From Bacteriovoracia bacterium (GTDB lineage Bacteria > Bdellovibrionota > Bacteriovoracia > Bacteriovoracales > Bacteriovoracaceae): a DNA stretch of 64,000 nt. A program made the position numbers and the translations under genes. Positions within the stretch are counted from its first letter, which is position 1; each line of letters opens with the position of its first letter. The stretch is from assembly GCA_030431635.1 (NCBI GenBank), contig JAUIIL010000008.1, positions 124,001 through 188,000 on the forward strand. The letters are read 5' to 3'. Below, in pieces: positions 1 to 64,000 of the stretch. Below the pieces are notes generated by a model. That model was not told where the DNA came from. It worked only from the letters and a program-made list of their open reading frames with translations, and searched no databases.

Positions 1-178
1 AGAGTTATCAACCCCATGCCAACAAGAAGTTTTCTCACATGGACATTTGAAATTATTTGTAGAAAAAGAGTTTAAAAATAAATTAATAGAAGAGTTAATT
101 CAAAAAAACATTGAAATTAGTTCTTTATCGCTTAAAAAAGTTACTCTTGAAGAAATTTTTTATAGGACAGAAAAGTGA
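1..178 (+). CDS. ABC transporter ATP-binding protein, C-terminal end (partial)
   Basis: Only the last 58 codons (frame beginning at base 2) are inside the window. They end at TGA 176-178, which overlaps the GTG start of the next gene. The tail reads like the regulatory C-terminus of an ABC-2 type exporter ATPase: an alpha/beta segment finishing with TLEEIFYRTEK, close to the common TLEDVFL ending of that family. The catalytic motifs lie upstream of the window. The call depends on this ending and on the permease that follows directly. Confidence 0.6.
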   Translation, partial: ELSTPCQQEVFSHGHLKLFVEKEFKNKLIEELIQKNIEISSLSLKKVTLEEIFYRTEK

Positions 179-942
179 ATTCTATCAAAGTCGTTGCTTG
201 GTATACATTTAAAGAACTTTTTAAGAGTCGAATCCTTATTAATACCTTCTTTCTCGGCTGTGCATTAATTACAATTTGCTATATCGCTTCAGAGTTCACT
301 TATGGCACACCAGGAAGAATTGCTATTGATTTTGGCCTAGGCACACTTACTTTATCTAGTGTTGGCATCTCGCTCTTTTTAGGAGTTAGTTTGATTTCTA
401 AAGAACTTGAAACCAAAACGGTTTATATGGTTATATCAAGACCTGTTACGAGAACCCAGTTTTTAATTGGAAAAATAATAGGCTTTCTTACAATTTTATT
501 TTTGAATCTATTCATACTCTCTACGATGGCCCTACTAACATTTAAATCTTATGGAGGAGTGATTTCTCCTTTAATTATATGGAATATTTTTTATACTTTT
601 TTGGAATCATGTTTAGTTTTACTTATAGTGGTTCTTTTTACTCTAAATACTAATAATACAGTATCTGTTATTTCTGCTCTTGTTCTCTATATTGTAGGGC
701 ATTCAATAGATCCGAGGACAATTATGTATTTTGTTGAAGGGAGACCTGGGTTTGAAGCTTTGATTAAATTTTATCATTTCGTTCTTCCTGGTTTTTACAA
801 ATTCAACATAAAGGATTTTGTTATTTATAAACAGGAACTAGAGATAGATTATCTTATTTCTTCTTTAAGCTATGGCTTGATTTATTCATTATTTGTTTTA
901 TTTCTTATTATTTTTGTTTTTAATAAAAAAGATATTGCATGA
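175..942 (+). CDS. ABC-2 type transporter permease
   Basis: A 255-residue membrane protein with about six hydrophobic segments (near residues 20-40, 55-75, 100-125, 135-160, 165-180 and 230-250). The pattern fits an ABC-2 permease: a SKELETKT-type cytoplasmic motif after TM2, then VISRPVTR. With the ATPase encoded just upstream it would form an exporter; the substrate cannot be read from sequence. The GTG start overlaps the ATPase stop (GTGA), showing translational coupling. Its 3' end overlaps the prepilin peptidase start by 4 bases, so all three genes probably share one transcript. Confidence 0.8.
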   Translation: MNSIKVVAWYTFKELFKSRILINTFFLGCALITICYIASEFTYGTPGRIAIDFGLGTLTLSSVGISLFLGVSLISKELETKTVYMVISRPVTRTQFLIGKIIGFLTILFLNLFILSTMALLTFKSYGGVISPLIIWNIFYTFLESCLVLLIVVLFTLNTNNTVSVISALVLYIVGHSIDPRTIMYFVEGRPGFEALIKFYHFVLPGFYKFNIKDFVIYKQELEIDYLISSLSYGLIYSLFVLFLIIFVFNKKDIA

Positions 943-1712
943 TTGAAGTTATTTTAAAATTATATGCAACGTTAATTGCATTGATGTTTGGGAGTCTTGC
1001 CAATGTTCTCATTTTACGACTTCCTAAAGGGGAAGATCCGGTATTTGCTTCTTCTCACTGTCCAAGTTGTAAACAAAAACTAAGATGGTTTATGAATATA
1101 CCTCTTATTAGTTTTTTTCTTCTCAAAGGAAAATGTCGTTTTTGTTCAAGTTCAATAAGTTGGCAGTATCCATTAATAGAGCTTTTTGTGGCAGTCGCTG
1201 GTTTTCTACTTGCTCCAAAATCTCTGGCTCAAGATGATATTTTATTATTTTTTATTTATTTTTTTATTTTTTATAGTTTTGTTATTCATTTTGTTATTGA
1301 TGTTAAGCATCAAATTTTGCCAGATTCGATTAATCTTTTTCTTTTATTAGTCGTTGTTATCTATCTTTTCTTTTATGGTGATTGGTCTAAGGCTTTATAC
1401 GGGTTTCTTGTTGGTTTTGGTGGAACATATAGTGTGACTTGGTTGTTTTACAAGTTCAGAGGTGTTGTGGGTCTAGGTGGAGGAGATATTAAGCTTTTTG
1501 GGGTATTAGGACTTTTGTTAGGACCTGTTGGAATTATTCAAAATATCTTTGTCAGTTGCTTTCTAGGTTCTCTTGTTGGAGTTATTTTTATTTTAACAGG
1601 GAAAATGAAAAAAGATTCACCAATGCCCTTTGGACCTTTCATTATTTTAACTGCTTTTTGGCAAATTTTTTTCGAGTCTAGCTTTCACAATATCCTTAAG
1701 TTGTTATTTTAA
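939..1712 (+). CDS. pilD: Type IV prepilin peptidase (A24 family, PilD-like)
   Basis: A 257-residue polytopic membrane aspartic protease that cleaves, and in this family usually N-methylates, type IV prepilins. It has the full-length PilD layout. The N-terminal cytoplasmic zinc module shows CPSCK (near 41) and CRFC (near 66). The catalytic aspartates sit in VIDVKHQILPD (near 126) and in the hallmark GGGDIKLFG (near 182). It lies just upstream of pilMNOPQ, so it most likely serves the T4aP pilins. A second, shorter A24 peptidase is encoded inside the Tad locus at 52517-53023. ATG overlaps the permease stop. Confidence 0.93.
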   Translation: MIEVILKLYATLIALMFGSLANVLILRLPKGEDPVFASSHCPSCKQKLRWFMNIPLISFFLLKGKCRFCSSSISWQYPLIELFVAVAGFLLAPKSLAQDDILLFFIYFFIFYSFVIHFVIDVKHQILPDSINLFLLLVVVIYLFFYGDWSKALYGFLVGFGGTYSVTWLFYKFRGVVGLGGGDIKLFGVLGLLLGPVGIIQNIFVSCFLGSLVGVIFILTGKMKKDSPMPFGPFIILTAFWQIFFESSFHNILKLLF

Positions 1713-1746
1713 TGCTTGATTAAAATAGTCAGAAAAGACTAAATCC

Positions 1747-1776
1747 TTGAAATGATAAAAGTAATCTAGGTATAAT
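1747..1776 (+). promoter_or_regulatory. Sigma-70-like promoter of the pil operon
   Basis: TTGAAA (1747-1752) and a consensus TATAAT (1771-1776) are separated by 18 bases, about 50 bases before the pilM start. It is the best promoter in the 113-base gap after pilD. A small perfect dyad follows in the leader. Confidence 0.65.
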
Positions 1777-1784
1777 AACACATA

Positions 1785-1800
1785 AGTCTATCGTTAGACT
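1785..1800 (+). repeat. Inverted repeat in the pilM leader
   Basis: AGTCTA and TAGACT flank a 4-base loop (TCGT), about 9 bases after the -10 box, so at or just after the expected transcription start. It could be an operator or a short 5' hairpin; sequence alone does not decide. Confidence 0.4.
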
Positions 1801-1825
1801 AAAAGGCAAAATAGGTTCGTATAAA

Positions 1826-2887
1826 GTGAGTGGATTAGATAACATTCTTTCCCAGCTAGTGCCATCTTCAGGTAAGACGATCGGTGTCGATATTGGTTCG
1901 GGATATATTAAGGTGTGTGAACTTAAGGGAAATACGATAAGCCGTTTTGGTTTATCGGCTCTTTCTGAAGCAGCTATTATTGAGGATGAAATTCAAAAAT
2001 CTGAAGAGCTTATTACAAAAATAAAAAACACAATAAAAGAAGCAGGGTGCAAAGGAAAGAGCGTTGCGATGTCGATCCAAGGACCTAATACTGTCATTAA
2101 AAGAATGCAGGTACCAGAGGGAAGTGATGATGAAGTTGAAGATCATATTCTTTGGGAGTCGGAGCAGTATATTCCTTTCGGGGCCGATGATGCACAAATA
2201 AGTTTTTTTATTATTGGTACAAATGATGGTGGTGGTAAAGATGTTATTTTGACCGCTGCTAGAGATGATACCATTCATGCATTTGAAAAGGTTGTTATTG
2301 AAGCAGGCTATGCACCTAAGGTTGTTGAAATATCATCGTTATCTTTAGCGAATTTATTTGAAAAATGTTATGAGGACTATTCAAACTCTGGGCAGACTTA
2401 TGCCCTTATTGACTTTGGAGCTCAAACAACAAAAGTCATCATCTATCGTTCTGGTGCTCCTTTGTTTTGTAAAGAGATTCCAATCGGCGGTGTTCTTGTT
2501 ACTGAAGAGATTCAACGTCAAATGGGTGTTAGCTATAGCGAGGCAGAGGATTTAAAAATCAATGGGGATGCTTCAGGAAATTTACCAGAAGAAATAATGG
2601 GAATCATAGACGAGCACAGTCAAAATCTTTTTGAAGATGTTAAAAAGTCTTTGAACTTTTTTATTTCAGGAGGGAGTGATAATACCATTGAGCTGTGTTT
2701 GATAACAGGTGGAAACTCGAGACTTCCGGGTTTAGAAGAAGGGCTAGAAGAAGTGTTAGGAATTGATGTGGAATTCTTTGACCCCTTAAGAAAGTTAAAA
2801 GTTGATTCTTCTATTGGAGAATTTGAAATAGAACAAATGAAGTATATGGGAAATATTGCAGCAGGTTTATCGATGAGGGTTGTTTAA
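1826..2887 (+). CDS. pilM: Type IV pilus assembly protein PilM
   Basis: A 353-residue actin-like ATPase of the T4aP inner-membrane alignment complex, acting on the cytoplasmic face and binding the PilN tail. The nucleotide fold is visible as GVDIGSGYIKV (near 20), a second phosphate-type loop around ALIDFGAQTTKV (near 192) and the late LITGGNSRLPGL (near 290). The start is GTG; the next gene begins at the base after the stop. A sigma-70-like promoter lies about 50 bases upstream. It is the first gene of a complete pilMNOPQ set, which gives high confidence. Confidence 0.93.
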   Translation: MSGLDNILSQLVPSSGKTIGVDIGSGYIKVCELKGNTISRFGLSALSEAAIIEDEIQKSEELITKIKNTIKEAGCKGKSVAMSIQGPNTVIKRMQVPEGSDDEVEDHILWESEQYIPFGADDAQISFFIIGTNDGGGKDVILTAARDDTIHAFEKVVIEAGYAPKVVEISSLSLANLFEKCYEDYSNSGQTYALIDFGAQTTKVIIYRSGAPLFCKEIPIGGVLVTEEIQRQMGVSYSEAEDLKINGDASGNLPEEIMGIIDEHSQNLFEDVKKSLNFFISGGSDNTIELCLITGGNSRLPGLEEGLEEVLGIDVEFFDPLRKLKVDSSIGEFEIEQMKYMGNIAAGLSMRVV

Positions 2888-3484
2888 ATGATTGAGACAA
2901 ACTTATCAATATCTCATAAACCAACAGAGCTTCCTGTTGTAGCGGGTGTTGATCTTAATCTTGTTAATATAAAACTTGTTGTCATTGTTATTGTCATTGG
3001 TTTTTTTCTTCCAGACATGCTTATTACTCCAACTTGGCAATCAGATTTATCTGATATTCAAAACCAGGTTAAAACTCTCAATGTTGAAAATCAAAAACTG
3101 ACAAAAGAGAAAAGTAAGTATCGCTACATAGAAGATCAAATAAAAGAACTCCAATCACAGGAAACAAGACTTAAAGAGCGACTTAATGTCGTAAGAAGTA
3201 TCATAAAAACGAGAAGGACTCCTTTGAATATTTTGTTGTATTTGGCGAAAAATATTCCAGAGGATTTATGGATAACAAAACTTGAAATTAAACAGGACAA
3301 ATTCATTCTTGATGGAAAGTCGCTTTCTTTTTCAAGCGTTGGAAAATTCGTGGGGAGTTTAAGAAACTCAATTTTCTTTAATAAAGATTTGAAAATGTCT
3401 TCGACGAAATCAGAAGAAGATCAAAAAACAGGAGTGAGATTAGAAACTTTTGGCATTACAGCTTCCATAGCGAGGTTTGAATGA
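2888..3484 (+). CDS. pilN: Type IV pilus assembly protein PilN
   Basis: A 198-residue bitopic inner-membrane protein. A short cytoplasmic N-terminus (for PilM docking), one TM segment near residues 30-48, a coiled coil near 55-105, and a periplasmic ferredoxin-like domain with the family-typical segment NIPEDLWITKLEI. It pairs with PilO. It starts at the base after the pilM stop and overlaps pilO by 4 bases (ATGA), so the three are tightly coupled. Confidence 0.9.
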   Translation: MIETNLSISHKPTELPVVAGVDLNLVNIKLVVIVIVIGFFLPDMLITPTWQSDLSDIQNQVKTLNVENQKLTKEKSKYRYIEDQIKELQSQETRLKERLNVVRSIIKTRRTPLNILLYLAKNIPEDLWITKLEIKQDKFILDGKSLSFSSVGKFVGSLRNSIFFNKDLKMSSTKSEEDQKTGVRLETFGITASIARFE

Positions 3485-4125
3485 AAAAGCTTTCTCAAAA
3501 TCTACACCTTTTTATTGCGGGATTATTTATCGTTCAAATTTACTTTATGTATGAAGAATACGTTGGGCAAAAAGATCAAATTTCATCCAACCTTAGTAAC
3601 CTCAGAACAAAAATTGGAGCAGCTAAAAAGAAAATTAGAGAACTCAAAGTTTTTGAAGCAAACTTGGAAGAATCCAAAAAAAGAGTTAAAGAGGTTGTTG
3701 AAAAAATTGAGTTAGTTCAAAAACAGCTTCCTACGGCCATTAGTGATACAGAGGTTTTAGATTTTATTTCAAATGAAGCAGTTAATATTAATGTTCAGGA
3801 CACAATTCTTCAGCCTAAAGAAGAAGAGTTAAATGGTTTTTATTATGCGAAAAAGTATAAATTCGAAGGAAATGGAACTTTTCTACAGTTTGCAGTTCTT
3901 TTTGAAAGAATCTACAACACAGAAAGATTGTTTAATATTGAAGAAGTCACTTTCGATCAGAAAAATGAAATGAGTCAAAAAGGACGTTTTCACATTGTTA
4001 ATATGAAAACTGTTGTGGAGTCTTATCGCTACAACACCGATTACAAAGAAAAATCAGGAATTGAAGAAATTGAAAGTAAGTACAAAAAAAATGGTGCACC
4101 TCCTAGTAAAAAGAGAAAGAAATAA
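3481..4125 (+). CDS. pilO: Type IV pilus assembly protein PilO
   Basis: A 214-residue bitopic protein with a TM segment near residues 9-25, a long coiled coil (about 28-85) with a LPTAISDTEVLDFI segment typical of PilO, and a periplasmic domain. It forms heterodimers with PilN to connect the motor platform to the secretin through PilP. The C-terminus is a basic tail rich in Lys. It overlaps pilN by 4 bases and is followed by pilP after 3 bases. Confidence 0.9.
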   Translation: MKKLSQNLHLFIAGLFIVQIYFMYEEYVGQKDQISSNLSNLRTKIGAAKKKIRELKVFEANLEESKKRVKEVVEKIELVQKQLPTAISDTEVLDFISNEAVNINVQDTILQPKEEELNGFYYAKKYKFEGNGTFLQFAVLFERIYNTERLFNIEEVTFDQKNEMSQKGRFHIVNMKTVVESYRYNTDYKEKSGIEEIESKYKKNGAPPSKKRKK

Positions 4126-4128
4126 AGT

Positions 4129-4602
4129 ATGAAAATAATTGTAATGATGGCTTTATTCACATTTGTTTCTTGGGGTGCTACAAAACCGGGTAAGTATATA
4201 AAGGAAGTCTCAAAAATTGAAAAACCATTTGAAATGAGAGACCCTTTTAAACCTCCAATGATAGAATCTAAGAAAATTGTTAAAACTGAAAAAGGGACGT
4301 ATAGAAATGGAATTTATACAAATCTCCCATCCTATAAAGATCTAAATCTTGAGAATATCAAAATTGTTGGTGTTGTGGTTGGTGCACAAAGAAGGGCCAT
4401 GGCCAAATTTAAAGATAAATCGAGTAAAAGTAAAAATACCGACGAGAACATCTTTGTTTTAAAAGAAGGAATGAAGATAGGAGCTGAAAAAGCCGAGCTT
4501 AAAGCTATCCTACCAGGTGGTGTTGTTTTTGTTGAGAAAATTACTAATGTATACGGACAAGATGAATATTTAGAAACAGTTATCCCAATTTCCCAAGAAT
4601 AA
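4129..4602 (+). CDS. pilP: Type IV pilus assembly protein PilP
   Basis: A 157-residue periplasmic protein linking PilN/PilO to the PilQ secretin. It has an N-terminal signal segment (residues 1-17) but no lipobox cysteine, unlike classical PilP lipoproteins, so membrane anchoring may be lost or replaced. The typical RDPFKPP motif (near 38) and the LKEGMKIG/VVFVEK beta-domain (near 110-145) identify the family. Position between pilO and pilQ supports the call. Confidence 0.85.
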   Translation: MKIIVMMALFTFVSWGATKPGKYIKEVSKIEKPFEMRDPFKPPMIESKKIVKTEKGTYRNGIYTNLPSYKDLNLENIKIVGVVVGAQRRAMAKFKDKSSKSKNTDENIFVLKEGMKIGAEKAELKAILPGGVVFVEKITNVYGQDEYLETVIPISQE

Positions 4603-4644
4603 TGATATAATATTATTGTTAGAACATCCATTGATGGAGTTAGT

Positions 4645-6468
4645 ATGAAAAAAGGATTTTTTCAAATATGTTTAGCAACTATTGCTTACTTGATTTTTAT
4701 TTTTCAAGCGAATGCTAATTCAATAAAAAACATAAATTTTTATCAATCTGGTGACATTAGTTACTTTGAAATCGATCTTGATAAAGAAGCTTGGGCTGAA
4801 AGACAGCACATTACCGACGATAAGCAAATTATTTTGGACTTAAAAGATGTAAAAGCTGCTTCAAGTAAACTAAGAGGAATTGATACTTCTGAATTTAGTG
4901 GGTCAACTGTTTATATCTCTGGATATAAAAAACCCGGAACTAAAAATGATGTCAGGTTTGCTATTCAACTAAGAGAAAACGTTCGTTCAAAATTAGAAAG
5001 AAAAGATAATAAAGTTATTCTTGCCATCGAGAATAGGTTCGGTGTTTTTAATAAAGCTGATGTCGAACAAGCAGAGAAACAAAATCCTGTTGTAAGTAGC
5101 CTTGAAGGCAGTACTAACCCTAATATTCATGTTCCTAAATCGACTGACATTATTGATATTATTGAAAATCTAACTCTCTCTGGTCCCAAAAAATATGTTG
5201 GAAAAAAGATCTCTATCAATGTCAAAAATGTGAAAGTAACAGATCTTCTAAAAATGTTAGCAGATACTTCTGGTTTCAATATTATTATTGATGAAGAGGT
5301 AGATAAAGCAAAACCTCTGACTCTTACTTTTACTAATATTCCTTGGGATCAAGCTTTAGATACAGTTTTGAATTTAAGTACTCTAGTGGCCAATAAAAAC
5401 GATAATATTTTAATGGTTACAACTTATGAAAAAGCTGTCGCAGAAAAAGAGAAAAAATTAGAAAACGAGAAAAAGATTGCTGAAAAAGAACCGCTTGTAA
5501 CTAAAATTTTCCCAATTAGTTTTGCGACTCTTGCTGATATTGAAACAATTTTAAAAGATTACTTAACAGATAAGAGAGGAAAAATTACTAAAGATGAGAG
5601 AACAAACTCCCTTATCGTTAAAGATACTGTTGATGTCATCGAAAAAATGAAAAAAATAGTAGAGACTTTGGACACTCAAACCCCTCAAATATTAATTGAA
5701 GCAAAAATCGTTGAAGCTTCAGAGTCTTATTCAAAAAGACTTGGATTGGAGAGCGGAATCACATTTGGTTATGATCCAGTATCACCTGTTGGGACTTCTG
5801 AAGGGCCTGGTTTCTCTTTTAACTCGGCGACAACTACAGACAATTCAAATTTCATTGGAGTCTCAATTGCTGTATTTAAAAGGCTGAATGATTTGAGTTT
5901 TAATCTCCAATTAATGGAAAATGAGTCAAAGGGGCGTATTGTTTCTAGTCCCAAAATCATTACTCAAAACAAAAAAGCAGCTTCTATCACAAGTACAGAG
6001 CAAACAAGCTATAGGGTTGCGAACGCTATAACAGCAGGTGATACGACAACGGCTACTTCTGGCTTATCTGTTGACTTTGAAGCGATTCAAGCAGACTTAA
6101 CACTTAACGTAACTCCTCAAGTAACGAATGAAGGTTCAATAAATCTAGAAGTTGATTTATCAAAATCAGGTTTTGGAACTCAGCCTTTTACAGATGGACC
6201 TCCTGATAAAACAAGCCGAAATATTAAGACAAACGTGTTAGTTGATAATGGTTCTACAATAGTTATCGGGGGACTTTATAAAACGGAGAAGCTCTCATCT
6301 GAGTCTGGGGTTCCTTTTTTGAAAGATCTTCCTCTCCTTGGTTGGTTATTTAGAACTCCTGTTAACGATCAGTCATCTCGAAGTGAGCTTATTATCTTTC
6401 TTACTCCAAGAATTATTAATCAAGAAGAAGCAGGTCTTGTTGATAGAACTTCTATAATAGATACATAA
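4645..6468 (+). CDS. pilQ: Type IV pilus secretin PilQ
   Basis: A 607-residue outer-membrane secretin through which the T4aP fibre emerges. Order: signal peptide (1-25), one AMIN-type domain (about 28-130), an STN/secretin N0-like domain (about 187-265), an N1 domain (about 285-345) and the C-terminal secretin domain with VPFLKDLPLLGWLFR near 560. Only one AMIN domain is seen, which makes it shorter than Pseudomonas or Neisseria PilQ. A GGAG ribosome site precedes the ATG, and the TPR gene follows after 3 bases. Confidence 0.93.
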   Translation: MKKGFFQICLATIAYLIFIFQANANSIKNINFYQSGDISYFEIDLDKEAWAERQHITDDKQIILDLKDVKAASSKLRGIDTSEFSGSTVYISGYKKPGTKNDVRFAIQLRENVRSKLERKDNKVILAIENRFGVFNKADVEQAEKQNPVVSSLEGSTNPNIHVPKSTDIIDIIENLTLSGPKKYVGKKISINVKNVKVTDLLKMLADTSGFNIIIDEEVDKAKPLTLTFTNIPWDQALDTVLNLSTLVANKNDNILMVTTYEKAVAEKEKKLENEKKIAEKEPLVTKIFPISFATLADIETILKDYLTDKRGKITKDERTNSLIVKDTVDVIEKMKKIVETLDTQTPQILIEAKIVEASESYSKRLGLESGITFGYDPVSPVGTSEGPGFSFNSATTTDNSNFIGVSIAVFKRLNDLSFNLQLMENESKGRIVSSPKIITQNKKAASITSTEQTSYRVANAITAGDTTTATSGLSVDFEAIQADLTLNVTPQVTNEGSINLEVDLSKSGFGTQPFTDGPPDKTSRNIKTNVLVDNGSTIVIGGLYKTEKLSSESGVPFLKDLPLLGWLFRTPVNDQSSRSELIIFLTPRIINQEEAGLVDRTSIIDT

Positions 6469-6471
6469 AAT

Positions 6472-7494
6472 ATGAGTAAGAAGAAATCATCGTTACTAGT
6501 AAAATATTTAAATCTCTATAGACAAAAACCAAGTTCTAAAGTTTTTGCACCACTGGCTGAATCGTATAGAAAGCTAGGAATGATTGATGAAGCTCTTAAA
6601 GTTCTCTCTGATGGACTAACTCATAATCCGAACTATGTTCTAGGCCACCTTGTTTTGGCTAATTGCTATTATGATCAAGATAAATTTGATAAGGCCTATG
6701 AAGCTCTTAAGCCCTTCGTTCAGGAAAATATAGAAAATATAAGTTTGCAAAAACTTTTTGCCCAATCTTGTCTTAAAACGGGAAGGCTTGAAGAATCTCT
6801 ACAAACTTTTAAATATTTAATGTTCTTAAACCCTAAAGATGATGAAGTTTTAAGAAAAGTTAAAGCACTAGAAGACGATCTAAGAGTAAGCGAACCTGTT
6901 AAAAAAGAGGAACTTAGCTATAAGGAAATGTATCCAGATAGTTGGGTGGAAGTAAATTTTCATCAAAATCACCCTCAAACAAACTTAAATCAAGAATATG
7001 AAGAAGAAGAAACTATTATAGAAGAAGATTCTGCAGATAATTGGGAGATAACTCAAAGTAAAATAGGAAATGTTTTTAAAGGTCAGGAAGAAGAAATAGA
7101 ACATGAAAAAAGCCGAACTATTCGAGAGCAACAAATCATTGAAGAACCCCCAATTAAACCTGTTCAAGAAAGAGAAACTAAACCAAAAAGCACCCCCGTT
7201 ATTACCCATACTCTTGTTGAGCTATATTGTGAGCAAAAACATTATGACAAGGCACGCGAGATCTTAGAAAAAATTCTCGAGCTAAATCCAGATGATGAAA
7301 AATCCTATGCCAAACTTGAAGAAATTAAACATCTCGAGCAAAGAAATGATTATGAAGAAGTAGAGCACGAGAAACTCCTTAATTATATTGAACAAAACGT
7401 TAAGGCCAAAGATCCTACCTATGAGATGATTTCTGATAAATTCAATATTTTCTTGGAAGCCTTGCGTTCCAAAGCTGCTATCATATCAATGTAG
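6472..7494 (+). CDS. TPR-repeat protein of the pil operon
   Basis: A 340-residue protein without a signal peptide. TPR-like helical pairs occur at about 17-135 and again near 245-290 (YDKAREILEKILELNPDD), separated by a very acidic, low-complexity linker at about 165-240. It starts 3 bases after the pilQ stop and is the last gene of the pil transcript. A pilus-linked assembly or regulatory role is likely from context only; it is not a typical PilF/PilW because the signal peptide and lipobox are absent. Confidence 0.6.
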   Translation: MSKKKSSLLVKYLNLYRQKPSSKVFAPLAESYRKLGMIDEALKVLSDGLTHNPNYVLGHLVLANCYYDQDKFDKAYEALKPFVQENIENISLQKLFAQSCLKTGRLEESLQTFKYLMFLNPKDDEVLRKVKALEDDLRVSEPVKKEELSYKEMYPDSWVEVNFHQNHPQTNLNQEYEEEETIIEEDSADNWEITQSKIGNVFKGQEEEIEHEKSRTIREQQIIEEPPIKPVQERETKPKSTPVITHTLVELYCEQKHYDKAREILEKILELNPDDEKSYAKLEEIKHLEQRNDYEEVEHEKLLNYIEQNVKAKDPTYEMISDKFNIFLEALRSKAAIISM

Positions 7495-7525
7495 CGCGAT
7501 GCAGCATTGGCTCGAGATACAACTG

Positions 7526-7554
7526 TTGACTGCTCATGTGGCCGAAACGATAAT
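7526..7554 (+). promoter_or_regulatory. Sigma-70-like promoter of efp-accBC
   Basis: TTGACT (7526-7531) and GATAAT (7549-7554) are spaced by 17 bases, 28 bases before the efp start. It separates the pil transcript from the efp-accB-accC group. Confidence 0.7.
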
Positions 7555-7582
7555 GCCTAAATAACAATGCAAAAGGAAAGAG

Positions 7583-8149
7583 ATGTATCAGACAACAGAC
7601 TTTAGAAAGGGTCTTAAAATAGAAATGGAAGGTAAGCTTTTTATTATTGTTGAATCCACTCATGTGAATCCAGGGAAAGGTTCGGCTTTTGTTAAAACAA
7701 GGCTTAAAAACATGGAAACGGGACAAGTTTTAGAAAGAACTTTCAAGTCGGGGGTTGATACTGTAGGGAAGCCAGATTTTGAAGATAAAGAGTGTGAGTA
7801 CATGTACGAAGATCCAGAGGGATTTAACTTTATGGATCAAAATACCTATGAAACGATTCATTTAAACTTTGACCAAATTGGCGATGCCAAAAACTTTCTT
7901 CAAGAAGGAATTAAAATTCAGGTTTTATATTATAATGGAAAACCCATTTCCATCGATCTTCCGAATTTTGTTGAGTTGTCAGTAACAGAAACCGATCCTG
8001 GCTTAAAAGGGGATACGGCAAGTGGCGGAAAAAAGAAAGCTGTCATGGAAACAGGACTTCAAGTTAATGTCCCTTTGTTTATCAAAGAGGGTGAAAAATT
8101 AAAAATAGATACGAGAACAGGTGAGTTTGTCGAAAGAGTAAAAAAATAA
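7583..8149 (+). CDS. efp: Translation elongation factor P
   Basis: A 188-residue, full-length three-domain EF-P that relieves ribosome stalling at polyproline stretches. The modified loop is PGKGSAF with Lys32 at the tip, the residue that EpmA beta-lysylates in enterobacteria; the modifying enzyme is not in this window. The C-terminal OB domain ends in IDTRTGEFVERV. ATG follows AGGAAAGAG. It sits 11 bases before accB, an arrangement found in many bacteria. Confidence 0.95.
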   Translation: MYQTTDFRKGLKIEMEGKLFIIVESTHVNPGKGSAFVKTRLKNMETGQVLERTFKSGVDTVGKPDFEDKECEYMYEDPEGFNFMDQNTYETIHLNFDQIGDAKNFLQEGIKIQVLYYNGKPISIDLPNFVELSVTETDPGLKGDTASGGKKKAVMETGLQVNVPLFIKEGEKLKIDTRTGEFVERVKK

Positions 8150-8160
8150 AGGTATTAGTA

Positions 8161-8589
8161 ATGGACTTAAAAGACATAAAAGAATTTATTGCTTTGGCCA
8201 AAGAAGAAGGTGTGCAAGAGTTAAAATATGAAACTGATAAAATGAAAATGTCAGTAGCTTTTGCAAGCTCCGGCTCATATGTTGTAGAAACAATGCCCAC
8301 TCAAAGGCAAGTTTCTACTAAAACACCTGTTGAACCAACCACTTCGAGCGAATTTCATGAAATTAAATCTCCCTTTGTTGGAACCTTCTACTCGTCGGCT
8401 GCCCCAGGAGAACCTGCATTTGTGAAGCCAGGAGATAGAGTTAGAAAAGGACAAGTCCTTTGTATCTTAGAAGCAATGAAGATAATGAATGAAATAGAAT
8501 CTGAAGTTGACGGAGAGTTAGTTGAAGTATGTCTAAATAACGAAAGTCTTGTCGAATATGGTGAAGTCATATTTAAAATTAGGACTTAA
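8161..8589 (+). CDS. accB: Acetyl-CoA carboxylase biotin carboxyl carrier protein
   Basis: A 142-residue carrier subunit of acetyl-CoA carboxylase, the first step of fatty-acid synthesis. The C-terminal biotinyl domain contains LEAMKIMNE with the biotinylated Lys near residue 106, after the usual flexible Pro/Thr-rich linker (about 42-62). The N-terminus (DLKDIKEFI) matches family members. Followed directly by accC. Confidence 0.95.
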   Translation: MDLKDIKEFIALAKEEGVQELKYETDKMKMSVAFASSGSYVVETMPTQRQVSTKTPVEPTTSSEFHEIKSPFVGTFYSSAAPGEPAFVKPGDRVRKGQVLCILEAMKIMNEIESEVDGELVEVCLNNESLVEYGEVIFKIRT

Positions 8590-8591
8590 AC

Positions 8592-9932
8592 TTGAACTTT
8601 GAAAAAATACTTATCGCCAACAGAGGAGAAATTGCAGTTCGGGTTTTAAGAAGCTGTAAAGAACTTGGAATTAGAACTGTTTGTGTTCATTCAACAGCAG
8701 ATGAGGACTCTCTTCACGTAAAAATTGCTGATGAATCAGTTTGCATCGGACCTGCCAAAGCTTCGCTTAGTTATTTGAATATTCCATCAATATTATCTGC
8801 CGCTGAAATTACTCAATCCTCTGCTGTTCATCCTGGTTATGGGTTTTTGTCTGAAAATGCAGAGTTTGCCAGTATGTGCGAGAAATGGAACTTAGGTTTT
8901 ATTGGCCCTAATATAGATTGCTTAAAAAAAATGGGTGATAAAATTTATTCAAAAAAGATAGCCTTGGAAGCCGGGGTTCCAACTCTCGAACCCATTTATG
9001 TCAAAGAATTATCAGATAAAGAAATCAAGGAATCAGCTAAAAAACTAGGGTATCCTGTGCTGATAAAGGCTTCCGCTGGGGGTGGTGGAAGAGGGATGAA
9101 AATGATTTTTGATGAAAAAGATCTTCTTCCTTCGATTAAAACACTATCAGAAGAGGCCAAGGCTGCCTTTGGTGATGGAACTCTTTTTATAGAAAAACTA
9201 ATAACAAACCCTAGGCATATAGAAGTTCAAATACTGGCTGATAAGCATGGTAATGTTATTCATCTGGGTGAGCGTGATTGCACTATCCAAAGAAGATTTC
9301 AAAAAATTATAGAGGAATCTCCATCTGTTGTATTAAGCAACGAAAAGCGAGAGGAAATTTGCCAAGCAGCGGTTAATTTGGCCAAAAAAGTAAATTACGA
9401 TTCAGCAGGAACTGTAGAGTTCTTATATGATCAAGATGAAGACAAATTTTACTTTATGGAAATGAACACCAGAATTCAGGTTGAACATCCTGTTACGGAA
9501 CAAAGAACAGGAATTGATCTGATAAAGGAACAGATTTTGGTTGCTCAAGGAGAGAAGCTAAGGTTTAAGCAAAAAGATATTACTTATGATGGTCATGTTA
9601 TCGAATGCAGAATTAATGCTGAAAACCCAGAAACAAATGCACCAAGTCCCGGCTTAATTACTCATTACCACAGACCAGGTGGGCTTGGAGTGAGAGTAGA
9701 TGATTTTATCTATAGTGGATATACTGTACAACCTTTTTATGACTCAATGATTTCAAAAATTATTGTAAAAGGAGTCGATAGAGAAGAGTGTATCAAAAGA
9801 ACTCTTAGAGCACTGGATGAGACTGTTATAAGTGGTATTTATTCAAACATTGAGTTGCATAAAAAAATTTTAAACAACGAATCATTTAAAACAAGTAAGT
9901 ACTCGACTAATTTTCTAAGTCAAAATATCTGA
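8592..9932 (+). CDS. accC: Acetyl-CoA carboxylase biotin carboxylase subunit
   Basis: A 446-residue ATP-grasp enzyme that carboxylates the biotin of AccB using bicarbonate and ATP. Seen in order: KILIANRGEIAVR at the N-terminus, HPGYGFLSENA near 80, the ATP-grasp glycine loop ASAGGGGRGMK near 160, the EKL and ERDCTIQRR segments near 210-240 and the catalytic MNTRIQVEHPVTE near 290. The start codon is TTG, two bases after the accB stop, so the pair is translationally coupled. The carboxyltransferase subunits are not in the window. Confidence 0.96.
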   Translation: MNFEKILIANRGEIAVRVLRSCKELGIRTVCVHSTADEDSLHVKIADESVCIGPAKASLSYLNIPSILSAAEITQSSAVHPGYGFLSENAEFASMCEKWNLGFIGPNIDCLKKMGDKIYSKKIALEAGVPTLEPIYVKELSDKEIKESAKKLGYPVLIKASAGGGGRGMKMIFDEKDLLPSIKTLSEEAKAAFGDGTLFIEKLITNPRHIEVQILADKHGNVIHLGERDCTIQRRFQKIIEESPSVVLSNEKREEICQAAVNLAKKVNYDSAGTVEFLYDQDEDKFYFMEMNTRIQVEHPVTEQRTGIDLIKEQILVAQGEKLRFKQKDITYDGHVIECRINAENPETNAPSPGLITHYHRPGGLGVRVDDFIYSGYTVQPFYDSMISKIIVKGVDREECIKRTLRALDETVISGIYSNIELHKKILNNESFKTSKYSTNFLSQNI

Positions 9933-9958
9933 TAAAATAGTTTGGAGGAGAAATTAGG

Positions 9959-11299
9959 ATGGAACTTGAAAAAGCTGAAAAGCTTTATCTTTTAAAAGAA
10001 TATGATAAAGCATTGACCTTTTTCAAAAAAACAGATGAAAAGAAGTCATCAAGAGTTTTAGAAAAAGAACTCAAGTGCTATCAGCACTTAAAATTGAATT
10101 ATCCAAATGACCTTATAAAAAATCTAAGTTCAAGTTATTTAGAAGAAAATGAATTTCAAAAAATAATTTCTATTCTTGATTTTTCATTAAATGAAGTTAC
10201 TTCAATAGAAATTGATTTTTTTGAAAATATATTGAGTGAAATAAAAAACAAAGGAGATATTGAATCTTTTAAAATAGGAATGAAGAAACTTATTACGTTT
10301 TTGTTAAGCCTAAGTAATCCAGAAAAGGTTAAAAAACATATTAAACAAAAAGAATGTTTAGAAGTTTTAAACTGGGAACAAATTTCTTTATCCATGGAAA
10401 GAATATTAAAAATTGAAGATGTGACTTCTTTTGAAGAAGTTTTAATTGGATTATTTGAATTGAGTTTAACAAATAAAAACCTCTCTCAAGATGTTTTTAA
10501 AGCGCTGAGAGATATACAAGACAAGCTAAAAAAAAATAAAAAATTCAAATATATTAACTCTTTAGTTGAGATCTGGTTGAGCTCAAAGGAAGAAAAACTT
10601 TCACCTCTGTTTCTAACGAACTTAATGGAGGTCTTTATTTTTTATGAAAATAAGAAAGAGTTTATTTATTTAATATATAGAAAAACTGTTGATAAGGATG
10701 AGAGTTTATCAACTTTTCTTGAAATGCATTTGAAAAAACTTGATAATAAATGGTTTCAGTCATGGAAAAAAAGAGATAAGGAGTTTTATCCTTTAGGATT
10801 ATTAAAAGATATTTCAGAAAACCCTATTGATGAAGTTAATAGTTTCCCTCTATTTAATCAAGAGCTTAAAAGAGATGAGAATGTTTTAAATTCATTTCAA
10901 ATTGAAAATGAAAACATAGAGGTTTCTTTCAATGGTAATACGCCTCTAAGTTCGAAAATGTCTTACTTTTCTTTTAATGATAACGTTTTTGAAATGAAAA
11001 AACTCTATGAGTCACTTGATTTTAATTTATTAGAGAGAGAAGAATACTTAAATGTAAGTTGTCAGTTTTTAACGAATTTAATTAATAAACAAGAATATGA
11101 ACTATCTATTTTTTATGCAAAAAAAATCATTGAAAATGAGAGTGTTTCTTCATTTGAAAAAACCGAAATACTTTATCTCATTGCTGAATCTTACTTCTTT
11201 GCAAAAAAATACGATAAAGCAAAAAAATACTATTTGAAAGTTCAAGAAACAGAACCAGGATATAGATTAGTAGAGTTGAGGCTAGGTTCTCTTGAATAA
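9959..11299 (+). CDS. Helical-repeat (TPR-like) protein, function unknown
   Basis: A 446-residue protein with no signal peptide or membrane segment, very rich in Lys, Glu and Phe and predicted almost wholly helical. TPR-like helices are recognisable at the N-terminus (YLLKEYDKALTFFKK, near 10) and at the C-terminus (AESYFFAKKYDKAKKYYLKV, near 412). The middle is too diverged to assign. Its end overlaps the start of the TamB-like gene by 8 bases, suggesting joint expression with the outer-membrane assembly genes. A strong GGAGGAG ribosome site precedes ATG. Confidence 0.6.
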   Translation: MELEKAEKLYLLKEYDKALTFFKKTDEKKSSRVLEKELKCYQHLKLNYPNDLIKNLSSSYLEENEFQKIISILDFSLNEVTSIEIDFFENILSEIKNKGDIESFKIGMKKLITFLLSLSNPEKVKKHIKQKECLEVLNWEQISLSMERILKIEDVTSFEEVLIGLFELSLTNKNLSQDVFKALRDIQDKLKKNKKFKYINSLVEIWLSSKEEKLSPLFLTNLMEVFIFYENKKEFIYLIYRKTVDKDESLSTFLEMHLKKLDNKWFQSWKKRDKEFYPLGLLKDISENPIDEVNSFPLFNQELKRDENVLNSFQIENENIEVSFNGNTPLSSKMSYFSFNDNVFEMKKLYESLDFNLLEREEYLNVSCQFLTNLINKQEYELSIFYAKKIIENESVSSFEKTEILYLIAESYFFAKKYDKAKKYYLKVQETEPGYRLVELRLGSLE

Positions 11300-14200
11300 A
11301 ATCAATAAAATTTTATTGCTGTTCGTTATGGGCGTTTCTTTCTTGATGTTTGGAGCGTGGCGTTTTGTTCATTCAAAAACGTTTGCATCGATTTTGACAT
11401 CGCAAACAAGAAAGATCATTAGCAAAAAAATACATGCAGATGTAAAGTTTGAGAAAGTTTCCTTGGAGATTTTTCCTCCAGGAGTAAGCCTTAAAAATGT
11501 TTCTTTTTTAAAAGAGGAAAAAGAACTTCAATTAGAAGTGAGAGCAGGTCGTTTAAGTGTCTTTTTTAATATGTTTGATGCGTTTAACAATAAACTTTCA
11601 TTTAAAGAAGTTCAACTCTTAGATAGTGTTGTAAGTTTAGAAACGCCACCGTTGTCAGTAGAAAAACAAACAGAAACAATTTCGTTTTCATATTTAAAAA
11701 ACCAGTTATCAAAACTTCCAGTTGATATTGAGTCAATTGGAATAGAAAACTCAGTATTTAATTACGGACCATCTCACCTAGAAGTAGAAAGATTTAAAAT
11801 AGGTTTTGATAAAAAGGCTTGGGATGGTTGGTTTTCTTTTCTAAATATAAAAACTGATAAAAAGTTTCTTGCGAATTTAGATGATAAAGTTGATCAAGTA
11901 AAAGGTTATGTTATTTTGAACCAAGAAGGACTTAAGGTTAGAGAACTTGAGCTTAAACACAAATTTCACAAACTAAACTTAAAAGGTCTTATTCAAAATG
12001 TTTTTGACCTAAAAAAGGCAAATCTTAATTTAGAACTGGAAACATCAATTTATTTGAAGGACTTAGAGAACTTTTATAATTCTAACGAAGTTTTAAAAAT
12101 TCAAAAAGGTTTTTTTTTCTCAAATTCAAACATCAAAGGATTACTTCATGATTTCCAAGTAGAGTCATCTGTCGAAATTAAAGATTTTGAATCAAATCTT
12201 TTTGATGCTGATAGTTTTAAAACAGAGCTTGAATACAAAAAAAACAAATTGTTTTTAAAGAAATTGGTTCATATTTTCCATGATCAAAAAGTGGAGTTAG
12301 AAAAAAATGAATATCTACTTTATGATTTTGTATCACAAAAAATAGCTTCAACTAGATTGCAGCTTAATGCCAAAAATGTAGATGCTTATAATGCTTTAAA
12401 GTTTTTGAATTCAACCTTATATCCTTTTAAGGCCAATATTGATGGTAATTTTAGCGTAGAGTATAGAAACAGAGATATTATATTATTATCATCAGGTCTA
12501 ACATTACACAATTTTGAAATATCAGGTGGACGCAAGAGAGGGGACTCTGTTGTACTGTCTTCAAACTCTGTTTTGCTTGAAAACCCCCGTTTTATAATTG
12601 GAGAAGATTTTGTTGATATCAGCTCAAGTTTTCAAGCAGGAGAGAATAAACTAAACATTCAGGGAAGGATTGGAAACGGTGAAGTTGATTTTAGCACAAA
12701 AAATGCCAATATTTCTTTTGAAGATATATTGGGTATTCAGGGTGTAAATATAAAAGGAAAAGGAGTTGCGGATATATCAATTAAAGGTCCTTATGAAAAT
12801 GTTTGGGTAAAAATGCAAGGGATGTTTCAAGAGACTTCTTTTATTGGATATAACCTTGGTAGCTCTTCTTTAAACATGGGGCTCTCTTTTAAAGATAAGT
12901 TAATTAACTTCGACCAATTAACAGGGAAAATTGGAGACACTCTTTATTTTGGAGCAGGAAATTATTTCTATAACACAAATGAGGTTAACTTTAAAATTAA
13001 TATTCCTCAAACGAATTTTCAAGATATGAAGTTCATGTATAAACCATTAATGGATCCTCTTGATTGGCTTCCTAAAGATCTAACAGGGTTAGGTCAAATG
13101 AACTACGAAGTTAAAGGGAGGGTTGATAAAAAATTACTTTTTATTAAAGGCGATTTTAGTGCTCACAATTTAACTCTCTACTCGGAAAATCTACAAAAAA
13201 TAAAGATGAATTTCTCCTTAGATAAGGGGATATTGAAAATGAACAATATTAAAGCAAACAAAAACAGTGGACAACTAGACGGTTTTTTTCAATATGATTT
13301 AGAGCAATCAAGCTTTCTTTACAATCTTAAAGTAGAAGGCTTAAGACTAACGGATTCAAATATTGCTAAAAGTTATGTACCAACCATTGATGGTGTTTTA
13401 GATGGTTTCTTACGTGGCGAAAATAAAAATTTTCATGAGCTAGATTCTCATTTCTCTTTGTCTGATTCTACAGTTGCAGGAGTTAAGGTTGCATCATCTT
13501 CAATTGATTTAAGTAAAAGAAAAGATATTATAAAATATAAGTTTAACTACCTTGGAAGAGATATTGTTTCTGAAGGTTTTTTTACTTTAAACAGTGACAA
13601 TAAAAAATTAGATAAATCATCTTTTATCAATCTCGACTTAAATATTTTAGATGTTAAATTATTACTAACATCCATTTTAGGCGAACATGTTTTTAACACA
13701 GACTTAAAAGGTTCTATAAATGCGAGTTTAGAATCTTTTTTTGATTTAAATGATCTGACTCATCTTGAATTAAAGGCAAGTCTTCTTAATTTAAAGTTAT
13801 CAATGAATAACTTAACCTCAGAAAATGTTGGTATTGGTGAAATCATCATTTCTAACGGTAAAATTTCTCAATGGACACTTAATATTGTAGGAGAGCTGGG
13901 AGAGATACTTTCAAGTGGAAATGGACTTCTAAGTGATCAGTATCAAATAAAAACTCCTTTTAAGTTAAAGGCAAATCTATTGAGTTTACTCTCTGGAAAA
14001 ATTGAAAAAATAGATGGAGCTTTTGAAGGTGAACTTGTTTTTTCTCATAAATATGATTTAGGTTTAGCTTTGGTATGCTTTATTAAAGATGTTGATTTCA
14101 ACTATGAAGGCCTTCCTACTTTTTTAGAAAGAATTAATGGGAAGCTTTTTTTTGATGGAAGTAGAATGTTTGTAGAAAAACTGGATGCGTTGGTTGGAGG

Positions 14201-15323
14201 TGGAAAAATATCGATAACAGGAGATATCATTGCAAGATTTCCAATTCCCCAGGTTAACTTAAGCTATCAAATGAATGATGCTGTTTTCTTCTTTTTGAAT
14301 AAATCGAACTTTGTCTACAGTGGGAAAGGAAATCTGACGGGCTCTAAATTGCCTTATAAGTTAAGCGGTGATCTTTCAATGATTCGAGGAGACTTAAAAA
14401 GCGAGTTTAATGAAATGTCTGATTCAAAGGATTTTTCTTTAGAGGATGTAAGGTTTTTACCTCATGAATCAAGCAGTGATGGGACAAAAATCATAACTCT
14501 TGATATCAATGTGAAGACTATTTCTCCATTTTTAGTTGTGAACTCAATGGTAACGATGCCTTTAGTTGGAGACATTAGAGTTTTGGGTAATATTCTTTCT
14601 CCTAATTTGTCCGGTAGAATGAATGTTGAGTCAGGTGCAGGGAAATTTTATTTTAAAAATAATGAATTTGTTGTTTCAAAAGGGCAAATGTATTTTTCAG
14701 AAAGTTCTCGTGAAATTAATCCAGAACTAGATTTTGTGTCTTCGGCCATAATTGATGAATACAATGTGACGATGAGGATAACTGGAAATGCAAAAAACTT
14801 TCAAATAGGTTTAACATCAGATCCTCCTTTATCTAGAAAAGATATTTTATCTTTGATTGCTTTTGGCTATACCGATGAACAGGCCAAGGATTTATCAGGT
14901 GGTGCTCGTAGTGAACTTTCTTCTGTTGGTGTTGGAGTTCTTCTCTTTGAAAGTTTTAAAGTAAACCAAGCTTTAAAAAATGAATTTGGTTTAAAATTAA
15001 ATGTTGGAACGGCAATCGAAGAGAGCTCAGATAGTTTTCTAGGGGGAACTTCCAGTGGAGACGGTTCAAGTTCCGTTGGACGAGTTCGCTCAGCTACAAA
15101 AATAGAAGTTCAGAAAAGACTAAACGATGCGATGAATCTCTCTGTTTCAAGTACTGTCGGAGGAACGATTGGCCAGAGGCAGAGTATGAATTTAAACTAC
15201 AAAATTAATGATACAGTTTCTGTTGAAGGTGTTTATGAAACTCGTTCAAATGAGGAAGCAGAAGAGGATATCGTCAACAACTCTGTCGGGGTTGACTTGA
15301 AGTTTCGGTGGTCAAAAAAATAA
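11292..15323 (+). CDS. tamB: TamB-like translocation/assembly protein (DUF490, AsmA-like)
   Basis: A 1343-residue protein with one N-terminal membrane anchor (about residues 7-25) and a very long beta-rich, AsmA-like periplasmic region. It ends in a DUF490/TamB domain (about 1000-1343) with typical segments PLSRKDILSLIAFGYT and the final KFRWSKK. TamB-type proteins bridge inner and outer membranes for phospholipid transport or outer-membrane protein assembly. The TTG start overlaps the upstream gene by 8 bases. An Omp85 gene follows immediately, the usual tamA-tamB pairing but with tamB first. Confidence 0.85.
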   Translation: MNKINKILLLFVMGVSFLMFGAWRFVHSKTFASILTSQTRKIISKKIHADVKFEKVSLEIFPPGVSLKNVSFLKEEKELQLEVRAGRLSVFFNMFDAFNNKLSFKEVQLLDSVVSLETPPLSVEKQTETISFSYLKNQLSKLPVDIESIGIENSVFNYGPSHLEVERFKIGFDKKAWDGWFSFLNIKTDKKFLANLDDKVDQVKGYVILNQEGLKVRELELKHKFHKLNLKGLIQNVFDLKKANLNLELETSIYLKDLENFYNSNEVLKIQKGFFFSNSNIKGLLHDFQVESSVEIKDFESNLFDADSFKTELEYKKNKLFLKKLVHIFHDQKVELEKNEYLLYDFVSQKIASTRLQLNAKNVDAYNALKFLNSTLYPFKANIDGNFSVEYRNRDIILLSSGLTLHNFEISGGRKRGDSVVLSSNSVLLENPRFIIGEDFVDISSSFQAGENKLNIQGRIGNGEVDFSTKNANISFEDILGIQGVNIKGKGVADISIKGPYENVWVKMQGMFQETSFIGYNLGSSSLNMGLSFKDKLINFDQLTGKIGDTLYFGAGNYFYNTNEVNFKINIPQTNFQDMKFMYKPLMDPLDWLPKDLTGLGQMNYEVKGRVDKKLLFIKGDFSAHNLTLYSENLQKIKMNFSLDKGILKMNNIKANKNSGQLDGFFQYDLEQSSFLYNLKVEGLRLTDSNIAKSYVPTIDGVLDGFLRGENKNFHELDSHFSLSDSTVAGVKVASSSIDLSKRKDIIKYKFNYLGRDIVSEGFFTLNSDNKKLDKSSFINLDLNILDVKLLLTSILGEHVFNTDLKGSINASLESFFDLNDLTHLELKASLLNLKLSMNNLTSENVGIGEIIISNGKISQWTLNIVGELGEILSSGNGLLSDQYQIKTPFKLKANLLSLLSGKIEKIDGAFEGELVFSHKYDLGLALVCFIKDVDFNYEGLPTFLERINGKLFFDGSRMFVEKLDALVGGGKISITGDIIARFPIPQVNLSYQMNDAVFFFLNKSNFVYSGKGNLTGSKLPYKLSGDLSMIRGDLKSEFNEMSDSKDFSLEDVRFLPHESSSDGTKIITLDINVKTISPFLVVNSMVTMPLVGDIRVLGNILSPNLSGRMNVESGAGKFYFKNNEFVVSKGQMYFSESSREINPELDFVSSAIIDEYNVTMRITGNAKNFQIGLTSDPPLSRKDILSLIAFGYTDEQAKDLSGGARSELSSVGVGVLLFESFKVNQALKNEFGLKLNVGTAIEESSDSFLGGTSSGDGSSSVGRVRSATKIEVQKRLNDAMNLSVSSTVGGTIGQRQSMNLNYKINDTVSVEGVYETRSNEEAEEDIVNNSVGVDLKFRWSKK

Positions 15324-18106
15324 TGATTAAATTAGTTTTTCTTTTATTCATTACGATATCGACTACTTTAGCCAAAGTTGAGGTTGAAAAAATTAGTATT
15401 TCTTGCTCTAACAGTTTTTTTTGTGAAAACTACTCAAACTCGCTTAAGAATCTTGAACGAAGTTATCGTGACTTAAACCATTTTGAAACAACTTTGAAAA
15501 TTCATCTTTCTCGGGGGGGAGCAAGCAATATTTATTATGAAATAAAGAAAAAAGAAGGTAAATACTATTTAAGCATTCATCTTGAACCTAAAAAAGTTGT
15601 CTCAAAAATTGACTTTAAGGTGACACCTCGTAAAAGCTTTGATTTTTTGTCTTCGATATCAGGCTTGAGCACTGGAGATTACGTTGATGATACAACGTTA
15701 AATGAAGCGGCCAATAAATTATATAATTATTTTGTAGATCAAGGTTATCCAGATAACCAAGTGAGAATAAAGCAAAAAGATAACAACGGAAAAGTAGAGG
15801 TTGTCTTTGATATAATCTTAAAAGAACCTCTTATTTTGAAAACTCTTACTATTGAAACAATACATCCGTTTGTTTATGATTTTTTAATCAACGGCTTTAA
15901 TGATTTATTAAAAAAACCTCTTAATAATAGACAGTTATCTGAAAAACTAGAAAGTTTAAAAAACGAACTTTTTAATTATGGTTTTTATTTAATTAAAGTT
16001 GAGCCAACTACAATTATCAATAATAAACAAGCCTTGTTAAAACTAGATGTTCGTGAAAGTACACAATACACCTACTCTTTTAATGGAAAAAATTTAAGGT
16101 TTAACAAGAAAGAATACCTCGAATCTATAAAAAAAGAGTATCGAAAAGTTGGGAAAAGTCTAGAGATTGATAATATTGTCAACGCAATCAAGGGACTCTA
16201 TGTTTCAAATGGTTATTTAAATACAGTTATTGACATAAAACGTTCGTCTTACGTTGATAAATTCAACGAAAAAGTAGCAAAAACAACCATTGATATTAAA
16301 GAGGGAGGGATAACTCGTATTCGAGAGATCATAACAAGAGGAAATATTCATCTATCAAATAAAGAACTGGAAGATCTTTATTACGAAGATGCATTAGAAC
16401 TCGCTAGTCTTGATATATATGACCAAAAATACTTAGGTGACTATGTTTTAAAAATGAAAAAAAAATATTTCACAATGGGTTTTGTTCAAGTTGATATATC
16501 AAAACCTATTATTAAACCAAGCTCTCCCGGTTTTGTTGATGTCGAATATCAAATTAGAGAAAATGTCAGAACGTATATTGAGCAAATTGATATCCTGGGG
16601 ATAGGTGAAAATGAAACATCTTTAATTTTTAATAAGTTAAAAAATAAATTAGGTGAACATTTTAACCCTATTGTTTTTGATGATGATTTGAAAACAATTA
16701 TTAACTACTTTCAAGAAAAAGGTTTCTTCAACGCTAAAATTATTAATATTAATTCTCAGGATATTGTTCAATATCAAAAAAACAAACGTACCGTTAGATT
16801 AAATATTAAAGTCGAGCTGGGTAAAAAACTTGTTAGGGATGAACTTATTATTATAGGCAATGAAAGAACGAAAAGAAGATTTATTACAAAAAGAATTTCT
16901 ATAAAAAAGGGAGATACCATTACACCTAAAAAAGTAAGAAGAATTGAGAATGCTCTTTCTTCGAGCGGCCTCTTTTCACTTGTTAACGTTAGACCACTAA
17001 TTATAGACGAGGCAACGGGTAGCTCTGATTTAATAGTATCTCTTGTAGAGAAAGACTCTGTTGTTGTAGAAGTTGCTCCTGGATATAGAACAGACCTTGG
17101 TGTTAAGTTATCGACGGAAGTTAAATTTTCTAACTTAACAGGGATGAACAGAAGCATCACATTAAAAGGCCAGGTAAACCAAAGATTAAATTTTAGTTCT
17201 CTTGCTCCAGAGAGAAGAGATGATGATGATTTTCTCGAATATAACGCCCAAATTAACTATGGTGTCCCACAATTGTATGGAACTCAGTTTAACTTCTCTT
17301 CAATCTTTGCTATTACAAAACGAAGGTTTTATTCTTTTGATGCCAACATTGTCAGAGGTAATGCTTCCATTAATAGGGACTGGAACAAGTATTTTACGAC
17401 AAATCTTCGCTACCAGCTGGAAGAAATTAGACAATCTAACGCTGTAGAGTCTGACGATAACGGACGATTTCAAATAGGCTCTCTTTCCCCATCGGTTGCT
17501 TTTGATTTTAGAGATAATAGACTAAATCCTAGAAAAGGAGCTTATTTTAACCTTTCTTGGGAGTTAGCTAACCCTAATTTTGGCTCACAGCAAAACTCAA
17601 CCCAAACTATAGATTATCAAAAATTCATATCAAGAAATAGATTTTATCTCCCTTTTCCAAAAGGTGTTTTCGCCATTTATACGGCCATGGGAGTCCAGAA
17701 AAACTATTCAGATAATAGCGGAATACCTAGTATCAAGTTATTTCGTTTAACAGGTGTAGATATCATTAGGGGTTATGACGACGAAGAAATGAATATAGCG
17801 GAGCAAACAGCTGATATTAGTGAGTTTGAAGTAACTGATAAGGTCTATATGAGTTTGTACAAGATTGAACCTAGGTTTTATATTAGTGATAAATTCATTA
17901 TGGGCTTTTTTATGGATGGGGGACAGCTCTTTGTCGACTCTTTTAGACCGCTAGATGTTCGAAGCTCCGTAGGGGTTAGTTTTAAGTATTTAACTCCGGT
18001 GGGCTCCCTAGATTTTGATTATGGGCATAAGCTCTCGAGAGGAAATTTGCCCGATGGAACAAAAGAGAGCCCTGGAAGAGTTCATATTTCGATAGGGTTT
18101 TTCTAA
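15323..18106 (+). CDS. Omp85-family outer-membrane protein (TamA/BamA-like)
   Basis: About 927 residues: signal peptide (1-18), a long run of POTRA-type domains (about 20-560, at least five by the repeated VDVEYQIRE-like strands), then a 16-strand-type barrel domain ending in ...GRVHISIGFF with a C-terminal aromatic. I prefer ATG 15323 (TAATG overlap with the tamB stop) to the GTG at 15308 because the signal peptide starts there. The neighbour argues for a TamA role, but the number of POTRAs and the length are closer to BamA; I cannot decide between them. Confidence 0.85.
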   Translation: MIKLVFLLFITISTTLAKVEVEKISISCSNSFFCENYSNSLKNLERSYRDLNHFETTLKIHLSRGGASNIYYEIKKKEGKYYLSIHLEPKKVVSKIDFKVTPRKSFDFLSSISGLSTGDYVDDTTLNEAANKLYNYFVDQGYPDNQVRIKQKDNNGKVEVVFDIILKEPLILKTLTIETIHPFVYDFLINGFNDLLKKPLNNRQLSEKLESLKNELFNYGFYLIKVEPTTIINNKQALLKLDVRESTQYTYSFNGKNLRFNKKEYLESIKKEYRKVGKSLEIDNIVNAIKGLYVSNGYLNTVIDIKRSSYVDKFNEKVAKTTIDIKEGGITRIREIITRGNIHLSNKELEDLYYEDALELASLDIYDQKYLGDYVLKMKKKYFTMGFVQVDISKPIIKPSSPGFVDVEYQIRENVRTYIEQIDILGIGENETSLIFNKLKNKLGEHFNPIVFDDDLKTIINYFQEKGFFNAKIININSQDIVQYQKNKRTVRLNIKVELGKKLVRDELIIIGNERTKRRFITKRISIKKGDTITPKKVRRIENALSSSGLFSLVNVRPLIIDEATGSSDLIVSLVEKDSVVVEVAPGYRTDLGVKLSTEVKFSNLTGMNRSITLKGQVNQRLNFSSLAPERRDDDDFLEYNAQINYGVPQLYGTQFNFSSIFAITKRRFYSFDANIVRGNASINRDWNKYFTTNLRYQLEEIRQSNAVESDDNGRFQIGSLSPSVAFDFRDNRLNPRKGAYFNLSWELANPNFGSQQNSTQTIDYQKFISRNRFYLPFPKGVFAIYTAMGVQKNYSDNSGIPSIKLFRLTGVDIIRGYDDEEMNIAEQTADISEFEVTDKVYMSLYKIEPRFYISDKFIMGFFMDGGQLFVDSFRPLDVRSSVGVSFKYLTPVGSLDFDYGHKLSRGNLPDGTKESPGRVHISIGFF

Positions 18107-18176
18107 GCTGTTGATTTTACGTACCCTCTTTATTGGGCTTTTTTTATAATATCCTTCTTGAATTTTAATGGTCCTG

Positions 18177-18206
18177 TTGACTTATGGCCCCATAATTGGT
18201 TATAAA
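18177..18206 (+). promoter_or_regulatory. Sigma-70-like promoter of rplM-rpsI
   Basis: TTGACT (18177-18182) and TATAAA (18201-18206) are spaced by 18 bases, 37 bases before rplM, in the 137-base gap after the Omp85 gene. Confidence 0.65.
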
Positions 18207-18243
18207 ACCTATTCTTATTATGTCAAAATTAAGGTAGGAAGAA

Positions 18244-18681
18244 ATGTATACGCAAAAAAGTTATACTCTTAAACCAACAGAAGCTAATAAAAAATGGTTT
18301 CATATCGATGCAACTGACAAAGTTGTTGGAAGACTTGCAACAGAAATAGCAGATCTTCTCAGAGGTAAAAGGAAAACTACCTTTACTCCCAATACGGATT
18401 CAGGTGATTTTGTTGTTGTTACTAATGCTGAGAAAGTAAAATTTACTGGAACAAAGTGGGATGACAAGATTTACTACTGGCACACTAATCATATTGGTGG
18501 ACTTAAGCAAAGAACAGCTAAAGAGCAACTTGAGAAGCATCCAGAGCTTATTCTACAAAACGCTGTTAAGGGAATGCTTCCAAAAGGAACTCTAGGAAGA
18601 AATCAATTAAAAAAATTAAAGATATTCGTTGGTGAGACACACGCTCATGAAGCTCAGGCACCAGAGAAATACGAATTCTAA
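18244..18681 (+). CDS. rplM: 50S ribosomal protein L13
   Basis: A 145-residue, full-length L13. Typical segments: KWFHIDATDKVVGRLAT near residue 16, GDFVVVTNAEKV near 58, and the C-terminal VKGMLPKGTLGR near 114 with ETHAHEAQ. It is an early-assembly protein of the large subunit. Ribosome site AGGAAG; followed by rpsI after 19 bases, the nearly universal rplM-rpsI pair. Confidence 0.97.
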   Translation: MYTQKSYTLKPTEANKKWFHIDATDKVVGRLATEIADLLRGKRKTTFTPNTDSGDFVVVTNAEKVKFTGTKWDDKIYYWHTNHIGGLKQRTAKEQLEKHPELILQNAVKGMLPKGTLGRNQLKKLKIFVGETHAHEAQAPEKYEF

Positions 18682-18700
18682 TCAGTAAAGGATATAAGAA

Positions 18701-19105
18701 ATGGCAGGAAAAGGTATTGTTTACGACGCTCAATCAGTAGGAAGAAGAAAGTCTTCCGTTGCAAGAGTTTATCTTGTAAAAGGATCTGGGAAAATTAGTA
18801 TTAATAAGAGAGAACTTTCTGATTATTTCCCAAAAGCAACAAGCCGCTATGTTGTTAATCAACCCTTAAGCTTACTTAGTGTTGGTGACCAATATGATAT
18901 CAACATAAATGTTAAAGGCGGTGGAATCACTGGACAAGCTGGAGCTATCCGTCTTGGTATTTCGAGAGCACTTGTGAGAGTTAACGAAAACTTCAGAGGT
19001 GAACTCAAGAAAGCAGGTTTTCTTACTAGAGATTCTAGAAAAGTTGAAAGAAAGAAATATGGGCTTTCAGGTGCGAGAAAATCTTACCAGTTCTCCAAAA
19101 GATAA
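18701..19105 (+). CDS. rpsI: 30S ribosomal protein S9
   Basis: A 134-residue S9. Seen: [12 protein letters not shown] near residue 12, the internal [21 protein letters not shown] near 75, and the basic tail ending in SKR that reaches the P-site tRNA. A strong intrinsic terminator follows at 19132-19159. Confidence 0.97.
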
Positions 19106-19131
19106 TCTTTTTTTTCTATTTCATATTAAAG

Positions 19132-19159
19132 GCCCACCTCTTCGGTGGGCTTTTTTTTT
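19132..19159 (+). terminator. Intrinsic terminator after rpsI
   Basis: GCCCACC and GGTGGGC (7-bp stem, 5-base loop TCTTC) followed by nine T. It ends the rplM-rpsI transcript. It lies inside the longest reading frame of the next gene and therefore excludes that frame's first codons. Confidence 0.92.
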
Positions 19160-19180
19160 GCGACGATGTATAAAAAGAGT

Positions 19181-21805
19181 ATGAGAAAAGAAGATAAGAA
19201 TCTAAAAATTAGGGGAGCCAGAACAAATAATTTAAAATCTGTTAATGTGGATATTCCTCTTAATAAAATAACCTGCTTAGGTGGCCCTTCTGGTTCAGGT
19301 AAAACATCACTGGCGTTTCACACCATCAATAATGAATCGAGAAGAAGATTTCTTAATTCTTTTCCTAACAATGTGAAGTTTTTTGCTGACAAGCCAGCAC
19401 CAGTGGATGTTGATGAGATATTTCCTGTTCTACCAGTCTTTTCTCTTCCACAAATTAATCCTGTCATTGGTTCAAGAGCAGTGGTGGCGGATACGATGGG
19501 GCTTACAGAGTTAACTTCTCATCTTTATTCGAAGTATTCTTTGGAGGTATGTCCTATCCATCAAACTCCTTTAGTTCAAGAGAGTTTTGAAAATTTAATA
19601 TCAAAAAAATTGAAATTAAAGACCGAAGAAAAGATCTTTTTTTACTTAAAAAAAATAGATTACGAAGAAGTTTTTGGTAGTGGCATTTTTCCTTCCAGGG
19701 TTTGGGATAATGAACAAAAAAAAGATATTTTATTTGAAAGTAAATTTGAAGTTTGGGAACTTTTAAGGGTTAAATTTCCCAAGCTTAAAAAGTTAAACGA
19801 TTTATTCGAAAGTTACCCTTTGTTAAAAGAAAAAACATTGATGGTTAGAGTTGAGAATGGAGACTTCAAAAAAATAAGTTTAAAATCAAAAAAGACATGC
19901 CCATCATGTGATTTTCAATCTGATGGAAAGACATTTCCTTCTGCTTTTTCTCCTTATAATGCCCTTGGTGCTTGTCGTGAATGTAATGGATATGGGGCTA
20001 CTCTTGAATACGATATTGAAAAACTTGTTGATAAAGATTTAAGTGTAAATGATGGAGCAATTAGTTTTTTAAACTATAAACCTTTTTCTCATTTTTTGAG
20101 TGATTTAAAAAAATCAATGAAGAAAAAAAAATACTCTTTAGATAAAGAAATTAATGAATTGGGGAAAGAATTTACTGATTTTCTTTACAAGGGCGATAAG
20201 GATTTTGTTGGATTTAACTCTTTGTTTAAATATTTAGATCGAAAAAAATATAAAAGAAATGTTCGAATCTATATGAGAAAAATTCAAAAAGAAGAACTAT
20301 GTAGTGTTTGTAAGGGGAGTCGTCTTAAACCGGAGATATATTCAAGAGTTTTAAAAATTAACAACGACAAAATTCTTAAGTTAGGCGATCTTTATAAACT
20401 TACAATCAATCAGTTAAAAAGTTATTTGGAGAATTTTCTAACTTACAAAGACAATTATCAAAAACAAATCGTTTCTAAGTTACAAGGAACTCTAGAAATA
20501 GCTCAGGAGATAGGATTGGGGAATTTGTCTTTGATGAGAAAAACTAAAAGTCTTTCATCAGGTGAATATCAAAGACTTTTATTGCTAAAATACCTTTCTT
20601 TTGAAGGAACAAATGCTCTTTTCATATTTGATGAACCAAGTATTGGTCTAAGTAACAAGGAGCAAAAACAACTACTCTTTGGTTTTAAGAAAATATGTGA
20701 TCAAGGTAATACAATTATCATTATTGATCATAGTTCTTTTTTGCAGCAAAAATCGGATCAACTTATTTTGATGGGACCTCAAGCTGGAAAGTTTGGGGGA
20801 GAAATTGTTTTTCAGGGTAAGCCAAGTTCATTCTTTCAAACGCAAAAAACTCCCAAGTTAAGTCGTCAAAAAATTAAAAGCAAAAAAGATATTTTAAAAA
20901 TAGATAAAATAAAAATAAGAGATTTTGAATTTAAAAAGATTGAAGTTCCCTTAGAGAGAATCACATGGGTTCATGGAGAAGCTGGAAGTGGGAAAAGCTC
21001 TTGCTTCGTTCAAGGATTGGCAAACTATCTTTCTCATCGCCTAACGGGTCAAAAAATAGGAGATGAGTTTCCTGAAGTGAAGGGTGTAAAGCTTCCCTCT
21101 AAACTAGAAGATGTTAAAGTGATTGAATCAAATTTAAATAGATATTCATCACGCTCAACTGTTGGGAGTTCGACTGAACTTTTTTCGATTGTGCGAAAGC
21201 ATTTTTTAAACACACCCTATGCAAAGGCCCTTGGTTTAAAAGATGGTCATCTTTCGGCCAATTCTGAGCTTGGTCAATGTAGTGCTTGTGAAGGAAGAGG
21301 AATTAAAATTATTGAAATGCAATATTTAGAAGATATTGTTCTTGAGTGTGAAGACTGTAAGGGAAAAAAATTAAAACCACGTTACGCTAGTTTGTCTGAT
21401 GGAAATCTGAGCGTTTCAGAAGCTTACTCAATGCCTTTACATGAACTTTTGCCTAAAATTCGCTTAACTCCTAAATTTCAGAGAATTTGGGAATATATTC
21501 AAATTTTAAAATTAGATTACTTATCATTAGATAGAACTGTTAATTCTCTTTCTGGAGGAGAGAAACAAAGAATTTATCTCCTCTCATGCCTCGTTAAGAA
21601 TTTAAAGAATACAATTCTTTTTTTTGAAAACCTTTCATTTGGTCTTTCTGAAAATGATTTAGTGGGAATTTGTGACTTTTTACAAAACCTTTTAAGTACA
21701 GGTAATAGTATTGTCGTTCTTGATTCAAATCCTCTTTTTTCTCAAATTTGCCATGGAGAGTTTCGTTTTCACAGCTATGGTCATTTTGAAAGTATAACGC
21801 ATTGA
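19181..21805 (+). CDS. UvrA-like ABC ATPase paralog with degenerate second nucleotide site
   Basis: About 874 residues, UvrA domain order: NBD-I Walker A GPSGSGKTS (near 37), zinc modules (CPSC/CREC, near 237-265), CSVCKGSRL, signature SLSSGEYQR, intact Walker B IFDEPSIGL and IDHS switch. Then NBD-II: Walker A GEAGSGKSS, CSACEGRG/CEDCKGK, signature SLSGGEKQR. In NBD-II the Walker B reads FFENLSFGL (catalytic Glu to Asn) and the usual VIEH switch reads VLDS. It is probably a second UvrA-type paralog, not the repair UvrA. The frame is open from a GTG in the rpsI terminator; I take ATG 19181 (ATG 19166 possible). Confidence 0.8.
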   Translation: MRKEDKNLKIRGARTNNLKSVNVDIPLNKITCLGGPSGSGKTSLAFHTINNESRRRFLNSFPNNVKFFADKPAPVDVDEIFPVLPVFSLPQINPVIGSRAVVADTMGLTELTSHLYSKYSLEVCPIHQTPLVQESFENLISKKLKLKTEEKIFFYLKKIDYEEVFGSGIFPSRVWDNEQKKDILFESKFEVWELLRVKFPKLKKLNDLFESYPLLKEKTLMVRVENGDFKKISLKSKKTCPSCDFQSDGKTFPSAFSPYNALGACRECNGYGATLEYDIEKLVDKDLSVNDGAISFLNYKPFSHFLSDLKKSMKKKKYSLDKEINELGKEFTDFLYKGDKDFVGFNSLFKYLDRKKYKRNVRIYMRKIQKEELCSVCKGSRLKPEIYSRVLKINNDKILKLGDLYKLTINQLKSYLENFLTYKDNYQKQIVSKLQGTLEIAQEIGLGNLSLMRKTKSLSSGEYQRLLLLKYLSFEGTNALFIFDEPSIGLSNKEQKQLLFGFKKICDQGNTIIIIDHSSFLQQKSDQLILMGPQAGKFGGEIVFQGKPSSFFQTQKTPKLSRQKIKSKKDILKIDKIKIRDFEFKKIEVPLERITWVHGEAGSGKSSCFVQGLANYLSHRLTGQKIGDEFPEVKGVKLPSKLEDVKVIESNLNRYSSRSTVGSSTELFSIVRKHFLNTPYAKALGLKDGHLSANSELGQCSACEGRGIKIIEMQYLEDIVLECEDCKGKKLKPRYASLSDGNLSVSEAYSMPLHELLPKIRLTPKFQRIWEYIQILKLDYLSLDRTVNSLSGGEKQRIYLLSCLVKNLKNTILFFENLSFGLSENDLVGICDFLQNLLSTGNSIVVLDSNPLFSQICHGEFRFHSYGHFESITH

Positions 21806-21838
21806 AATTACGGACCTTTTAAAGGTGTAGTTTTTCAC

Positions 21839-21866
21839 TCAAGTATATCTCCTTTTATGTCGATAA
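21839..21866 (+). promoter_or_regulatory. Sigma-28 (FliA)-like promoter before the matrixin pair
   Basis: TCAAGTAT (21839-21846), 12 bases, GTCGATAA (21859-21866). Compared with the enterobacterial consensus TAAAGTTT-N11-GCCGATAA this is 6/8 and 7/8 matches with one extra spacer base. The gene starts 22 bases downstream at 21888. The same 12-base spacing is seen before the Flp pilin and the YD-repeat gene. Confidence 0.5.
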
Positions 21867-21887
21867 GCTGACAACTTGGGAGAATTT

Positions 21888-22625
21888 ATGGTGAAGTCCG
21901 GATTTTTGGTTTTTCTTTTCATAGGACATTGTTTAGCGACAACCTTTATTCCCATTTCGTTTGAAAGACAAATAAAGGATTCAGACGCAATCATCCAAGG
22001 AACTTATGTAACACAGTTTTCAAAAAAATTAGCTGATGGAAATATTGCAACGGAGTTTCTCTTTGATGTTGAAAAAAGCCAAGGTCTCAAAAACTCTGAA
22101 TTACGTGGGTACACGAATTTTAAAGTTCTCTCTCTTGGTGGAGATTGGCAGGGAGAGACTTATAAGGTTCATGGAGCTCCTCGTTTTAAGAAAAATGAAT
22201 CAGTAATTTTATTTCTTAAAAAAGATAAACATGGTTATTGGATCCAGAATTTATCGCTTGGAAAGTATAAACTTAAACAAGTTGGAACAGAAGTTCTAAT
22301 GATTTCAAGTGTCTTTCCTTATCATCCTCAGATGGGACAAATAAAAGTGGAAGATTTTTATTCCAAAGTTGAAAAAATTAAAGTGGTTACTCTAGTTGAC
22401 TATAATCCAGATTACTCCAAAGCTGGGTATCATTTAAGAAAACCAGCGACCAATAGTTTTGAAAGTCATCACGTAACAATAAAAAAGAATGATAAAAAAG
22501 AAGCAAGTAAAACTCATCGGGTACCTAATTCATTACCTAAAGAGGAAATGAATATTTGGTGGCTTATAGTTCTATTTGCTCTCATGGGAGGAATTTCCTC
22601 TATTTTAATTAAGAAATCATCATGA
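21888..22625 (+). CDS. Secreted, membrane-anchored partner protein of a matrixin
   Basis: 245 residues. A signal peptide (1-17, ending CLAT) is followed by a beta-rich domain of the kind often found before matrixin proteases (SDAIIQGTYV near 28, GGDWQGETYKVHG near 84, FKKNESVILFLKK near 101), and then one C-terminal TM segment (about 222-241) with a basic end. ATG 21888 is chosen over TTG 21876 because GGGAG lies 5 bases before it and the signal peptide starts there. It overlaps the protease gene by 4 bases (ATGA), so the two are co-translated. Exact role unknown; an anchor or inhibitor is possible. Confidence 0.65.
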   Translation: MVKSGFLVFLFIGHCLATTFIPISFERQIKDSDAIIQGTYVTQFSKKLADGNIATEFLFDVEKSQGLKNSELRGYTNFKVLSLGGDWQGETYKVHGAPRFKKNESVILFLKKDKHGYWIQNLSLGKYKLKQVGTEVLMISSVFPYHPQMGQIKVEDFYSKVEKIKVVTLVDYNPDYSKAGYHLRKPATNSFESHHVTIKKNDKKEASKTHRVPNSLPKEEMNIWWLIVLFALMGGISSILIKKSS

Positions 22626-24340
22626 AACTTTTTTGGGGCTTAAGTTTTATTTTTTGCATTTCAAACTCTTTGGCATTAGTCAGAACAAAAACTCAAACAG
22701 GTTTAGATATTTCATGGGGTTCTACATCCGTTATTCCTATTGATATTGTCACAAATTCTAAAACGTTCAATGAAACTCAGATACAAACAATAATTAATGA
22801 ATCAATTCAAGAATGGAATAATGAATCTAATACTCAAGTTGTACCCAGTTATGTAAGTTCCTCAAGTGCAGATACGAGGCTTGAGTTTATTTCTTCTTCC
22901 AATGCTTCATTTGGTTCAGGGGTCGTTGCCGTAACTTCTGTTAATTTTTCAAATTTAAATGGAAAAATTCGCTCTGCTAAAATTTCAATAAATGAGTATG
23001 ATTATAATTTCACTTCAAATAAGAGTACAAATCCTCAATTGGCTCCCTATGATATTTACCTAGGGGATGCAGTCACACATGAGTTGGGACATCTTTTAGG
23101 TCTTGGCCATAGTGAAGTTGTCGGCTCTACAATGAATTATAGTTCGGCAATGAATCAGTACGACTTACATGAAGATGATAAAAGCTCTATAAGAGCAATG
23201 TATCCTTCTTCTACACAAGCCAGTATTTATGGTCGAATTATTGGAGGCAGTAATATCACTCCAATTTTTGGAGCTTATGTAAGCCTTATCTCTTCAAAAA
23301 CAGGAGGAGTTGTTGCTTCAGCTATTTCAAATCCTGATGGTGGGTTTCTTATTGAAGGGTTAAGTCAACAAGATGATAATTATTATATTTATGTGGAGCC
23401 TCTTAAAAACAAAAGCGCACTCCCTGACTATTACTCATCGGTTCAATCAAATTTTTGTCCAGGGGATTATGTTGGTTCTTTTTATACAACTTGCTCAAGT
23501 GCTTCCAAAGGGTTTCCTCAAACGATTTCTCTCTTATCATCAGACTCACAACTTAATGTTGGTGATATTAGCATACAGTGTGACTTAAGTGTTAATACGG
23601 ACTATTTGGCCACAAAATCAGTAGGAAGTAACTCTCAATATGAAATCATTGATTCATCTTCTCGTTTAGAAGAAGACGGAGGAATGAGTTTTTTAGGTTT
23701 TTTCTATGATTCACAAGTTGATAGTTCGAGCAATAATAGCTCTGATTGGGATGAGTTAACGATAGATTTGACGAGTGAAGCCTCTCCATCTTCTAAAGCA
23801 TTAAAGATTAATGTTTTAAGTCTTAGTTTTGGAGTTCCAGTAGAGTATACAATTCATTTACAAGATAATTCGTCCACTGCAATTACTTCAGAAGTTAAAG
23901 ACGAAATAGGAATCATTCAAGCTCTTGATTCCAATCAAGCCAATAATATTTATAAACTGGTTGTAAAACCTAGGGCCTTAACTTCTAATACTGAACTTAA
24001 AGCCACTTTTCCAACTCCCTCAGTTTTTACAACAGATTCTTATTTTTATTTAGTTACTGTAGATGTTGTTGATGCTTCAAATACTTCAGATTTATTAAGT
24101 GTTGTTTCTAATCATATTGAAGATAATTATATGTGTTCACAAGCTCCTTTTGCTTATGGTGTAGAAGCTGTTGTTTCAGATATTGAAAATAACGAGGACG
24201 TAGATGTTTTGGGGACATCTTGTGGAACAATTTCTGGACCTAACGACTCAGGTAGTGGAGGAAGTTTTTTTAGTTTAATTCTTGGAATTGCACTCACAAT
24301 TATTGTTTCTCAGTTAGGACGTTCTAGAAAAATAGTGTAA
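22622..24340 (+). CDS. Secreted matrixin-family zinc metalloprotease
   Basis: 572 residues: signal peptide (1-18), then an M10-type catalytic domain with the zinc motif HELGHLLGLGH (near 153) and a Met-turn STMNY about ten residues later. A carboxypeptidase-regulatory-like beta domain follows (about 200-260, GRIIGGSNITPIFGAYV), then a Ser-rich region. The C-terminus has a Gly-Ser stretch, one hydrophobic helix and a basic end (SRK), like three-part C-terminal sorting tags such as GlyGly-CTERM. No clear propeptide cysteine switch is visible. Predators of this group carry many such proteases; prey or surface protein cleavage is inferred. Confidence 0.85.
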   Translation: MKLFWGLSFIFCISNSLALVRTKTQTGLDISWGSTSVIPIDIVTNSKTFNETQIQTIINESIQEWNNESNTQVVPSYVSSSSADTRLEFISSSNASFGSGVVAVTSVNFSNLNGKIRSAKISINEYDYNFTSNKSTNPQLAPYDIYLGDAVTHELGHLLGLGHSEVVGSTMNYSSAMNQYDLHEDDKSSIRAMYPSSTQASIYGRIIGGSNITPIFGAYVSLISSKTGGVVASAISNPDGGFLIEGLSQQDDNYYIYVEPLKNKSALPDYYSSVQSNFCPGDYVGSFYTTCSSASKGFPQTISLLSSDSQLNVGDISIQCDLSVNTDYLATKSVGSNSQYEIIDSSSRLEEDGGMSFLGFFYDSQVDSSSNNSSDWDELTIDLTSEASPSSKALKINVLSLSFGVPVEYTIHLQDNSSTAITSEVKDEIGIIQALDSNQANNIYKLVVKPRALTSNTELKATFPTPSVFTTDSYFYLVTVDVVDASNTSDLLSVVSNHIEDNYMCSQAPFAYGVEAVVSDIENNEDVDVLGTSCGTISGPNDSGSGGSFFSLILGIALTIIVSQLGRSRKIV

Positions 24341-24377
24341 AATATAATTGTTTTTATTTAGATTTAAGGATGAGTCT

Positions 24378-24851
24378 ATGAAGATTGTTATTGCGCTTGT
24401 TGTTATTTTATTTTCCACTCAACTCTATGCTCAAAACCTATCAAAAGAGAGAATCTGGAAACTTTCCTCACGTAAAAAATCTATATTTCTTGATAAGGGG
24501 ATATTTCATGTGAAAACAGGACAAGGCATAAGTAATGTTGTTGGTGTGCGCAATTCCTATGTTAAATCTCGAGGCTATGAAAGAATTGTTTTTGATTTTA
24601 ATTCAAATCAAATTCCAAGTGTCTATGGCCATATTTCTCAAGAGTCACACAAGGTTTATCTGGACTTTTTTAACACTAAGCTAGCGAGAACTATTGAGTC
24701 CATGAAAGGAACGAAATTCGTCAATAATCTTGATTTCTTTGGAATCGACGGCAGCTCACTTTCTGTCGAGTTAAGCTTTAATAAGTCTTCAACTTTTGAT
24801 ATTTTTTATCTTGAGAACCCAGGAAGGCTTGTTATAGATATAAAAAAGTAA
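24378..24851 (+). CDS. Periplasmic AMIN-like domain protein
   Basis: 157 residues with a signal peptide (1-18, ending LYAQ) and one beta-rich domain resembling AMIN (cell-envelope localising domain): RIVFDFNSNQIP near 66 and the family-typical ending GRLVIDIKK. ATG 24378 has AAGGA 8 bases upstream; the longer frame from TTG 24348 would place ten extra residues before the signal peptide. It follows the matrixin by 37 bases and precedes lon, and may be transcribed with the matrixin. Confidence 0.6.
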   Translation: MKIVIALVVILFSTQLYAQNLSKERIWKLSSRKKSIFLDKGIFHVKTGQGISNVVGVRNSYVKSRGYERIVFDFNSNQIPSVYGHISQESHKVYLDFFNTKLARTIESMKGTKFVNNLDFFGIDGSSLSVELSFNKSSTFDIFYLENPGRLVIDIKK

Positions 24852-24864
24852 TAAGTTCAGTTCT

Positions 24865-24873
24865 TGATATAAT
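24865..24873 (+). promoter_or_regulatory. Extended -10 promoter of lon
   Basis: TGATATAAT (24865-24873) is an extended -10 element 21 bases before the lon ATG, in the 43-base gap. There is no good -35 box, as is common for extended -10 promoters. Confidence 0.55.
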
Positions 24874-24894
24874 TCACAATATTCGGAGAAATAA

Positions 24895-27423
24895 ATGGCA
24901 GCAAATGTAGATTCTAGTGTTGACGGTGTTGAGCACACAAAATCTCTTCCTAAAGATGTTGTAGTCATACCTATTGTTAATAGTCCTATCTTTCCAGGAA
25001 TGATTGCTCCTATTATTTTAACTCAAGAAAAATATACTCCAGAACTTGATGCCAAAATAACCAGAACAGGTTTTGTTGGATTAAATTTAGTGAAATTTAG
25101 TGAGGGAAGAGAAGTTTTGGATGAGGACTCAGAGGAGTACTACGAGTCTCAAGAAGACGAAGATAATGATGATGACGAAGATGATGCCCCTCAGGCTTAT
25201 ACTATTGAGAATATTTCTTCAGATGATGTATATAGGGTTGGAGTTTTATGTAAAGTTGTTAAAAAATTAAAACTACCTGATGGGTCTGTAAATATCCTGG
25301 TTCACGGATTAAAAAGATATCGAATAAAAGATTTTGTTCAAGAATCACCTCTACTTGTTGTTAAGCTCGATGTTTTTGAAGATATACTTGAATCTGATGA
25401 AGAGCTGGACGCTTATACTCGCTCTGTTATTAATCAAGTGAAAAAACTCAGTGAAATTAATCCATATTTTAATGAAGAAATGAAGCTTGCCATGCTAAAT
25501 TCTCCATCTCCAGGCTCTTTAGCCGATCTGGTGGCTTTTGCTTTGTCACTGGATGTTCCAGAAGCTCAAGACTTCCTTGAAACCTTAGTTGTAAAGAAAA
25601 GATTTGCAAAATTATTGGTTTACTTAAAAAGAGAAAAAGATGTTGCAGATATACAGAAAAAAATTAGCGATGAAGTGAATGAAAAAGTTAATAAATATCA
25701 AAGAGAATATTTCTTAAGAGAGCAGTTAAAAGCTATTCGAACAGAATTAGGAATGGATGATGATGATAAGTCACGTGATCTGAAGAAATTCAAAGATGCT
25801 ATTTCGGATGCAGGGATGTCTGAAGAAGCCAAAAAAGCAGCGGAAGAAGAATTAGAAAGATTAGAGTCTATCCCTGACTCATCACCAGAGTATAACGTAG
25901 CGAGAACTTATCTTCAGTGGATAACACAGCTTCCATGGAATAAGTCCACAGAAGAGCAAATTAATATTGAAAAAGCAGGTAAGGTACTTGAAAAAGATCA
26001 TTATGGTCTTGAAAAAGCCAAAGAGAGAATTCTTGAGTTTTTGGCAGTAAGAAAACTTAAGCCTGAGTATGATGGAACAATTCTTTGTTTCGCAGGTCCT
26101 CCTGGAGTTGGAAAAACTTCTCTAGGCCAGAGTATTGCCAATTCAATGGGAAGAAAGTTCTACCGTTTTAGTCTCGGGGGAATGAGGGATGAAGCAGAAA
26201 TAAAAGGCCATAGAAGAACATATGTTGGTGCTATGCCTGGGAAAATCATGCAAGCTTTAAAAAGAGTTGAAGTTAATAATCCAGTCATCATGCTTGATGA
26301 GATTGATAAGATTGGAAAATCCTTCCAAGGCGATCCTGCATCAGCTCTGTTAGAAGTTCTAGATCCAGAACAAAACAAAACCTTCATTGATAACTATTTG
26401 GATGTTTCTTTTGATTTATCAAAAGTTCTTTTCATTGCAACTGCTAACTATGTTGGAGAGATTCCAGAGGCTCTTCTAGATAGAATGGAATTGATTAACG
26501 TAAGCGGTTACACTTTAGAGGAAAAAATAACGATTGCTAATAAATGGGTTGTTCCAAAACAACTTAAAAAACACGGGCTAAGTAAAGCTGAGTTTTCTCT
26601 TTCTTCAGCTCTTTTAAAACAAATCATTCATGACTATGCGAGAGAGCCTGGTGTAAGGGTTATGGAGCAAAACATAGCCAAGTTATGTCGAAGAGCAGCT
26701 CTAGAAAAAGTAACAAAGAGGAATTTCAAAAAATTTAATCCTAAACCAGAGCAATTAGAAGAGTATTTAGGAAGTAAAAGATTTCAATCTGAAATGGCCC
26801 AAAACTTTCTTAAACCTGGAATTGTAACAGGCCTTGCTTGGACATCTTTTGGAGGAGAAATTCTCTTCATTGAAACAATTCCTCTTAAAGGAAAGGGTTT
26901 TAAACTTACAGGACAGCTGGGGGATGTGATGAATGAATCAGCTTCTCTTGCTTACAGCTATGTCAAAAAACTCCTTCAGGACGAAATAGACCTTAAGAAG
27001 AAATCAAAGAAAAAAACTACCAATAAAAAGAAACCTCAAAGTGAAGTCAATTCCTCAGAGGAAGCCCAAGATTTCTTAGAGAATCATCAAGTACATTTGC
27101 ATTTACCGGCTGGGGCCACTCCAAAAGATGGACCAAGTGCAGGTATAACAATGGCAACAGCTCTTTACTCTCTTGCAACAAACAAAAAAGTTAGAGGAAC
27201 AGTCGCGATGACTGGAGAGTTGAGTTTAACAGGGCGTGTTCTTCCTGTTGGTGGGATTCGCGAGAAAGTATTAGCTGCAAAACGAGCAGGTATCAAAGAA
27301 ATAATTCTCCCAAAGGATTGTGAAAAAGATTTAAAAGAAGTACCAGAAAGACATCGCAAAGGACTTAAGTTTCATCCTGTGGCCCATTTTGATGAAGTTT
27401 TAAAAATTGTATTAGGAAAATAG
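24895..27423 (+). CDS. lon: ATP-dependent protease Lon
   Basis: 842 residues: N-terminal substrate domain (1-230), coiled coil (235-310), AAA+ ATPase with GPPGVGKTS (near 402) and Walker B IMLDEIDKIG (near 465), and the Ser-Lys protease domain with DGPSAGIT (catalytic Ser near 748) and the Lys about 43 residues later. It degrades misfolded and regulatory proteins. Two insertions are unusual: a very acidic stretch near residues 77-96 and a lysine-rich segment near 700-720 between ATPase and protease domains. Convergent with rpoZ, with only 4 bases between stops. Confidence 0.96.
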   Translation: MAANVDSSVDGVEHTKSLPKDVVVIPIVNSPIFPGMIAPIILTQEKYTPELDAKITRTGFVGLNLVKFSEGREVLDEDSEEYYESQEDEDNDDDEDDAPQAYTIENISSDDVYRVGVLCKVVKKLKLPDGSVNILVHGLKRYRIKDFVQESPLLVVKLDVFEDILESDEELDAYTRSVINQVKKLSEINPYFNEEMKLAMLNSPSPGSLADLVAFALSLDVPEAQDFLETLVVKKRFAKLLVYLKREKDVADIQKKISDEVNEKVNKYQREYFLREQLKAIRTELGMDDDDKSRDLKKFKDAISDAGMSEEAKKAAEEELERLESIPDSSPEYNVARTYLQWITQLPWNKSTEEQINIEKAGKVLEKDHYGLEKAKERILEFLAVRKLKPEYDGTILCFAGPPGVGKTSLGQSIANSMGRKFYRFSLGGMRDEAEIKGHRRTYVGAMPGKIMQALKRVEVNNPVIMLDEIDKIGKSFQGDPASALLEVLDPEQNKTFIDNYLDVSFDLSKVLFIATANYVGEIPEALLDRMELINVSGYTLEEKITIANKWVVPKQLKKHGLSKAEFSLSSALLKQIIHDYAREPGVRVMEQNIAKLCRRAALEKVTKRNFKKFNPKPEQLEEYLGSKRFQSEMAQNFLKPGIVTGLAWTSFGGEILFIETIPLKGKGFKLTGQLGDVMNESASLAYSYVKKLLQDEIDLKKKSKKKTTNKKKPQSEVNSSEEAQDFLENHQVHLHLPAGATPKDGPSAGITMATALYSLATNKKVRGTVAMTGELSLTGRVLPVGGIREKVLAAKRAGIKEIILPKDCEKDLKEVPERHRKGLKFHPVAHFDEVLKIVLGK

Positions 27424-27427
27424 AAAA

Positions 27428-27640
27428 CTAGAATTCGTCAGAATCGTATTCAGAAATTTCTGAATGCTTAACTTTTCCAGCTGCAATTTCTCTCAAAGCA
27501 GTAACAACTTCTTTGTTTTTACTTCTTACGACACTATCATCGCCCTCACGAAGTTGCTTAACTCTTTTGGCCGTTAAATGAACAAGCTCATATCTGTTTT
27601 CAACTCTTTCTAGACAATCCTCAATAGTGACTCTGGCCAT
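27428..27640 (-). CDS. rpoZ: DNA-directed RNA polymerase omega subunit
   Basis: 70 residues starting [20 protein letters not shown], the omega pattern. Omega supports folding of beta-prime and assembly of RNA polymerase. The ATG at 27640 is preceded by TGAGGA with 5 bases spacing; a GTG four codons earlier overlaps that ribosome site and is unlikely. The C-terminus is acidic ([10 protein letters not shown]). Confidence 0.92.
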
Positions 27641-27707
27641 GAAATTCCTCACAAAATTTAAGTTAGAGCTCTTTATATTCTAAAATGGCGATCTTTGTCA
27701 ATTTTCT

Positions 27708-29516
27708 CTATTGATACATTTTTTCAACTAAATAGCTAAAATCGCTAATAAGTTTCTTCTTTTTGATCTTCATAGATGGGGTGAGGTAATTCTGAGCCGT
27801 TATTTGAACAGGGAGGATTTCAAAGGCCTTAACTGTTTCAAACTGTGCAAGTTGTTGATTTACTTCATTTATACTCTTTTGAATAATTCCCCGTACGCTC
27901 AAAGAGTGGGACAGTTCTTCTTGAGTGCAGTCATGGGAAAGGCCCAGCTCTTCAATATTATCAATGAGTTCAGATTTATCAACGCAGATAAGGGCAGTGA
28001 GAAACTTTCTTTGATCTCCGATAATAACGCATTGGGATATAGCTTTTTTTGTTTTTAGTAAATTTTCGATTTTTTGAGGAGCAATGTTCTTGCCCCCAGA
28101 AGTGATAATGATGTCTTTTTTTCTATCTGTTATTTGAAGAAAGCCATCCGGGCTGATGATTCCAATATCCCCTGTTTTGAACCATTCTTCTTTAAAACAG
28201 CGTGCTGTTTCAACCGGATTTTTATAGTACTCTTTGAATATGGCTTTGCTCTTAATAAGAATTTCTCCGTCTGCTGCGAGCTTGATTTTAACATCTCCTA
28301 GTGCTTTACCTACGGTTCCTGGTATTTGTTTAAATAATGGGTTGAGTACACAAGGTCCGATGGTTTCAGTAAGTCCGTAACCTTCAAGAACAGTTAAGTT
28401 CGCGTTTCTTAAAATTTTAATAATATCAGTTGAAAGTGGAGCTCCTCCTGTCACAAAAAAACGAATTCGGCCTCCAAACATCTGATAAATTTTTTTGAAA
28501 ACAAGATTAAAGGCAAGATTTTTCTGAATTTCATCAAATGTTCTAGGAATCTTATCTTCTTGAATCATTTCGTAATAATTATTTGAAACTTTATTGGCCC
28601 ATTGAAAAGTTTTCTTTTTAAAAAAGTTCTCGTCATCAACTTGTTTTAAAATTTTGGCATAAATCTTTTCAAATATTCGAGGAACAGCAATCATCATGGT
28701 CGGTTTAACAAGTTGAATATTTGAAAAAACTCTTTCTATCGATTCAGCAAAAACCATTTCCCAGCCGAATAAAACACAGAAATAAGAATCACTTCGAGCA
28801 AGGACATGAGAGAGAGGAAGAAAAACCAATGAGCGGTCGCTTTTACTGAAGGCACTATCGACTCCATCACTAACATTTTTTAGCATCTGAATAAAAGCTT
28901 CATGAGTAATGACAGCGCCTTTGGGTTTTCCTGTTGTTCCCGATGTATAAACAATGGTAGCGATATCAGAGGGATCAATTGTTTCAATAGACTCTGTAAA
29001 ACAATTAAATGGAGAGTGAATATTCTCTGCACCCTTTTTTACCAATTCAGCATAAGAGTAAATAGATACTGACGAGGGGATTTGTTCTTTTAAGTGAGAG
29101 CTAATTTCTTTAAAAGTAATGATTGCTTTTAGGTGCTGGAGTTTTTCTAAAGAAGGATAAATATCCTTTAAAAGACGCTCATTTTCAATGACCAAAAAAG
29201 AGCTTTCTGAATGGTTGAAAATATGAACAATTTCTTCTTTGGTGTAAGTTGGATAAATGGGAACGACAATTGAATTTAATCCAAGACAAGCAAAATCAAG
29301 AAAATGCCATTCTTTACAAGTAGAGGAGATAATGGCTATTTTTTCTTTTTTTTCGAGTCCTATGAGCTTTAGTCCAGTAGATAAACATTCAACGTGTTCA
29401 AAGTAATTTTTAAAAGAAAAAAAATGAACCTTCCCATTTTCAATCCAGCCCACAGAGTGATCATGCGGTGATTTCTGTGCTCTATTGAAAAGAAGTTTTC
29501 CTATACTAGTAAACAT
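27708..29516 (-). CDS. Long-chain acyl-CoA synthetase (AMP-forming)
   Basis: 602 residues, adenylate-forming enzyme that activates fatty acids with ATP and CoA. Seen: the P-loop-like YTSGTTGKPKGA near 190, EGYGLTE near 374, the TGD motif (WFKTGDIG near 445) and the hinge DRKKDIIITSGG near 463 followed by NIAPQKIE. Resembles FadD15/FACL-type enzymes with a DISPATH-like early domain. Single gene; a divergent small gene starts about 100 bases away. Confidence 0.9.
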   Translation of the reverse strand: MFTSIGKLLFNRAQKSPHDHSVGWIENGKVHFFSFKNYFEHVECLSTGLKLIGLEKKEKIAIISSTCKEWHFLDFACLGLNSIVVPIYPTYTKEEIVHIFNHSESSFLVIENERLLKDIYPSLEKLQHLKAIITFKEISSHLKEQIPSSVSIYSYAELVKKGAENIHSPFNCFTESIETIDPSDIATIVYTSGTTGKPKGAVITHEAFIQMLKNVSDGVDSAFSKSDRSLVFLPLSHVLARSDSYFCVLFGWEMVFAESIERVFSNIQLVKPTMMIAVPRIFEKIYAKILKQVDDENFFKKKTFQWANKVSNNYYEMIQEDKIPRTFDEIQKNLAFNLVFKKIYQMFGGRIRFFVTGGAPLSTDIIKILRNANLTVLEGYGLTETIGPCVLNPLFKQIPGTVGKALGDVKIKLAADGEILIKSKAIFKEYYKNPVETARCFKEEWFKTGDIGIISPDGFLQITDRKKDIIITSGGKNIAPQKIENLLKTKKAISQCVIIGDQRKFLTALICVDKSELIDNIEELGLSHDCTQEELSHSLSVRGIIQKSINEVNQQLAQFETVKAFEILPVQITAQNYLTPSMKIKKKKLISDFSYLVEKMYQ

Positions 29517-29622
29517 AAAGTGGACTTTTAAGAGGTATTATTTCAAATCCTCATTTTTCCTTTTAGTTATATCAGTAGTTTACACCAACATATTTTAAAT
29601 ACACTTTGCATTTTCTTTAGTC

Positions 29623-29868
29623 ATGGAAAAAAGAGAAATTATTATTATTTCACGTTGTCTCAACTATAATTCCAGGACACATTGTTATATATTTCATTTT
29701 AAAGGATATTTCAAAGGGGAAAGGGTTGAAAAAATTCATGGGGTTTCACCGATCTTATTAAAGAAGGCTGAGGAGTATATTTTCAAGTTTGAAGTGATAG
29801 ACATAAAAGAAAAAATACTGATAGGGAAAATCAAAAAAATTAAAAAGCTATCAGAACTTTATTTTTAA
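29623..29868 (+). CDS. Small hypothetical protein (81 aa)
   Basis: An 81-residue basic protein rich in Lys and Ile, with no signal peptide and no recognised domain. No convincing ribosome site precedes the ATG. It lies alone between a divergent gene and a convergent gene, overlapping the latter's stop by 4 bases. The amino-acid pattern is coding-like (amphipathic beta strands, Lys/Glu helix), but there is no homology evidence. It could be spurious. Confidence 0.4.
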   Translation: MEKREIIIISRCLNYNSRTHCYIFHFKGYFKGERVEKIHGVSPILLKKAEEYIFKFEVIDIKEKILIGKIKKIKKLSELYF

Positions 29869-30248
29869 TCAACACTGACACTGACATGATCCCCAATCAT
29901 AAAATGCTCAATATCAAGGACGGGATCATTAGTATCTGCTCTAATATTATCTAACTGTGCAATTGCTGAATCTTTTTCAGAGTGAAGAACTGAGAGTGTT
30001 CCTATTTTAACTTTGTAGTTAACTCTTTTACTATCGTCGTAGGGGTTGTATTTAGAAATAATTCTGAATACATCAAGTTTTGATCCAGCTTGAAGACCTT
30101 GCTCTTCTCCCATATTAACATAATAATTTTTTCGAAGTTTTTGTCCAGGCCTTCCCATATTAAGTTGTTGAGAGACGCTGAAGATAATGTATTCACTGGC
30201 CGAGGAATAACTAACGACAGAGAGAATAAGCAGGATAATAAATTTCAT
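29865..30248 (-). CDS. Periplasmic protein, FlgT C-terminal-like fold
   Basis: 127 residues with a signal peptide (1-17, ending SSAS). The rest resembles the C-terminal domain of FlgT and similar proteins: MGEEQGLQAGSKLDVFR near 45, YKVKIGTLSVLHSEKDSAIAQL near 80 and DPVLDIEHFMIGDHV near the end. Such domains in flagellar FlgT help form the H-ring; whether this protein is flagellar is unknown. AAGGAC precedes the ATG. Confidence 0.5.
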   Translation of the reverse strand: MKFIILLILSVVSYSSASEYIIFSVSQQLNMGRPGQKLRKNYYVNMGEEQGLQAGSKLDVFRIISKYNPYDDSKRVNYKVKIGTLSVLHSEKDSAIAQLDNIRADTNDPVLDIEHFMIGDHVSVSVD

Positions 30249-30346
30249 AACACTGTCCTTGTGGTTGAAAGGGCAACCTTGTCATACTCTTAATCGGTAA
30301 ATATTTAAGAAGAATTAAATGAAATATGTCAGTTTTGTTTTAAATT

Positions 30347-32944
30347 TTAGAGAGAGTTAAGTCTTTTTTCTAATACCGAAATAAAATGGTCAAGTTCAGA
30401 AGTCTTATTACCTGAGCCCTGAACCATGTCATCACGTCCCCCCCCCCTTGCTTCAAGCATAGGGAGTAGGTCTTTAATAATAAGGCTGCAATTAATTTGG
30501 TTGTTGTCTTTGCTAGTTCTTAGAAGAAAACTAATTTTTTGATTATTTTTGTTATAAAGAAACAGAATCCCTTTAGGAAATTTATCAATATATGAATCTG
30601 AAATTTTTCTTAAATCTTTAGAGTCAGTTTGAGCTGAGGTAAACTGAAAACCATTATCTAAGTTTTTGGTCTGATTAAAAAGACTTTCACTTTTGATAGA
30701 ATTTAGTTGGTCTTCTAGTTTTTGTATTTCTTTTAATTTTGTTTTTAACTCATTTTGGAGAGTTTCAATTTGCTCAATTGTTTTTTCTTGTTTTGCAGAA
30801 AGTTTTCTCTCGATCTTAGACAAAATATTTGAACGTTTTGATAAATAAGAAATAGCTCCTGAAGAGGTATAGGCTTCTATTCTTCTTATTCCACTTGAAA
30901 GCGAGCTTTCAGAAATAATTTTAAATAAACCAATTTCAGACGTATTTCCTACATGTGTTCCGCCACACAATTCAAGAGAAAAAGGTCCCATTTCAATAAC
31001 TCTAACTTCATTTCCATATTTTTCACCAAAAAGTGCCTGAGCACCTTTTTCAATGGCCTTATCTTTTGGCATAACCTCTGCATCTACTTTATGAGAAAGT
31101 TCAATTTGTTCGTTAACTATATTTTCAATTTTTGTTATTTCGTCTTTTTTAAGGGGTTCTGAGTGTGTAAAGTCAAAACGCAACTTTTGCTCATCAACAA
31201 GAGAGCCTGCTTGCTTAACATGATCTCCTAAAACGCTTTGAAGGGCTGCATGCATGAGATGGGTGGCAGAGTGATTCTTTTTAATAAGCTCTCTTCTTTT
31301 TTTATCAACAAAGAGGTCGTATTTTTCTCCAACTTTTAATTGAGAACTATCTTTTGTGAAATGAACAAATAATGAATCCACTGGCTTTTGAGTATCAAAA
31401 ATTTTAGCAATAATATTGTCGTTATTTTTGATAAGACCCTTATCACCAACCTGGCCCCCGGATTCAGCATAGAAAGGAGTTTTATCAAAAATAAGAGCAG
31501 AACCTTCTTCAAGTTCTATGATTTCAAGTAACTTAGAAGAATCTTCTGAGTTTTGATACCCTGTGAATTGAGTTGCTCCATACTTCTCTTTAATTTTGAA
31601 GTATATTTTTTTATCTTCTCCAGTTGAAGAGAAATTTCCTGCTTTCCGTGAACGCTCTTTTTGATTCTCTAAGGCTTGCTCAAAACCCTTAACATCAAGC
31701 TTGATATTTCTCTCTTTTAAAATAACTTCTGTCAGATCGAGAGGAAATCCATAAGAGTCATAAAGCATAAAGGCGTCTTGTCCAGAGAGCTCGTTAGGTG
31801 ATTTTTTTAACATATCTTCAAGAACTTTAAGTCCTTGACTTAAAGTTTCTCTGAATTTTTTCTCTTCACTTTCAAGTAGTTTCTTTGCAAGAGCTTTATT
31901 GTTTTTATTCTCTTTATACTCGTCACCAAGAGTTTCAAAAACACTATCAACCAGTTTGAAAAAACTTGTTTCTTTTACACCGAGCTCATTAAGATGCCTA
32001 ACAGCTCTTCTAATAATTCGTCTAAGAACATATCCCCGTCCTTCATTTGAAGGAATTACACCGTCGGTAATAAGTAGAGAAGAAGCTCTGATATGATCAG
32101 CAACAACCCTCATACTGGATTTGAACTTATCATTACTATATTTTTTTCCGCTGATTTTCTCTATTTTCTCAAAAATATCTTCAAATAAATCAGTATCATA
32201 GTTCCAGTATTTATGTTGTAAAGCCGCGGTTAATCTCTCTAGTCCTGCTCCAGTATCCACCGATGGCTTTGGAAGATCTCTTCTCTTAATTTCACTTTCT
32301 TCTTTATACTTTTCATACTGCATGAAAACTAGGTTCCAAATTTCAACGTATCGGCCTTCATCTGCAAGTAAGCACTTTGAAGTATCACTTCCATCTGAAT
32401 ATTCAGGACCGTGATCGTAGAAGATCTCACTACAAGGACCGCAAGGGCCTACTTCGCCCATTTCCCAAAAATTATCCTTATCTCCCATAAAAAAGATTCT
32501 ATCTCGAGGAACACCTTGCTCATTATGCCAAATGTCAGCAGCCTCTTGGTCAGAATCGTGAACAGTCACATAGAGCTTATCTTTAGGAATTCCAAGCTCT
32601 TGAGTTAGAAATTTCCACGCAAGTTTAATAGCTTCACTTTTAAAGTAATCACCAAATGAGAAGTTACCAAGCATTTCAAAAAAGGTATGATGCCTTGCGG
32701 TAAAGCCCACATTTTCTAAATCATTATGCTTTCCCCCCGCACGGACACATTTTTGAATCGTCACCGCTCTTCTTTGCTCGGGCTGGGCGGCTCCTGTGAA
32801 ATAATCTTTAAATTGATTCATTCCTGCATTAGCAAATAGCAATGTTGGATCGTCATGTGGAACCAGGGATGATGAAGGGTATTTTTTATGCCCATTATCT
32901 TCGAAAAATTTTACAAATGCTTTTCTAACTTTTTTTGCTTTCAT
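30347..32944 (-). CDS. alaS: Alanyl-tRNA synthetase
   Basis: 865 residues, full length: class II catalytic core (SSSLVPHDDPTLLF near 24, GRGYVLRRIIRRAVRH near 302), editing domain with HSATHLMHA (near 556) and CGGTHV (near 657), and the C-Ala domain containing GGGRDD. It charges tRNA-Ala and clears Ser/Gly mischarging. The codons for the C-terminal RGGGR contain a run of ten G (30438-30447, C on the plus strand), in an otherwise AT-rich gene. Downstream of recX with a 56-base gap. Confidence 0.96.
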   Translation of the reverse strand: MKAKKVRKAFVKFFEDNGHKKYPSSSLVPHDDPTLLFANAGMNQFKDYFTGAAQPEQRRAVTIQKCVRAGGKHNDLENVGFTARHHTFFEMLGNFSFGDYFKSEAIKLAWKFLTQELGIPKDKLYVTVHDSDQEAADIWHNEQGVPRDRIFFMGDKDNFWEMGEVGPCGPCSEIFYDHGPEYSDGSDTSKCLLADEGRYVEIWNLVFMQYEKYKEESEIKRRDLPKPSVDTGAGLERLTAALQHKYWNYDTDLFEDIFEKIEKISGKKYSNDKFKSSMRVVADHIRASSLLITDGVIPSNEGRGYVLRRIIRRAVRHLNELGVKETSFFKLVDSVFETLGDEYKENKNNKALAKKLLESEEKKFRETLSQGLKVLEDMLKKSPNELSGQDAFMLYDSYGFPLDLTEVILKERNIKLDVKGFEQALENQKERSRKAGNFSSTGEDKKIYFKIKEKYGATQFTGYQNSEDSSKLLEIIELEEGSALIFDKTPFYAESGGQVGDKGLIKNNDNIIAKIFDTQKPVDSLFVHFTKDSSQLKVGEKYDLFVDKKRRELIKKNHSATHLMHAALQSVLGDHVKQAGSLVDEQKLRFDFTHSEPLKKDEITKIENIVNEQIELSHKVDAEVMPKDKAIEKGAQALFGEKYGNEVRVIEMGPFSLELCGGTHVGNTSEIGLFKIISESSLSSGIRRIEAYTSSGAISYLSKRSNILSKIERKLSAKQEKTIEQIETLQNELKTKLKEIQKLEDQLNSIKSESLFNQTKNLDNGFQFTSAQTDSKDLRKISDSYIDKFPKGILFLYNKNNQKISFLLRTSKDNNQINCSLIIKDLLPMLEARGGGRDDMVQGSGNKTSELDHFISVLEKRLNSL

Positions 32945-33000
32945 CTATTTAACTAGTAGCAAAATAACGAGACTTAGGGAAGAGAGCAGCTATAAAAAAC

Positions 33001-33453
33001 TTAAAAAGCAAGTTCGCTGTAGTTTGGACGATGACCTTTAGAGATCAAATAACGCATAATCTTATCCTTGGTTTTCTGGTCATTAGGATTAAGTCCTCGC
33101 AATTTTTTTTGAATGAGAAGTTGTCTCTGATCTTCTTCTGTCATGCCTAGCTCATCAAAAAGAGTTTGGATAACTTCATTTTCAACTTCTAAACGTTCTT
33201 GTGCAAGTTTTTGAGATATATAATAAAGAGAATATCCTTTGTGGATAAGTGCCCTGATTCTTGCTCTAGCATACTCTTCTTCTTGTATATATTTATGTTG
33301 ATGAAGTTTGGTAATAACTTCTTCAATTGTTTCATGTGTGTATTCCTTTGTTTCTAGTTTTAATCTGAGTTTACGTTCAGAATAATCTCTCTGAGAAAGC
33401 AAATAAATGCAGTAATTATAGGCTTTTTTAAATATTTCTTTTTCTTCGCTCAT
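33001..33453 (-). CDS. recX: RecA regulator RecX
   Basis: 150 residues, three-helix repeats typical of RecX: YCIYLLSQRDYSERKLRLKL near 13, IEEVITKLHQHKYIQEEEYARARI near 42 and YISQKL near 78. RecX inhibits or tunes RecA filaments. It lies directly after recA, separated only by a perfect terminator hairpin whose T-run overlaps the region before the recX ATG; expression is therefore probably by limited read-through. Confidence 0.88.
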   Translation of the reverse strand: MSEEKEIFKKAYNYCIYLLSQRDYSERKLRLKLETKEYTHETIEEVITKLHQHKYIQEEEYARARIRALIHKGYSLYYISQKLAQERLEVENEVIQTLFDELGMTEEDQRQLLIQKKLRGLNPNDQKTKDKIMRYLISKGHRPNYSELAF

Positions 33454-33463
33454 GAATAAAAAT

Positions 33464-33495
33464 CAGTAGTGCATTTATTTCTAAATGCACTACTG
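33464..33495 (-). terminator. Intrinsic terminator between recA and recX
   Basis: A perfect 14-bp stem (33464-33477 with 33482-33495) with a 4-base loop, followed in the direction of recA transcription by ATTTTTATT. The recX ATG lies about 10 bases after the hairpin. Confidence 0.9.
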
Positions 33496-33506
33496 TAATA
33501 TTTTAA

Positions 33507-34613
33507 TTATTGAAGGTTTTTAGCTGACTTTTTCTTTGATTTTTTTTCTTCGATGATTTCTCCAGTTTCTTCGTCAACAACTTCAGAACTTGGCATTTCT
33601 CCTTCTACAAGACCGTACTTGATAAGTATTTTCTTTTTAATCTCAGCGTAGATATCAGCATTTTCCATGAGGAAAGCTTTTGAATTTTCTCTCCCTTGAC
33701 CAATTTTAGCATCGTTGTAAGAAAACCATGCCCCAGCTTTATCAACAATTTTCTCTTTAACAGCAAGGTCAAGTACATCTCCATGCTGTGAAATTCCTGA
33801 GCCATACATAATGTCAAATTCAACAACTTTAAATGGAGGGGCAACTTTATTTTTAACGACTTTGACTTTTGTCCTGTTACCTATGACGTCTTCTCCATTT
33901 TTAATGGCAGCAATTCTTCTGATATCAAGTCGTACAGATGAGTAAAATTTAAGAGCATTACCACCTGTTGTTGTTTCAGGATTTCCAAACATAACACCAA
34001 TTTTCATTCTTAATTGATTAATAAAAATAACGGTACAATTGGAGCGAGAAATTGATCCTGTTAGTTTTCTCAAGGCCTGGGACATAAGTCTTGCTTGAAG
34101 TCCCATATGTGAATCCCCCATGTCTCCTTCAAGTTCAGCTCGCGGAGTTAGAGCAGCAACCGAGTCAACAATAAGGAGATTAACAGCTCCAGAGCGAACA
34201 AGCATATCAGCAATTTCTAAAGCTTGTTCACCGCTATCTGGCTGAGAAATGAGAGTATTAGGTATATCAACTCCTAATTTTGCCGCATAAGACGTATCAA
34301 GAGCGTGTTCGGCATCAATAAAAGCAACCGTTCCACCAGCTTTTTGACATTCAGATGCAATGTGAAGAGTTAAAGTTGTTTTTCCCGAAGATTCTGGTCC
34401 GTAAATTTCAATAATCCTTCCTTGAGGAATTCCCCCAATACCTAAAGCTAGATCTAAGCTCAAACAGCTCGTTGAGATAGCAGGAATCTTGGCCGACGAA
34501 TCTTCGTTGCCAAGTTTCATAATAGCACCTTTACCAAATTGCTTTTCAATGGAAGACAATGCTAAATCAAGCGCTTTTTTCTTGTGAGTTTCTGTACCTT
34601 GAGTATTTGTCAT
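33507..34613 (-). CDS. recA: Recombinase RecA
   Basis: 368 residues: Walker [10 protein letters not shown] near 70, the LIVDSVAAL Walker B near 145, [15 protein letters not shown] near 170, loop L2 region [25 protein letters not shown] (in parts), and a C-terminal tail rich in Glu and Lys. It performs homologous recombination and triggers LexA self-cleavage. GGAGA precedes the ATG. Promoter and a dyad upstream are listed separately. Confidence 0.97.
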
Positions 34614-34644
34614 GAACTATCTCCTTTAGGTTTATTTGAATTTC

Positions 34645-34672
34645 ATTATCATGAATTCGTTCATTTCAACAA
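34645..34672 (-). promoter_or_regulatory. Candidate recA promoter
   Basis: Read on the minus strand: TTGTTG (34672-34667), 16 bases, GATAAT (34650-34645), about 32 bases before the recA ATG. Moderate match only. Confidence 0.45.
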
Positions 34673-34698
34673 TGTTACTCTTACAAGATTACGGAAAA

Positions 34699-34713
34699 TT
34701 TACGGAAAGTAAA
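34699..34713. promoter_or_regulatory. Dyad upstream of recA (possible SOS-type operator)
   Basis: TTTAC-N5-GTAAA on one strand, about 27 bases upstream of the candidate -35 box. It resembles, but does not equal, the TTAC-N3-GTAA box I recall for Bdellovibrio LexA. A partial copy (TTCCGTAA) lies next to it as a direct repeat. Confidence 0.3.
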
Positions 34714-34757
34714 CTACTGTTTTTCAACGTTTTTATTTGAGTAAAAGACTTTTTTGT

Positions 34758-35249
34758 CTAAAACTCTGGAAAATTAAGGTACTGGCGTAGCGTTATCATG
34801 CAAATGGCAACATAGATTCCGCTAACGATATCATCCATCATGATAGCAAGAGGCCCCTTTTTTTTGTCATAAAATGATGCAGGCCATATTTTTGAAATAT
34901 CAAAAAAACGAAAAAGACAGAAAAGCGTACCTACTTCTAAAAAATTGAAGGGCTCCTTGAGAAAGGGCCATGCCACCATCATTCCTAAAACCTCATCAAT
35001 AACAATCCATCCTGGGTCTTTATCTTTGATAAAATCCAACTGATAGCGAGCTGAAAGGGTTGAGACAATCAAAAGAATAAGAAAAGTTAAAAAATATAAA
35101 TAAGGCGATAAAGATTGGTTAAGAAAGTAGAGAAAAGGAATACAGCATAGGCTTCCCATTGTGCCTGGTGCATAAGGGCTTTTTCCTGAACCAAAAAAGG
35201 TTAACAGTGTCATTGTGAGGAAATCTACGACCCGTTTCTTGTTTTCCAT
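34758..35249 (-). CDS. pgpA: Phosphatidylglycerophosphatase A
   Basis: 163 residues, membrane enzyme that removes phosphate from phosphatidylglycerol phosphate to give phosphatidylglycerol. Motifs: GSGKSPYAPGTMGSL near 20, KDPGWIVIDEVLGM near 77 and the conserved DDIVSGIY near 143, with hydrophobic helices between. Divergent from the next gene with a 43-base gap. Confidence 0.88.
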   Translation of the reverse strand: MENKKRVVDFLTMTLLTFFGSGKSPYAPGTMGSLCCIPFLYFLNQSLSPYLYFLTFLILLIVSTLSARYQLDFIKDKDPGWIVIDEVLGMMVAWPFLKEPFNFLEVGTLFCLFRFFDISKIWPASFYDKKKGPLAIMMDDIVSGIYVAICMITLRQYLNFPEF

Positions 35250-35292
35250 TGCTTAATCGTTTACAGTCTATGAACAACTGTTAAAGAGTATC

Positions 35293-36528
35293 ATGAACAG
35301 ACCGGATTATTTACAAAATTATCATTTTTTATGGGAAGTATTTGATGTCATGGTGGGTGGAAAGTCTGCACTAGATGCGAACTCGTATTTAGGGCAACTA
35401 GAAACAAAAGATGATGTAGTTAGTTTTTTATCTGGCTATGGTTTTGATTATAATGATCCGGTTCAAAACGCTGAGTTATTTGGTAATTTTCAAGAAGCAG
35501 TTCAATTTATCAGAAGATATTTTCTTAAAGAAGGAAATGAAAAGGAAGGACTAGAGTTAGAAATTCCTAAAAAAATCCTTGTATGCTCTGATATTTCAGA
35601 TCTTTTTTTAATGGCCACAAATAATGGAAATATTAATCAGCTAAAAGCTGAAAATATTTGGGCAGGAATTATTTTAAAAGTCATGCATACCATTCTTCAT
35701 GCTGATAAGGATTTGCGTTATCGCTATTTTTCAACAATTCAATTTCAGATTTTTGATAGGTTTTATAAATTTATTCATAGAGATCAGGATGATAATCTTT
35801 TCTTAAAAAATGAATCTGGTGATGAATTAATTCCTTTAGTTGATTTTCAGACAAAAGCTAAAAAATCAAGAGATAGTATTATTATCAAACTTTTACACAA
35901 AACTGAAAATGTAGCAGAAGAGCTTTTTGATAGAATTGGAGTTCGATTTGTTACAGAGAATGTAGTGGATACGTTAAGGGTAATGAAATTTCTTTATAAA
36001 AATTATGTTATTAGTGTCCACAATATTAAACCCTCGCGTTCTCAAAACTCTCTGCTTGATCTAGAAAAATTTAAAAGTGAGTATTTTGAATTAGAGAAAA
36101 AAACAATAAAAGACAATCTTCTTCTCGAAGATTTTCTTAAAGAGATAAATGATGTTGTTTCATCTTGTAGACTTGGCAATATAAAAAGAGATCATAATGA
36201 ACATACTCTAAGTGATTATAGTTCTTTCCATTTTACTTGCCGTCAGCTTATTAAATATAAAAATCCTTTTATGACAGAGTTCAATCAAATTAAAAGAATG
36301 GCCAAAGAACAACAAGAAAACGAAATAGCTAAAAAAATAATAGATTTAGATACTTCTTCTATTGCGAAGGATATCAGATTTTTTTATCCATTCGAAGTAC
36401 AAGTAACTGATATTAAAAGCCACAAAAGAAATACAGAGGGCGAAGCTTCGCATTTAGAGTATAAGAAAAAACAACTTATTTCTGCGAGAAACCGTCTTTT
36501 TAGACCTCTACTTGAGTTTTTGCAATAA
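35293..36528 (+). CDS. Divergent RelA/SpoT-type nucleotidyltransferase-like protein (probably TIGR04552 family)
   Basis: 411 cytoplasmic residues. Residues 190-391 follow the order of the (p)ppGpp synthetase domain: KKSRDSIIIKL (190-200, as the basic KS.YSI..K segment), LFDRIGVRF (211-219, with the metal-binding Asp as D213), VDTLRVMKFLY (225-235), YSSFH (309-313, as YQSLH), FEVQVTD (367-373, catalytic-type Glu E368) and EGEASHLEYK (382-391, as AELG.AAHW.YK). An insertion of about 60 residues splits the region before YSSFH. No HD hydrolase, TGS or ACT domain. From memory the annotators' family is TIGR04552, function unassigned. Product (alarmone or not) is unknown. Confidence 0.6.
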   Translation: MNRPDYLQNYHFLWEVFDVMVGGKSALDANSYLGQLETKDDVVSFLSGYGFDYNDPVQNAELFGNFQEAVQFIRRYFLKEGNEKEGLELEIPKKILVCSDISDLFLMATNNGNINQLKAENIWAGIILKVMHTILHADKDLRYRYFSTIQFQIFDRFYKFIHRDQDDNLFLKNESGDELIPLVDFQTKAKKSRDSIIIKLLHKTENVAEELFDRIGVRFVTENVVDTLRVMKFLYKNYVISVHNIKPSRSQNSLLDLEKFKSEYFELEKKTIKDNLLLEDFLKEINDVVSSCRLGNIKRDHNEHTLSDYSSFHFTCRQLIKYKNPFMTEFNQIKRMAKEQQENEIAKKIIDLDTSSIAKDIRFFYPFEVQVTDIKSHKRNTEGEASHLEYKKKQLISARNRLFRPLLEFLQ

Positions 36529-37381
36529 AAAGTTTTAATCTTTCGTTGATAAACAAAGGATAGTCTACTTGTGGGACATGACTACCTTTTCTTAAAACAT
36601 AGAACTCTGAATTCTTAATTTTATTATGAGCAAAAAATTGAGTGTAATGGGGTATAACCTTGTCGTTATCTCCACTAATAATGAGAGTTGGGATTTCTAT
36701 TTTATCAAAGCTCATTGAAATAGTGTGATTAGACATGCTGTTAAAAAGCTGTAAAAAAATTTCAGGGCCAAGTTCTCCTAATTTTTCTAAGTAAACTTGA
36801 ACAAATTCTTTTGAAACCTCTTGAGAGTTAAATCCACTTTTGTGAATAATGTTTTTTATAAGGGGGTTATACTGATTTGTTTTCCATACTGCTGAGAAAA
36901 AATGAGGATTGCTATGAAAGAGTTTTTCTAAGTAAGGAATGAGAATATCTGTAATGTTAGAATTTAACATAATATCTTTAGTAGAAAAAATAGAACCAGA
37001 GATTAATGTCATACTGCAAAGCCTATTTTGATCAATAATGGCCATTTCTAAAGAAACATTTGCTCCCATACTATGTCCTATGACGTGAGCTTTCTTTAAC
37101 TGAAGGTAATTCAAAAGTTCGATAGTATCATGGGCAAGTTGATTTATAGTAAGATTTTTTATTTTGTCTGCACCACTGGATTTGTAGTGTCCTCTATAGT
37201 CATGGATAATAATAGGATATTTATCTTTAAAGTAATCAATTTGGTATTTCCAATGGTGTTCACTACAAACGAGGCCATAGTTAAAGAGGAGGGGAGGTGT
37301 AGATGTTTGTTGGTTTATATCAAAATTTGTTTTAAAAAATAATGTTTCTCCATCATTCGTTTTAAAATGAGATTCTTTCAT
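36500..37381 (-). CDS. Alpha/beta hydrolase
   Basis: 293 residues, canonical alpha/beta hydrolase fold: oxyanion segment LLFNYGLVCS near 31, HDYRGHYKSS near 60, nucleophile elbow GHSMG (Ser104), acid in SGDNDKVI near 240 and the catalytic His in KGSHVPQVD near 267. Substrate unknown (esterase or lactonase-type). Its 3' end overlaps the convergent RelA-like gene by 29 bases, and its ATG overlaps the upstream gene's stop by 4 bases. Confidence 0.8.
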   Translation of the reverse strand: MKESHFKTNDGETLFFKTNFDINQQTSTPPLLFNYGLVCSEHHWKYQIDYFKDKYPIIIHDYRGHYKSSGADKIKNLTINQLAHDTIELLNYLQLKKAHVIGHSMGANVSLEMAIIDQNRLCSMTLISGSIFSTKDIMLNSNITDILIPYLEKLFHSNPHFFSAVWKTNQYNPLIKNIIHKSGFNSQEVSKEFVQVYLEKLGELGPEIFLQLFNSMSNHTISMSFDKIEIPTLIISGDNDKVIPHYTQFFAHNKIKNSEFYVLRKGSHVPQVDYPLFINERLKLFIAKTQVEV

Positions 37382-37779
37382 TTTTTAAGCTCATCTAATT
37401 TTTTTTTACTCATTTGAAGAAAATGAAAGCTTTCATTTTCTTGTGATAGGATATTTTGCAGTTTTTCCTCAAAGGCTTGTTTATATAAATTTTCTTCACT
37501 TTTCTTATAGCTAAGAACCTTAAAAAGAAAAAGATTAATCTCAAAAGTATCGTCAACTAGAAGCGCACGTGGAGTTAGAGCTTTTTTATGATTATGTAAG
37601 AAAAGAGAGTTATTATTGTTGATAATAAGTTTTTCATCTTCAAATTCTAAATAGAATGAGTTAGTAAAATTGAGAGGAAAATCACTTCTTCTAGGTCCGA
37701 AGTGAAGTTTGTTTTTATAAAAAATCATTTTTCCTAACTCAGCTTTGTTGGGAGCTGAAATAACTTCAAGTTCAATCAT
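37378..37779 (-). CDS. Hypothetical protein with possible FHA-like fold
   Basis: 133 residues, no signal peptide. The first 95 residues look like beta strands in FHA order: LHFGPRRSDFPLN (near 25, like the ligand-binding Arg strand), a short FLHNHKKAL, LLVDDTFEINLFLFKVLSY (near 73-91, like the LxxGDxIxLG closing strands). The conserved FHA Ser/His/Asn residues are only partly present. The C-terminus is a charged helix. It lies between recG and the hydrolase in one operon. This fold call is a guess. Confidence 0.45.
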   Translation of the reverse strand: MIELEVISAPNKAELGKMIFYKNKLHFGPRRSDFPLNFTNSFYLEFEDEKLIINNNNSLFLHNHKKALTPRALLVDDTFEINLFLFKVLSYKKSEENLYKQAFEEKLQNILSQENESFHFLQMSKKKLDELKK

Positions 37780-37801
37780 AAATTTATTTTAATGGATATC
37801 C

Positions 37802-39904
37802 TTAAATAGTAGAAGAAACTTCATCACTAAGGGCCATTTTTTTTATCAGTTGATTGTATATGGGGTTTTGAGTATCTCTAAGATATTGAATATCAGAACA
37901 TACATGATAAAGAATATCTTGATGTTTTATAATATTAGCAATTTTATGCCTTTGTTTTTCTCCTGATTGCTCGCTACCAAAGAGATCTCCTTGACCTCTA
38001 AACTCTAAATCGGCTTCAGCAATTTTAAAACCATCGTGAGTAGATTCTATAATTTTTAGCCTCTCCAGAGACTCGGGGGAGATTTTACTATCGGTCACAA
38101 GAAAGCAAAAACCTGGTAACTGTCCTCTACCCACACGTCCTCTAAGTTGATGGAGAGAGCTAAGACCAAATCGTTCAGGATTATAAATACTCATAACGGT
38201 TGTATTATGAATGTCGATTCCAACTTCGATGACACTTGTGCTGACAAGAATTTGAGTTTTTTTATTCAAAAATTTTTCAAGTATCTCATCTTTTTCTTCT
38301 GAACTTTTCTTTCCGTGTAGTATTTCAATTTGAACTTCAGGAAAGTATGACTGATATTGCTCTTTAACGGCTTCAACATTTGCAATATCAAGTTTTTCAG
38401 ACTCTTCGATAGCTGGGCAAACAATATAAATTTGTTCTTGTAGAGAAAGTCTTGTTTTTAAAAAACTTAAATACTTGGACATCAAATGAGGAAGAACAAT
38501 TTTGGTTTTTACTCCTTTTCTACCATTTGGTATTTCTTTAATGATTGAAATATCTAGGTCGCCAAATTGTGTAAGGCTGAGAGTCCTTGGGATAGGCGTT
38601 GCAGACATAAGAAGGGTATGAACATGATGACCTTTGTTGGCCAAACTAATTCTTTGCTTTACCCCAAATTTATGTTGCTCATCAATAATCATTAGAGATA
38701 GATCTTTGTATTCAAGAGCTTTCTGAAAGAGCGTATGAGTTCCAATAATTACTAGAGTATCACCTTGTTTTATTTTTTCATATTTTTCTTTTTTCACTTT
38801 GAGCGTTTGGCTTCCTATCAATAGAGTTGTTGTTTCTTTTTGTTTTGGGAAAAATTTTGTGTAGTTATGATAGTGCTGTTTTGCTAAAGTTTCAGTTGGA
38901 GACATAATGGCCACCTGCTTTTTATTTTGAACTATAATGTTGGCCGCTAGAAAAGCAACTGTTGTTTTTCCACTTCCTACGTCTCCTTGAAGCATACGGG
39001 ACATGGGATGCCCTGAATCAAGGTCTTCAATAACATCATTTAAAACAGTGTTTTGCTCACCCGTTAATTGATAAGGAAAGCTTTTTTTTAATTTTTCTAG
39101 ATTGGTATGAAAAATAGAAAATTTTTGGGCTTGTTTTTCTTTAACACTCTCTTTCCTTGCTTTGAACATGAGCTGTTCTTTAAAAAATTCTAAATAAACA
39201 AGTTGAGAGATAACTTCTTGATATAACTGCTCATCTCTCCTTCCGTTGAGTCCATGAATCACTTTGAAGCATGTTGAAAGATTCATGAAGTTTTTTCTAG
39301 AAATAAGCTCTTTTGGTATGAAACTAGGGATATTGTCCCACAAATAGATTGGAATTTTTTGAATGATTTTCTTTATTTGATTACCACTAACTCCATTAAT
39401 TGTTGGGTACTCAATAATAAGCTCTTCATTTAAAGGGAGGGCTTTGAGAATCTGAGGATTAATAATTTGAACTTGATCCTGATAAGTGGTTAGTTCTCCT
39501 TGAAAAAAAAAGTCTTTTTTTGATTTCAAAGATTTTACTTGTGAAGGGTAAGCATTAAACCATTTCAAAAGTAAATAGTTCTCACTTTTTTTATCTTTAA
39601 TTAAACAATCAATTTGAAAAAGTTGCGAGCGACCTTTTCCCTTTCTTCCAAACTGAACTTTTGAACGAACAGAAACAACATTCCCTTCTCCTAGGACAAG
39701 GCTCCCAATTTGATAAGAGGAAAAAGATTGTAGCTTGGGAGCATTTTGAACCCTTAAAGGGAAAATCCATAATAAGTCGGAAAGAGTAAAAACTCGAGCA
39801 TCATTTAACTTAGCTAAATAAAGAGGTGTTTGATTCTTTTTACTTAAGGCCGTGAGTGAACTTGACCAATTAAGCTCAGACGTATTCGACTCTTTCGATT
39901 TCAA
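37802..39904 (-). CDS. recG: ATP-dependent DNA helicase RecG
   Basis: 700 residues: N-terminal wedge/OB domain, then superfamily 2 helicase motifs: MLQGDVGSGKTTVAF (motif I, near 305), MSPTETLAKQHYHN (Ia), IIDEQHKFGVKQR (II, DEQH), LLMSATPIPRTL (III) and QLRGRVGRG (VI). It remodels stalled forks and Holliday junctions. The TTG start lies inside the end of greA (29-base overlap), with GGGAGAAG about 7 bases before it. Confidence 0.94.
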   Translation of the reverse strand: MKSKESNTSELNWSSSLTALSKKNQTPLYLAKLNDARVFTLSDLLWIFPLRVQNAPKLQSFSSYQIGSLVLGEGNVVSVRSKVQFGRKGKGRSQLFQIDCLIKDKKSENYLLLKWFNAYPSQVKSLKSKKDFFFQGELTTYQDQVQIINPQILKALPLNEELIIEYPTINGVSGNQIKKIIQKIPIYLWDNIPSFIPKELISRKNFMNLSTCFKVIHGLNGRRDEQLYQEVISQLVYLEFFKEQLMFKARKESVKEKQAQKFSIFHTNLEKLKKSFPYQLTGEQNTVLNDVIEDLDSGHPMSRMLQGDVGSGKTTVAFLAANIIVQNKKQVAIMSPTETLAKQHYHNYTKFFPKQKETTTLLIGSQTLKVKKEKYEKIKQGDTLVIIGTHTLFQKALEYKDLSLMIIDEQHKFGVKQRISLANKGHHVHTLLMSATPIPRTLSLTQFGDLDISIIKEIPNGRKGVKTKIVLPHLMSKYLSFLKTRLSLQEQIYIVCPAIEESEKLDIANVEAVKEQYQSYFPEVQIEILHGKKSSEEKDEILEKFLNKKTQILVSTSVIEVGIDIHNTTVMSIYNPERFGLSSLHQLRGRVGRGQLPGFCFLVTDSKISPESLERLKIIESTHDGFKIAEADLEFRGQGDLFGSEQSGEKQRHKIANIIKHQDILYHVCSDIQYLRDTQNPIYNQLIKKMALSDEVSSTI

Positions 39905-40352
39905 AAGTGACTTCTCCCTTAGGGACTTTTATCACAACCTCATCACCTTCTTCTTTACCAATTAGGGCCTTACAAATAGGGCTATTGTAAGACCTTTTAC
40001 TGCTGTCGCTGGCCATAGATTCATCTTCTCCAACGATTTGGAATGTTTGAGATTGTTCTTTTTCAACATCAAAAAGAGTAACAGTGGCACCAAAGGTGAT
40101 TTTTCCTCCAGAAAGTTTAGAAGGGTCAACAACGTGTGCTTTGGCCAATTTATTTTGAAGTTCAGAAATTCGACCTTCATTATGAGATTGTTTTTCTTTT
40201 GCTGCATGGTATTCTGCATTTTCTTTCAAGTCACCCAGGGCCCTGGCTTCTGCTAAGGCCGTTTTGATCTCTTCTCTTTCGACTTTAATAAGTCTTTCTA
40301 GTTCTTTTTCAATAAGTTTTCGTCCAAGGGTTGTCATCGGAAATTCGTTCAT
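39876..40352 (-). CDS. greA: Transcription elongation factor GreA
   Basis: 158 residues: N-terminal coiled coil with the catalytic-tip acidic pair (DLKENAEYHAAKEKQ near 41) and the C-terminal FKBP-like domain (SPICKALIGKEEGDEVVIKVP near 122). It rescues backtracked RNA polymerase by stimulating transcript cleavage. First gene of greA-recG, with a small zinc-ribbon gene just upstream. Confidence 0.94.
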   Translation of the reverse strand: MNEFPMTTLGRKLIEKELERLIKVEREEIKTALAEARALGDLKENAEYHAAKEKQSHNEGRISELQNKLAKAHVVDPSKLSGGKITFGATVTLFDVEKEQSQTFQIVGEDESMASDSSKRSYNSPICKALIGKEEGDEVVIKVPKGEVTFEIERVEYV

Positions 40353-40363
40353 AATGTAGTCTC

Positions 40364-40651
40364 TTATTTTTTAAAAAGTGAATCAGCAGCGGATAAAAGA
40401 TCTGCTTTGGAAGGTCCTTTGTCTTGAAGACCGCCAATTTTAAAATAATCACAAAAGTTAGCTTTTTCTTTATCTGTCACTCTGTTGGCCATAGGTTCTC
40501 TACACTCGTTGTATGAAGCTGTATCAAAAAATTTGCACATTTTACACGAGTGAATACTAGCATAGCACGAAGGGCAAGATTCTTGTCGTGAAATATTTTC
40601 TCCGTCAGAAAAATGAATTTCATTTTGACAGTTAAAACAAATAACAGACAT
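40364..40651 (-). CDS. Small zinc-ribbon protein
   Basis: 95 residues with paired cysteines: CFNC (5-8), CPSC (26-29), CKMC (35-38), plus C50 and C67. This pattern suggests two small zinc-binding modules. No signal peptide. It is found just before greA, with 11 bases between. The upstream gene's stop overlaps this ATG (TAATG). Role unknown; similar small cysteine proteins are conserved in related bacteria as far as I recall. Confidence 0.6.
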   Translation of the reverse strand: MSVICFNCQNEIHFSDGENISRQESCPSCYASIHSCKMCKFFDTASYNECREPMANRVTDKEKANFCDYFKIGGLQDKGPSKADLLSAADSLFKK

Positions 40652-41148
40652 TAAAATTCCTCCGTAATTCCCAAGCTTACGCCAATTGATTTATCACCAT
40701 CTCCAAAAGGAGAAAAGTAAATTTTAGGATTATTTCTTTTATTATACTCATTCACAGAGCGTTGTAGTAAGTGCTCATTTCGAGATTGATCTTCTTTAGA
40801 GTAAAAGTAATTGAGAACTATAATAGAAAGGCCGCCAAAAAAAAGAAGATTTCTATCACCAAAGGTATCACGATTACCTGAGCTTAGTGCTCCACCAAGC
40901 ATCATAAGAGTTCCGGTTGTGCTTATCGCAGCACTTCTCCAGGAGGGCTTACTTTTTTCTTGGTATTCATCTAAAAGAACCTTAGCTTTTTTGTCTTTTT
41001 CTAAATAATACCTTAGTCCTTCTCCTGGCTTAGAGGAGGAGAAATCAACTAAAACTTCTTGATAGTTGACTACAGCAACCCGACTGCAGGTCTCATTGGC
41101 CGCATAGCTTAGATAAGTCATGAAAAGAACAGCTACTAAAAACTTCAT
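40651..41148 (-). CDS. Exported protein of unknown function
   Basis: 166 residues when started at ATG 41148, where a clean signal peptide begins (MKFLVAVLF..., cleavage near 16). The longer frame to 41274 would add 42 residues overlapping the divergent kinase gene and is unlikely. Two hydrophobic segments follow (near 65-80 and 87-102), so it may sit in a membrane. The ending GDGDKSIGVSLGITEEF looks like a beta strand. No family recognised. Confidence 0.5.
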   Translation of the reverse strand: MKFLVAVLFMTYLSYAANETCSRVAVVNYQEVLVDFSSSKPGEGLRYYLEKDKKAKVLLDEYQEKSKPSWRSAAISTTGTLMMLGGALSSGNRDTFGDRNLLFFGGLSIIVLNYFYSKEDQSRNEHLLQRSVNEYNKRNNPKIYFSPFGDGDKSIGVSLGITEEF

Positions 41149-41233
41149 TGCCACCAGTATAACTAAGTTTTCTAAGTGTAGGAAATTTTTAACATTAATG
41201 GTTGTTTTATGTTGCTTCACGTAAAATAAGAAT

Positions 41234-42952
41234 ATGGATATAGTGAGAACTGGTATTGGTATTACCAAGACCATAAAAAATGTGGCCCGTTCAAAAGAAA
41301 TACTTAGCGTTTTCGCAAGAAACGGTTTCGATGAAATTATTATTAAAACAGGACTCCATAAAAGAATACCTGGAATTGTTCTTCCAAGAAAAAGAATTGA
41401 TTTAGCACTAGGAGATCAGGAGTATCGCGGTGATGATTGGTGGAGAAGTATTGGTTATCGGCTAAGAAAATCTTTTGAAGAACTTGGTCCAAGTTTTATA
41501 AAAATGGGGCAACTTCTCTCGAGTAGAGAGGATCTATTCCCTCCTCCTTTTATAAGACAGATGAAGCTTCTCCAAAACAAAGCGAAATCGATCCCTTTTG
41601 AACAGTCCAAAGAAACTATTGAGAAAAGTTTAGGTAAGAAAATTGAAGAGATCTTTGAATCTTTCGAAGAAGAACCTTTAGGAGTTGCTTCTATTGGTAT
41701 TGTTTATAAAGCTGTTTTAAAAAACAAGCAAGAAGTCGTTGTTAAAGTAAGAAGACCTAATATTGATTCTCTTATTCGAAACGATTTTGATATTTTAGAA
41801 TTTGTCGTTTCACAAATTGAAAAAGTGAGTGTTGATTTTAAATATATAGGCGCTTCTCGTGTCCTTAAAGATTTTAGAAAAAGTATTCAAATGGAGCTTA
41901 ATTTTAATATTGAAGCCCTTAATTGCGAAAAACTCTCAAAAAACTTAACTCAACTAGATAAAGATGGGATTTTTGTTTTACCTAAAGTTCATCGAGAGTT
42001 CTCTACTGATGATGTGATTGTGCTTGATTTTCTTGAAGGTAAGCCTTTCAACGAAGTTCACTCTCTTGCTGAACTTTCTAGCGAATTAATTGATAATTTA
42101 GAAAAAAGTATCGCTCTTTTTATTCATACTCTTCTTAAAGATGGCTTTTTTCATGCTGATCTTCATGGAGGTAACTTTTTTCTTTTACAAGACAATAAAA
42201 TTGGGATTATTGATTTTGGCTTAATGGGAAGCTTGAGTCGTAAGAGTAAAAGTTCTCTCGTTGCAATTCTCTATTCTCTAACAAGTAATAATTATGAAAA
42301 CCTCGTCTATGAATTTTTAGATGTGGCGGAATATGAAGAAATTCCCAATCAAGAAATTCTTGTGAGAGATGTAAGAGATGCCATTATGCCTTTTATTGGT
42401 CTTTCTGTTCAAGAAACAAACATCGCTGAACTTGTGTCTATTCTTCTTAAAACACTCTCTCGTCATAAAATATTTTTACCAAGAGAGTGGTTTATTATTT
42501 TTAGAGCTCTCATGACTTTAGATGGGGTTGGAAAATCCATTGGACTTGATCTTAATATTTATAATTTGGTAAAAAAAGAGATTGGCCAAATCGTAACAGA
42601 TGTTTTTAGTTTGAATGAAGCAAGAGATGAAGCTATATGGCTTGGTCGAGATTTTATTAACTCAATGCGAATTCTTCCTCGTCATACCAGGTGGTTTTTA
42701 AAAGAATTCTCTAAAAATAATTATGCTCTTAATATGAATGTTAAGCTAGAAAACGCTCAAATTAGTGAGCTTTCGAGAAGCTTTATTTTTATCGGGTATA
42801 TGCTCTTAAGTGGACTCTTTTTTCTTTGCGGAGTCATGACCTTAGAAAACCAGCGTTTTGAGAGTTTTTATTCGATTTCGCTACTCAGCTGGGGCTTCTG
42901 GACTTCAGGTCTTCTTCTACTTCTAAAAGGCTTCCGCAGCTTGATGAAATAG
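41234..42952 (+). CDS. UbiB/ABC1 (AarF) family atypical kinase
   Basis: 572 residues. Hallmarks of the UbiB family: KMGQLLSSREDLFP (the KxGQ element, near 95), the alanine/glycine nucleotide loop PLGVASIGIVYKA near 148, VVVKVRRP near 173, HADLHGGNFF near 309 and GIIDFGLMG (DFG, near 326). Two C-terminal TM helices (about 518-537 and 550-568). UbiB proteins support quinone synthesis or lipid movement, with ATPase activity. A TAAAAT -10-like element lies 6 bases before the ATG. Divergent from the exported-protein gene. Confidence 0.87.
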   Translation: MDIVRTGIGITKTIKNVARSKEILSVFARNGFDEIIIKTGLHKRIPGIVLPRKRIDLALGDQEYRGDDWWRSIGYRLRKSFEELGPSFIKMGQLLSSREDLFPPPFIRQMKLLQNKAKSIPFEQSKETIEKSLGKKIEEIFESFEEEPLGVASIGIVYKAVLKNKQEVVVKVRRPNIDSLIRNDFDILEFVVSQIEKVSVDFKYIGASRVLKDFRKSIQMELNFNIEALNCEKLSKNLTQLDKDGIFVLPKVHREFSTDDVIVLDFLEGKPFNEVHSLAELSSELIDNLEKSIALFIHTLLKDGFFHADLHGGNFFLLQDNKIGIIDFGLMGSLSRKSKSSLVAILYSLTSNNYENLVYEFLDVAEYEEIPNQEILVRDVRDAIMPFIGLSVQETNIAELVSILLKTLSRHKIFLPREWFIIFRALMTLDGVGKSIGLDLNIYNLVKKEIGQIVTDVFSLNEARDEAIWLGRDFINSMRILPRHTRWFLKEFSKNNYALNMNVKLENAQISELSRSFIFIGYMLLSGLFFLCGVMTLENQRFESFYSISLLSWGFWTSGLLLLLKGFRSLMK

Positions 42953-43035
42953 CCTTTAAATTCAAATGGTTATAAAGAGAGAAATGTTTTCAAAAAGATT
43001 GACCAATTGTGTCATTTATTGAGATACAATCCCTC

Positions 43036-45408
43036 ATGAGACTTCTTATTTTCCTGCTTATTTTTCTTACTTCCATGGTCTTTGGTGACTTTGTCGGTTT
43101 AGGAAGCTATTCAGATAAAATAACCTTCGAAGAATTTAGAGCAGAGTATCTAAAACAACTACAAATAGAAATCGATCTTCTAGAAAATTGTGGTAAGCAT
43201 TTTGAAAATATTCAACCCGTGAATAACGAACTCAGTGAAGAGTTATTATTTAATGCTCTCACGAACCACTTAAATCCTTTCATTGTCATAGGAAAAGTTG
43301 AAAGTAGTGAAAGTACACATAATTTTCTTTTAAAAAATTGGAATCATTATCAACATTTAGGTGGTTTTGAAAAAAATAAAGAAATCAATAACAAGCATGC
43401 AAGAGAAGCTCTAAAAATAGCCCTTAGAAGAAGAACGGCCCCACTTGCAGCTCTTCATTTCACAGATATTTATCAAGGGGATTTGAAAGAGCTTGGGCTA
43501 ACAAAAATATCCATATGGGAGTTAAAAGAGAGAAGAGTCTTTGATGAAAATGGAGTAAAGGGATTGGCCAGTATTTTAAAAGAAGTCATTACTTTTCTTG
43601 ATGAGCCTCTTTTTTCTCCCAAGCTTGTTGATGAAATGGCACAAAACTTAACTAATTCTAATCTGATGATAGAGTTCTTTAGCGCTCTTTTTTCAAGTAA
43701 AAAAACTACTCAAAAAGTAAAAAAACTAGAATCTTTGAATGAAGCACTGATGTATATTTTAAATTTGCCAATTGAATTAAGTGAAGGAATGCCTCAAAAA
43801 GGAGATACATTAAAGCAATTCTATCACTTGGCCTTAATTGATTATAAATTCGAACAAAAGTTCTTTAAAAACTTTGAATTAATTCCTGAGTTATTTAACA
43901 AACAGAATCTAGGAGATTTCAATGAAGCGCTCACAAAATTTCTTCAAATAGAGGCCCATAAAGAAAATGAAATTCAGAAAAAATTAAATTTAAAAAATCT
44001 GAAAAATATAGATGATTTTCAAAAAACTTCAAAGCTTGCCAAGGATTATGTTTTTAATAAAATTCAAGACACTCTCTTGGAAGAAAATATTCAAATATCA
44101 AGAGAGGAGTTTTTTGAATTAGAGAAAAAATGGGGAGGACTTGAGCCTATTTTTATTTTGATGACTCGCTTTAAAGAAAAAGAGTTAAAAATTCGCTCCA
44201 TTGGAGAAATTTTTAAAGCCTCCTTAGAAGGTAAATTTAAAGAATATAAATACTATGGGCAATCAAGTGTGAGCGGTAAAGATGAGAAGGCAGCAGAGCA
44301 GTTGGCCATTATAAAGAAAAATCCGAAGCCTTGGATTGAAGACTTTGCTTCAATTGATTATGTCCAAGATGAAGGAGTCGAAGAGGTTCAGAAAAAATCA
44401 TGGCAGAACTTGAAAGAAATGGCGCAAGCAATAATTTTTGAGCACGGAAAAATTGAAAGTGAAAGAGAGGGGTTTGAATTAGATATTCTGCCTTTGTTAG
44501 ACAAAGGCACACACCCAAAAGAAAAATTAGCAAAAATCAAAGGTGAGTTAAAACAAGAAAATCTATCTGAAGAATCTCTTATTCAGATAAATAATAAAAT
44601 CTTGTCCCAAACATCAAAACTAGATTTTTATAAAGAAAACTCCACTCTTATTAATGCTCTGTCTTTTTATCAATGGTTTCATAAGGAATTTTCTGAAGAG
44701 TTAAGAGTTCTCATGGGAGAGAACTATGACGTTGTTTCAAGCGATTTAAAAGTATTTAAGGATAATGCAAATAAAATTATTCATATGCATAACAAGAAAG
44801 AGGATTATGTTATTTTAACGACTTTTAATAGTGATCCAAAACACATGCTTATGATAGGTGAAGTTGTCAAAGGAACAGGAAGCTGTCAAAGTTATATAAC
44901 AGGCTCTCATATAGATACTCTTCCGGCTTATGTAATGGATGCGAATGTTAAGGCAATGGTTAGTTATGAAATAAACTCAGAGAGTTTTTACGAGAAAAAA
45001 ACCTTTGAGAAAATTAAAAAGCAGTTTAGAGAAGGGAAAAAAGCCACTAATATTGTTTTTGATGGGAATAAGCAGATTGTGAGTTTTCGCATTGATGAAA
45101 ATGTCTATCAAACTCTTCCTTTTCAAACCGCAAGGCTTAGAAAAATGGTAAAGATTGGAACTCATAAAAAATGGTGGCAAAAAAGCCCAAGCCTTTTTGT
45201 CGAACCTGGTTACACTAACTTCTATAACGGGCTTGGAGCGATGAGGGAACTGCAAAGAAAATATTTGCAAGAGATTGCTCAATCTTTAGGAGCAAAATTG
45301 AGTAAAGAAACCAGAGTTGTTGGAACTCGTCATGAATATGGAGTTTATTCTGATGTTTCAGGTGGTGCTCAATTTAATGATTATAAAGCTTATATTAATT
45401 TTAAATAG
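43036..45408 (+). CDS. Large exported protein of unknown function
   Basis: 790 residues from ATG 43036, where the signal peptide starts (MRLLIFLLIFLTSMVFG); the TTG at 43009 would place nine residues before it. Residues 20-560 are mostly charged helices. The last 250 residues are different: ILTTFNSDPKHMLMIGEV, GTGSCQSYITGSHIDTLPAYVMDANVK and a beta-rich end with HEYGVYSDVSGG. This resembles a secreted catalytic or binding domain but I do not recognise it. Convergent with the GNAT gene, overlapping by 8 bases. TACAAT lies 5 bases before ATG. Confidence 0.6.
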   Translation: MRLLIFLLIFLTSMVFGDFVGLGSYSDKITFEEFRAEYLKQLQIEIDLLENCGKHFENIQPVNNELSEELLFNALTNHLNPFIVIGKVESSESTHNFLLKNWNHYQHLGGFEKNKEINNKHAREALKIALRRRTAPLAALHFTDIYQGDLKELGLTKISIWELKERRVFDENGVKGLASILKEVITFLDEPLFSPKLVDEMAQNLTNSNLMIEFFSALFSSKKTTQKVKKLESLNEALMYILNLPIELSEGMPQKGDTLKQFYHLALIDYKFEQKFFKNFELIPELFNKQNLGDFNEALTKFLQIEAHKENEIQKKLNLKNLKNIDDFQKTSKLAKDYVFNKIQDTLLEENIQISREEFFELEKKWGGLEPIFILMTRFKEKELKIRSIGEIFKASLEGKFKEYKYYGQSSVSGKDEKAAEQLAIIKKNPKPWIEDFASIDYVQDEGVEEVQKKSWQNLKEMAQAIIFEHGKIESEREGFELDILPLLDKGTHPKEKLAKIKGELKQENLSEESLIQINNKILSQTSKLDFYKENSTLINALSFYQWFHKEFSEELRVLMGENYDVVSSDLKVFKDNANKIIHMHNKKEDYVILTTFNSDPKHMLMIGEVVKGTGSCQSYITGSHIDTLPAYVMDANVKAMVSYEINSESFYEKKTFEKIKKQFREGKKATNIVFDGNKQIVSFRIDENVYQTLPFQTARLRKMVKIGTHKKWWQKSPSLFVEPGYTNFYNGLGAMRELQRKYLQEIAQSLGAKLSKETRVVGTRHEYGVYSDVSGGAQFNDYKAYINFK

Positions 45409-46423
45409 AATCTATTCCTGGTATGTAGAGGGGTTTTGTTTGAAACTGAAATTCCTCAAATTGATGAGGCCCCCACAGTCCTGTTAAAAACCTTTCAATA
45501 GAAAAACGGTAAACTTGTTTTTGAAAGACAAAGATAATCTCAGCATTATCAATACTTGTCACAAGAATTTCAGAATTACTGTAATCATAAACAAGTTTTC
45601 TGAAAAAATCGACATTTCCAATTCGAACAAGTGAAGCATATTGAGAAAGAGCTGTTTTTTGAGTTTTATGAGCAGCACTCAACCAAAGTGTTCCAAAACC
45701 TTCTATTTCATCATGCCCTTCCTCCAGAGCAATTTCATGAATAATTCCTTGGAGATCTTGTCCTTTATTCATAAAAAAGTAACCGACGATTTGGTCATGT
45801 TCTTTTTTTATATAAAGGTCAGTAGAGGTGATTCGCTCGATTTCACTCCAATCTTCAATTGTTCTTTGAAAAGAGGCACATTGAGAGAGGATATGTTTCC
45901 TATATAAAGAGTGAATTTGTTTTTTTTCAGGTTCACTTAATAAGTGATATTTTGTCTGTTCAAATTGATTTGATGAAGAAATAGAAGAGCGTTCGATTTC
46001 GTTTTGTTCAATACAAAGGAAAAAATCAAATTTATGATAAAGTTCAATATTATTACTCCAGAGCATGAAGATAGCGACTCTGTCTTGATAGAAGTTAAGC
46101 ACTTTTTGGAAAAGTTCTTTAAAAATCCCTTTCCCTTGAAAGTTTTGAGAGACACAAATTCCACCAATGAGTCCTACTGAATAAGAACTCTGTTGAATAA
46201 GTAACTCTTTTTTTAAAAAACCAATATGAGCGATAACTTCCTGAGTTTCCTTGATAAAAACAATATGGCATTGATTATGATTCTTTTCTGAAATAAGAGG
46301 GGCAAAATCGATGCTAAATTTATTATCAGAATTATATTGAAACGATTCCTCTATTAAAGAGAGTGTTTTCTCTTTTAAATCAGGTCTTCTGGCCAATGTT
46401 GAAAAAATATATGTTTCACTCAT
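45401..46423 (-). CDS. GNAT-family N-acetyltransferase
   Basis: 340 residues. An N-terminal GNAT domain with the acetyl-CoA loop SQNFQGKGIFKELF (near 93, the QxxGxG/A motif) preceded by the beta strand VGLIGGICV. A second half (about 170-340) is weaker and may be a degenerate second GNAT or SCP2-like domain, as in Eis-type enzymes. Substrate unknown. An extended -10 promoter lies just 9 bases before the ATG. Confidence 0.7.
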   Translation of the reverse strand: MSETYIFSTLARRPDLKEKTLSLIEESFQYNSDNKFSIDFAPLISEKNHNQCHIVFIKETQEVIAHIGFLKKELLIQQSSYSVGLIGGICVSQNFQGKGIFKELFQKVLNFYQDRVAIFMLWSNNIELYHKFDFFLCIEQNEIERSSISSSNQFEQTKYHLLSEPEKKQIHSLYRKHILSQCASFQRTIEDWSEIERITSTDLYIKKEHDQIVGYFFMNKGQDLQGIIHEIALEEGHDEIEGFGTLWLSAAHKTQKTALSQYASLVRIGNVDFFRKLVYDYSNSEILVTSIDNAEIIFVFQKQVYRFSIERFLTGLWGPHQFEEFQFQTKPLYIPGIDSI

Positions 46424-46432
46424 AGCTTCTCT

Positions 46433-46441
46433 ATTATATCA
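46433..46441 (-). promoter_or_regulatory. Extended -10 promoter of the GNAT gene, near-leaderless
   Basis: On the minus strand TGATATAAT (46441-46433) is followed after 9 bases by the ATG at 46423. A normal start site would leave a leader of only 1-3 bases. Confidence 0.5.
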
Positions 46442-46524
46442 AATCTTTTTCCTCTCTTCGAAAATAGAGGCAAACTTTGAAGAAACGGCAAAATTTTCCT
46501 TGAAAAAAATAATTTCTTTTTCTT

Positions 46525-46551
46525 TAAATAAATCAATTTTTATTCCGAATC
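46525..46551 (+). promoter_or_regulatory. Sigma-28-like promoter of the first flagellin
   Basis: TAAATAAA (46525-46532), 11 bases, TCCGAATC (46544-46551), 73 bases before the flagellin ATG. The CCGA core fits the FliA -10 element, but the right half deviates. Function is supported by the gene it precedes. Confidence 0.5.
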
Positions 46552-46580
46552 TTTCATTAGGTAAGTGCAACTGCTTACTC

Positions 46581-46603
46581 GGTCAAACAAGGATGTTTTG
46601 ACC
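46581..46603 (+). repeat. Leader hairpin before the first flagellin
   Basis: GGTCAAA (46581-46587) pairs with TTTGACC (46597-46603), 9 bases before the AAGGAGG ribosome site. A second small dyad, GTAAG/CTTAC, lies at 46561-46578. These could protect the abundant flagellin mRNA or affect initiation. Confidence 0.5.
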
Positions 46604-46624
46604 CCCACTATCAAGGAGGATTGT

Positions 46625-47476
46625 ATGGGATTACGGATTAACACCAATGTCTCCTCAATCAACGCTCAAAGAAATTTGAGTTCAACGAGATTGCATCTCG
46701 ACAAAACCTTGGAGAAGTTATCTTCAGGTAGTCGAATCAACAGGGCCGGTGACGATGCCGCAGGTCTTGCTATCTCAGAGAACCTAAGAGCACAGATTCG
46801 AGGGATGAAACAAGCGCAAAGGAATGCTGGAGACGGTATTTCATTAGTTCAGATTGCTGAAGGTGGTCTAGCTGAAGTAGGTAACATTCTTATTAGATTA
46901 AGAGAGCTTGCAGTGCAAGCAGCTTCAGACACTATTGGACCAACAGAGCGTAAATTTCTAAACGTTGAATTCGAGCAATTAACTCAAGAGATTGATCGTA
47001 TTGCAAACGCAACTGAATTTAACAAAGTTCCACTACTAAACGGTACAGGAGCTGTGTTTGATATTCAAATCGGAACAAGAAATGATCCTATTAATGATAG
47101 GCTCACTTTTGATGCCTCAAGTGCAGACGTAAACGTTGCGGCCTTAGGTCTTAACCTTGCTTCTGTTGCAGACAAAATTTCTGCACAAAACTCTCTAGCA
47201 GCGATTGACCAATCAATTGTTTCAGTTTCTGCTATTAGAGCTGATTTTGGGGCTATGCAAAACAGACTACAGTCAACAATCAACAACATTGCAATTGGTG
47301 TAGAGAACCTCTCTTCTGCTAATTCTCGTGTTAGGGATACTGACGTAGCTGAAGCAACGAGTGACTTAACGAAATATAACATTCTGATGAATGCAGGTAC
47401 TTCGGTATTAGCTCAAGCGAACGTAACGACAAAGAGTGCAATTGGACTCATTCAGGCAGCTTCAAGTTCAGGCTGA
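46625..47476 (+). CDS. fliC: Flagellin
   Basis: 283 residues, starting at ATG 46625 with AAGGAGG 6 bases upstream; a frame from 46565 adds 20 residues not found in flagellins. N-terminal D0/D1 (GLRINTNVSSINAQRNL, SSGSRINRAGDDAAGLAISE near 37) and C-terminal D1/D0 (ENLSSANSRVRDTDVAE near 227, ending in LIQAASSSG). There is no D2/D3, giving a thin filament subunit. It is exported by the flagellar type III system. A second flagellin follows at 47706, and a sigma-28-like site precedes. Confidence 0.96.
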   Translation: MGLRINTNVSSINAQRNLSSTRLHLDKTLEKLSSGSRINRAGDDAAGLAISENLRAQIRGMKQAQRNAGDGISLVQIAEGGLAEVGNILIRLRELAVQAASDTIGPTERKFLNVEFEQLTQEIDRIANATEFNKVPLLNGTGAVFDIQIGTRNDPINDRLTFDASSADVNVAALGLNLASVADKISAQNSLAAIDQSIVSVSAIRADFGAMQNRLQSTINNIAIGVENLSSANSRVRDTDVAEATSDLTKYNILMNAGTSVLAQANVTTKSAIGLIQAASSSG

Positions 47477-47520
47477 TAAGGCTGAATAAAGCACTGAAGC
47501 TGCTTCTAATAATGGCAGCT
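47456..47520 (+). repeat. Three-part inverted repeat at the 3' end of the first flagellin
   Basis: GCAGCTTCA (47456-47464, inside the coding end) can pair with TGAAGCTGC (47495-47503). The latter can alternatively pair with GCAGCT (47515-47520). The two hairpins exclude each other. No T-run follows, so it is not a standard terminator. Confidence 0.45.
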
Positions 47521-47682
47521 AAGTTGTTACACCGAAGACGTTAAAAAAAGTATCCTGCAAAAATTGACTAGAAATAGTTGATGATACCAATGGCGTGGGT
47601 TTTGAAAGTCATGGGTATGTGTAATAGGTATTAATAAAAATGAGGTGAGCAGAAGGCTCGCTAGCAAAACAAGGAGGTTTAT

Positions 47683-47703
47683 ATGCGTAGATATGGAGAT
47701 TAA
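47683..47703 (+). CDS. Candidate 6-codon leader peptide before the second flagellin
   Basis: ATG at 47683 preceded by a perfect AAGGAGG (47671-47677), encoding MRRYGD and stopping at 47703, 2 bases before the flagellin ATG. The GGAG that serves the flagellin (47695-47698) is inside it, so translating ribosomes would cover that site. It could couple or tune flagellin translation. The rest of the 229-base gap holds no clear promoter. Confidence 0.35.
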   Translation: MRRYGD

Positions 47704-47705
47704 AA

Positions 47706-48539
47706 ATGGGAATAAGAATAAATACAAATGTCGCTTCGTTAGCGGCACAAAGAAATTTAGGAATTACTAACCAGAACTTGAAAGATAACTTTAGAAAACT
47801 ATCTTCAGGTTCAAGGATAACAAAGGCCAGTGATGATGCTGCAGGACTCGCAATTAGTGAAAATCTTCGGGCGCAAATCCGAGGAATTAGGCAAGCAAAA
47901 AGAAATGCCGAAGATGGTATCTCGCTTGTTCAAACAGCTGAAGGCGGACTTGCAGAAGTATCCAACATCATTATTAGGCTTAGAGAGCTGGCAGTACAAT
48001 CGGCTTCAGACACAGTCGGGTCGACGGAAAGAAGTTTTTCGGATATTGAGTTTCAACAACTCAAAGAAGAGCTTCAAAGGATTGCACAGGTCACTGAATT
48101 TAATGGTAGGAAACTACTTAATGGAACAGGAGGACTCGTTGAACTTCAAGTTGGAGTACATAACGATGTTTTTCAAGACAGAATTAAGTTTGATTCCAGC
48201 TCCATTGATACAACTTTGCAGGCATTGGGTGTCGCTGCTGAGGGAATTGCTACAAAAGAAGGTGCGCAACTCTCTCTACAAACGCTCGACGATGCACTTG
48301 TCAGAGTTAACGGTGCAAGAGCAAAACTTGGAGCACTGCAAAACCGACTTGCTTCAGTCATTAATACCCAAGGGATTAATGATGAGAACTTTAGTGCGGC
48401 CAACTCTCGAATTAGGGATGTGGATGTAGCGGCTGAGACAGCAGATATGACTAAGAATAGTATTCTTAATCAAGCAGGTGTTTCAGTACTATCGCAAACA
48501 AACGCTTTCCCGAACGCAGCTTTAAAGCTGATTGGATAA
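47706..48539 (+). CDS. Flagellin (second paralog)
   Basis: 277 residues, clear paralog of the preceding flagellin: GIRINTNVASLAAQRNLG, SSGSRITKASDDAAGLAISENLRAQIRG (in parts) near 33, and C-terminal ENFSAANSRIRDVDVAAETADMT. No D2/D3 domains. Multi-flagellin filaments are known in Bdellovibrio, where one paralog is essential for a full filament. Gene ends before a strong terminator. Confidence 0.95.
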   Translation: MGIRINTNVASLAAQRNLGITNQNLKDNFRKLSSGSRITKASDDAAGLAISENLRAQIRGIRQAKRNAEDGISLVQTAEGGLAEVSNIIIRLRELAVQSASDTVGSTERSFSDIEFQQLKEELQRIAQVTEFNGRKLLNGTGGLVELQVGVHNDVFQDRIKFDSSSIDTTLQALGVAAEGIATKEGAQLSLQTLDDALVRVNGARAKLGALQNRLASVINTQGINDENFSAANSRIRDVDVAAETADMTKNSILNQAGVSVLSQTNAFPNAALKLIG

Positions 48540-48556
48540 GTAAAAACCCACGTAAC

Positions 48557-48585
48557 CCCTCGCTCGGAATTGAGCGAGGGTTTTT
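48557..48585 (+). terminator. Intrinsic terminator after the second flagellin
   Basis: CCCTCGCTC and GAGCGAGGG (9-bp stem, 6-base loop) followed by TTTTT. The stop of the convergent gene lies next to it at 48586. Confidence 0.93.
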
Positions 48586-49887
48586 CTATTTTTGTTTACT
48601 GAAAAGACTTTTACATCTTTCCAGCAAACTTTTTTTAATAATAAAACCACGATTTCTTAGCTCTTCTTTTAATTGTTTAGTTTTTAAACGAGGGTTTTTA
48701 TTTAAAAAGCTTACAAGGATATCGATTCGAGATGTAAGATTCTTTTTCTTTTTTAATGAAAGAAGAAAGTTTTCATAATTCTTAATATCTAAATTGTTTT
48801 CAAGAAGAGAAATAATATTAGAATGAAACCCTTTTGGATAAAAAGTTTTATCATTTGCATCAATTGAGAGCATTTTTTTTATTGTTACTAAGTTCTCTTC
48901 TGAAATGGATAAGTTATTTAGATGTTTCTTTAAAGCGTCGATGCTTTCTCGTTTCCAATTTTGAGTTTCATAAAAAAAGATCTTTAATGAGTTAATAGCA
49001 GTAGTAAGAGAAATATCACCCGTCACAAGAACTGGAATTTGGGAGTGATAAATTAAAGATTGACTATAGGAAAAAGGAAGTGATTGAACTTGTACAATTG
49101 AAACATTAGATTCAAGAGAATAGGTTTTCTTTAATATTTTTGAAACAATAGATATTCTTTTTTGAGGATAGTATCTAGCGTATTCGTTAACAAAATCTAA
49201 GTACGTTTCAAATGAGCTCTCTCTGTCAAAATAGGCAAATCCAATCGAAGAGTCTTTTAAATCAAAGGCTTTTTTATCTCTAAAATATCTTTCAATTTCA
49301 TCGCGAGTAATAATTTCTGGTGAATCTTCAAAATAAAAACCATTAGAATTTAATCCTGTTTCAAAAAAAAATGTTTGAGAGTTTTTATTTAAATTGAAGA
49401 TATCAGCGATATCGATAGCTTTCCCGTTATATTCATCAAAAAAGAAATAATACTTACTTTTAGATTGAGTATAAATCAAACCTGGATCAGGAGGTTTGAC
49501 TTGTGGCAATTGGCTCATAAACTGAGATGGAAGTGCATATGAGTTTTTTTGAGGAACACTACTAAACGAGAACCCAAAGAAAAAATCGGAATTTGGTAAA
49601 TAAGTCAAACCTTGATTGTAATAAGTTATTCCATCAATAATCTGTATAGGACTATTTTCATCAAAGCTTGGAATGAGTATTTGTAACTGTTTTTTTGACT
49701 CTTTAAGAACTAAAAAACGAATATCCCAGTCAGGGTGTTTTAATTTTATCTCCCTTGCCATAAGATAATTTGTAGCAATATCTCCAAAACCTTTTAGATT
49801 AAAACCTGAAAACATATTAATTGAAACATCAGCTAAGAGATTAGCTTGAATCAAAATAAGAAATAAAAATAATACTACTTTGGTCAT
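48586..49887 (-). CDS. Exported protein of unknown function, possible GT-B-like fold
   Basis: 433 residues with a signal peptide (1-19). The N-terminal part after it, FSGFNLKGFGDIATNYLMARE, resembles the first Rossmann half of GT-B glycosyltransferases. The later segment IPVLVTGDISLTTAINSLKIFFYE (in parts, near 290-315) is like the nucleotide-sugar half. An exported GT-B enzyme would be odd, so the signal segment may instead be a membrane anchor. Family not recognised with confidence. Confidence 0.5.
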   Translation of the reverse strand: MTKVVLFLFLILIQANLLADVSINMFSGFNLKGFGDIATNYLMAREIKLKHPDWDIRFLVLKESKKQLQILIPSFDENSPIQIIDGITYYNQGLTYLPNSDFFFGFSFSSVPQKNSYALPSQFMSQLPQVKPPDPGLIYTQSKSKYYFFFDEYNGKAIDIADIFNLNKNSQTFFFETGLNSNGFYFEDSPEIITRDEIERYFRDKKAFDLKDSSIGFAYFDRESSFETYLDFVNEYARYYPQKRISIVSKILKKTYSLESNVSIVQVQSLPFSYSQSLIYHSQIPVLVTGDISLTTAINSLKIFFYETQNWKRESIDALKKHLNNLSISEENLVTIKKMLSIDANDKTFYPKGFHSNIISLLENNLDIKNYENFLLSLKKKKNLTSRIDILVSFLNKNPRLKTKQLKEELRNRGFIIKKSLLERCKSLFSKQK

Positions 49888-50010
49888 TTATTTATTAAAT
49901 TATCATATGTTAGAGAGTTTATAAGAGTAAGAGATAAAAGATACATAGAGATGTTTAATGACTAGACACTTTAAAAGAGAATTATTCCTAGGTTAAATGC
50001 AATTCCAATA

Positions 50011-50019
50011 TGTTATAAT
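50011..50019 (+). promoter_or_regulatory. Extended -10 promoter placing the start site at the ATG of the next gene
   Basis: TGTTATAAT (50011-50019) is a consensus extended -10. The ATG is at 50026, only 6 bases further, with no ribosome site between. The mRNA is predicted to be leaderless. Confidence 0.6.
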
Positions 50020-50025
50020 CTTTCC

Positions 50026-50997
50026 ATGGATAGAAAAACAGTCATGATTTTTGGAGTTTCTTCGTTTGTTGGTTCGAACTTAGCGGAGTACTTTAAGTCT
50101 AAAAATTACAGAGTGATTGGAACTTATTATGAAAATAAAGTTACTATCGATGGAGTACTGACTCTTCCATGTGATATCCTATCAAAAAATCAAATTCAAA
50201 CGATACTCTATACTTTTAGACCTGAACTCACTATTTATGCAGTTGGATTATCTTCTCTTATGAACTGTCGTGAACAGCCCAAGCTTGCCGATGCTCTTAA
50301 TACAGCAGGTGCTTTTAACGTAAGTGGTTTTTCAGAAAGATATGGGTCAAAATTTTGCTATATCTCTTCCTGTTATATTTTTACAGGTGATGAAGAAGAG
50401 TATAGAGAAAATGATACTCCTCAACCCTCAACCATATACGGAAAAACTCAAGCCAGTAGTGAGTTCTTTGTTCAAAAATCTTGTTTGAATTATTTAATTT
50501 TTAGAACCTGTGCTTTGTATGGAAGAAATTATAATACGAATCAGTTGAATTTTTTTGAACTCTTAGAGAGAAAAGCTGCGAAGAACGAGACTTTAGAATG
50601 CGATTCAAAAATCTATCTCGGCTTTCTTGATATTCATTATCTTGGTATGGCCATAGATACAGCCTTTAAATTAGGTGTTAAAAATAGACTTTTTCAAATT
50701 AGCTCAAAAGATATTTGTACCTATTATGATTTCGCGAAAAAGTATGCAGATGTTTTTGAACAGAGCTCTGGAATTGCTTCAAAAGGGGATTGGGAATTTC
50801 CTTTAGAGATTAACTTATTTGACGCTAACAAAGAGAGTGATTCCTTTCGTTTTAAAATGAATACTTTAAATTTAGAGGGTGCTCTTAATCTACGTCTTCC
50901 AACTATTGAAGAGTCTCTAAATTTTACGAAACAAAGATTAGGGATATCAGGTAGAAAGAAAAAAATGCTTAAAACAAGTGGTGTGAGTTTTATCTAG
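50026..50997 (+). CDS. NAD-dependent epimerase/reductase-like protein (RfbD-like SDR)
   Basis: 323 residues, extended SDR fold with the nucleotide loop GVSSFVGSNLAEYF near 10, and the sequence CYISSCYIFTGDEEEY near 111. The active-site segment is IYGKTQASSE: Tyr138 is present, but the Lys four residues later (YxxxK) is Gln142. That casts doubt on normal reductase catalysis. Similar to dTDP-4-dehydrorhamnose reductases but alone, without other sugar genes. Predicted leaderless start. Its 3' end overlaps the convergent gene by 8 bases. Confidence 0.7.
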   Translation: MDRKTVMIFGVSSFVGSNLAEYFKSKNYRVIGTYYENKVTIDGVLTLPCDILSKNQIQTILYTFRPELTIYAVGLSSLMNCREQPKLADALNTAGAFNVSGFSERYGSKFCYISSCYIFTGDEEEYRENDTPQPSTIYGKTQASSEFFVQKSCLNYLIFRTCALYGRNYNTNQLNFFELLERKAAKNETLECDSKIYLGFLDIHYLGMAIDTAFKLGVKNRLFQISSKDICTYYDFAKKYADVFEQSSGIASKGDWEFPLEINLFDANKESDSFRFKMNTLNLEGALNLRLPTIEESLNFTKQRLGISGRKKKMLKTSGVSFI

Positions 50998-51520
50998 CAG
51001 AGTGTTTAATAAACTCAGTTAAGTAATGCTTGGCCAAGGCTTCTTGTTTAACTTTTTCCCCTTTGAATCTCCAGCTTACTTCTCCAAAAGGACCAACATT
51101 GGCTTGAATTTCGTGAACAGAGTTAACTGCTTTAATTTCATTATTAAGCCTAGCAGAGAATAACCCTCCAGCATTAGAGAGAAATCCAATTGTGATGACA
51201 TCACTCGATCTTCGAGCAACAACGAGCTTTAAAGAATTTCTAAAAAGCATAAAATCATTAACTGTATTAGATATTTTAAAAATTTTGATTGAACTTCTAT
51301 TATCTTTACTTGCTCTAAGTTCATTGAATTTAGTAATGAATATCTCAAAATAGTCTCTAAGAGAGTTCATGAACTCGATTGATGATTCTTCTAGGATTTT
51401 TTCAGGAGATAAGTGTTCATTAAAATTAATAACACCAGACTCTTCCATATTAATTTCTTCAATGGCCAGAGATTCGATCCAGGAAGTAGTGAGTTTCGTA
51501 TATTGAGTAGAATCATCCAT
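50990..51520 (-). CDS. Conserved-type hypothetical protein (176 aa)
   Basis: 176 residues, cytoplasmic, mixed alpha/beta. An N-terminal acidic part (1-60), a helix rich in Phe/Glu near 58-75, and a beta-rich C-terminus (SLKLVVARRSSDVITIGFLSNAGG near 98; GPFGEVSWRFKGEKV near 145). No domain recognised. It converges on the SDR gene with a small overlap, and its promoter region is next to the 6S-like RNA. Confidence 0.55.
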   Translation of the reverse strand: MDDSTQYTKLTTSWIESLAIEEINMEESGVINFNEHLSPEKILEESSIEFMNSLRDYFEIFITKFNELRASKDNRSSIKIFKISNTVNDFMLFRNSLKLVVARRSSDVITIGFLSNAGGLFSARLNNEIKAVNSVHEIQANVGPFGEVSWRFKGEKVKQEALAKHYLTEFIKHSAR

Positions 51521-51578
51521 AATTTAATGATTCAGTTATTATTGGAACATGTCAATATTTTAACGATTTTTTTAGAGT

Positions 51579-51764
51579 AGGCCTAGTGAGGGGTTTTTGA
51601 GAGTTTCGCGCCCCTGAAAATCAGGTGGGCGCAATGTAACCGCTTTAGGCTTCCCATTTATCTACCGGCATTTGCAAGTAGTTGGGCTTGCACACTACGA
51701 TCAGGGATGGCTCCCTTAAAAAAAGTTGTAGGGCGAAACCAGTCGTAACCCCTCAACTAAACCT
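51579..51764 (-). ncRNA. ssrS: Probable 6S RNA
   Basis: About 186 bases in a gene-free stretch. Read on the minus strand, the 5' end (AGGTTTAGTTGAGGGG) pairs with the 3' end (CCCCTCACTAGGCCT), continuing as TTTCGCCC with GGGCGCGAAA. The 3' half carries GGAAGCCTAAAG and then ACATTG..CCACCTGA followed by a hairpin. This recalls the E. coli 6S order GAAGCCTTAAAA, ACATTCACCTTGAA plus hairpin. Size, closed terminal stem and inner hairpins fit 6S. A TATACT -10 box lies 7 bases before the predicted start. tmRNA, RNase P and SRP signatures are absent. Confidence 0.6.
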
Positions 51765-51770
51765 TCCATC

Positions 51771-51776
51771 AGTATA
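51771..51776 (-). promoter_or_regulatory. -10 box of the 6S-like RNA
   Basis: TATACT on the minus strand, placing the start near 51764 where the terminal stem begins. The -35 candidate TTACTC (17 bases upstream) is weak. Confidence 0.45.
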
Positions 51777-51875
51777 CACGAGCTGTTTAGCAAGAGTAAG
51801 AAAGATCTCCTTAAACTATAGTTTATTCCTTTAAAATCAATTGGTTATAAAGAGGTCAAGACTGTTATTTTTTCT

Positions 51876-51903
51876 TTGCGCTGCGCGCAATGTGTAGTAT
51901 AAT
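51876..51903 (+). promoter_or_regulatory. Promoter with embedded dyad upstream of the Tad locus
   Basis: A consensus TATAAT (51898-51903) preceded by the perfect dyad TTGCGC-TGC-GCGCAA (51876-51890), whose left arm covers the -35 position. This looks like a repressor-controlled promoter reading toward the Flp pilin gene, 115 bases away, and pointing away from the 6S-like RNA. Confidence 0.5.
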
Positions 51904-51943
51904 AAAAGACTCAAGTACTTAGAGTGCCTTTATTTTAGGTTGG

Positions 51944-52004
51944 GCTGAAAAAGTACATAAAAAGGCTTAAGTTTTCAGCTTTGGTGAACGATAAGCTTGA
52001 AAAC
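51944..52004 (+). repeat. Overlapping inverted repeats before the Flp pilin
   Basis: GCTGAAAA (51944-51951) pairs with TTTTCAGC (51972-51979). The latter, as GTTTTCAGCTT, can instead pair with AAGCTTGAAAAC (51993-52004), which ends just before the GGAGAG ribosome site. The repeats overlap the sigma-28-like site, so they may act as DNA operator or as RNA in transcripts from the upstream promoter. Confidence 0.4.
51967..51994 (+). promoter_or_regulatory. Sigma-28 (FliA)-like promoter of the Flp pilin gene
   Basis: TTAAGTTT (51967-51974), 12 bases, AACGATAA (51987-51994): 7/8 and 6/8 matches to TAAAGTTT and GCCGATAA. The start would be near 52001, giving a leader of about 17 bases with GGAGAG before ATG 52018. 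Confidence 0.5.
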
Positions 52005-52017
52005 AGGAGAGAAACCT

Positions 52018-52209
52018 ATGAATGCGAAGATTTTAGAGTTTTTAGAAGATGAAAGTGGACAAACTTCCACCGAATATATTCTTTTACTCGTAATTGTTGC
52101 AATCTTAATTTTCAAAGTTGGTGGAAGGCTTAAAGAAGAGCTTCTAGGTTTAGTTGATAAGGTTTTCAAAAGCCAGGCGCTTAGTGATATTACCAATGGT
52201 AATATTTAG
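52018..52209 (+). CDS. flp: Flp-type pilin (class III prepilin)
   Basis: 63 residues, MNAKILEFLEDESGQTSTEY then a hydrophobic segment. The Gly-Gln-x-x-x-Glu-Tyr pattern before the hydrophobic helix is the class III prepilin cleavage region, with Glu at +5. The likely cutting enzyme is the A24 peptidase at 52517. ATG 52018 follows GGAGAG; the TTG at 51997 is upstream of that site and rejected. As the first gene of the Tad locus with its own strong promoter region, it is the best candidate for the major pilin. Confidence 0.87.
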   Translation: MNAKILEFLEDESGQTSTEYILLLVIVAILIFKVGGRLKEELLGLVDKVFKSQALSDITNGNI

Positions 52210-52269
52210 TTAAAACTTGAGTCCTTTACTTAACTTCCCAGCAATAATTTAAAAGAAATTAATTCTTAA

Positions 52270-52298
52270 TTCTTTCTTATGGCCAAAGTTCTTATAAT
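52270..52298 (+). promoter_or_regulatory. Promoter of the second Tad prepilin gene, leaderless start
   Basis: TTCTTT (52270-52275), 17 bases, TATAAT (52293-52298). The ATG of the next gene begins at 52305, 6 bases after the -10, so transcription should start at or next to the ATG. Confidence 0.5.
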
Positions 52299-52304
52299 AG
52301 AAGA

Positions 52305-52520
52305 ATGATTGCCAATAATAACTCAGGTCAAGCTTTACTTGAGTACATTATTATTCTTGTTTTTGTTGCTACCATTGGTAGCACAACCCTTGGCTATATT
52401 TTTAATTACATTAATGGAAGTATTGGGAATTTGAATCATATTCTCTCTCAAAACTTAAATGTAGGAGTTTGTTCAAGAAATTGTTTTTTTGAGGCTTATA
52501 AAAATGGGTATCGCCCATGA
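52305..52520 (+). CDS. Class III prepilin-like minor protein (71 aa)
   Basis: 71 residues with NNNSGQALLEYIIIL at the N-terminus, the same Gly-Gln-(3)-Glu-Tyr leader as the Flp pilin, then a hydrophobic helix and a short polar region with two Cys (CSRNC). Probably a minor pilin. Its stop overlaps the ATG of the peptidase gene by 4 bases. Confidence 0.75.
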   Translation: MIANNNSGQALLEYIIILVFVATIGSTTLGYIFNYINGSIGNLNHILSQNLNVGVCSRNCFFEAYKNGYRP

Positions 52521-53023
52521 TTCCACTTTGGATCTTTTATACACTTTTAATAGAGCTTTTTGTTGTATCCTATTTAGATATGACAACGAAGAGAATAAAA
52601 AATATTTGGGCGATAGTGAACCTTTGTTTTTTTCTCTTATTTCTCTTCATCTATCAAGATTTTTACCCTTTGGAATTGAAAACATTTAGCTATTCTCTTT
52701 CATTCTTATTCGTGGGGTTTGTTCTATTTTTAATGAGAATAATGGGTGCAGGGGATACTAAGTTTCTTTTTTCTTTTTTTTTAGTGACACCAGAGAATAT
52801 GCATTTTGATATTTATGTGAAACTACTGATCTTCACAGGTATCTGTGCTTGTATTTTTCTCATTTTTAATATTTTAAAAAATATGAAAAAGATTTACTTG
52901 AGTCTTTTAACGAGAGATCTTGTCGGTTTAAAGAATTGCTTTGGAACAAAGTTTGCTTTTGCTCCTGTTATTCTTATAACATGGATATGGATAGGAATTG
53001 AAGGAGGATATTTTGGTTTGTAA
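52517..53023 (+). CDS. cpaA: Tad prepilin peptidase (TadV/CpaA-like, A24)
   Basis: 168 residues, about five TM helices. Catalytic Asp in LDMTTKRIKN (near 20) and in the GAGDTKFLF motif (near 76). It lacks the N-terminal zinc module of full-length PilD, as is normal for TadV/CpaA. It sits between prepilin genes with overlaps on both sides, so expression is matched to its substrates. Confidence 0.87.
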   Translation: MIPLWIFYTLLIELFVVSYLDMTTKRIKNIWAIVNLCFFLLFLFIYQDFYPLELKTFSYSLSFLFVGFVLFLMRIMGAGDTKFLFSFFLVTPENMHFDIYVKLLIFTGICACIFLIFNILKNMKKIYLSLLTRDLVGLKNCFGTKFAFAPVILITWIWIGIEGGYFGL

Positions 53024-53315
53024 AAATCAAAAAGGCCAATCTGCAGTTGAGTATATCCTACTATTTGCCATGGTAAGTTTTATTGTTTTAACGATTTTTC
53101 AAAGCAAAGTCATTCAAGATTTTATGAGTGAAGATGGAACTTTCATTCAAGCGATGAAAGGTGACATGGAGTTTATGTACAGGCATGCACTTCCTGGACG
53201 GGATCAGCTTGGACAAGGACAAAATCAAATTAATTATAGTGCGAATACAAACCCTAGTTATCATGATGGTCAAAGCACACGCTTCTTTGGTCCAATTGAG
53301 AAGTATTCGAACTAG
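53013..53315 (+). CDS. Class III prepilin-like protein (100 aa)
   Basis: 100 residues from TTG 53013 (AAGGAGG just before it), starting MVCKNQKGQSAVEYILLF. The frame is open to TTG 52998, but that codon overlaps the ribosome site. The leader is nearly identical to the next protein's, also at DNA level. A hydrophobic helix follows and a Gln/Asn-rich tail. It overlaps the end of the peptidase gene by 11 bases. Confidence 0.7.
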   Translation: MVCKNQKGQSAVEYILLFAMVSFIVLTIFQSKVIQDFMSEDGTFIQAMKGDMEFMYRHALPGRDQLGQGQNQINYSANTNPSYHDGQSTRFFGPIEKYSN

Positions 53316-53324
53316 AGAGGAAAA

Positions 53325-53849
53325 ATGAATCAAAAAGGCCAATCAAGCATTGAGTTTATTTTAAGCATGGGATTTGTTTTTGCGATGTTTTTTCTTTTTG
53401 TTAACCAAGCTTTCAATTTTACAATCGGCTATCTTGGCCATTACGCGACCTTTATGGCCAGTCGTGCCTTTATGGCCCACGATAATGGTAGCATGAATAA
53501 TTATGGGAGCATTATGAATGATGCCCAAGTAATGGGAAGAAGGGTTTTTAATCGTTATCAACTTCCAGTGTTTATTGGAGAGTCTGCTGGAGAGGTACAA
53601 TTTAATAGACCTGATCAGGGAGTTTTTTATGAATTCACTGGTGCGTACTTTAGATTTCAAAGACCTTTTTCTACTTATAAATTTTTTGGTGGTGATGTTA
53701 AAATTGATTTATTAACAGAGTCGTTCTTAGGAAAAGAGCCAACCAGATATGAATGCCGTCAACAATTGTGTCAAGCTGTGAGTGGTGGAGAGTGTGGGGC
53801 CAATTCTGAGGTTTTAAAGCATTCAACTTTATATGATAATGGATGTTAG
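53325..53849 (+). CDS. TadE-like pseudopilin
   Basis: 174 residues, N-terminus MNQKGQSSIEFILSMGF (class III leader), a hydrophobic helix to about residue 30, then a soluble domain with four Cys near the end (CRQQLCQAVSGGEC..., final C174). TadE/TadF minor pilins are of this size and layout and are cut by the Tad peptidase. GAGAGG precedes the ATG. Confidence 0.75.
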   Translation: MNQKGQSSIEFILSMGFVFAMFFLFVNQAFNFTIGYLGHYATFMASRAFMAHDNGSMNNYGSIMNDAQVMGRRVFNRYQLPVFIGESAGEVQFNRPDQGVFYEFTGAYFRFQRPFSTYKFFGGDVKIDLLTESFLGKEPTRYECRQQLCQAVSGGECGANSEVLKHSTLYDNGC

Positions 53850-54383
53850 ATGAATAATAATAAAGGTCAGGCTCTTATTGAGTTTATTTTTTATCTTCCT
53901 GCACTCATGATTCTTTATTTCATTATTTTATCAATTGGAAATTCTATTAATGGTTCTATTAATCAACAAAAAGTTTCTCGAGGATACTATTTTGCAAGAA
54001 TAAAAAACAACTCCTACGTTCCTAAACCTGAATGGAATAGGGCCAATGGATACCCTGCTGATTGGCAGCTATTTGGAATGTCTGTATTGGGTTACAAAAT
54101 AAATACTTTCGGTGAGAGCGAAGAAGGAGATAACCCAGAGTCCGCTTGCTATAGAACTCCTCTGGCGAGTATTCCAACAAATTCTAGACAAATTGCTTCA
54201 AGTACTAATGCCCCTAAGGCACTTACAGATCCTGGTTGTGAAGAACCCTATGAGGAGCCTAGAACTCAAAACATTAGGGTTTATACAGTATTTGGAATCT
54301 GTGGGGCCACCTATCAAAATGTGGGGGGAGTTATCTCTGTTAGGTCGGATTCTTCTAATGTTCAAGGCTGTTTGATCAACTAG
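53850..54383 (+). CDS. TadE/TadF-like pseudopilin
   Basis: 177 residues, N-terminus MNNNKGQALIEFIFYLPAL (class III leader with Glu), one hydrophobic helix to about 30, then a soluble domain with paired Cys (C90, C129, C149, C174 approximately). It starts at the base after the previous stop. Together with the four other leaders, it forms a set of five putative peptidase substrates. Confidence 0.75.
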   Translation: MNNNKGQALIEFIFYLPALMILYFIILSIGNSINGSINQQKVSRGYYFARIKNNSYVPKPEWNRANGYPADWQLFGMSVLGYKINTFGESEEGDNPESACYRTPLASIPTNSRQIASSTNAPKALTDPGCEEPYEEPRTQNIRVYTVFGICGATYQNVGGVISVRSDSSNVQGCLIN

Positions 54384-54466
54384 GTAGTTTTTGCCACTGC
54401 GTTGTTTCTTTCTGCTCAATGATAAAATAAAAGTGAACAACTGTATCCTAAATAAAGGAATTTATT

Positions 54467-55294
54467 ATGAATAGCCGTGCATTTACGCTTAGTTTAATCA
54501 TTGCTGGTGTTGCCATGTTTATGGTTTGGTCTTACCTCGATGGTAAAGAAGCACAGTTTGTTGAAGAATACGGTGAACCAGTTGCTGTTGTTGTGGCCAG
54601 TGAAGATATTAAAGAGCTTGAACTCCTTGATGATAGAAAAGTTCAGACAATTAATGTTCCTAAAAAATTTGTTCAACCTGGGGCGCTTAAAAAAGTTGAA
54701 GAAGTTTATAATACATACGCAGCCGTTCCTGTTTTAAAGGGAGAGCAGATAACAAAGACTAGAGTTGTTCATCCTGGAGGAAGAACAGGACTCGCGAGTC
54801 AAATTGCCGTGGGGAAAAGAGCACTTTCAATCAGAGTTAATGATGTGACTTCAGTTGGGAAATTATTAAAACCAGGAGATAGGGTTGATGTTATTTCAAT
54901 GATTGACTATGCTGGTGGACGTAAAGATCGCCTGAAGGTGAAAACAGTTTTACAAGATGTCCTTGTTCTCTCAACGGGACTTAAAGTGACAAATGCCATT
55001 CCCTTAATTGGTCTCAAGCAAGCAGATGAGTTTGCTAAGAAAAATTTAAGTACTTACACCACATACAATACAGTTACTTTAGAGTTAACTCCTTTTGAAG
55101 TTCAAAAAATTGCTTTTTTAGAATCAATTGGAAGTTCTTTAAGGCTTTCTTTAAGAAATAATGATGACAAGAAAATAGAGAGAATTGGTGGCACAAGGAT
55201 GTTTGACGTTCTAGGTGAAGATGCGGGAGAAGCGAAGGCTTTTTTTGCTGAACAACAAGCTAGGGCAAGTCAAAATCAAAGAGGAGGCCGATGA
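54467..55294 (+). CDS. cpaB: Flp pilus assembly protein CpaB/RcpC
   Basis: 275 residues: one N-terminal TM (about 7-22), a SAF-type beta-clip domain (VAVVVASEDIKELELL near 38, PVLKGEQITKTRV near 86) and the RcpC/CpaB domain (GKRALSIRVNDVTSVG near 115, LKPGDRVDVISMI near 135). It is a periplasmic part of the Tad secretion channel. Its end overlaps the secretin gene by 4 bases. Confidence 0.9.
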   Translation: MNSRAFTLSLIIAGVAMFMVWSYLDGKEAQFVEEYGEPVAVVVASEDIKELELLDDRKVQTINVPKKFVQPGALKKVEEVYNTYAAVPVLKGEQITKTRVVHPGGRTGLASQIAVGKRALSIRVNDVTSVGKLLKPGDRVDVISMIDYAGGRKDRLKVKTVLQDVLVLSTGLKVTNAIPLIGLKQADEFAKKNLSTYTTYNTVTLELTPFEVQKIAFLESIGSSLRLSLRNNDDKKIERIGGTRMFDVLGEDAGEAKAFFAEQQARASQNQRGGR

Positions 55295-56781
55295 AACTTT
55301 TTCTATTATTCATAAGTTTTGCCCTATTTGCTCAAACTCCTAAAGTTCCTGAGGAGGAGCTTGAAGTAGAGCTTGGGATTGATAAACCAGTAAAACTGGA
55401 TTTTGCTTTCTCTACCAAAGTTTTGGTGGGAAATAACTCTGTATTAGACCTAACTCTTATTCCTCAAAGAAGAGAAGTTATCTTAAAGGGAATGAAAGAA
55501 GGAAAAACTTCTGTCACCATTAGAAATACAGTAGGTGACATAAAAAAACGCTATATCGTGAAAGTAAAATCTTCGGCCAATTCAAAAGTCGTGAAAGAAT
55601 TAAAAGAATTTCTAGGTAAAGTAGAAGGGTTAGAAATTGCCATTAAAGGTGGAAAAGTTGTTGTTGAAGGTTTTATTGTGGTTCCTGATGATATTGGTTT
55701 AGTTTCTATCATCCTAAGTAAGTACCCTGATGTCATAAATCTCGTTCAACTCTCTCCACAATCTCAAAGAGTGATAGCAAGAAAAGTTAAAGATGAATTA
55801 GGAAGAAATGGGCTTAAGGATGTGAACGTTAGGGTTGTTAATGGGACTTTTTGGCTTGAAGGTGTTGTTGGCAGTAATGAACAGAAAAAATTTGCAATGG
55901 ATATCGCAGAAGCCTATATCCCTGGGAGAATAACCTCTTTAAGAGAGAGAGCAGGAGAAGTAGGTGGTTCTATTCAAAATAGGGCCCCAATTATTAACTT
56001 TTTATCTGTAAATGAGAAAACTCAACCACCACCAGCGAAAAAAATGGTAAAAGTGACGACTCAATTTGTTGAGCTTTCAAAAGATTATCTGCGACAGTTT
56101 GCCTTCCAGTGGCAACCGCTAATCGGCCAGGATAATAGTTCTATTTCAATTAACAGAGATAGCGATGGGACAGTGAATACAAATTCAAGCAATACCTTGA
56201 GTGCAACAATTTCTAATCTTTTTCCAAAGCTAGAATCTGCTAAAAATGCTGGATACGCGAGGATTATTCAATCGGGTATGATTATTGTTCAAGATGGAGG
56301 GAATGCTGCTTCTTTGAAGAAAACATCAGTTATCAACTTCCCTGTGGGAAGTGGTGAGACACAAAGAGTTGTTAAGGCAGAGATTGGTTTTAGCTTAGAT
56401 GTGAACGCAAAAATTCTTGATCAAGAAAAAGTAGAGTTAGGGCCAAATATTTCCATTACTCTTAACTCTGGTACTGAAGCATCTCCTATCGAATCTAAAA
56501 ATGAAGTCAAAACGGTATTAGTTGTAAAATCAAAAGAATCCGCGGTTATAGGTGGTGTTGTTCAAGGTGAGTCAAGAACGGCTTATGATAAAAACCCTCC
56601 CTTTGGTGGAGGTGGAGCTCAAACAGATTCAGGAGCAACACCTTTATTTGATTTAACAAAATCTAAATCTTATACCAATCAAAAGAATCAGTTTGCTATT
56701 TTCATGACGCCAGAAATTATTGCTTCAGCTTCAGAGGGTAGTGAAGAAATTAGAAGAAAATTTAGAAAAAGAAGTAGGTAG
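55291..56781 (+). CDS. cpaC: Tad secretin CpaC/RcpA
   Basis: 496 residues: signal peptide (1-14), the pilus N-terminal secretin domain (about 30-90, KVLVGNNSVLDL), a BON-like segment (about 95-200) and the secretin domain (about 260-490) with GSGMI-like IIQSGMIIVQDG and the final KNQFAIFMTPEI. It forms the outer-membrane pore for the Flp pilus. Shorter final segment than PilQ. The CpaE-F fusion gene follows after 6 bases. Confidence 0.92.
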   Translation: MKLFLLFISFALFAQTPKVPEEELEVELGIDKPVKLDFAFSTKVLVGNNSVLDLTLIPQRREVILKGMKEGKTSVTIRNTVGDIKKRYIVKVKSSANSKVVKELKEFLGKVEGLEIAIKGGKVVVEGFIVVPDDIGLVSIILSKYPDVINLVQLSPQSQRVIARKVKDELGRNGLKDVNVRVVNGTFWLEGVVGSNEQKKFAMDIAEAYIPGRITSLRERAGEVGGSIQNRAPIINFLSVNEKTQPPPAKKMVKVTTQFVELSKDYLRQFAFQWQPLIGQDNSSISINRDSDGTVNTNSSNTLSATISNLFPKLESAKNAGYARIIQSGMIIVQDGGNAASLKKTSVINFPVGSGETQRVVKAEIGFSLDVNAKILDQEKVELGPNISITLNSGTEASPIESKNEVKTVLVVKSKESAVIGGVVQGESRTAYDKNPPFGGGGAQTDSGATPLFDLTKSKSYTNQKNQFAIFMTPEIIASASEGSEEIRRKFRKRSR

Positions 56782-56787
56782 TAGAAA

Positions 56788-58890
56788 ATGGCCGGACATA
56801 TTATTAGTGTAATTGGTGGAAAAGGGGGAGTCGGAAAATCTCAGTTTGCCGCCAATCTTGCTTTTGCCTTTGCTCAGGAGAATAGGGCCAAAACTCTTCT
56901 TCTTGATTTTGATCAAAAGGCCAGTGGGGATCAAAACCTTATAACTGGTATGCGCTCCAAAAAGACAATAAAAGATTTATCTGAGTTTAATGGAGCGATC
57001 GATCCGAGAACAATCATGCAATTTATTACAACTCATAAAATGGGAGTTTCTTATATAGGAATGCCAAACGATCAGACAGCTGCCTCTCAAATAAATGTTG
57101 ATGGTCTAGGAAAACCACTAAAGGCCATGCAAAATCTTTTTCCTGTAACTGTTATTGATGTTGGAAGTGAGTTAAATGATCTAACTCTTAAGGCCTTGGA
57201 GTTTTCTACCCTTATTTTTATAGTGGTAACTCCAGACTTATTGGCAGCGAACCAAACAAAGAGACTTTATTCGGAACTGATCACAATGCTTTTTCCAAAA
57301 GAAATGCTTCAAGTTGTAATGAATAGCTATGTGAAAGGACATCCTGTAAGCCCAGAAGTGATAGGTCGCCAAATCGGAAAACCTGTTTTTTCAATTTTGG
57401 CCAAAGATGAACAAACATGTGCGGGAGCTTTATCAAGAAGTACTCCAGTCATGGCCGTGGCCAAGAATTCTTCTTACGCAAAATCAGTTATTGAAACTGT
57501 TAGGAAACTTAATCAAAAAAATGTTTTAAAAGCGTTAGAGAAAATTGCAAAACCAGAGAGTGTCGGGCAGAAAAAAGAGAAGGGTGATTCTAAAACTCAA
57601 GAGAAAGCTTCTAATGCTTGGAATGCATTAAAAGTGAGAATTCACCGTTCACTAGTGGAAGAGATGGATCTTAAAAAAACGGATGATAGTGATCCAAAGG
57701 CAAAAATCATTTTACGAGAGCAAACAAAAAAACTTGTTGTTGAGCTTTTAGGTAAAGAAGATACCAAGGGAATTCTTAATACTAGAGAAGATATGAACAA
57801 AGTGGTGAAAGAGATACTTGATGAAGCTCTTGGACTAGGACCACTCGAGGATATGTTGGCCGATAAATCAATTTCTGAAATTATGGTCGTTGGCCCAGAT
57901 AGAATTTTCTATGAACAAAGTGGAAAAGTAAAAATGAGTGATGTTGTTTTTACGAGTGATAGGCAAGCCCTTAACGTGATTGAAAGAATTGTTGCTCCTA
58001 TTGGTCGAAGGATTGATGAAAAAACTCCATATGTGGATGCAAGACTTCCTGACGGTTCAAGAGTTCATGCGATTATCCCCCCTTGTTCTCTTGATGGATG
58101 TACAATTACAATAAGAAAATTTCCAGAAAACAGACTCACTTATAAAGATCTCGTCAAATTTGGTTCAATGACTGAAGCCATGGCCGATTTTTTAAGAATT
58201 TCTGTTGAAGCCCACCGAAATATTGTTGTTTCTGGTGGAACTGGTTCAGGGAAAACAACTTTAATTAATATGTTAGGTGGGTTTATTCCTGCAAATGAAA
58301 GAATTATTACCGTAGAGGATTCAGCAGAACTTGATTTTCCTCAAGTTCATGTGGTGAGACTTGAAACAAGACCTCCTTCATTAGAAGGTGATGGTGAAAT
58401 TGATATTAGAACTCTTGTGAAGCAAACTTTGAGGATGAGACCTGATAGAATTGTGGTTGGAGAGTGTCGTGGTGGTGAGACTCTTGACATGCTTCAAGCG
58501 ATGAACACTGGGCACGATGGTTCCATGACAACAGTTCACTCAAATAGTCCAAGAGATGCGATGAGCAGGTTAGAAACTCTTGTTCAGTATGCAGGTGCTG
58601 GTTTATCACCCAAAGCGATTAAGGAGATGATAGCCTCAGCAGTTCATATGGTTATTCAACAATCTCGTCTAGAAGATGGTTCGAGAAAAATTTTAAATAT
58701 AACAGAAATTGGTGGAATGCAGGGAGAAGTGATCACCCTTCAAGATATTTTTACTTACAAGCAAGAAGGAATGAGTAAGCAAGGAAAGATTGAAGGCAAA
58801 TTTCAGGCTTCGGGGTTCATTCCTAAATTTATAGAGACTCTTGAAAAGAAAGGTTACAAAGTTCCTCGTGGACTTTTTTCAAATACTTAG
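56788..58890 (+). CDS. CpaE-CpaF (TadZ-TadA) fusion ATPase
   Basis: 700 residues, two ATPases that are usually separate genes. Residues 1-250 are MinD/ParA-like: GGKGGVGKSQFA (deviant Walker A with Lys12), LLLDFDQKASGD near 39 and TVIDVGSEL near 119; this is the TadZ/CpaE localisation factor. After a charged linker (about 250-290) comes a complete TadA/CpaF secretion ATPase: EIMVVGPDRIFYE near 365, Walker A GGTGSGKTT near 483, the Asp-box region and RIVVGECRGGE near 552, then TTVHSNSPRDA near 579. No stop or frameshift separates the halves. Confidence 0.92.
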   Translation: MAGHIISVIGGKGGVGKSQFAANLAFAFAQENRAKTLLLDFDQKASGDQNLITGMRSKKTIKDLSEFNGAIDPRTIMQFITTHKMGVSYIGMPNDQTAASQINVDGLGKPLKAMQNLFPVTVIDVGSELNDLTLKALEFSTLIFIVVTPDLLAANQTKRLYSELITMLFPKEMLQVVMNSYVKGHPVSPEVIGRQIGKPVFSILAKDEQTCAGALSRSTPVMAVAKNSSYAKSVIETVRKLNQKNVLKALEKIAKPESVGQKKEKGDSKTQEKASNAWNALKVRIHRSLVEEMDLKKTDDSDPKAKIILREQTKKLVVELLGKEDTKGILNTREDMNKVVKEILDEALGLGPLEDMLADKSISEIMVVGPDRIFYEQSGKVKMSDVVFTSDRQALNVIERIVAPIGRRIDEKTPYVDARLPDGSRVHAIIPPCSLDGCTITIRKFPENRLTYKDLVKFGSMTEAMADFLRISVEAHRNIVVSGGTGSGKTTLINMLGGFIPANERIITVEDSAELDFPQVHVVRLETRPPSLEGDGEIDIRTLVKQTLRMRPDRIVVGECRGGETLDMLQAMNTGHDGSMTTVHSNSPRDAMSRLETLVQYAGAGLSPKAIKEMIASAVHMVIQQSRLEDGSRKILNITEIGGMQGEVITLQDIFTYKQEGMSKQGKIEGKFQASGFIPKFIETLEKKGYKVPRGLFSNT

Positions 58891-58899
58891 GAAAAGAGG

Positions 58900-59793
58900 A
58901 TGGATGCTTTTTTTATTCATATTTTAGGAAAGATGGGCACAGCAGCTTCAGTTGCTCTACTTTTTTTCTTTTATGCATATAAAAATAGTGAAAAATTATT
59001 CAAATGGTTTGAAGAGCAAACCTATGGGACAAGAGATTATGTCATGAATAAGTGTGAGCTTATTCATTACGAAATTGAAGAAAGGAAGATTACTTACATT
59101 CTTCTGCTCTTAATCTTTGGTCCTCCTGTGATTTTTATTAGTTCTTTTTCTTTATTTGGTTATTTTGGTTTTGGTTTCTTTTTAGGTGTTGTTTTTGGTT
59201 TTGTAGGTTGGAAGCTTCCTCGACCCTTTATGGATTTTTTAGAAAAAAGAAGACAAAAACAATATGAACAGCAGATGGTAGATGGACTTAATTTGTTATC
59301 TAACGGATTAAGGGCAGGACTATCCCTTCCTCAATCGTTAGGAATGGTTATTGATGAACTCCCAGCTCCTATTTCAGAAGAGTTTAATCTTGTTTTACAG
59401 CAAAATAAAATTGGAGTTCCATTGGAGGAGTGCTTTGAAGATCTTGTGAGAAGAGTTCCGACAGAAGATAATGAGATGTTTGTGACAAGTGTAAATATTC
59501 TAAGGGAAACCGGTGGTAATCTTTCTGAGGTTTTTGATACCATCACTGATATTATCCGTGAGAGAATTAGGCTTAAGCAAAAAATCGAAGCTTTTGTTGC
59601 TCAAGGTAAGTTTCAAGGGGGAACGATTTTTTCAATGCCTTTCATTTTGTTAATAGTTTATAGCCAAATAGATCCTGACAATTTTGTTTTGATTTGGACT
59701 CACCCAGCTGGGATTATCATGATGATTGTGGCCCTCGGTCTAAACTTATTAGGGGGTTACATGATTTTAAAAGTGACAGAAATAAAGGCGTAA
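58900..59793 (+). CDS. tadB: Tad pilus inner-membrane platform protein (TadB-like, T2SF domain)
   Basis: 297 residues: two TM segments in the first 110 residues, a cytoplasmic T2SF helical domain (about 128-250, LLSNGLRAGLSLPQSLG near 135 and ETGGNLSEVFD near 203) and two TM helices at the end. Normally a TadB/TadC pair forms the platform; only this one is visible. It follows the fusion gene by 9 bases. Confidence 0.88.
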   Translation: MDAFFIHILGKMGTAASVALLFFFYAYKNSEKLFKWFEEQTYGTRDYVMNKCELIHYEIEERKITYILLLLIFGPPVIFISSFSLFGYFGFGFFLGVVFGFVGWKLPRPFMDFLEKRRQKQYEQQMVDGLNLLSNGLRAGLSLPQSLGMVIDELPAPISEEFNLVLQQNKIGVPLEECFEDLVRRVPTEDNEMFVTSVNILRETGGNLSEVFDTITDIIRERIRLKQKIEAFVAQGKFQGGTIFSMPFILLIVYSQIDPDNFVLIWTHPAGIIMMIVALGLNLLGGYMILKVTEIKA

Positions 59794-59809
59794 ATAAGAC
59801 AAGAATGAC

Positions 59810-59837
59810 TAAAGTTACTTGGTATGATGACCGATAA
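59810..59837 (+). promoter_or_regulatory. Sigma-28 (FliA)-like promoter of the YD-repeat gene
   Basis: TAAAGTTA (59810-59817), 12 bases, ACCGATAA (59830-59837): 7/8 and 7/8 matches to the enterobacterial FliA consensus with one extra spacer base. It is the best such site in the window and lies 46 bases before the ATG. Confidence 0.6.
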
Positions 59838-59883
59838 TAGTATGAGAAAATAAAGAGAGTGACTTCTTTATAAGGATAGAGAA

Positions 59884-61527
59884 ATGAGAAATTTTAGCAA
59901 GTTAATGATCTTCTTTGTAACAGCTTCAGCTTTTGCGGGTGTTAACCTAAAGAATGGAAATTTTTATATTTCCTATACTGATATTGTTGTTCCTGGGGGA
60001 GGGAAGAAACTTGAAATTACGAGAACCTATAACTCAAAAGCAACTGACATGGGATGGTTTGGTTTTGGTTGGGGATCTCCCTATGAAACGAGACTAGAAC
60101 TTTCAGCGGATGGTTCTGTGGTTGTTCATGAGAATGGTGCAGGGGGGAGAACTCGTTTTACCCCTAAAGCAAAAATCGATCCTGCTTCTGCTGCTGAAAA
60201 AATTGTAAGCGCAATGAGAAAGAAAACAACTATTACTGATGAAGCAGCAAAAAGACTTATTGATAGATTAAAATCAAATGCTGAACTAAGACATCAGTAC
60301 GCTCTTAATTTTGGAGTTAAATCAAAACTTTCTGATGGAACAGTTTTGTATTCAAATGAGAGAGGTTTACAAGAGTTACATAAACTAAAATCTGGTTTTA
60401 TGAGATCCTTTAACGATGGAAACAAAGAATATTTTGATGAAAAAGGGCGTCTCATCAAATCTGAAGACAAAAACAAGTATTCTGTTAGTCTTACTTACAA
60501 TAAAACGGGAGAACTTGAGGCGATTAAAGATTCTCAAGCAAAACAACTTTTCTTCAGCTGGTATCCAGATGGGCGCGTTAAGCATATTTGGTCAGCAGGG
60601 GATAAGAAAACGTTGTATAAGTATAAAGAAAAAGATCTCACTTATTCTCAGGATATAGCAGGAAACGTTTATAAGTATGAATATGATAAAAATCACAATA
60701 TGGTTGTTATTGATTATTCAGAAAATAAAAACGCTAAGGGTCGTGAGAAAATGACGATTGATTACGAACCAAAAACATTTTTTGTTTCAAAAATCCAAGA
60801 CAGAAATGGTGATGTGACAAAATATAAGTATGGTTCTGATCCAAAAAATCCAGATCTTCACTATTGGACAGACGTGACGAAGAAAGGTTTTGATGGAAAA
60901 GAGTTAACGAACAAGTACGAGTATGAAATCAGAACTCGTCCAGATGGATCTCAGTACACTTATAGAATTGCAACAAAAATTAATAATATTGATACGGAAA
61001 CAATTTATTCAGAATGTTGCGGTCTTCCTCTAAAAATTTCAAGAGGTAAGCATGTAACTAATTTTGAATACAATGACAAAGGTCTTCTGACGAAGAAGAA
61101 CTCAACCCGTGGTGATTTTGTTAAAATTGATTACGATAAGCAATTGAACAAAATAGCCAAAGTTGAAAACAATGATGGTTGGACTAAGTTTGACTATGAT
61201 GGAAAAGGAAACCTAAAGAAAGCAGTCAATAGTAAAGGAAAAGCTGTTCTTCTTATTTATGATAGAAAAGGTCGTATTACAAAAATGGTAGATCAGGATA
61301 AGAAGAGTAATAAGAGAAGAACTCTTGCTTTTACTTATAATGCCATGGGGAAACCAGTTGAAATTGAAATGGATAAAGTTGGTAAAATTGATGTTAAATA
61401 CGATAATTATGGAGAGATTAAGAAAGTCGAGTCTAAGGCAGGTCATAAAATGGCCCTTCAAGTGACTCAAGCTTTCCAAAATTTGCTCTCAATTGTTAAG
61501 CCAGCAGGTGTTAACCTAAATATGTAG
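59884..61527 (+). CDS. Secreted YD-repeat (RHS-type) protein, probable Bd0109 counterpart
   Basis: 547 residues: signal peptide (1-18, ending AFAG), an N-terminal DUF6531-like region (GGGKKLEITRTYNSKATDMGWFGFGWG, in parts, near 37-60) and YD/RHS-type repeats from about 190 to 530 (SVSLTYNKTGELEAI, YKYEYDKNHNMVVIDY, FDYDGKGNLKKAV, LLIYDRKGRITKMV). There is no C-terminal toxin domain or RHS core end, so it is unlike a polymorphic toxin. Placed directly after tadB and before a tiny secreted-protein gene, as I recall for bd0109/bd0108 of B. bacteriovorus. It may bind sugars or pilus components. Confidence 0.8.
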   Translation: MRNFSKLMIFFVTASAFAGVNLKNGNFYISYTDIVVPGGGKKLEITRTYNSKATDMGWFGFGWGSPYETRLELSADGSVVVHENGAGGRTRFTPKAKIDPASAAEKIVSAMRKKTTITDEAAKRLIDRLKSNAELRHQYALNFGVKSKLSDGTVLYSNERGLQELHKLKSGFMRSFNDGNKEYFDEKGRLIKSEDKNKYSVSLTYNKTGELEAIKDSQAKQLFFSWYPDGRVKHIWSAGDKKTLYKYKEKDLTYSQDIAGNVYKYEYDKNHNMVVIDYSENKNAKGREKMTIDYEPKTFFVSKIQDRNGDVTKYKYGSDPKNPDLHYWTDVTKKGFDGKELTNKYEYEIRTRPDGSQYTYRIATKINNIDTETIYSECCGLPLKISRGKHVTNFEYNDKGLLTKKNSTRGDFVKIDYDKQLNKIAKVENNDGWTKFDYDGKGNLKKAVNSKGKAVLLIYDRKGRITKMVDQDKKSNKRRTLAFTYNAMGKPVEIEMDKVGKIDVKYDNYGEIKKVESKAGHKMALQVTQAFQNLLSIVKPAGVNLNM

Positions 61528-61563
61528 GCCAGGCAAAAACAGTAAAGAGAGCAGGAGGAAATA

Positions 61564-61752
61564 ATGAAATTAGTACTTTTAACGGCCATTCTAGTAAGCT
61601 TTGTTTCAATTTCTCAAGTGAAAGCTGAGGATTGTGAGACGCTTTTTGATGGAAACAGAAGTGTTTCAGGAAAAGGTGGAGATGCTCCTAAAGAGACAAA
61701 GTGTAAAGATGCTGATGGTAATGAAATTGAGTGTTCAACAACACAAAAATAA
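61564..61752 (+). CDS. Tiny secreted protein, positional analog of Bd0108
   Basis: 62 residues: signal peptide (1-21, cut after VKA), then a mature part of about 41 residues with three Cys (EDCETLF, TKCKD, IECST), Gly- and Lys-rich. Strong AGGAGGA ribosome site 6 bases before ATG. It starts 36 bases after the YD-repeat stop, so both should be on one mRNA, which ends at the terminator at 61791-61818. No family recognised. Sequence homology to Bd0108 is not visible to me; the analogy is by position, size and export. Confidence 0.65.
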   Translation: MKLVLLTAILVSFVSISQVKAEDCETLFDGNRSVSGKGGDAPKETKCKDADGNEIECSTTQK

Positions 61753-61790
61753 TTACTGAACGATATTTTATTTTTTAAAGTTATATTGAA

Positions 61791-61818
61791 AAACCCACTC
61801 ATTTAAGTGGGTTTTTTT
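61791..61818 (+). terminator. Intrinsic terminator after the tiny secreted protein
   Basis: ACCCACT and AGTGGGT (7-bp stem, 6-base loop) followed by seven T. It ends the Tad/YD-repeat transcript. The 137 bases to the next gene hold AT-rich DNA and no strong promoter that I can identify. Confidence 0.9.
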
Positions 61819-61955
61819 GTTTTCATCTCTGTTGACCACTTTTAATGAATGAAAATGTCTAAAAATGGAACAGTTTTTTATAAAGATTTTAGTCAGTACT
61901 AATAATAATTACAATTCATTGTGCTTTTTTTTCATAAGCATCTTATGATGAATTT

Positions 61956-62669
61956 GTGAAATACCTTTTATTACTGTTATTGATTTCATCCAGCTATGCA
62001 GATTTATTATATAAGTCCTGCACTTCTGATCATAAGCCAACTTGTTTGAAGGTGACTTCAGATAAAAAGCGATATGATGTTTTCTTTGATGGCCCCATCA
62101 ATTCTTCTAGCTACTCTCTAGCTAAAGAAGCCCTCGGTAAAATTCCTGATAATGAATCATTTACTCTTTATTTGAATTCAGGAGGTGGCGAAACCTCTTT
62201 AGCAGAAAAAATAGGAAGGCTCGCCACATCTAAATGTGAAAAAAAACAATACCTTTACTTTGGTAAACCTTACTGTAAAAAGTGTGAAGTTACGACAAAA
62301 GTGGACGAGGGAAATAGATGTGCTTCTGCCTGTGTGGGAGTCTATACCGCTGGTCATGTGAAAGATTATGAAACAGAAGCTAAATTTGGCTTTCACCGAA
62401 GTTCAGACTTATTTTATCCAGAAGCCGGAACCTTTACTATTCGTCGCGGTGGTGGAGATGAGCAAATTATTATTACAGAGGAATCCTTGCGAAGAAAAGG
62501 TCGAGAGGAGATGATTAAGAGCTTAATAAAGTGGAATGTAAATCAAGCTTTTATCGATAAGCTTGATTCTTTAGGAGCTCTTGAGAGAAAAGAGATGACT
62601 TATCTGAGGCCCCATGAGCTTCAAGATTCAGGGATTTTGGATAATTCTTTGCTGCCATATTGCGAGTGA
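61956..62669 (+). CDS. Periplasmic ClpP/crotonase-fold protease-like protein
   Basis: 237 residues with a signal peptide (1-15; GTG start). A ClpP-like fold is indicated by LYLNSGGGET (71-80, the oxyanion glycine loop), CASAC with Ser124 as the expected nucleophile, and FGFHRSS with His147. Cysteines at about 22, 30, 94, 107, 110, 122 and 126, several in pairs, suggest disulfides in the periplasm. It resembles COG3904-type periplasmic proteins. It sits between the two tiny secreted-protein genes; whether it processes them is speculation. Confidence 0.7.
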   Translation: MKYLLLLLLISSSYADLLYKSCTSDHKPTCLKVTSDKKRYDVFFDGPINSSSYSLAKEALGKIPDNESFTLYLNSGGGETSLAEKIGRLATSKCEKKQYLYFGKPYCKKCEVTTKVDEGNRCASACVGVYTAGHVKDYETEAKFGFHRSSDLFYPEAGTFTIRRGGGDEQIIITEESLRRKGREEMIKSLIKWNVNQAFIDKLDSLGALERKEMTYLRPHELQDSGILDNSLLPYCE

Positions 62670-62803
62670 GCTGTCTTAGGAAGGATGAGATTTTTGTTCA
62701 TTTTCTAGTCAAAAGTTAAAAAATTGATATAAATAAAAAATATTTACATAGTTGAAATCCAGTTATTTCAAAAGGTTACAATGGTTCTTTAAAAGGGCTT
62801 TAT

Positions 62804-62820
62804 TGGCACAAGTCCTGCAA
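62804..62820 (+). promoter_or_regulatory. Sigma-54 (RpoN)-like promoter of the second tiny secreted protein
   Basis: TGGCAC (62804-62809), 5 bases, CTGCAA (62815-62820). The invariant GG and GC are separated by exactly 10 bases, and only one position differs from TGGCAC-N5-TTGCA. It lies 43 bases before the ATG at 62864, the right distance. Confidence 0.6.
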
Positions 62821-62863
62821 ACAATAAATAGCAAAACAACTAAACCATCAAGGAGAGTGTTTT

Positions 62864-63028
62864 ATGAAAGCTTTATTTTTTGTATTTGCTTTAGTTTTAT
62901 CTTTTTCTTCAGCGACACACGCTATCGAAGTGTATGACCAAGATTGCTCTTCAATTAGCAATGTTACTGGTTCAAAAGAAGTAAAGAAAGAAAGTACTGA
63001 TAGAGATCCATCAGCAACAGGACAATAA
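62864..63028 (+). CDS. Second tiny secreted protein (54 aa)
   Basis: 54 residues: signal peptide (1-20, cut after THA), then a mature part of about 34 residues starting IEVYDQDCSSI, one Cys, then a charged low-complexity tail ending ATGQ. AAGGAGA lies 7 bases before the ATG, and a sigma-54-like promoter further upstream. It shares with the 62-residue protein at 61564 the layout (signal, Asp-Cys, Val-Ser/Thr-Gly, Lys-rich tail), but homology is not proven. The 61-codon frame at 62752 in another phase is a shadow. Confidence 0.65.
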   Translation: MKALFFVFALVLSFSSATHAIEVYDQDCSSISNVTGSKEVKKESTDRDPSATGQ

Positions 63029-63033
63029 TAACG

Positions 63034-63414
63034 TTAGTCGGCCAGAAATTGATCTAGCCGTCTCATATCGTCTTCCCCAATGTGCTCTAACTCCTCTCTT
63101 TTAATTACTTTTGAAAGAGAGGAGTTTTTGCTTTTTCTTTGGGTCTTTGACTGGCGAGTCTGAACTCTGTCTTGTTTAATCGAAACTTGAGAGGGGCCTG
63201 CGTTTGTAAAAAGTTTTTTCCCCATTCTTTTTGTTCCACTCCAAGCACTTGAAGCTATTTCACTCGATTTTTTTATGATGTAGTGCCTAGAGCTCACTGT
63301 GACGCCGTCAAGAAAGTCAAAAAGGTTTTCTCCTCCTCCAATGGGAATAAGAAGAATAAAAAAAACAAAAACAAAATGAATGAGAAAGCGAACAAAACTA
63401 GGGATGAAAAACAT
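63034..63414 (-). CDS. Membrane-anchored hypothetical protein
   Basis: 126 residues: one long hydrophobic segment (5-27) ending with IPIGGGEN, then a basic, polar region (about 70-105, rich in Lys, Arg, Gln, Ser) and an acidic end (HIGEDDMRRLDQFLAD). No family recognised. It begins 3 bases after the stop of the CheX-like gene, so they form one operon. Convergent with the tiny secreted-protein gene. Confidence 0.55.
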   Translation of the reverse strand: MFFIPSFVRFLIHFVFVFFILLIPIGGGENLFDFLDGVTVSSRHYIIKKSSEIASSAWSGTKRMGKKLFTNAGPSQVSIKQDRVQTRQSKTQRKSKNSSLSKVIKREELEHIGEDDMRRLDQFLAD

Positions 63415-63417
63415 TAT

Positions 63418-63972
63418 TTAAACCTCGATATTGCTATGAGAGTTTTGAATTTCAAAATACAGGTGACAAGGAATCTGACGCTCTTGTGTCTCTAGATGAT
63501 AAAGAGCTTCAATTAGAAGAGAATTCTCTTTGAACTTTTCAATTTCCTTTAAAAGAATTGAACCTTTAGCTTCTTTTGAAAGAAGCTTTGGTGGAGTAAT
63601 ATAGCAAAGCGTATCTTCATCGTTTTCAATATTAGTCATGATTTTACCCAAAAGGATATTCATTGCTTCAACATAAAGGCCTTGGATAAAATTATACTTT
63701 TCCTTGCTGCGAGCAAAAGAGACAATAGGTGATTCGCAGATAACAAATCCCTTAAGTTCTCCAGTTATACCAAAGGAGATGACCATAGAGATTTCATTAA
63801 ACTCATAGTTTTTGATAACTTCTTTCTTTTCAACATGAATCTTTGTTAAATTGGCCCTTTGATATATTTGAATATTTTCAGGAAAAACAGAATTAATATC
63901 AGTAATAATATTCTGATTCTCTAAAAGAGTAGGGTTGAACTTCTTAGAACTTCTTTTTAATAGTTTCATCAT
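63418..63972 (-). CDS. CheX/CheC-like domain protein
   Basis: 184 residues. A central alpha/beta region reads like CheX/CheC phosphatases: MVISFGITGELKGFVIC near 65, then a helix with GLYVEAMNILLGKIMTNI near 95 (similar to the EIxNxxxG element) and LCYITPPKLLS near 122 (the I..P.V strand). The catalytic Glu-Asn pair is changed here (Glu-x-x-Asn appears as EAMN), so activity is plausible but unproven. If active it would dephosphorylate a CheY-type regulator. The gene starts 28 bases from the window end. Confidence 0.5.
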   Translation of the reverse strand: MMKLLKRSSKKFNPTLLENQNIITDINSVFPENIQIYQRANLTKIHVEKKEVIKNYEFNEISMVISFGITGELKGFVICESPIVSFARSKEKYNFIQGLYVEAMNILLGKIMTNIENDEDTLCYITPPKLLSKEAKGSILLKEIEKFKENSLLIEALYHLETQERQIPCHLYFEIQNSHSNIEV

Positions 63973-64000
63973 TACATATCATCCATGTTTGAAATTTTAT

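Follow-up and report, generated by a model that had tools for sequence, protein, structure and literature searches.

The hit locus of Bdellovibrio bacteriovorus HD100 encodes the small secreted protein Bd0108 beside the YD-repeat protein Bd0109 and Tad-pilus genes. A similarly arranged locus in a 64,000-nt stretch of Bacteriovoracaceae DNA (the window) raises the question of whether it is the counterpart of the hit locus, and of what its small proteins have in common with Bd0108. A preliminary description placed Tad genes, a YD protein, a 62-aa ORF and a terminator correctly, and its identification of cpaB, cpaC and cpaE-F is borne out by profile matches. The Tad pilus cluster is complete, and the locus contains the following features.

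51997–52209, + strand: flp pilin gene 1, Tad cluster (Flp_Fap match below cut-off, E 2e-4; 66% identical to the nearest relative, G034)
52305–52520, + strand: flp-like pilin gene 2 (QALLEYIIIL motif; 52% identical to G034)
52517–53023, + strand: tadV/cpaA prepilin peptidase (PF01478 Peptidase_A24 above cut-off)
52998–53315, + strand: flp-like pilin gene 3 (weak Flp_Fap match; position conserved in relatives)
53325–53849, + strand: minor-pilin-like gene, 174 aa (pilin N-terminus QSSIEFILSMGFVF; weak HD100 match at the same position, E 1e-5)
53850–54383, + strand: TadE-like minor pilin, 177 aa (PF07811 TadE E 0.007, below cut-off)
54467–55294, + strand: cpaB/rcpC (TIGR03177 above cut-off)
55291–56781, + strand: cpaC/rcpA secretin (PF00263, PF13629 and BON above cut-off)
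56788–58890, + strand: cpaE-cpaF fusion ATPase, 700 aa (CbiA/ParA part and T2SSE part)
58900–59793, + strand: tadB inner-membrane platform protein (PF00482 above cut-off)
59884–61527, + strand: secreted YD/RHS-repeat protein, 547 aa, Bd0109 orthologue (PF20148 and PF05593; signal peptide recognised by eye)
61564–61752, + strand: small secreted protein A, 62 aa (signal peptide, AGGAGG; Bd0108-like position)
61788–61817, + strand: intrinsic-terminator-like hairpin (stem of 12 pairs, plus T run)
61956–62669, + strand: secreted 237-aa gene between small genes A and B (no match in Pfam or NCBIfam)
62864–63028, + strand: small secreted protein B, 54 aa (signal peptide, GGAGAG upstream)

In reciprocal searches, the 547-aa YD protein and HD100 Bd0109 are each other's best hits (33–35% identity), the outcome that the preliminary description had proposed to look for. 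It had also raised the case of a bd0109 orthologue elsewhere in the genome; no second RHS protein was found in the window genome, where the 547-aa protein is the sole one. AlphaFold2 predicts a beta shell of the RHS type and a helix at the C-terminal end (pLDDT 90.4, pTM 0.86), and Foldseek matches the model to Rhs cores. The beta-shell fold is shared with Rhs/YD-repeat toxins and teneurins (7q97, 8qja, 8h8a), whereas the window protein is about half their size, has no toxin domain, and has its small partners encoded separately. The nearness of the predicted fold to Rhs toxin cores, together with a small gene directly 3' of the RHS repeats, would fit a polymorphic toxin of the Rhs type paired with a small immunity protein. 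However, the C-terminal end of the YD protein consists of a helix and a tail, with a terminal PAG/PAT motif that is conserved (51 sequences), and its Pfam domains are DUF6531 and RHS repeats only. In addition, the small proteins bear signal peptides and have a disorder-type composition, unlike cytosolic immunity proteins. The toxin/immunity reading, which we regard as extremely improbable, was rejected on the conserved YD end and the absence of a variable C-terminal toxin domain past the core.

The gene order cpaB-cpaC-cpaE-cpaF-tadB-YD-small protein, a comparison that had been suggested at the outset, is the same in the window and in HD100, and also in other families. The YD protein is present in 228 of the 235 good genomes of the phylum, and the YD module adjoins Tad genes wherever looked at, with the exception of the second B. 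exovorus copy. Synteny of bd0109-bd0113 has been reported in all BALOs examined (PMC5430801). A module nearly universal in the phylum and adjoining Tad genes could have an accessory role in the structure or assembly of the Tad pilus, with the link to prey dependence being specific to Bdellovibrio and not the function of the module; the failure to delete Bd0109 and the co-transcription of bd0109 with Tad genes (PMC3818213) would fit such a role. However, Bdellovibrio that has lost bd0108 shows altered type IVa pili and an altered mode of growth (PMC3818213), and assembly factors do not usually change as fast as the small proteins do. An accessory role is possible but doubtful in our judgement. 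We consider it fairly probable that this Bacteriovoracaceae locus is a counterpart of the hit locus, with the roles of the YD shell, of A and B and of their C-termini that are proposed below.

Protein A is the positional counterpart of Bd0108. Its gene starts 36 nt past the YD stop behind a strong Shine-Dalgarno sequence, AGGAGG, and the protein has three Cys in its mature part (contexts EDC, KC and EC, with no CXXC) and ends in ECSTTQK. CXXC occurs in some other Bacteriovoracaceae A proteins, and the small protein of B. bacteriovorus strain W reportedly shows no conservation at CXXC. Protein B has one Cys and ends in DPSATGQ; it was recovered with a profile of Bacteriovoracaceae small proteins that itself includes B. 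The range given in the preliminary description ends at 63028, the stop of this second small secreted ORF, which its text omits. Signal peptides of the small proteins were called by a heuristic. Large hydrophobic residues make up 13–17% of the small proteins vs 32% of the YD protein. The 237-aa protein has no counterpart in the locus of the nearest relative (no match in L121). Neither the window genome nor genus g24 yielded convincing unlinked paralogs of the small proteins.

Compared with the hit locus of HD100 (PMC3818213, PMC4267844), the window has the same YD orthologue, Tad order, small secreted protein of disorder-type composition directly 3' and second small secreted protein further on, but differs in the missing CXXC of A, in the 237-aa gene that additionally separates A from B, and in small proteins that cannot be aligned to Bd0108. 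Specifically, window A scores 1.3 bits against the Bd0108-type profile (decoy 99% point, 6.0), and with the Bdellovibrio A and B profiles neither A nor B of the window outscores the decoys. The preliminary description had seen no similarity between the 62-aa protein and Bd0108, and none is detectable. Its claim of the same module in another predator lineage is supported for the orthologous YD protein and the gene order. Protein A may do the job of Bd0108.

Small secreted proteins follow the YD gene throughout the phylum. A small signal-peptide ORF starts within 250 nt 3' of the YD gene in 93/101 loci vs 27/261 control reading frames. At least one small Cys-bearing, disorder-type secreted protein follows the YD gene in 179 of 187 distinct loci of the phylum, and at least two small secreted proteins do so in 143 of them. 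Of 215 A and B proteins, 213 have Cys in the mature part; hydrophobic content is low. These proteins diverge fast, being ~35% identical where the YD proteins are 85–90% identical. Profile–profile comparison (hhalign) of mature parts between Bacteriovoracaceae and Bdellovibrionaceae is not significant for A against A (6.3 vs null maximum 6.6) or for B against B, whereas the Bdellovibrionaceae A and B profiles are significantly alike (12.3 vs null maximum 6.5). In HMM comparisons with decoys, 9/67, 7/67 and 4/79 exceed the decoy 99% point (0.7–0.8 expected), a weak enrichment at family level only. Jointly with the hit-locus explanation as a whole, we think it rather likely that A, B, Bd0108 and the 66-aa downstream neighbour of Bd0108 are one fast-evolving kind of protein.

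The last ~6 residues of the small proteins match far more within a locus than between loci (z=17.4, 143 loci). The concordance is seen in Bdellovibrionaceae too, and survives clustering at 60–75% YD identity. For A vs B the match is limited to these last ~6 residues, and it vanishes upon residue-order shuffling or a one-residue register shift. The pair of C-termini in the window itself is unexceptional, at the 84th percentile of between-locus pairs. The matches might have their origin in gene conversion, recent duplication or shared composition with no common reader, since the small genes are in tandem and in some cases (B and C) are recent paralogs, which resemble each other further inwards as well. 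However, 3' UTR likeness is 0.286 within vs 0.280 between loci, and identical residues use the same codon at 0.44 vs 0.39 expected; gene conversion is therefore unlikely. The confinement to ~6 residues, its loss in the order and register controls, and the absence of C-terminal concordance between the small proteins and other genes of the locus also speak against this origin, which we regard as improbable. The concordance is not accounted for by gene conversion, composition or phylogeny.

We infer from these sequences that the shared C-termini may be a common recognition tag. In NMR, Bd0108 residues 24–66 respond to Bd0109 and residues 89–101 do not (PMC4267844). Because the Bd0108 C-terminus is untouched by Bd0109, a third partner is likely, and this partner would read the tag. 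Among 466 YD columns, co-variation with the tag does not go beyond the expected tail. In Bdellovibrio, an unlinked paralog shows no significant tracking of the tag of its genome (P ~0.3; five genomes, which are too alike). We give an even chance to the full proposal, namely that in a phylum-wide class including Bd0108 the last ~6 residues are a fast-changing, genome-specific address tag, common to the members of a locus and read by a third partner distinct from the YD shell.

A relative of the hit locus is not in itself a first. The preliminary description regarded a positional analog in an organism other than Bdellovibrio as new; Prehna et al. 2014 had already reported, in Bacteriovorax marinus SJ, the Bd0109 homologue BMS_0182 together with its small secreted neighbours BMS_0183/4 (PMC4267844). 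Like the window, that locus has two small secreted neighbours without significant homology to Bd0108, but the window bears an extra gene between them, and the C-terminal concordance went unnoticed in 2014. In Bdellovibrionales bins from activated sludge (Bd0103/Bd0109 homologues), short arrays of 2–3 signal-peptide genes of 57–133 aa adjoin Bd0109 homologues (PMC10469934), whereas that work covers neither the tag nor Bacteriovoracaceae. The new part is the C-terminal concordance of the small proteins within a genome.

In the proposed mechanism, the YD protein would be exported and form a small RHS-type beta shell, presumably at the envelope, next to the Tad/pilus machinery. A and B would be exported, Cys-bearing ligands, mostly disordered judging by composition, and their N-terminal/Cys part would probably bind to the YD shell or plug it, by analogy with the measured Bd0108. 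The last ~6 residues would serve as the locus-specific tag, with a common reader, probably something other than the YD protein. The YD and small proteins would jointly set the extent of pilus extrusion and in this way report prey status, as Bdellovibrio genetics suggests.

No switch of obligate predation is better known than Bd0108, which has so far been treated as an orphan with Bd0109 as its sole known partner. A class of tandem relatives across the phylum, together with a C-terminus that is free when Bd0109 is bound, offers a concrete handle, the tag reader. If the tag reading is true, the hit locus would be a three-part tag-and-reader system.

The genome that carries the window (3.32 Mb in 19 contigs, with the window on contig C17) belongs to a family that includes Bacteriovoracaceae, Bacteriovorax and Halobacteriovorax as named relatives. 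A Tad pilus cluster and hit-type genes span 51997–63028, all in the same orientation. The YD gene is preceded by three flp-like pilin genes, a gene for the prepilin peptidase TadV, two minor-pilin-like genes, cpaB, cpaC (secretin), a cpaE-cpaF fusion and tadB. The three flp-like genes with TadV are the arrangement described for Bacteriovorax and Halobacteriovorax, namely three Tad-linked flp genes and TadV (PMC5430801). The remaining features are as follows, with A, B and C designating the first, second and third small secreted proteins downstream of a YD gene:

59884–61527, YD/RHS protein
61564–61752, A, 62-aa secreted protein
61788–61817, terminator-like hairpin after A
61956–62669, secreted 237-aa protein between A and B, with a SGGG...CASAC stretch
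62864–63028, B, 54-aa secreted protein

The preliminary description placed a likely counterpart of the Bdellovibrio hit locus at 58900–63028, coordinates that cover B, although its text omitted B. The 237-aa protein has no match in Pfam or NCBIfam; by eye, its SGGG...CASAC stretch resembles ClpP-like serine proteases. At two other loci (L120 and L122), an unrelated gene, aldehyde-dehydrogenase-like by eye, is inserted between the small paralogs. A 6S RNA gene lies just upstream of the first flp gene (51575–51767, minus strand; Rfam RF00013, 56 bits), and 63418–63972 on the minus strand encodes a 184-aa protein with a CheC-like match below threshold. TadC is absent from the Tad cluster; a candidate for it is another single-domain T2SSF protein, read from a 318-aa frame far away (G000:C14:49325–49699).

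The window locus is a genuine hit-locus counterpart, and the earlier interpretation is correct in substance. Specifically, the YD protein has a single match in the HD100 genome, the Bd0109 locus (35%, E 6e-80), and Bd0109 has a single match in the window genome, the YD protein (E 3e-79), giving the reciprocal best match that the preliminary description had proposed as a check. Searches of the window genome for RHS proteins gave the YD protein alone. Neither of the two outcomes that the preliminary description named as refuting its interpretation, a failed reciprocal best match or bd0108/bd0109 orthologs elsewhere in the genome, was observed. In HD100, the 101-aa protein adjoining the YD gene has the length, the first mature and last residues and the CXXC positions published for Bd0108, and its gene sits near 97.0 kb, the location of bd0108 (PMC11323537). 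HD100 and B. exovorus, as well as three further families, share the window's order of genes from cpaB through to YD.

The AlphaFold2 model of the YD protein, built from a 51-sequence alignment, is confident (pLDDT 90.4, pTM 0.86). Among solved structures, Foldseek matches it best to cores of Rhs effectors (7q97, E 2e-22; 8qja_C, TM 0.62 normalised by query). The model has a long C-terminal helix and no toxin domain, and the protein end is conserved in the family.

A positional analog outside Bdellovibrio is not new, contrary to the preliminary description, because three reports precede it. In B. marinus SJ, the Bd0109 homologue BMS_0182 (35% identity) has two small neighbours that carry signal peptides and lack significant homology to Bd0108 (PMC4267844); bd0109-bd0113 are syntenous in every BALO examined (PMC5430801); and Bdellovibrionales bins carry two or three short secreted genes arrayed beside Bd0109 homologues (PMC10469934). 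Also published before is a second Bd0109-like gene in B. exovorus JSS (L118), which lies away from the Tad genes and has a gene for a secreted 85-aa CxxC protein after it.

Bd0109-type matches occur in 228 of the phylum's 235 good genomes and in 40 of the family's 41. Among 187 distinct loci with sufficient downstream sequence, the YD gene is followed by at least one small signal-peptide protein in 179, at least two in 143 and at least three in 50; signal peptides were assigned by an in-house heuristic, and a few calls are expected to be wrong. With a stricter window, a small signal-peptide ORF follows YD in 93/101 loci, compared with 27/261 control frames. The mature small proteins contain Cys in 79/79 and 67/67 cases in the window's family and in 36/38 and 31/31 in Bdellovibrionaceae. 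Large hydrophobics make up 13–17% of their residues, compared with 32% in the YD protein. The small proteins evolve fast: A proteins are ~35% identical where YD identity is 85–90%.

Profile searches with decoys revealed no demonstrable similarity of window A and B to Bd0108. In Bdellovibrionaceae, profile comparison relates the Bd0108-type proteins to those in second position (score 12.3, against a null maximum of 6.5), and in some species a C(xxC)...[D/N]-T-N-P-like stretch common to both can be seen by eye. Between families, enrichment over decoys is no more than weak. We treat the small proteins of different families as one functional class, without claiming common descent. Seven of ten Bdellovibrio genomes searched carry an additional, unlinked copy; that of HD100 (L344, C1:407445–407609, minus strand) encodes a secreted protein of ~60 aa ending in NSGIQ. 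Its profile match is weak (E 0.003), while others are strong (down to 2e-11). In one single-contig Bdellovibrio genome (G126, L194), the Bd0108 orthologue appears frameshifted, as in prey-independent isolates, and its downstream neighbour is intact.

By eye, the small proteins A, B and C from a single locus have similar endings, which differ from locus to locus: VVPE/VVPQ/VVPQ in L030 and STTAQ/VTAQ/VTAQ in L102, or, for pairs, PATVR/GTIVR in L023 and KGGTR/YNGTR in L039. The pattern was spotted while reading sequences, and statistics were run afterwards. Over the last six residues, the BLOSUM62 score of A against B is 7.4, compared with 0.2 ± 0.6 with loci permuted (60 loci), and the concordance is significant separately in the window's family, genus g24 and Bdellovibrionaceae. 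In a larger set of 143 loci z is 17.4, and it is still 9.0, 6.1 and 5.4 with loci thinned at 75, 65 and 60% YD identity. The window pair, STTQK/SATGQ, fits the pattern and alone is not significant (84th percentile). The concordance is statistically strong and, as far as the literature examined shows, undescribed.

Gene conversion could make the ends of neighbouring paralogs alike; it is unlikely because 3' UTRs from one locus resemble each other no more than those from different loci, and codon sharing at identical residues is near the background rate. Composition or genome bias does not account for the pattern either: the remaining genes of a locus do not match its tags (P 0.08), and the signal is lost once the six residues are put in shuffled order or the register is moved by one position. 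Sequence windows further inwards show little or no concordance. Because the tag depends on position, order and register at a free C-terminus, the sequences point to recognition of the small proteins by a common partner. The YD protein would be the first candidate to consider, but a third partner is more likely, since no YD column stands out with the tag and, in published NMR titrations with Bd0109, Bd0108 residues 24–66 respond and 89–101 are unaffected. Residues 73–86 of Bd0108 may then be a linker between two binding ends. The commonest host-independence mutation is an in-frame loss of these residues; it retains the C-terminus and raises the number of pili, while few pili remain if the entire bd0108 gene is lost. 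These phenotypes fit such a linker but do not prove it.
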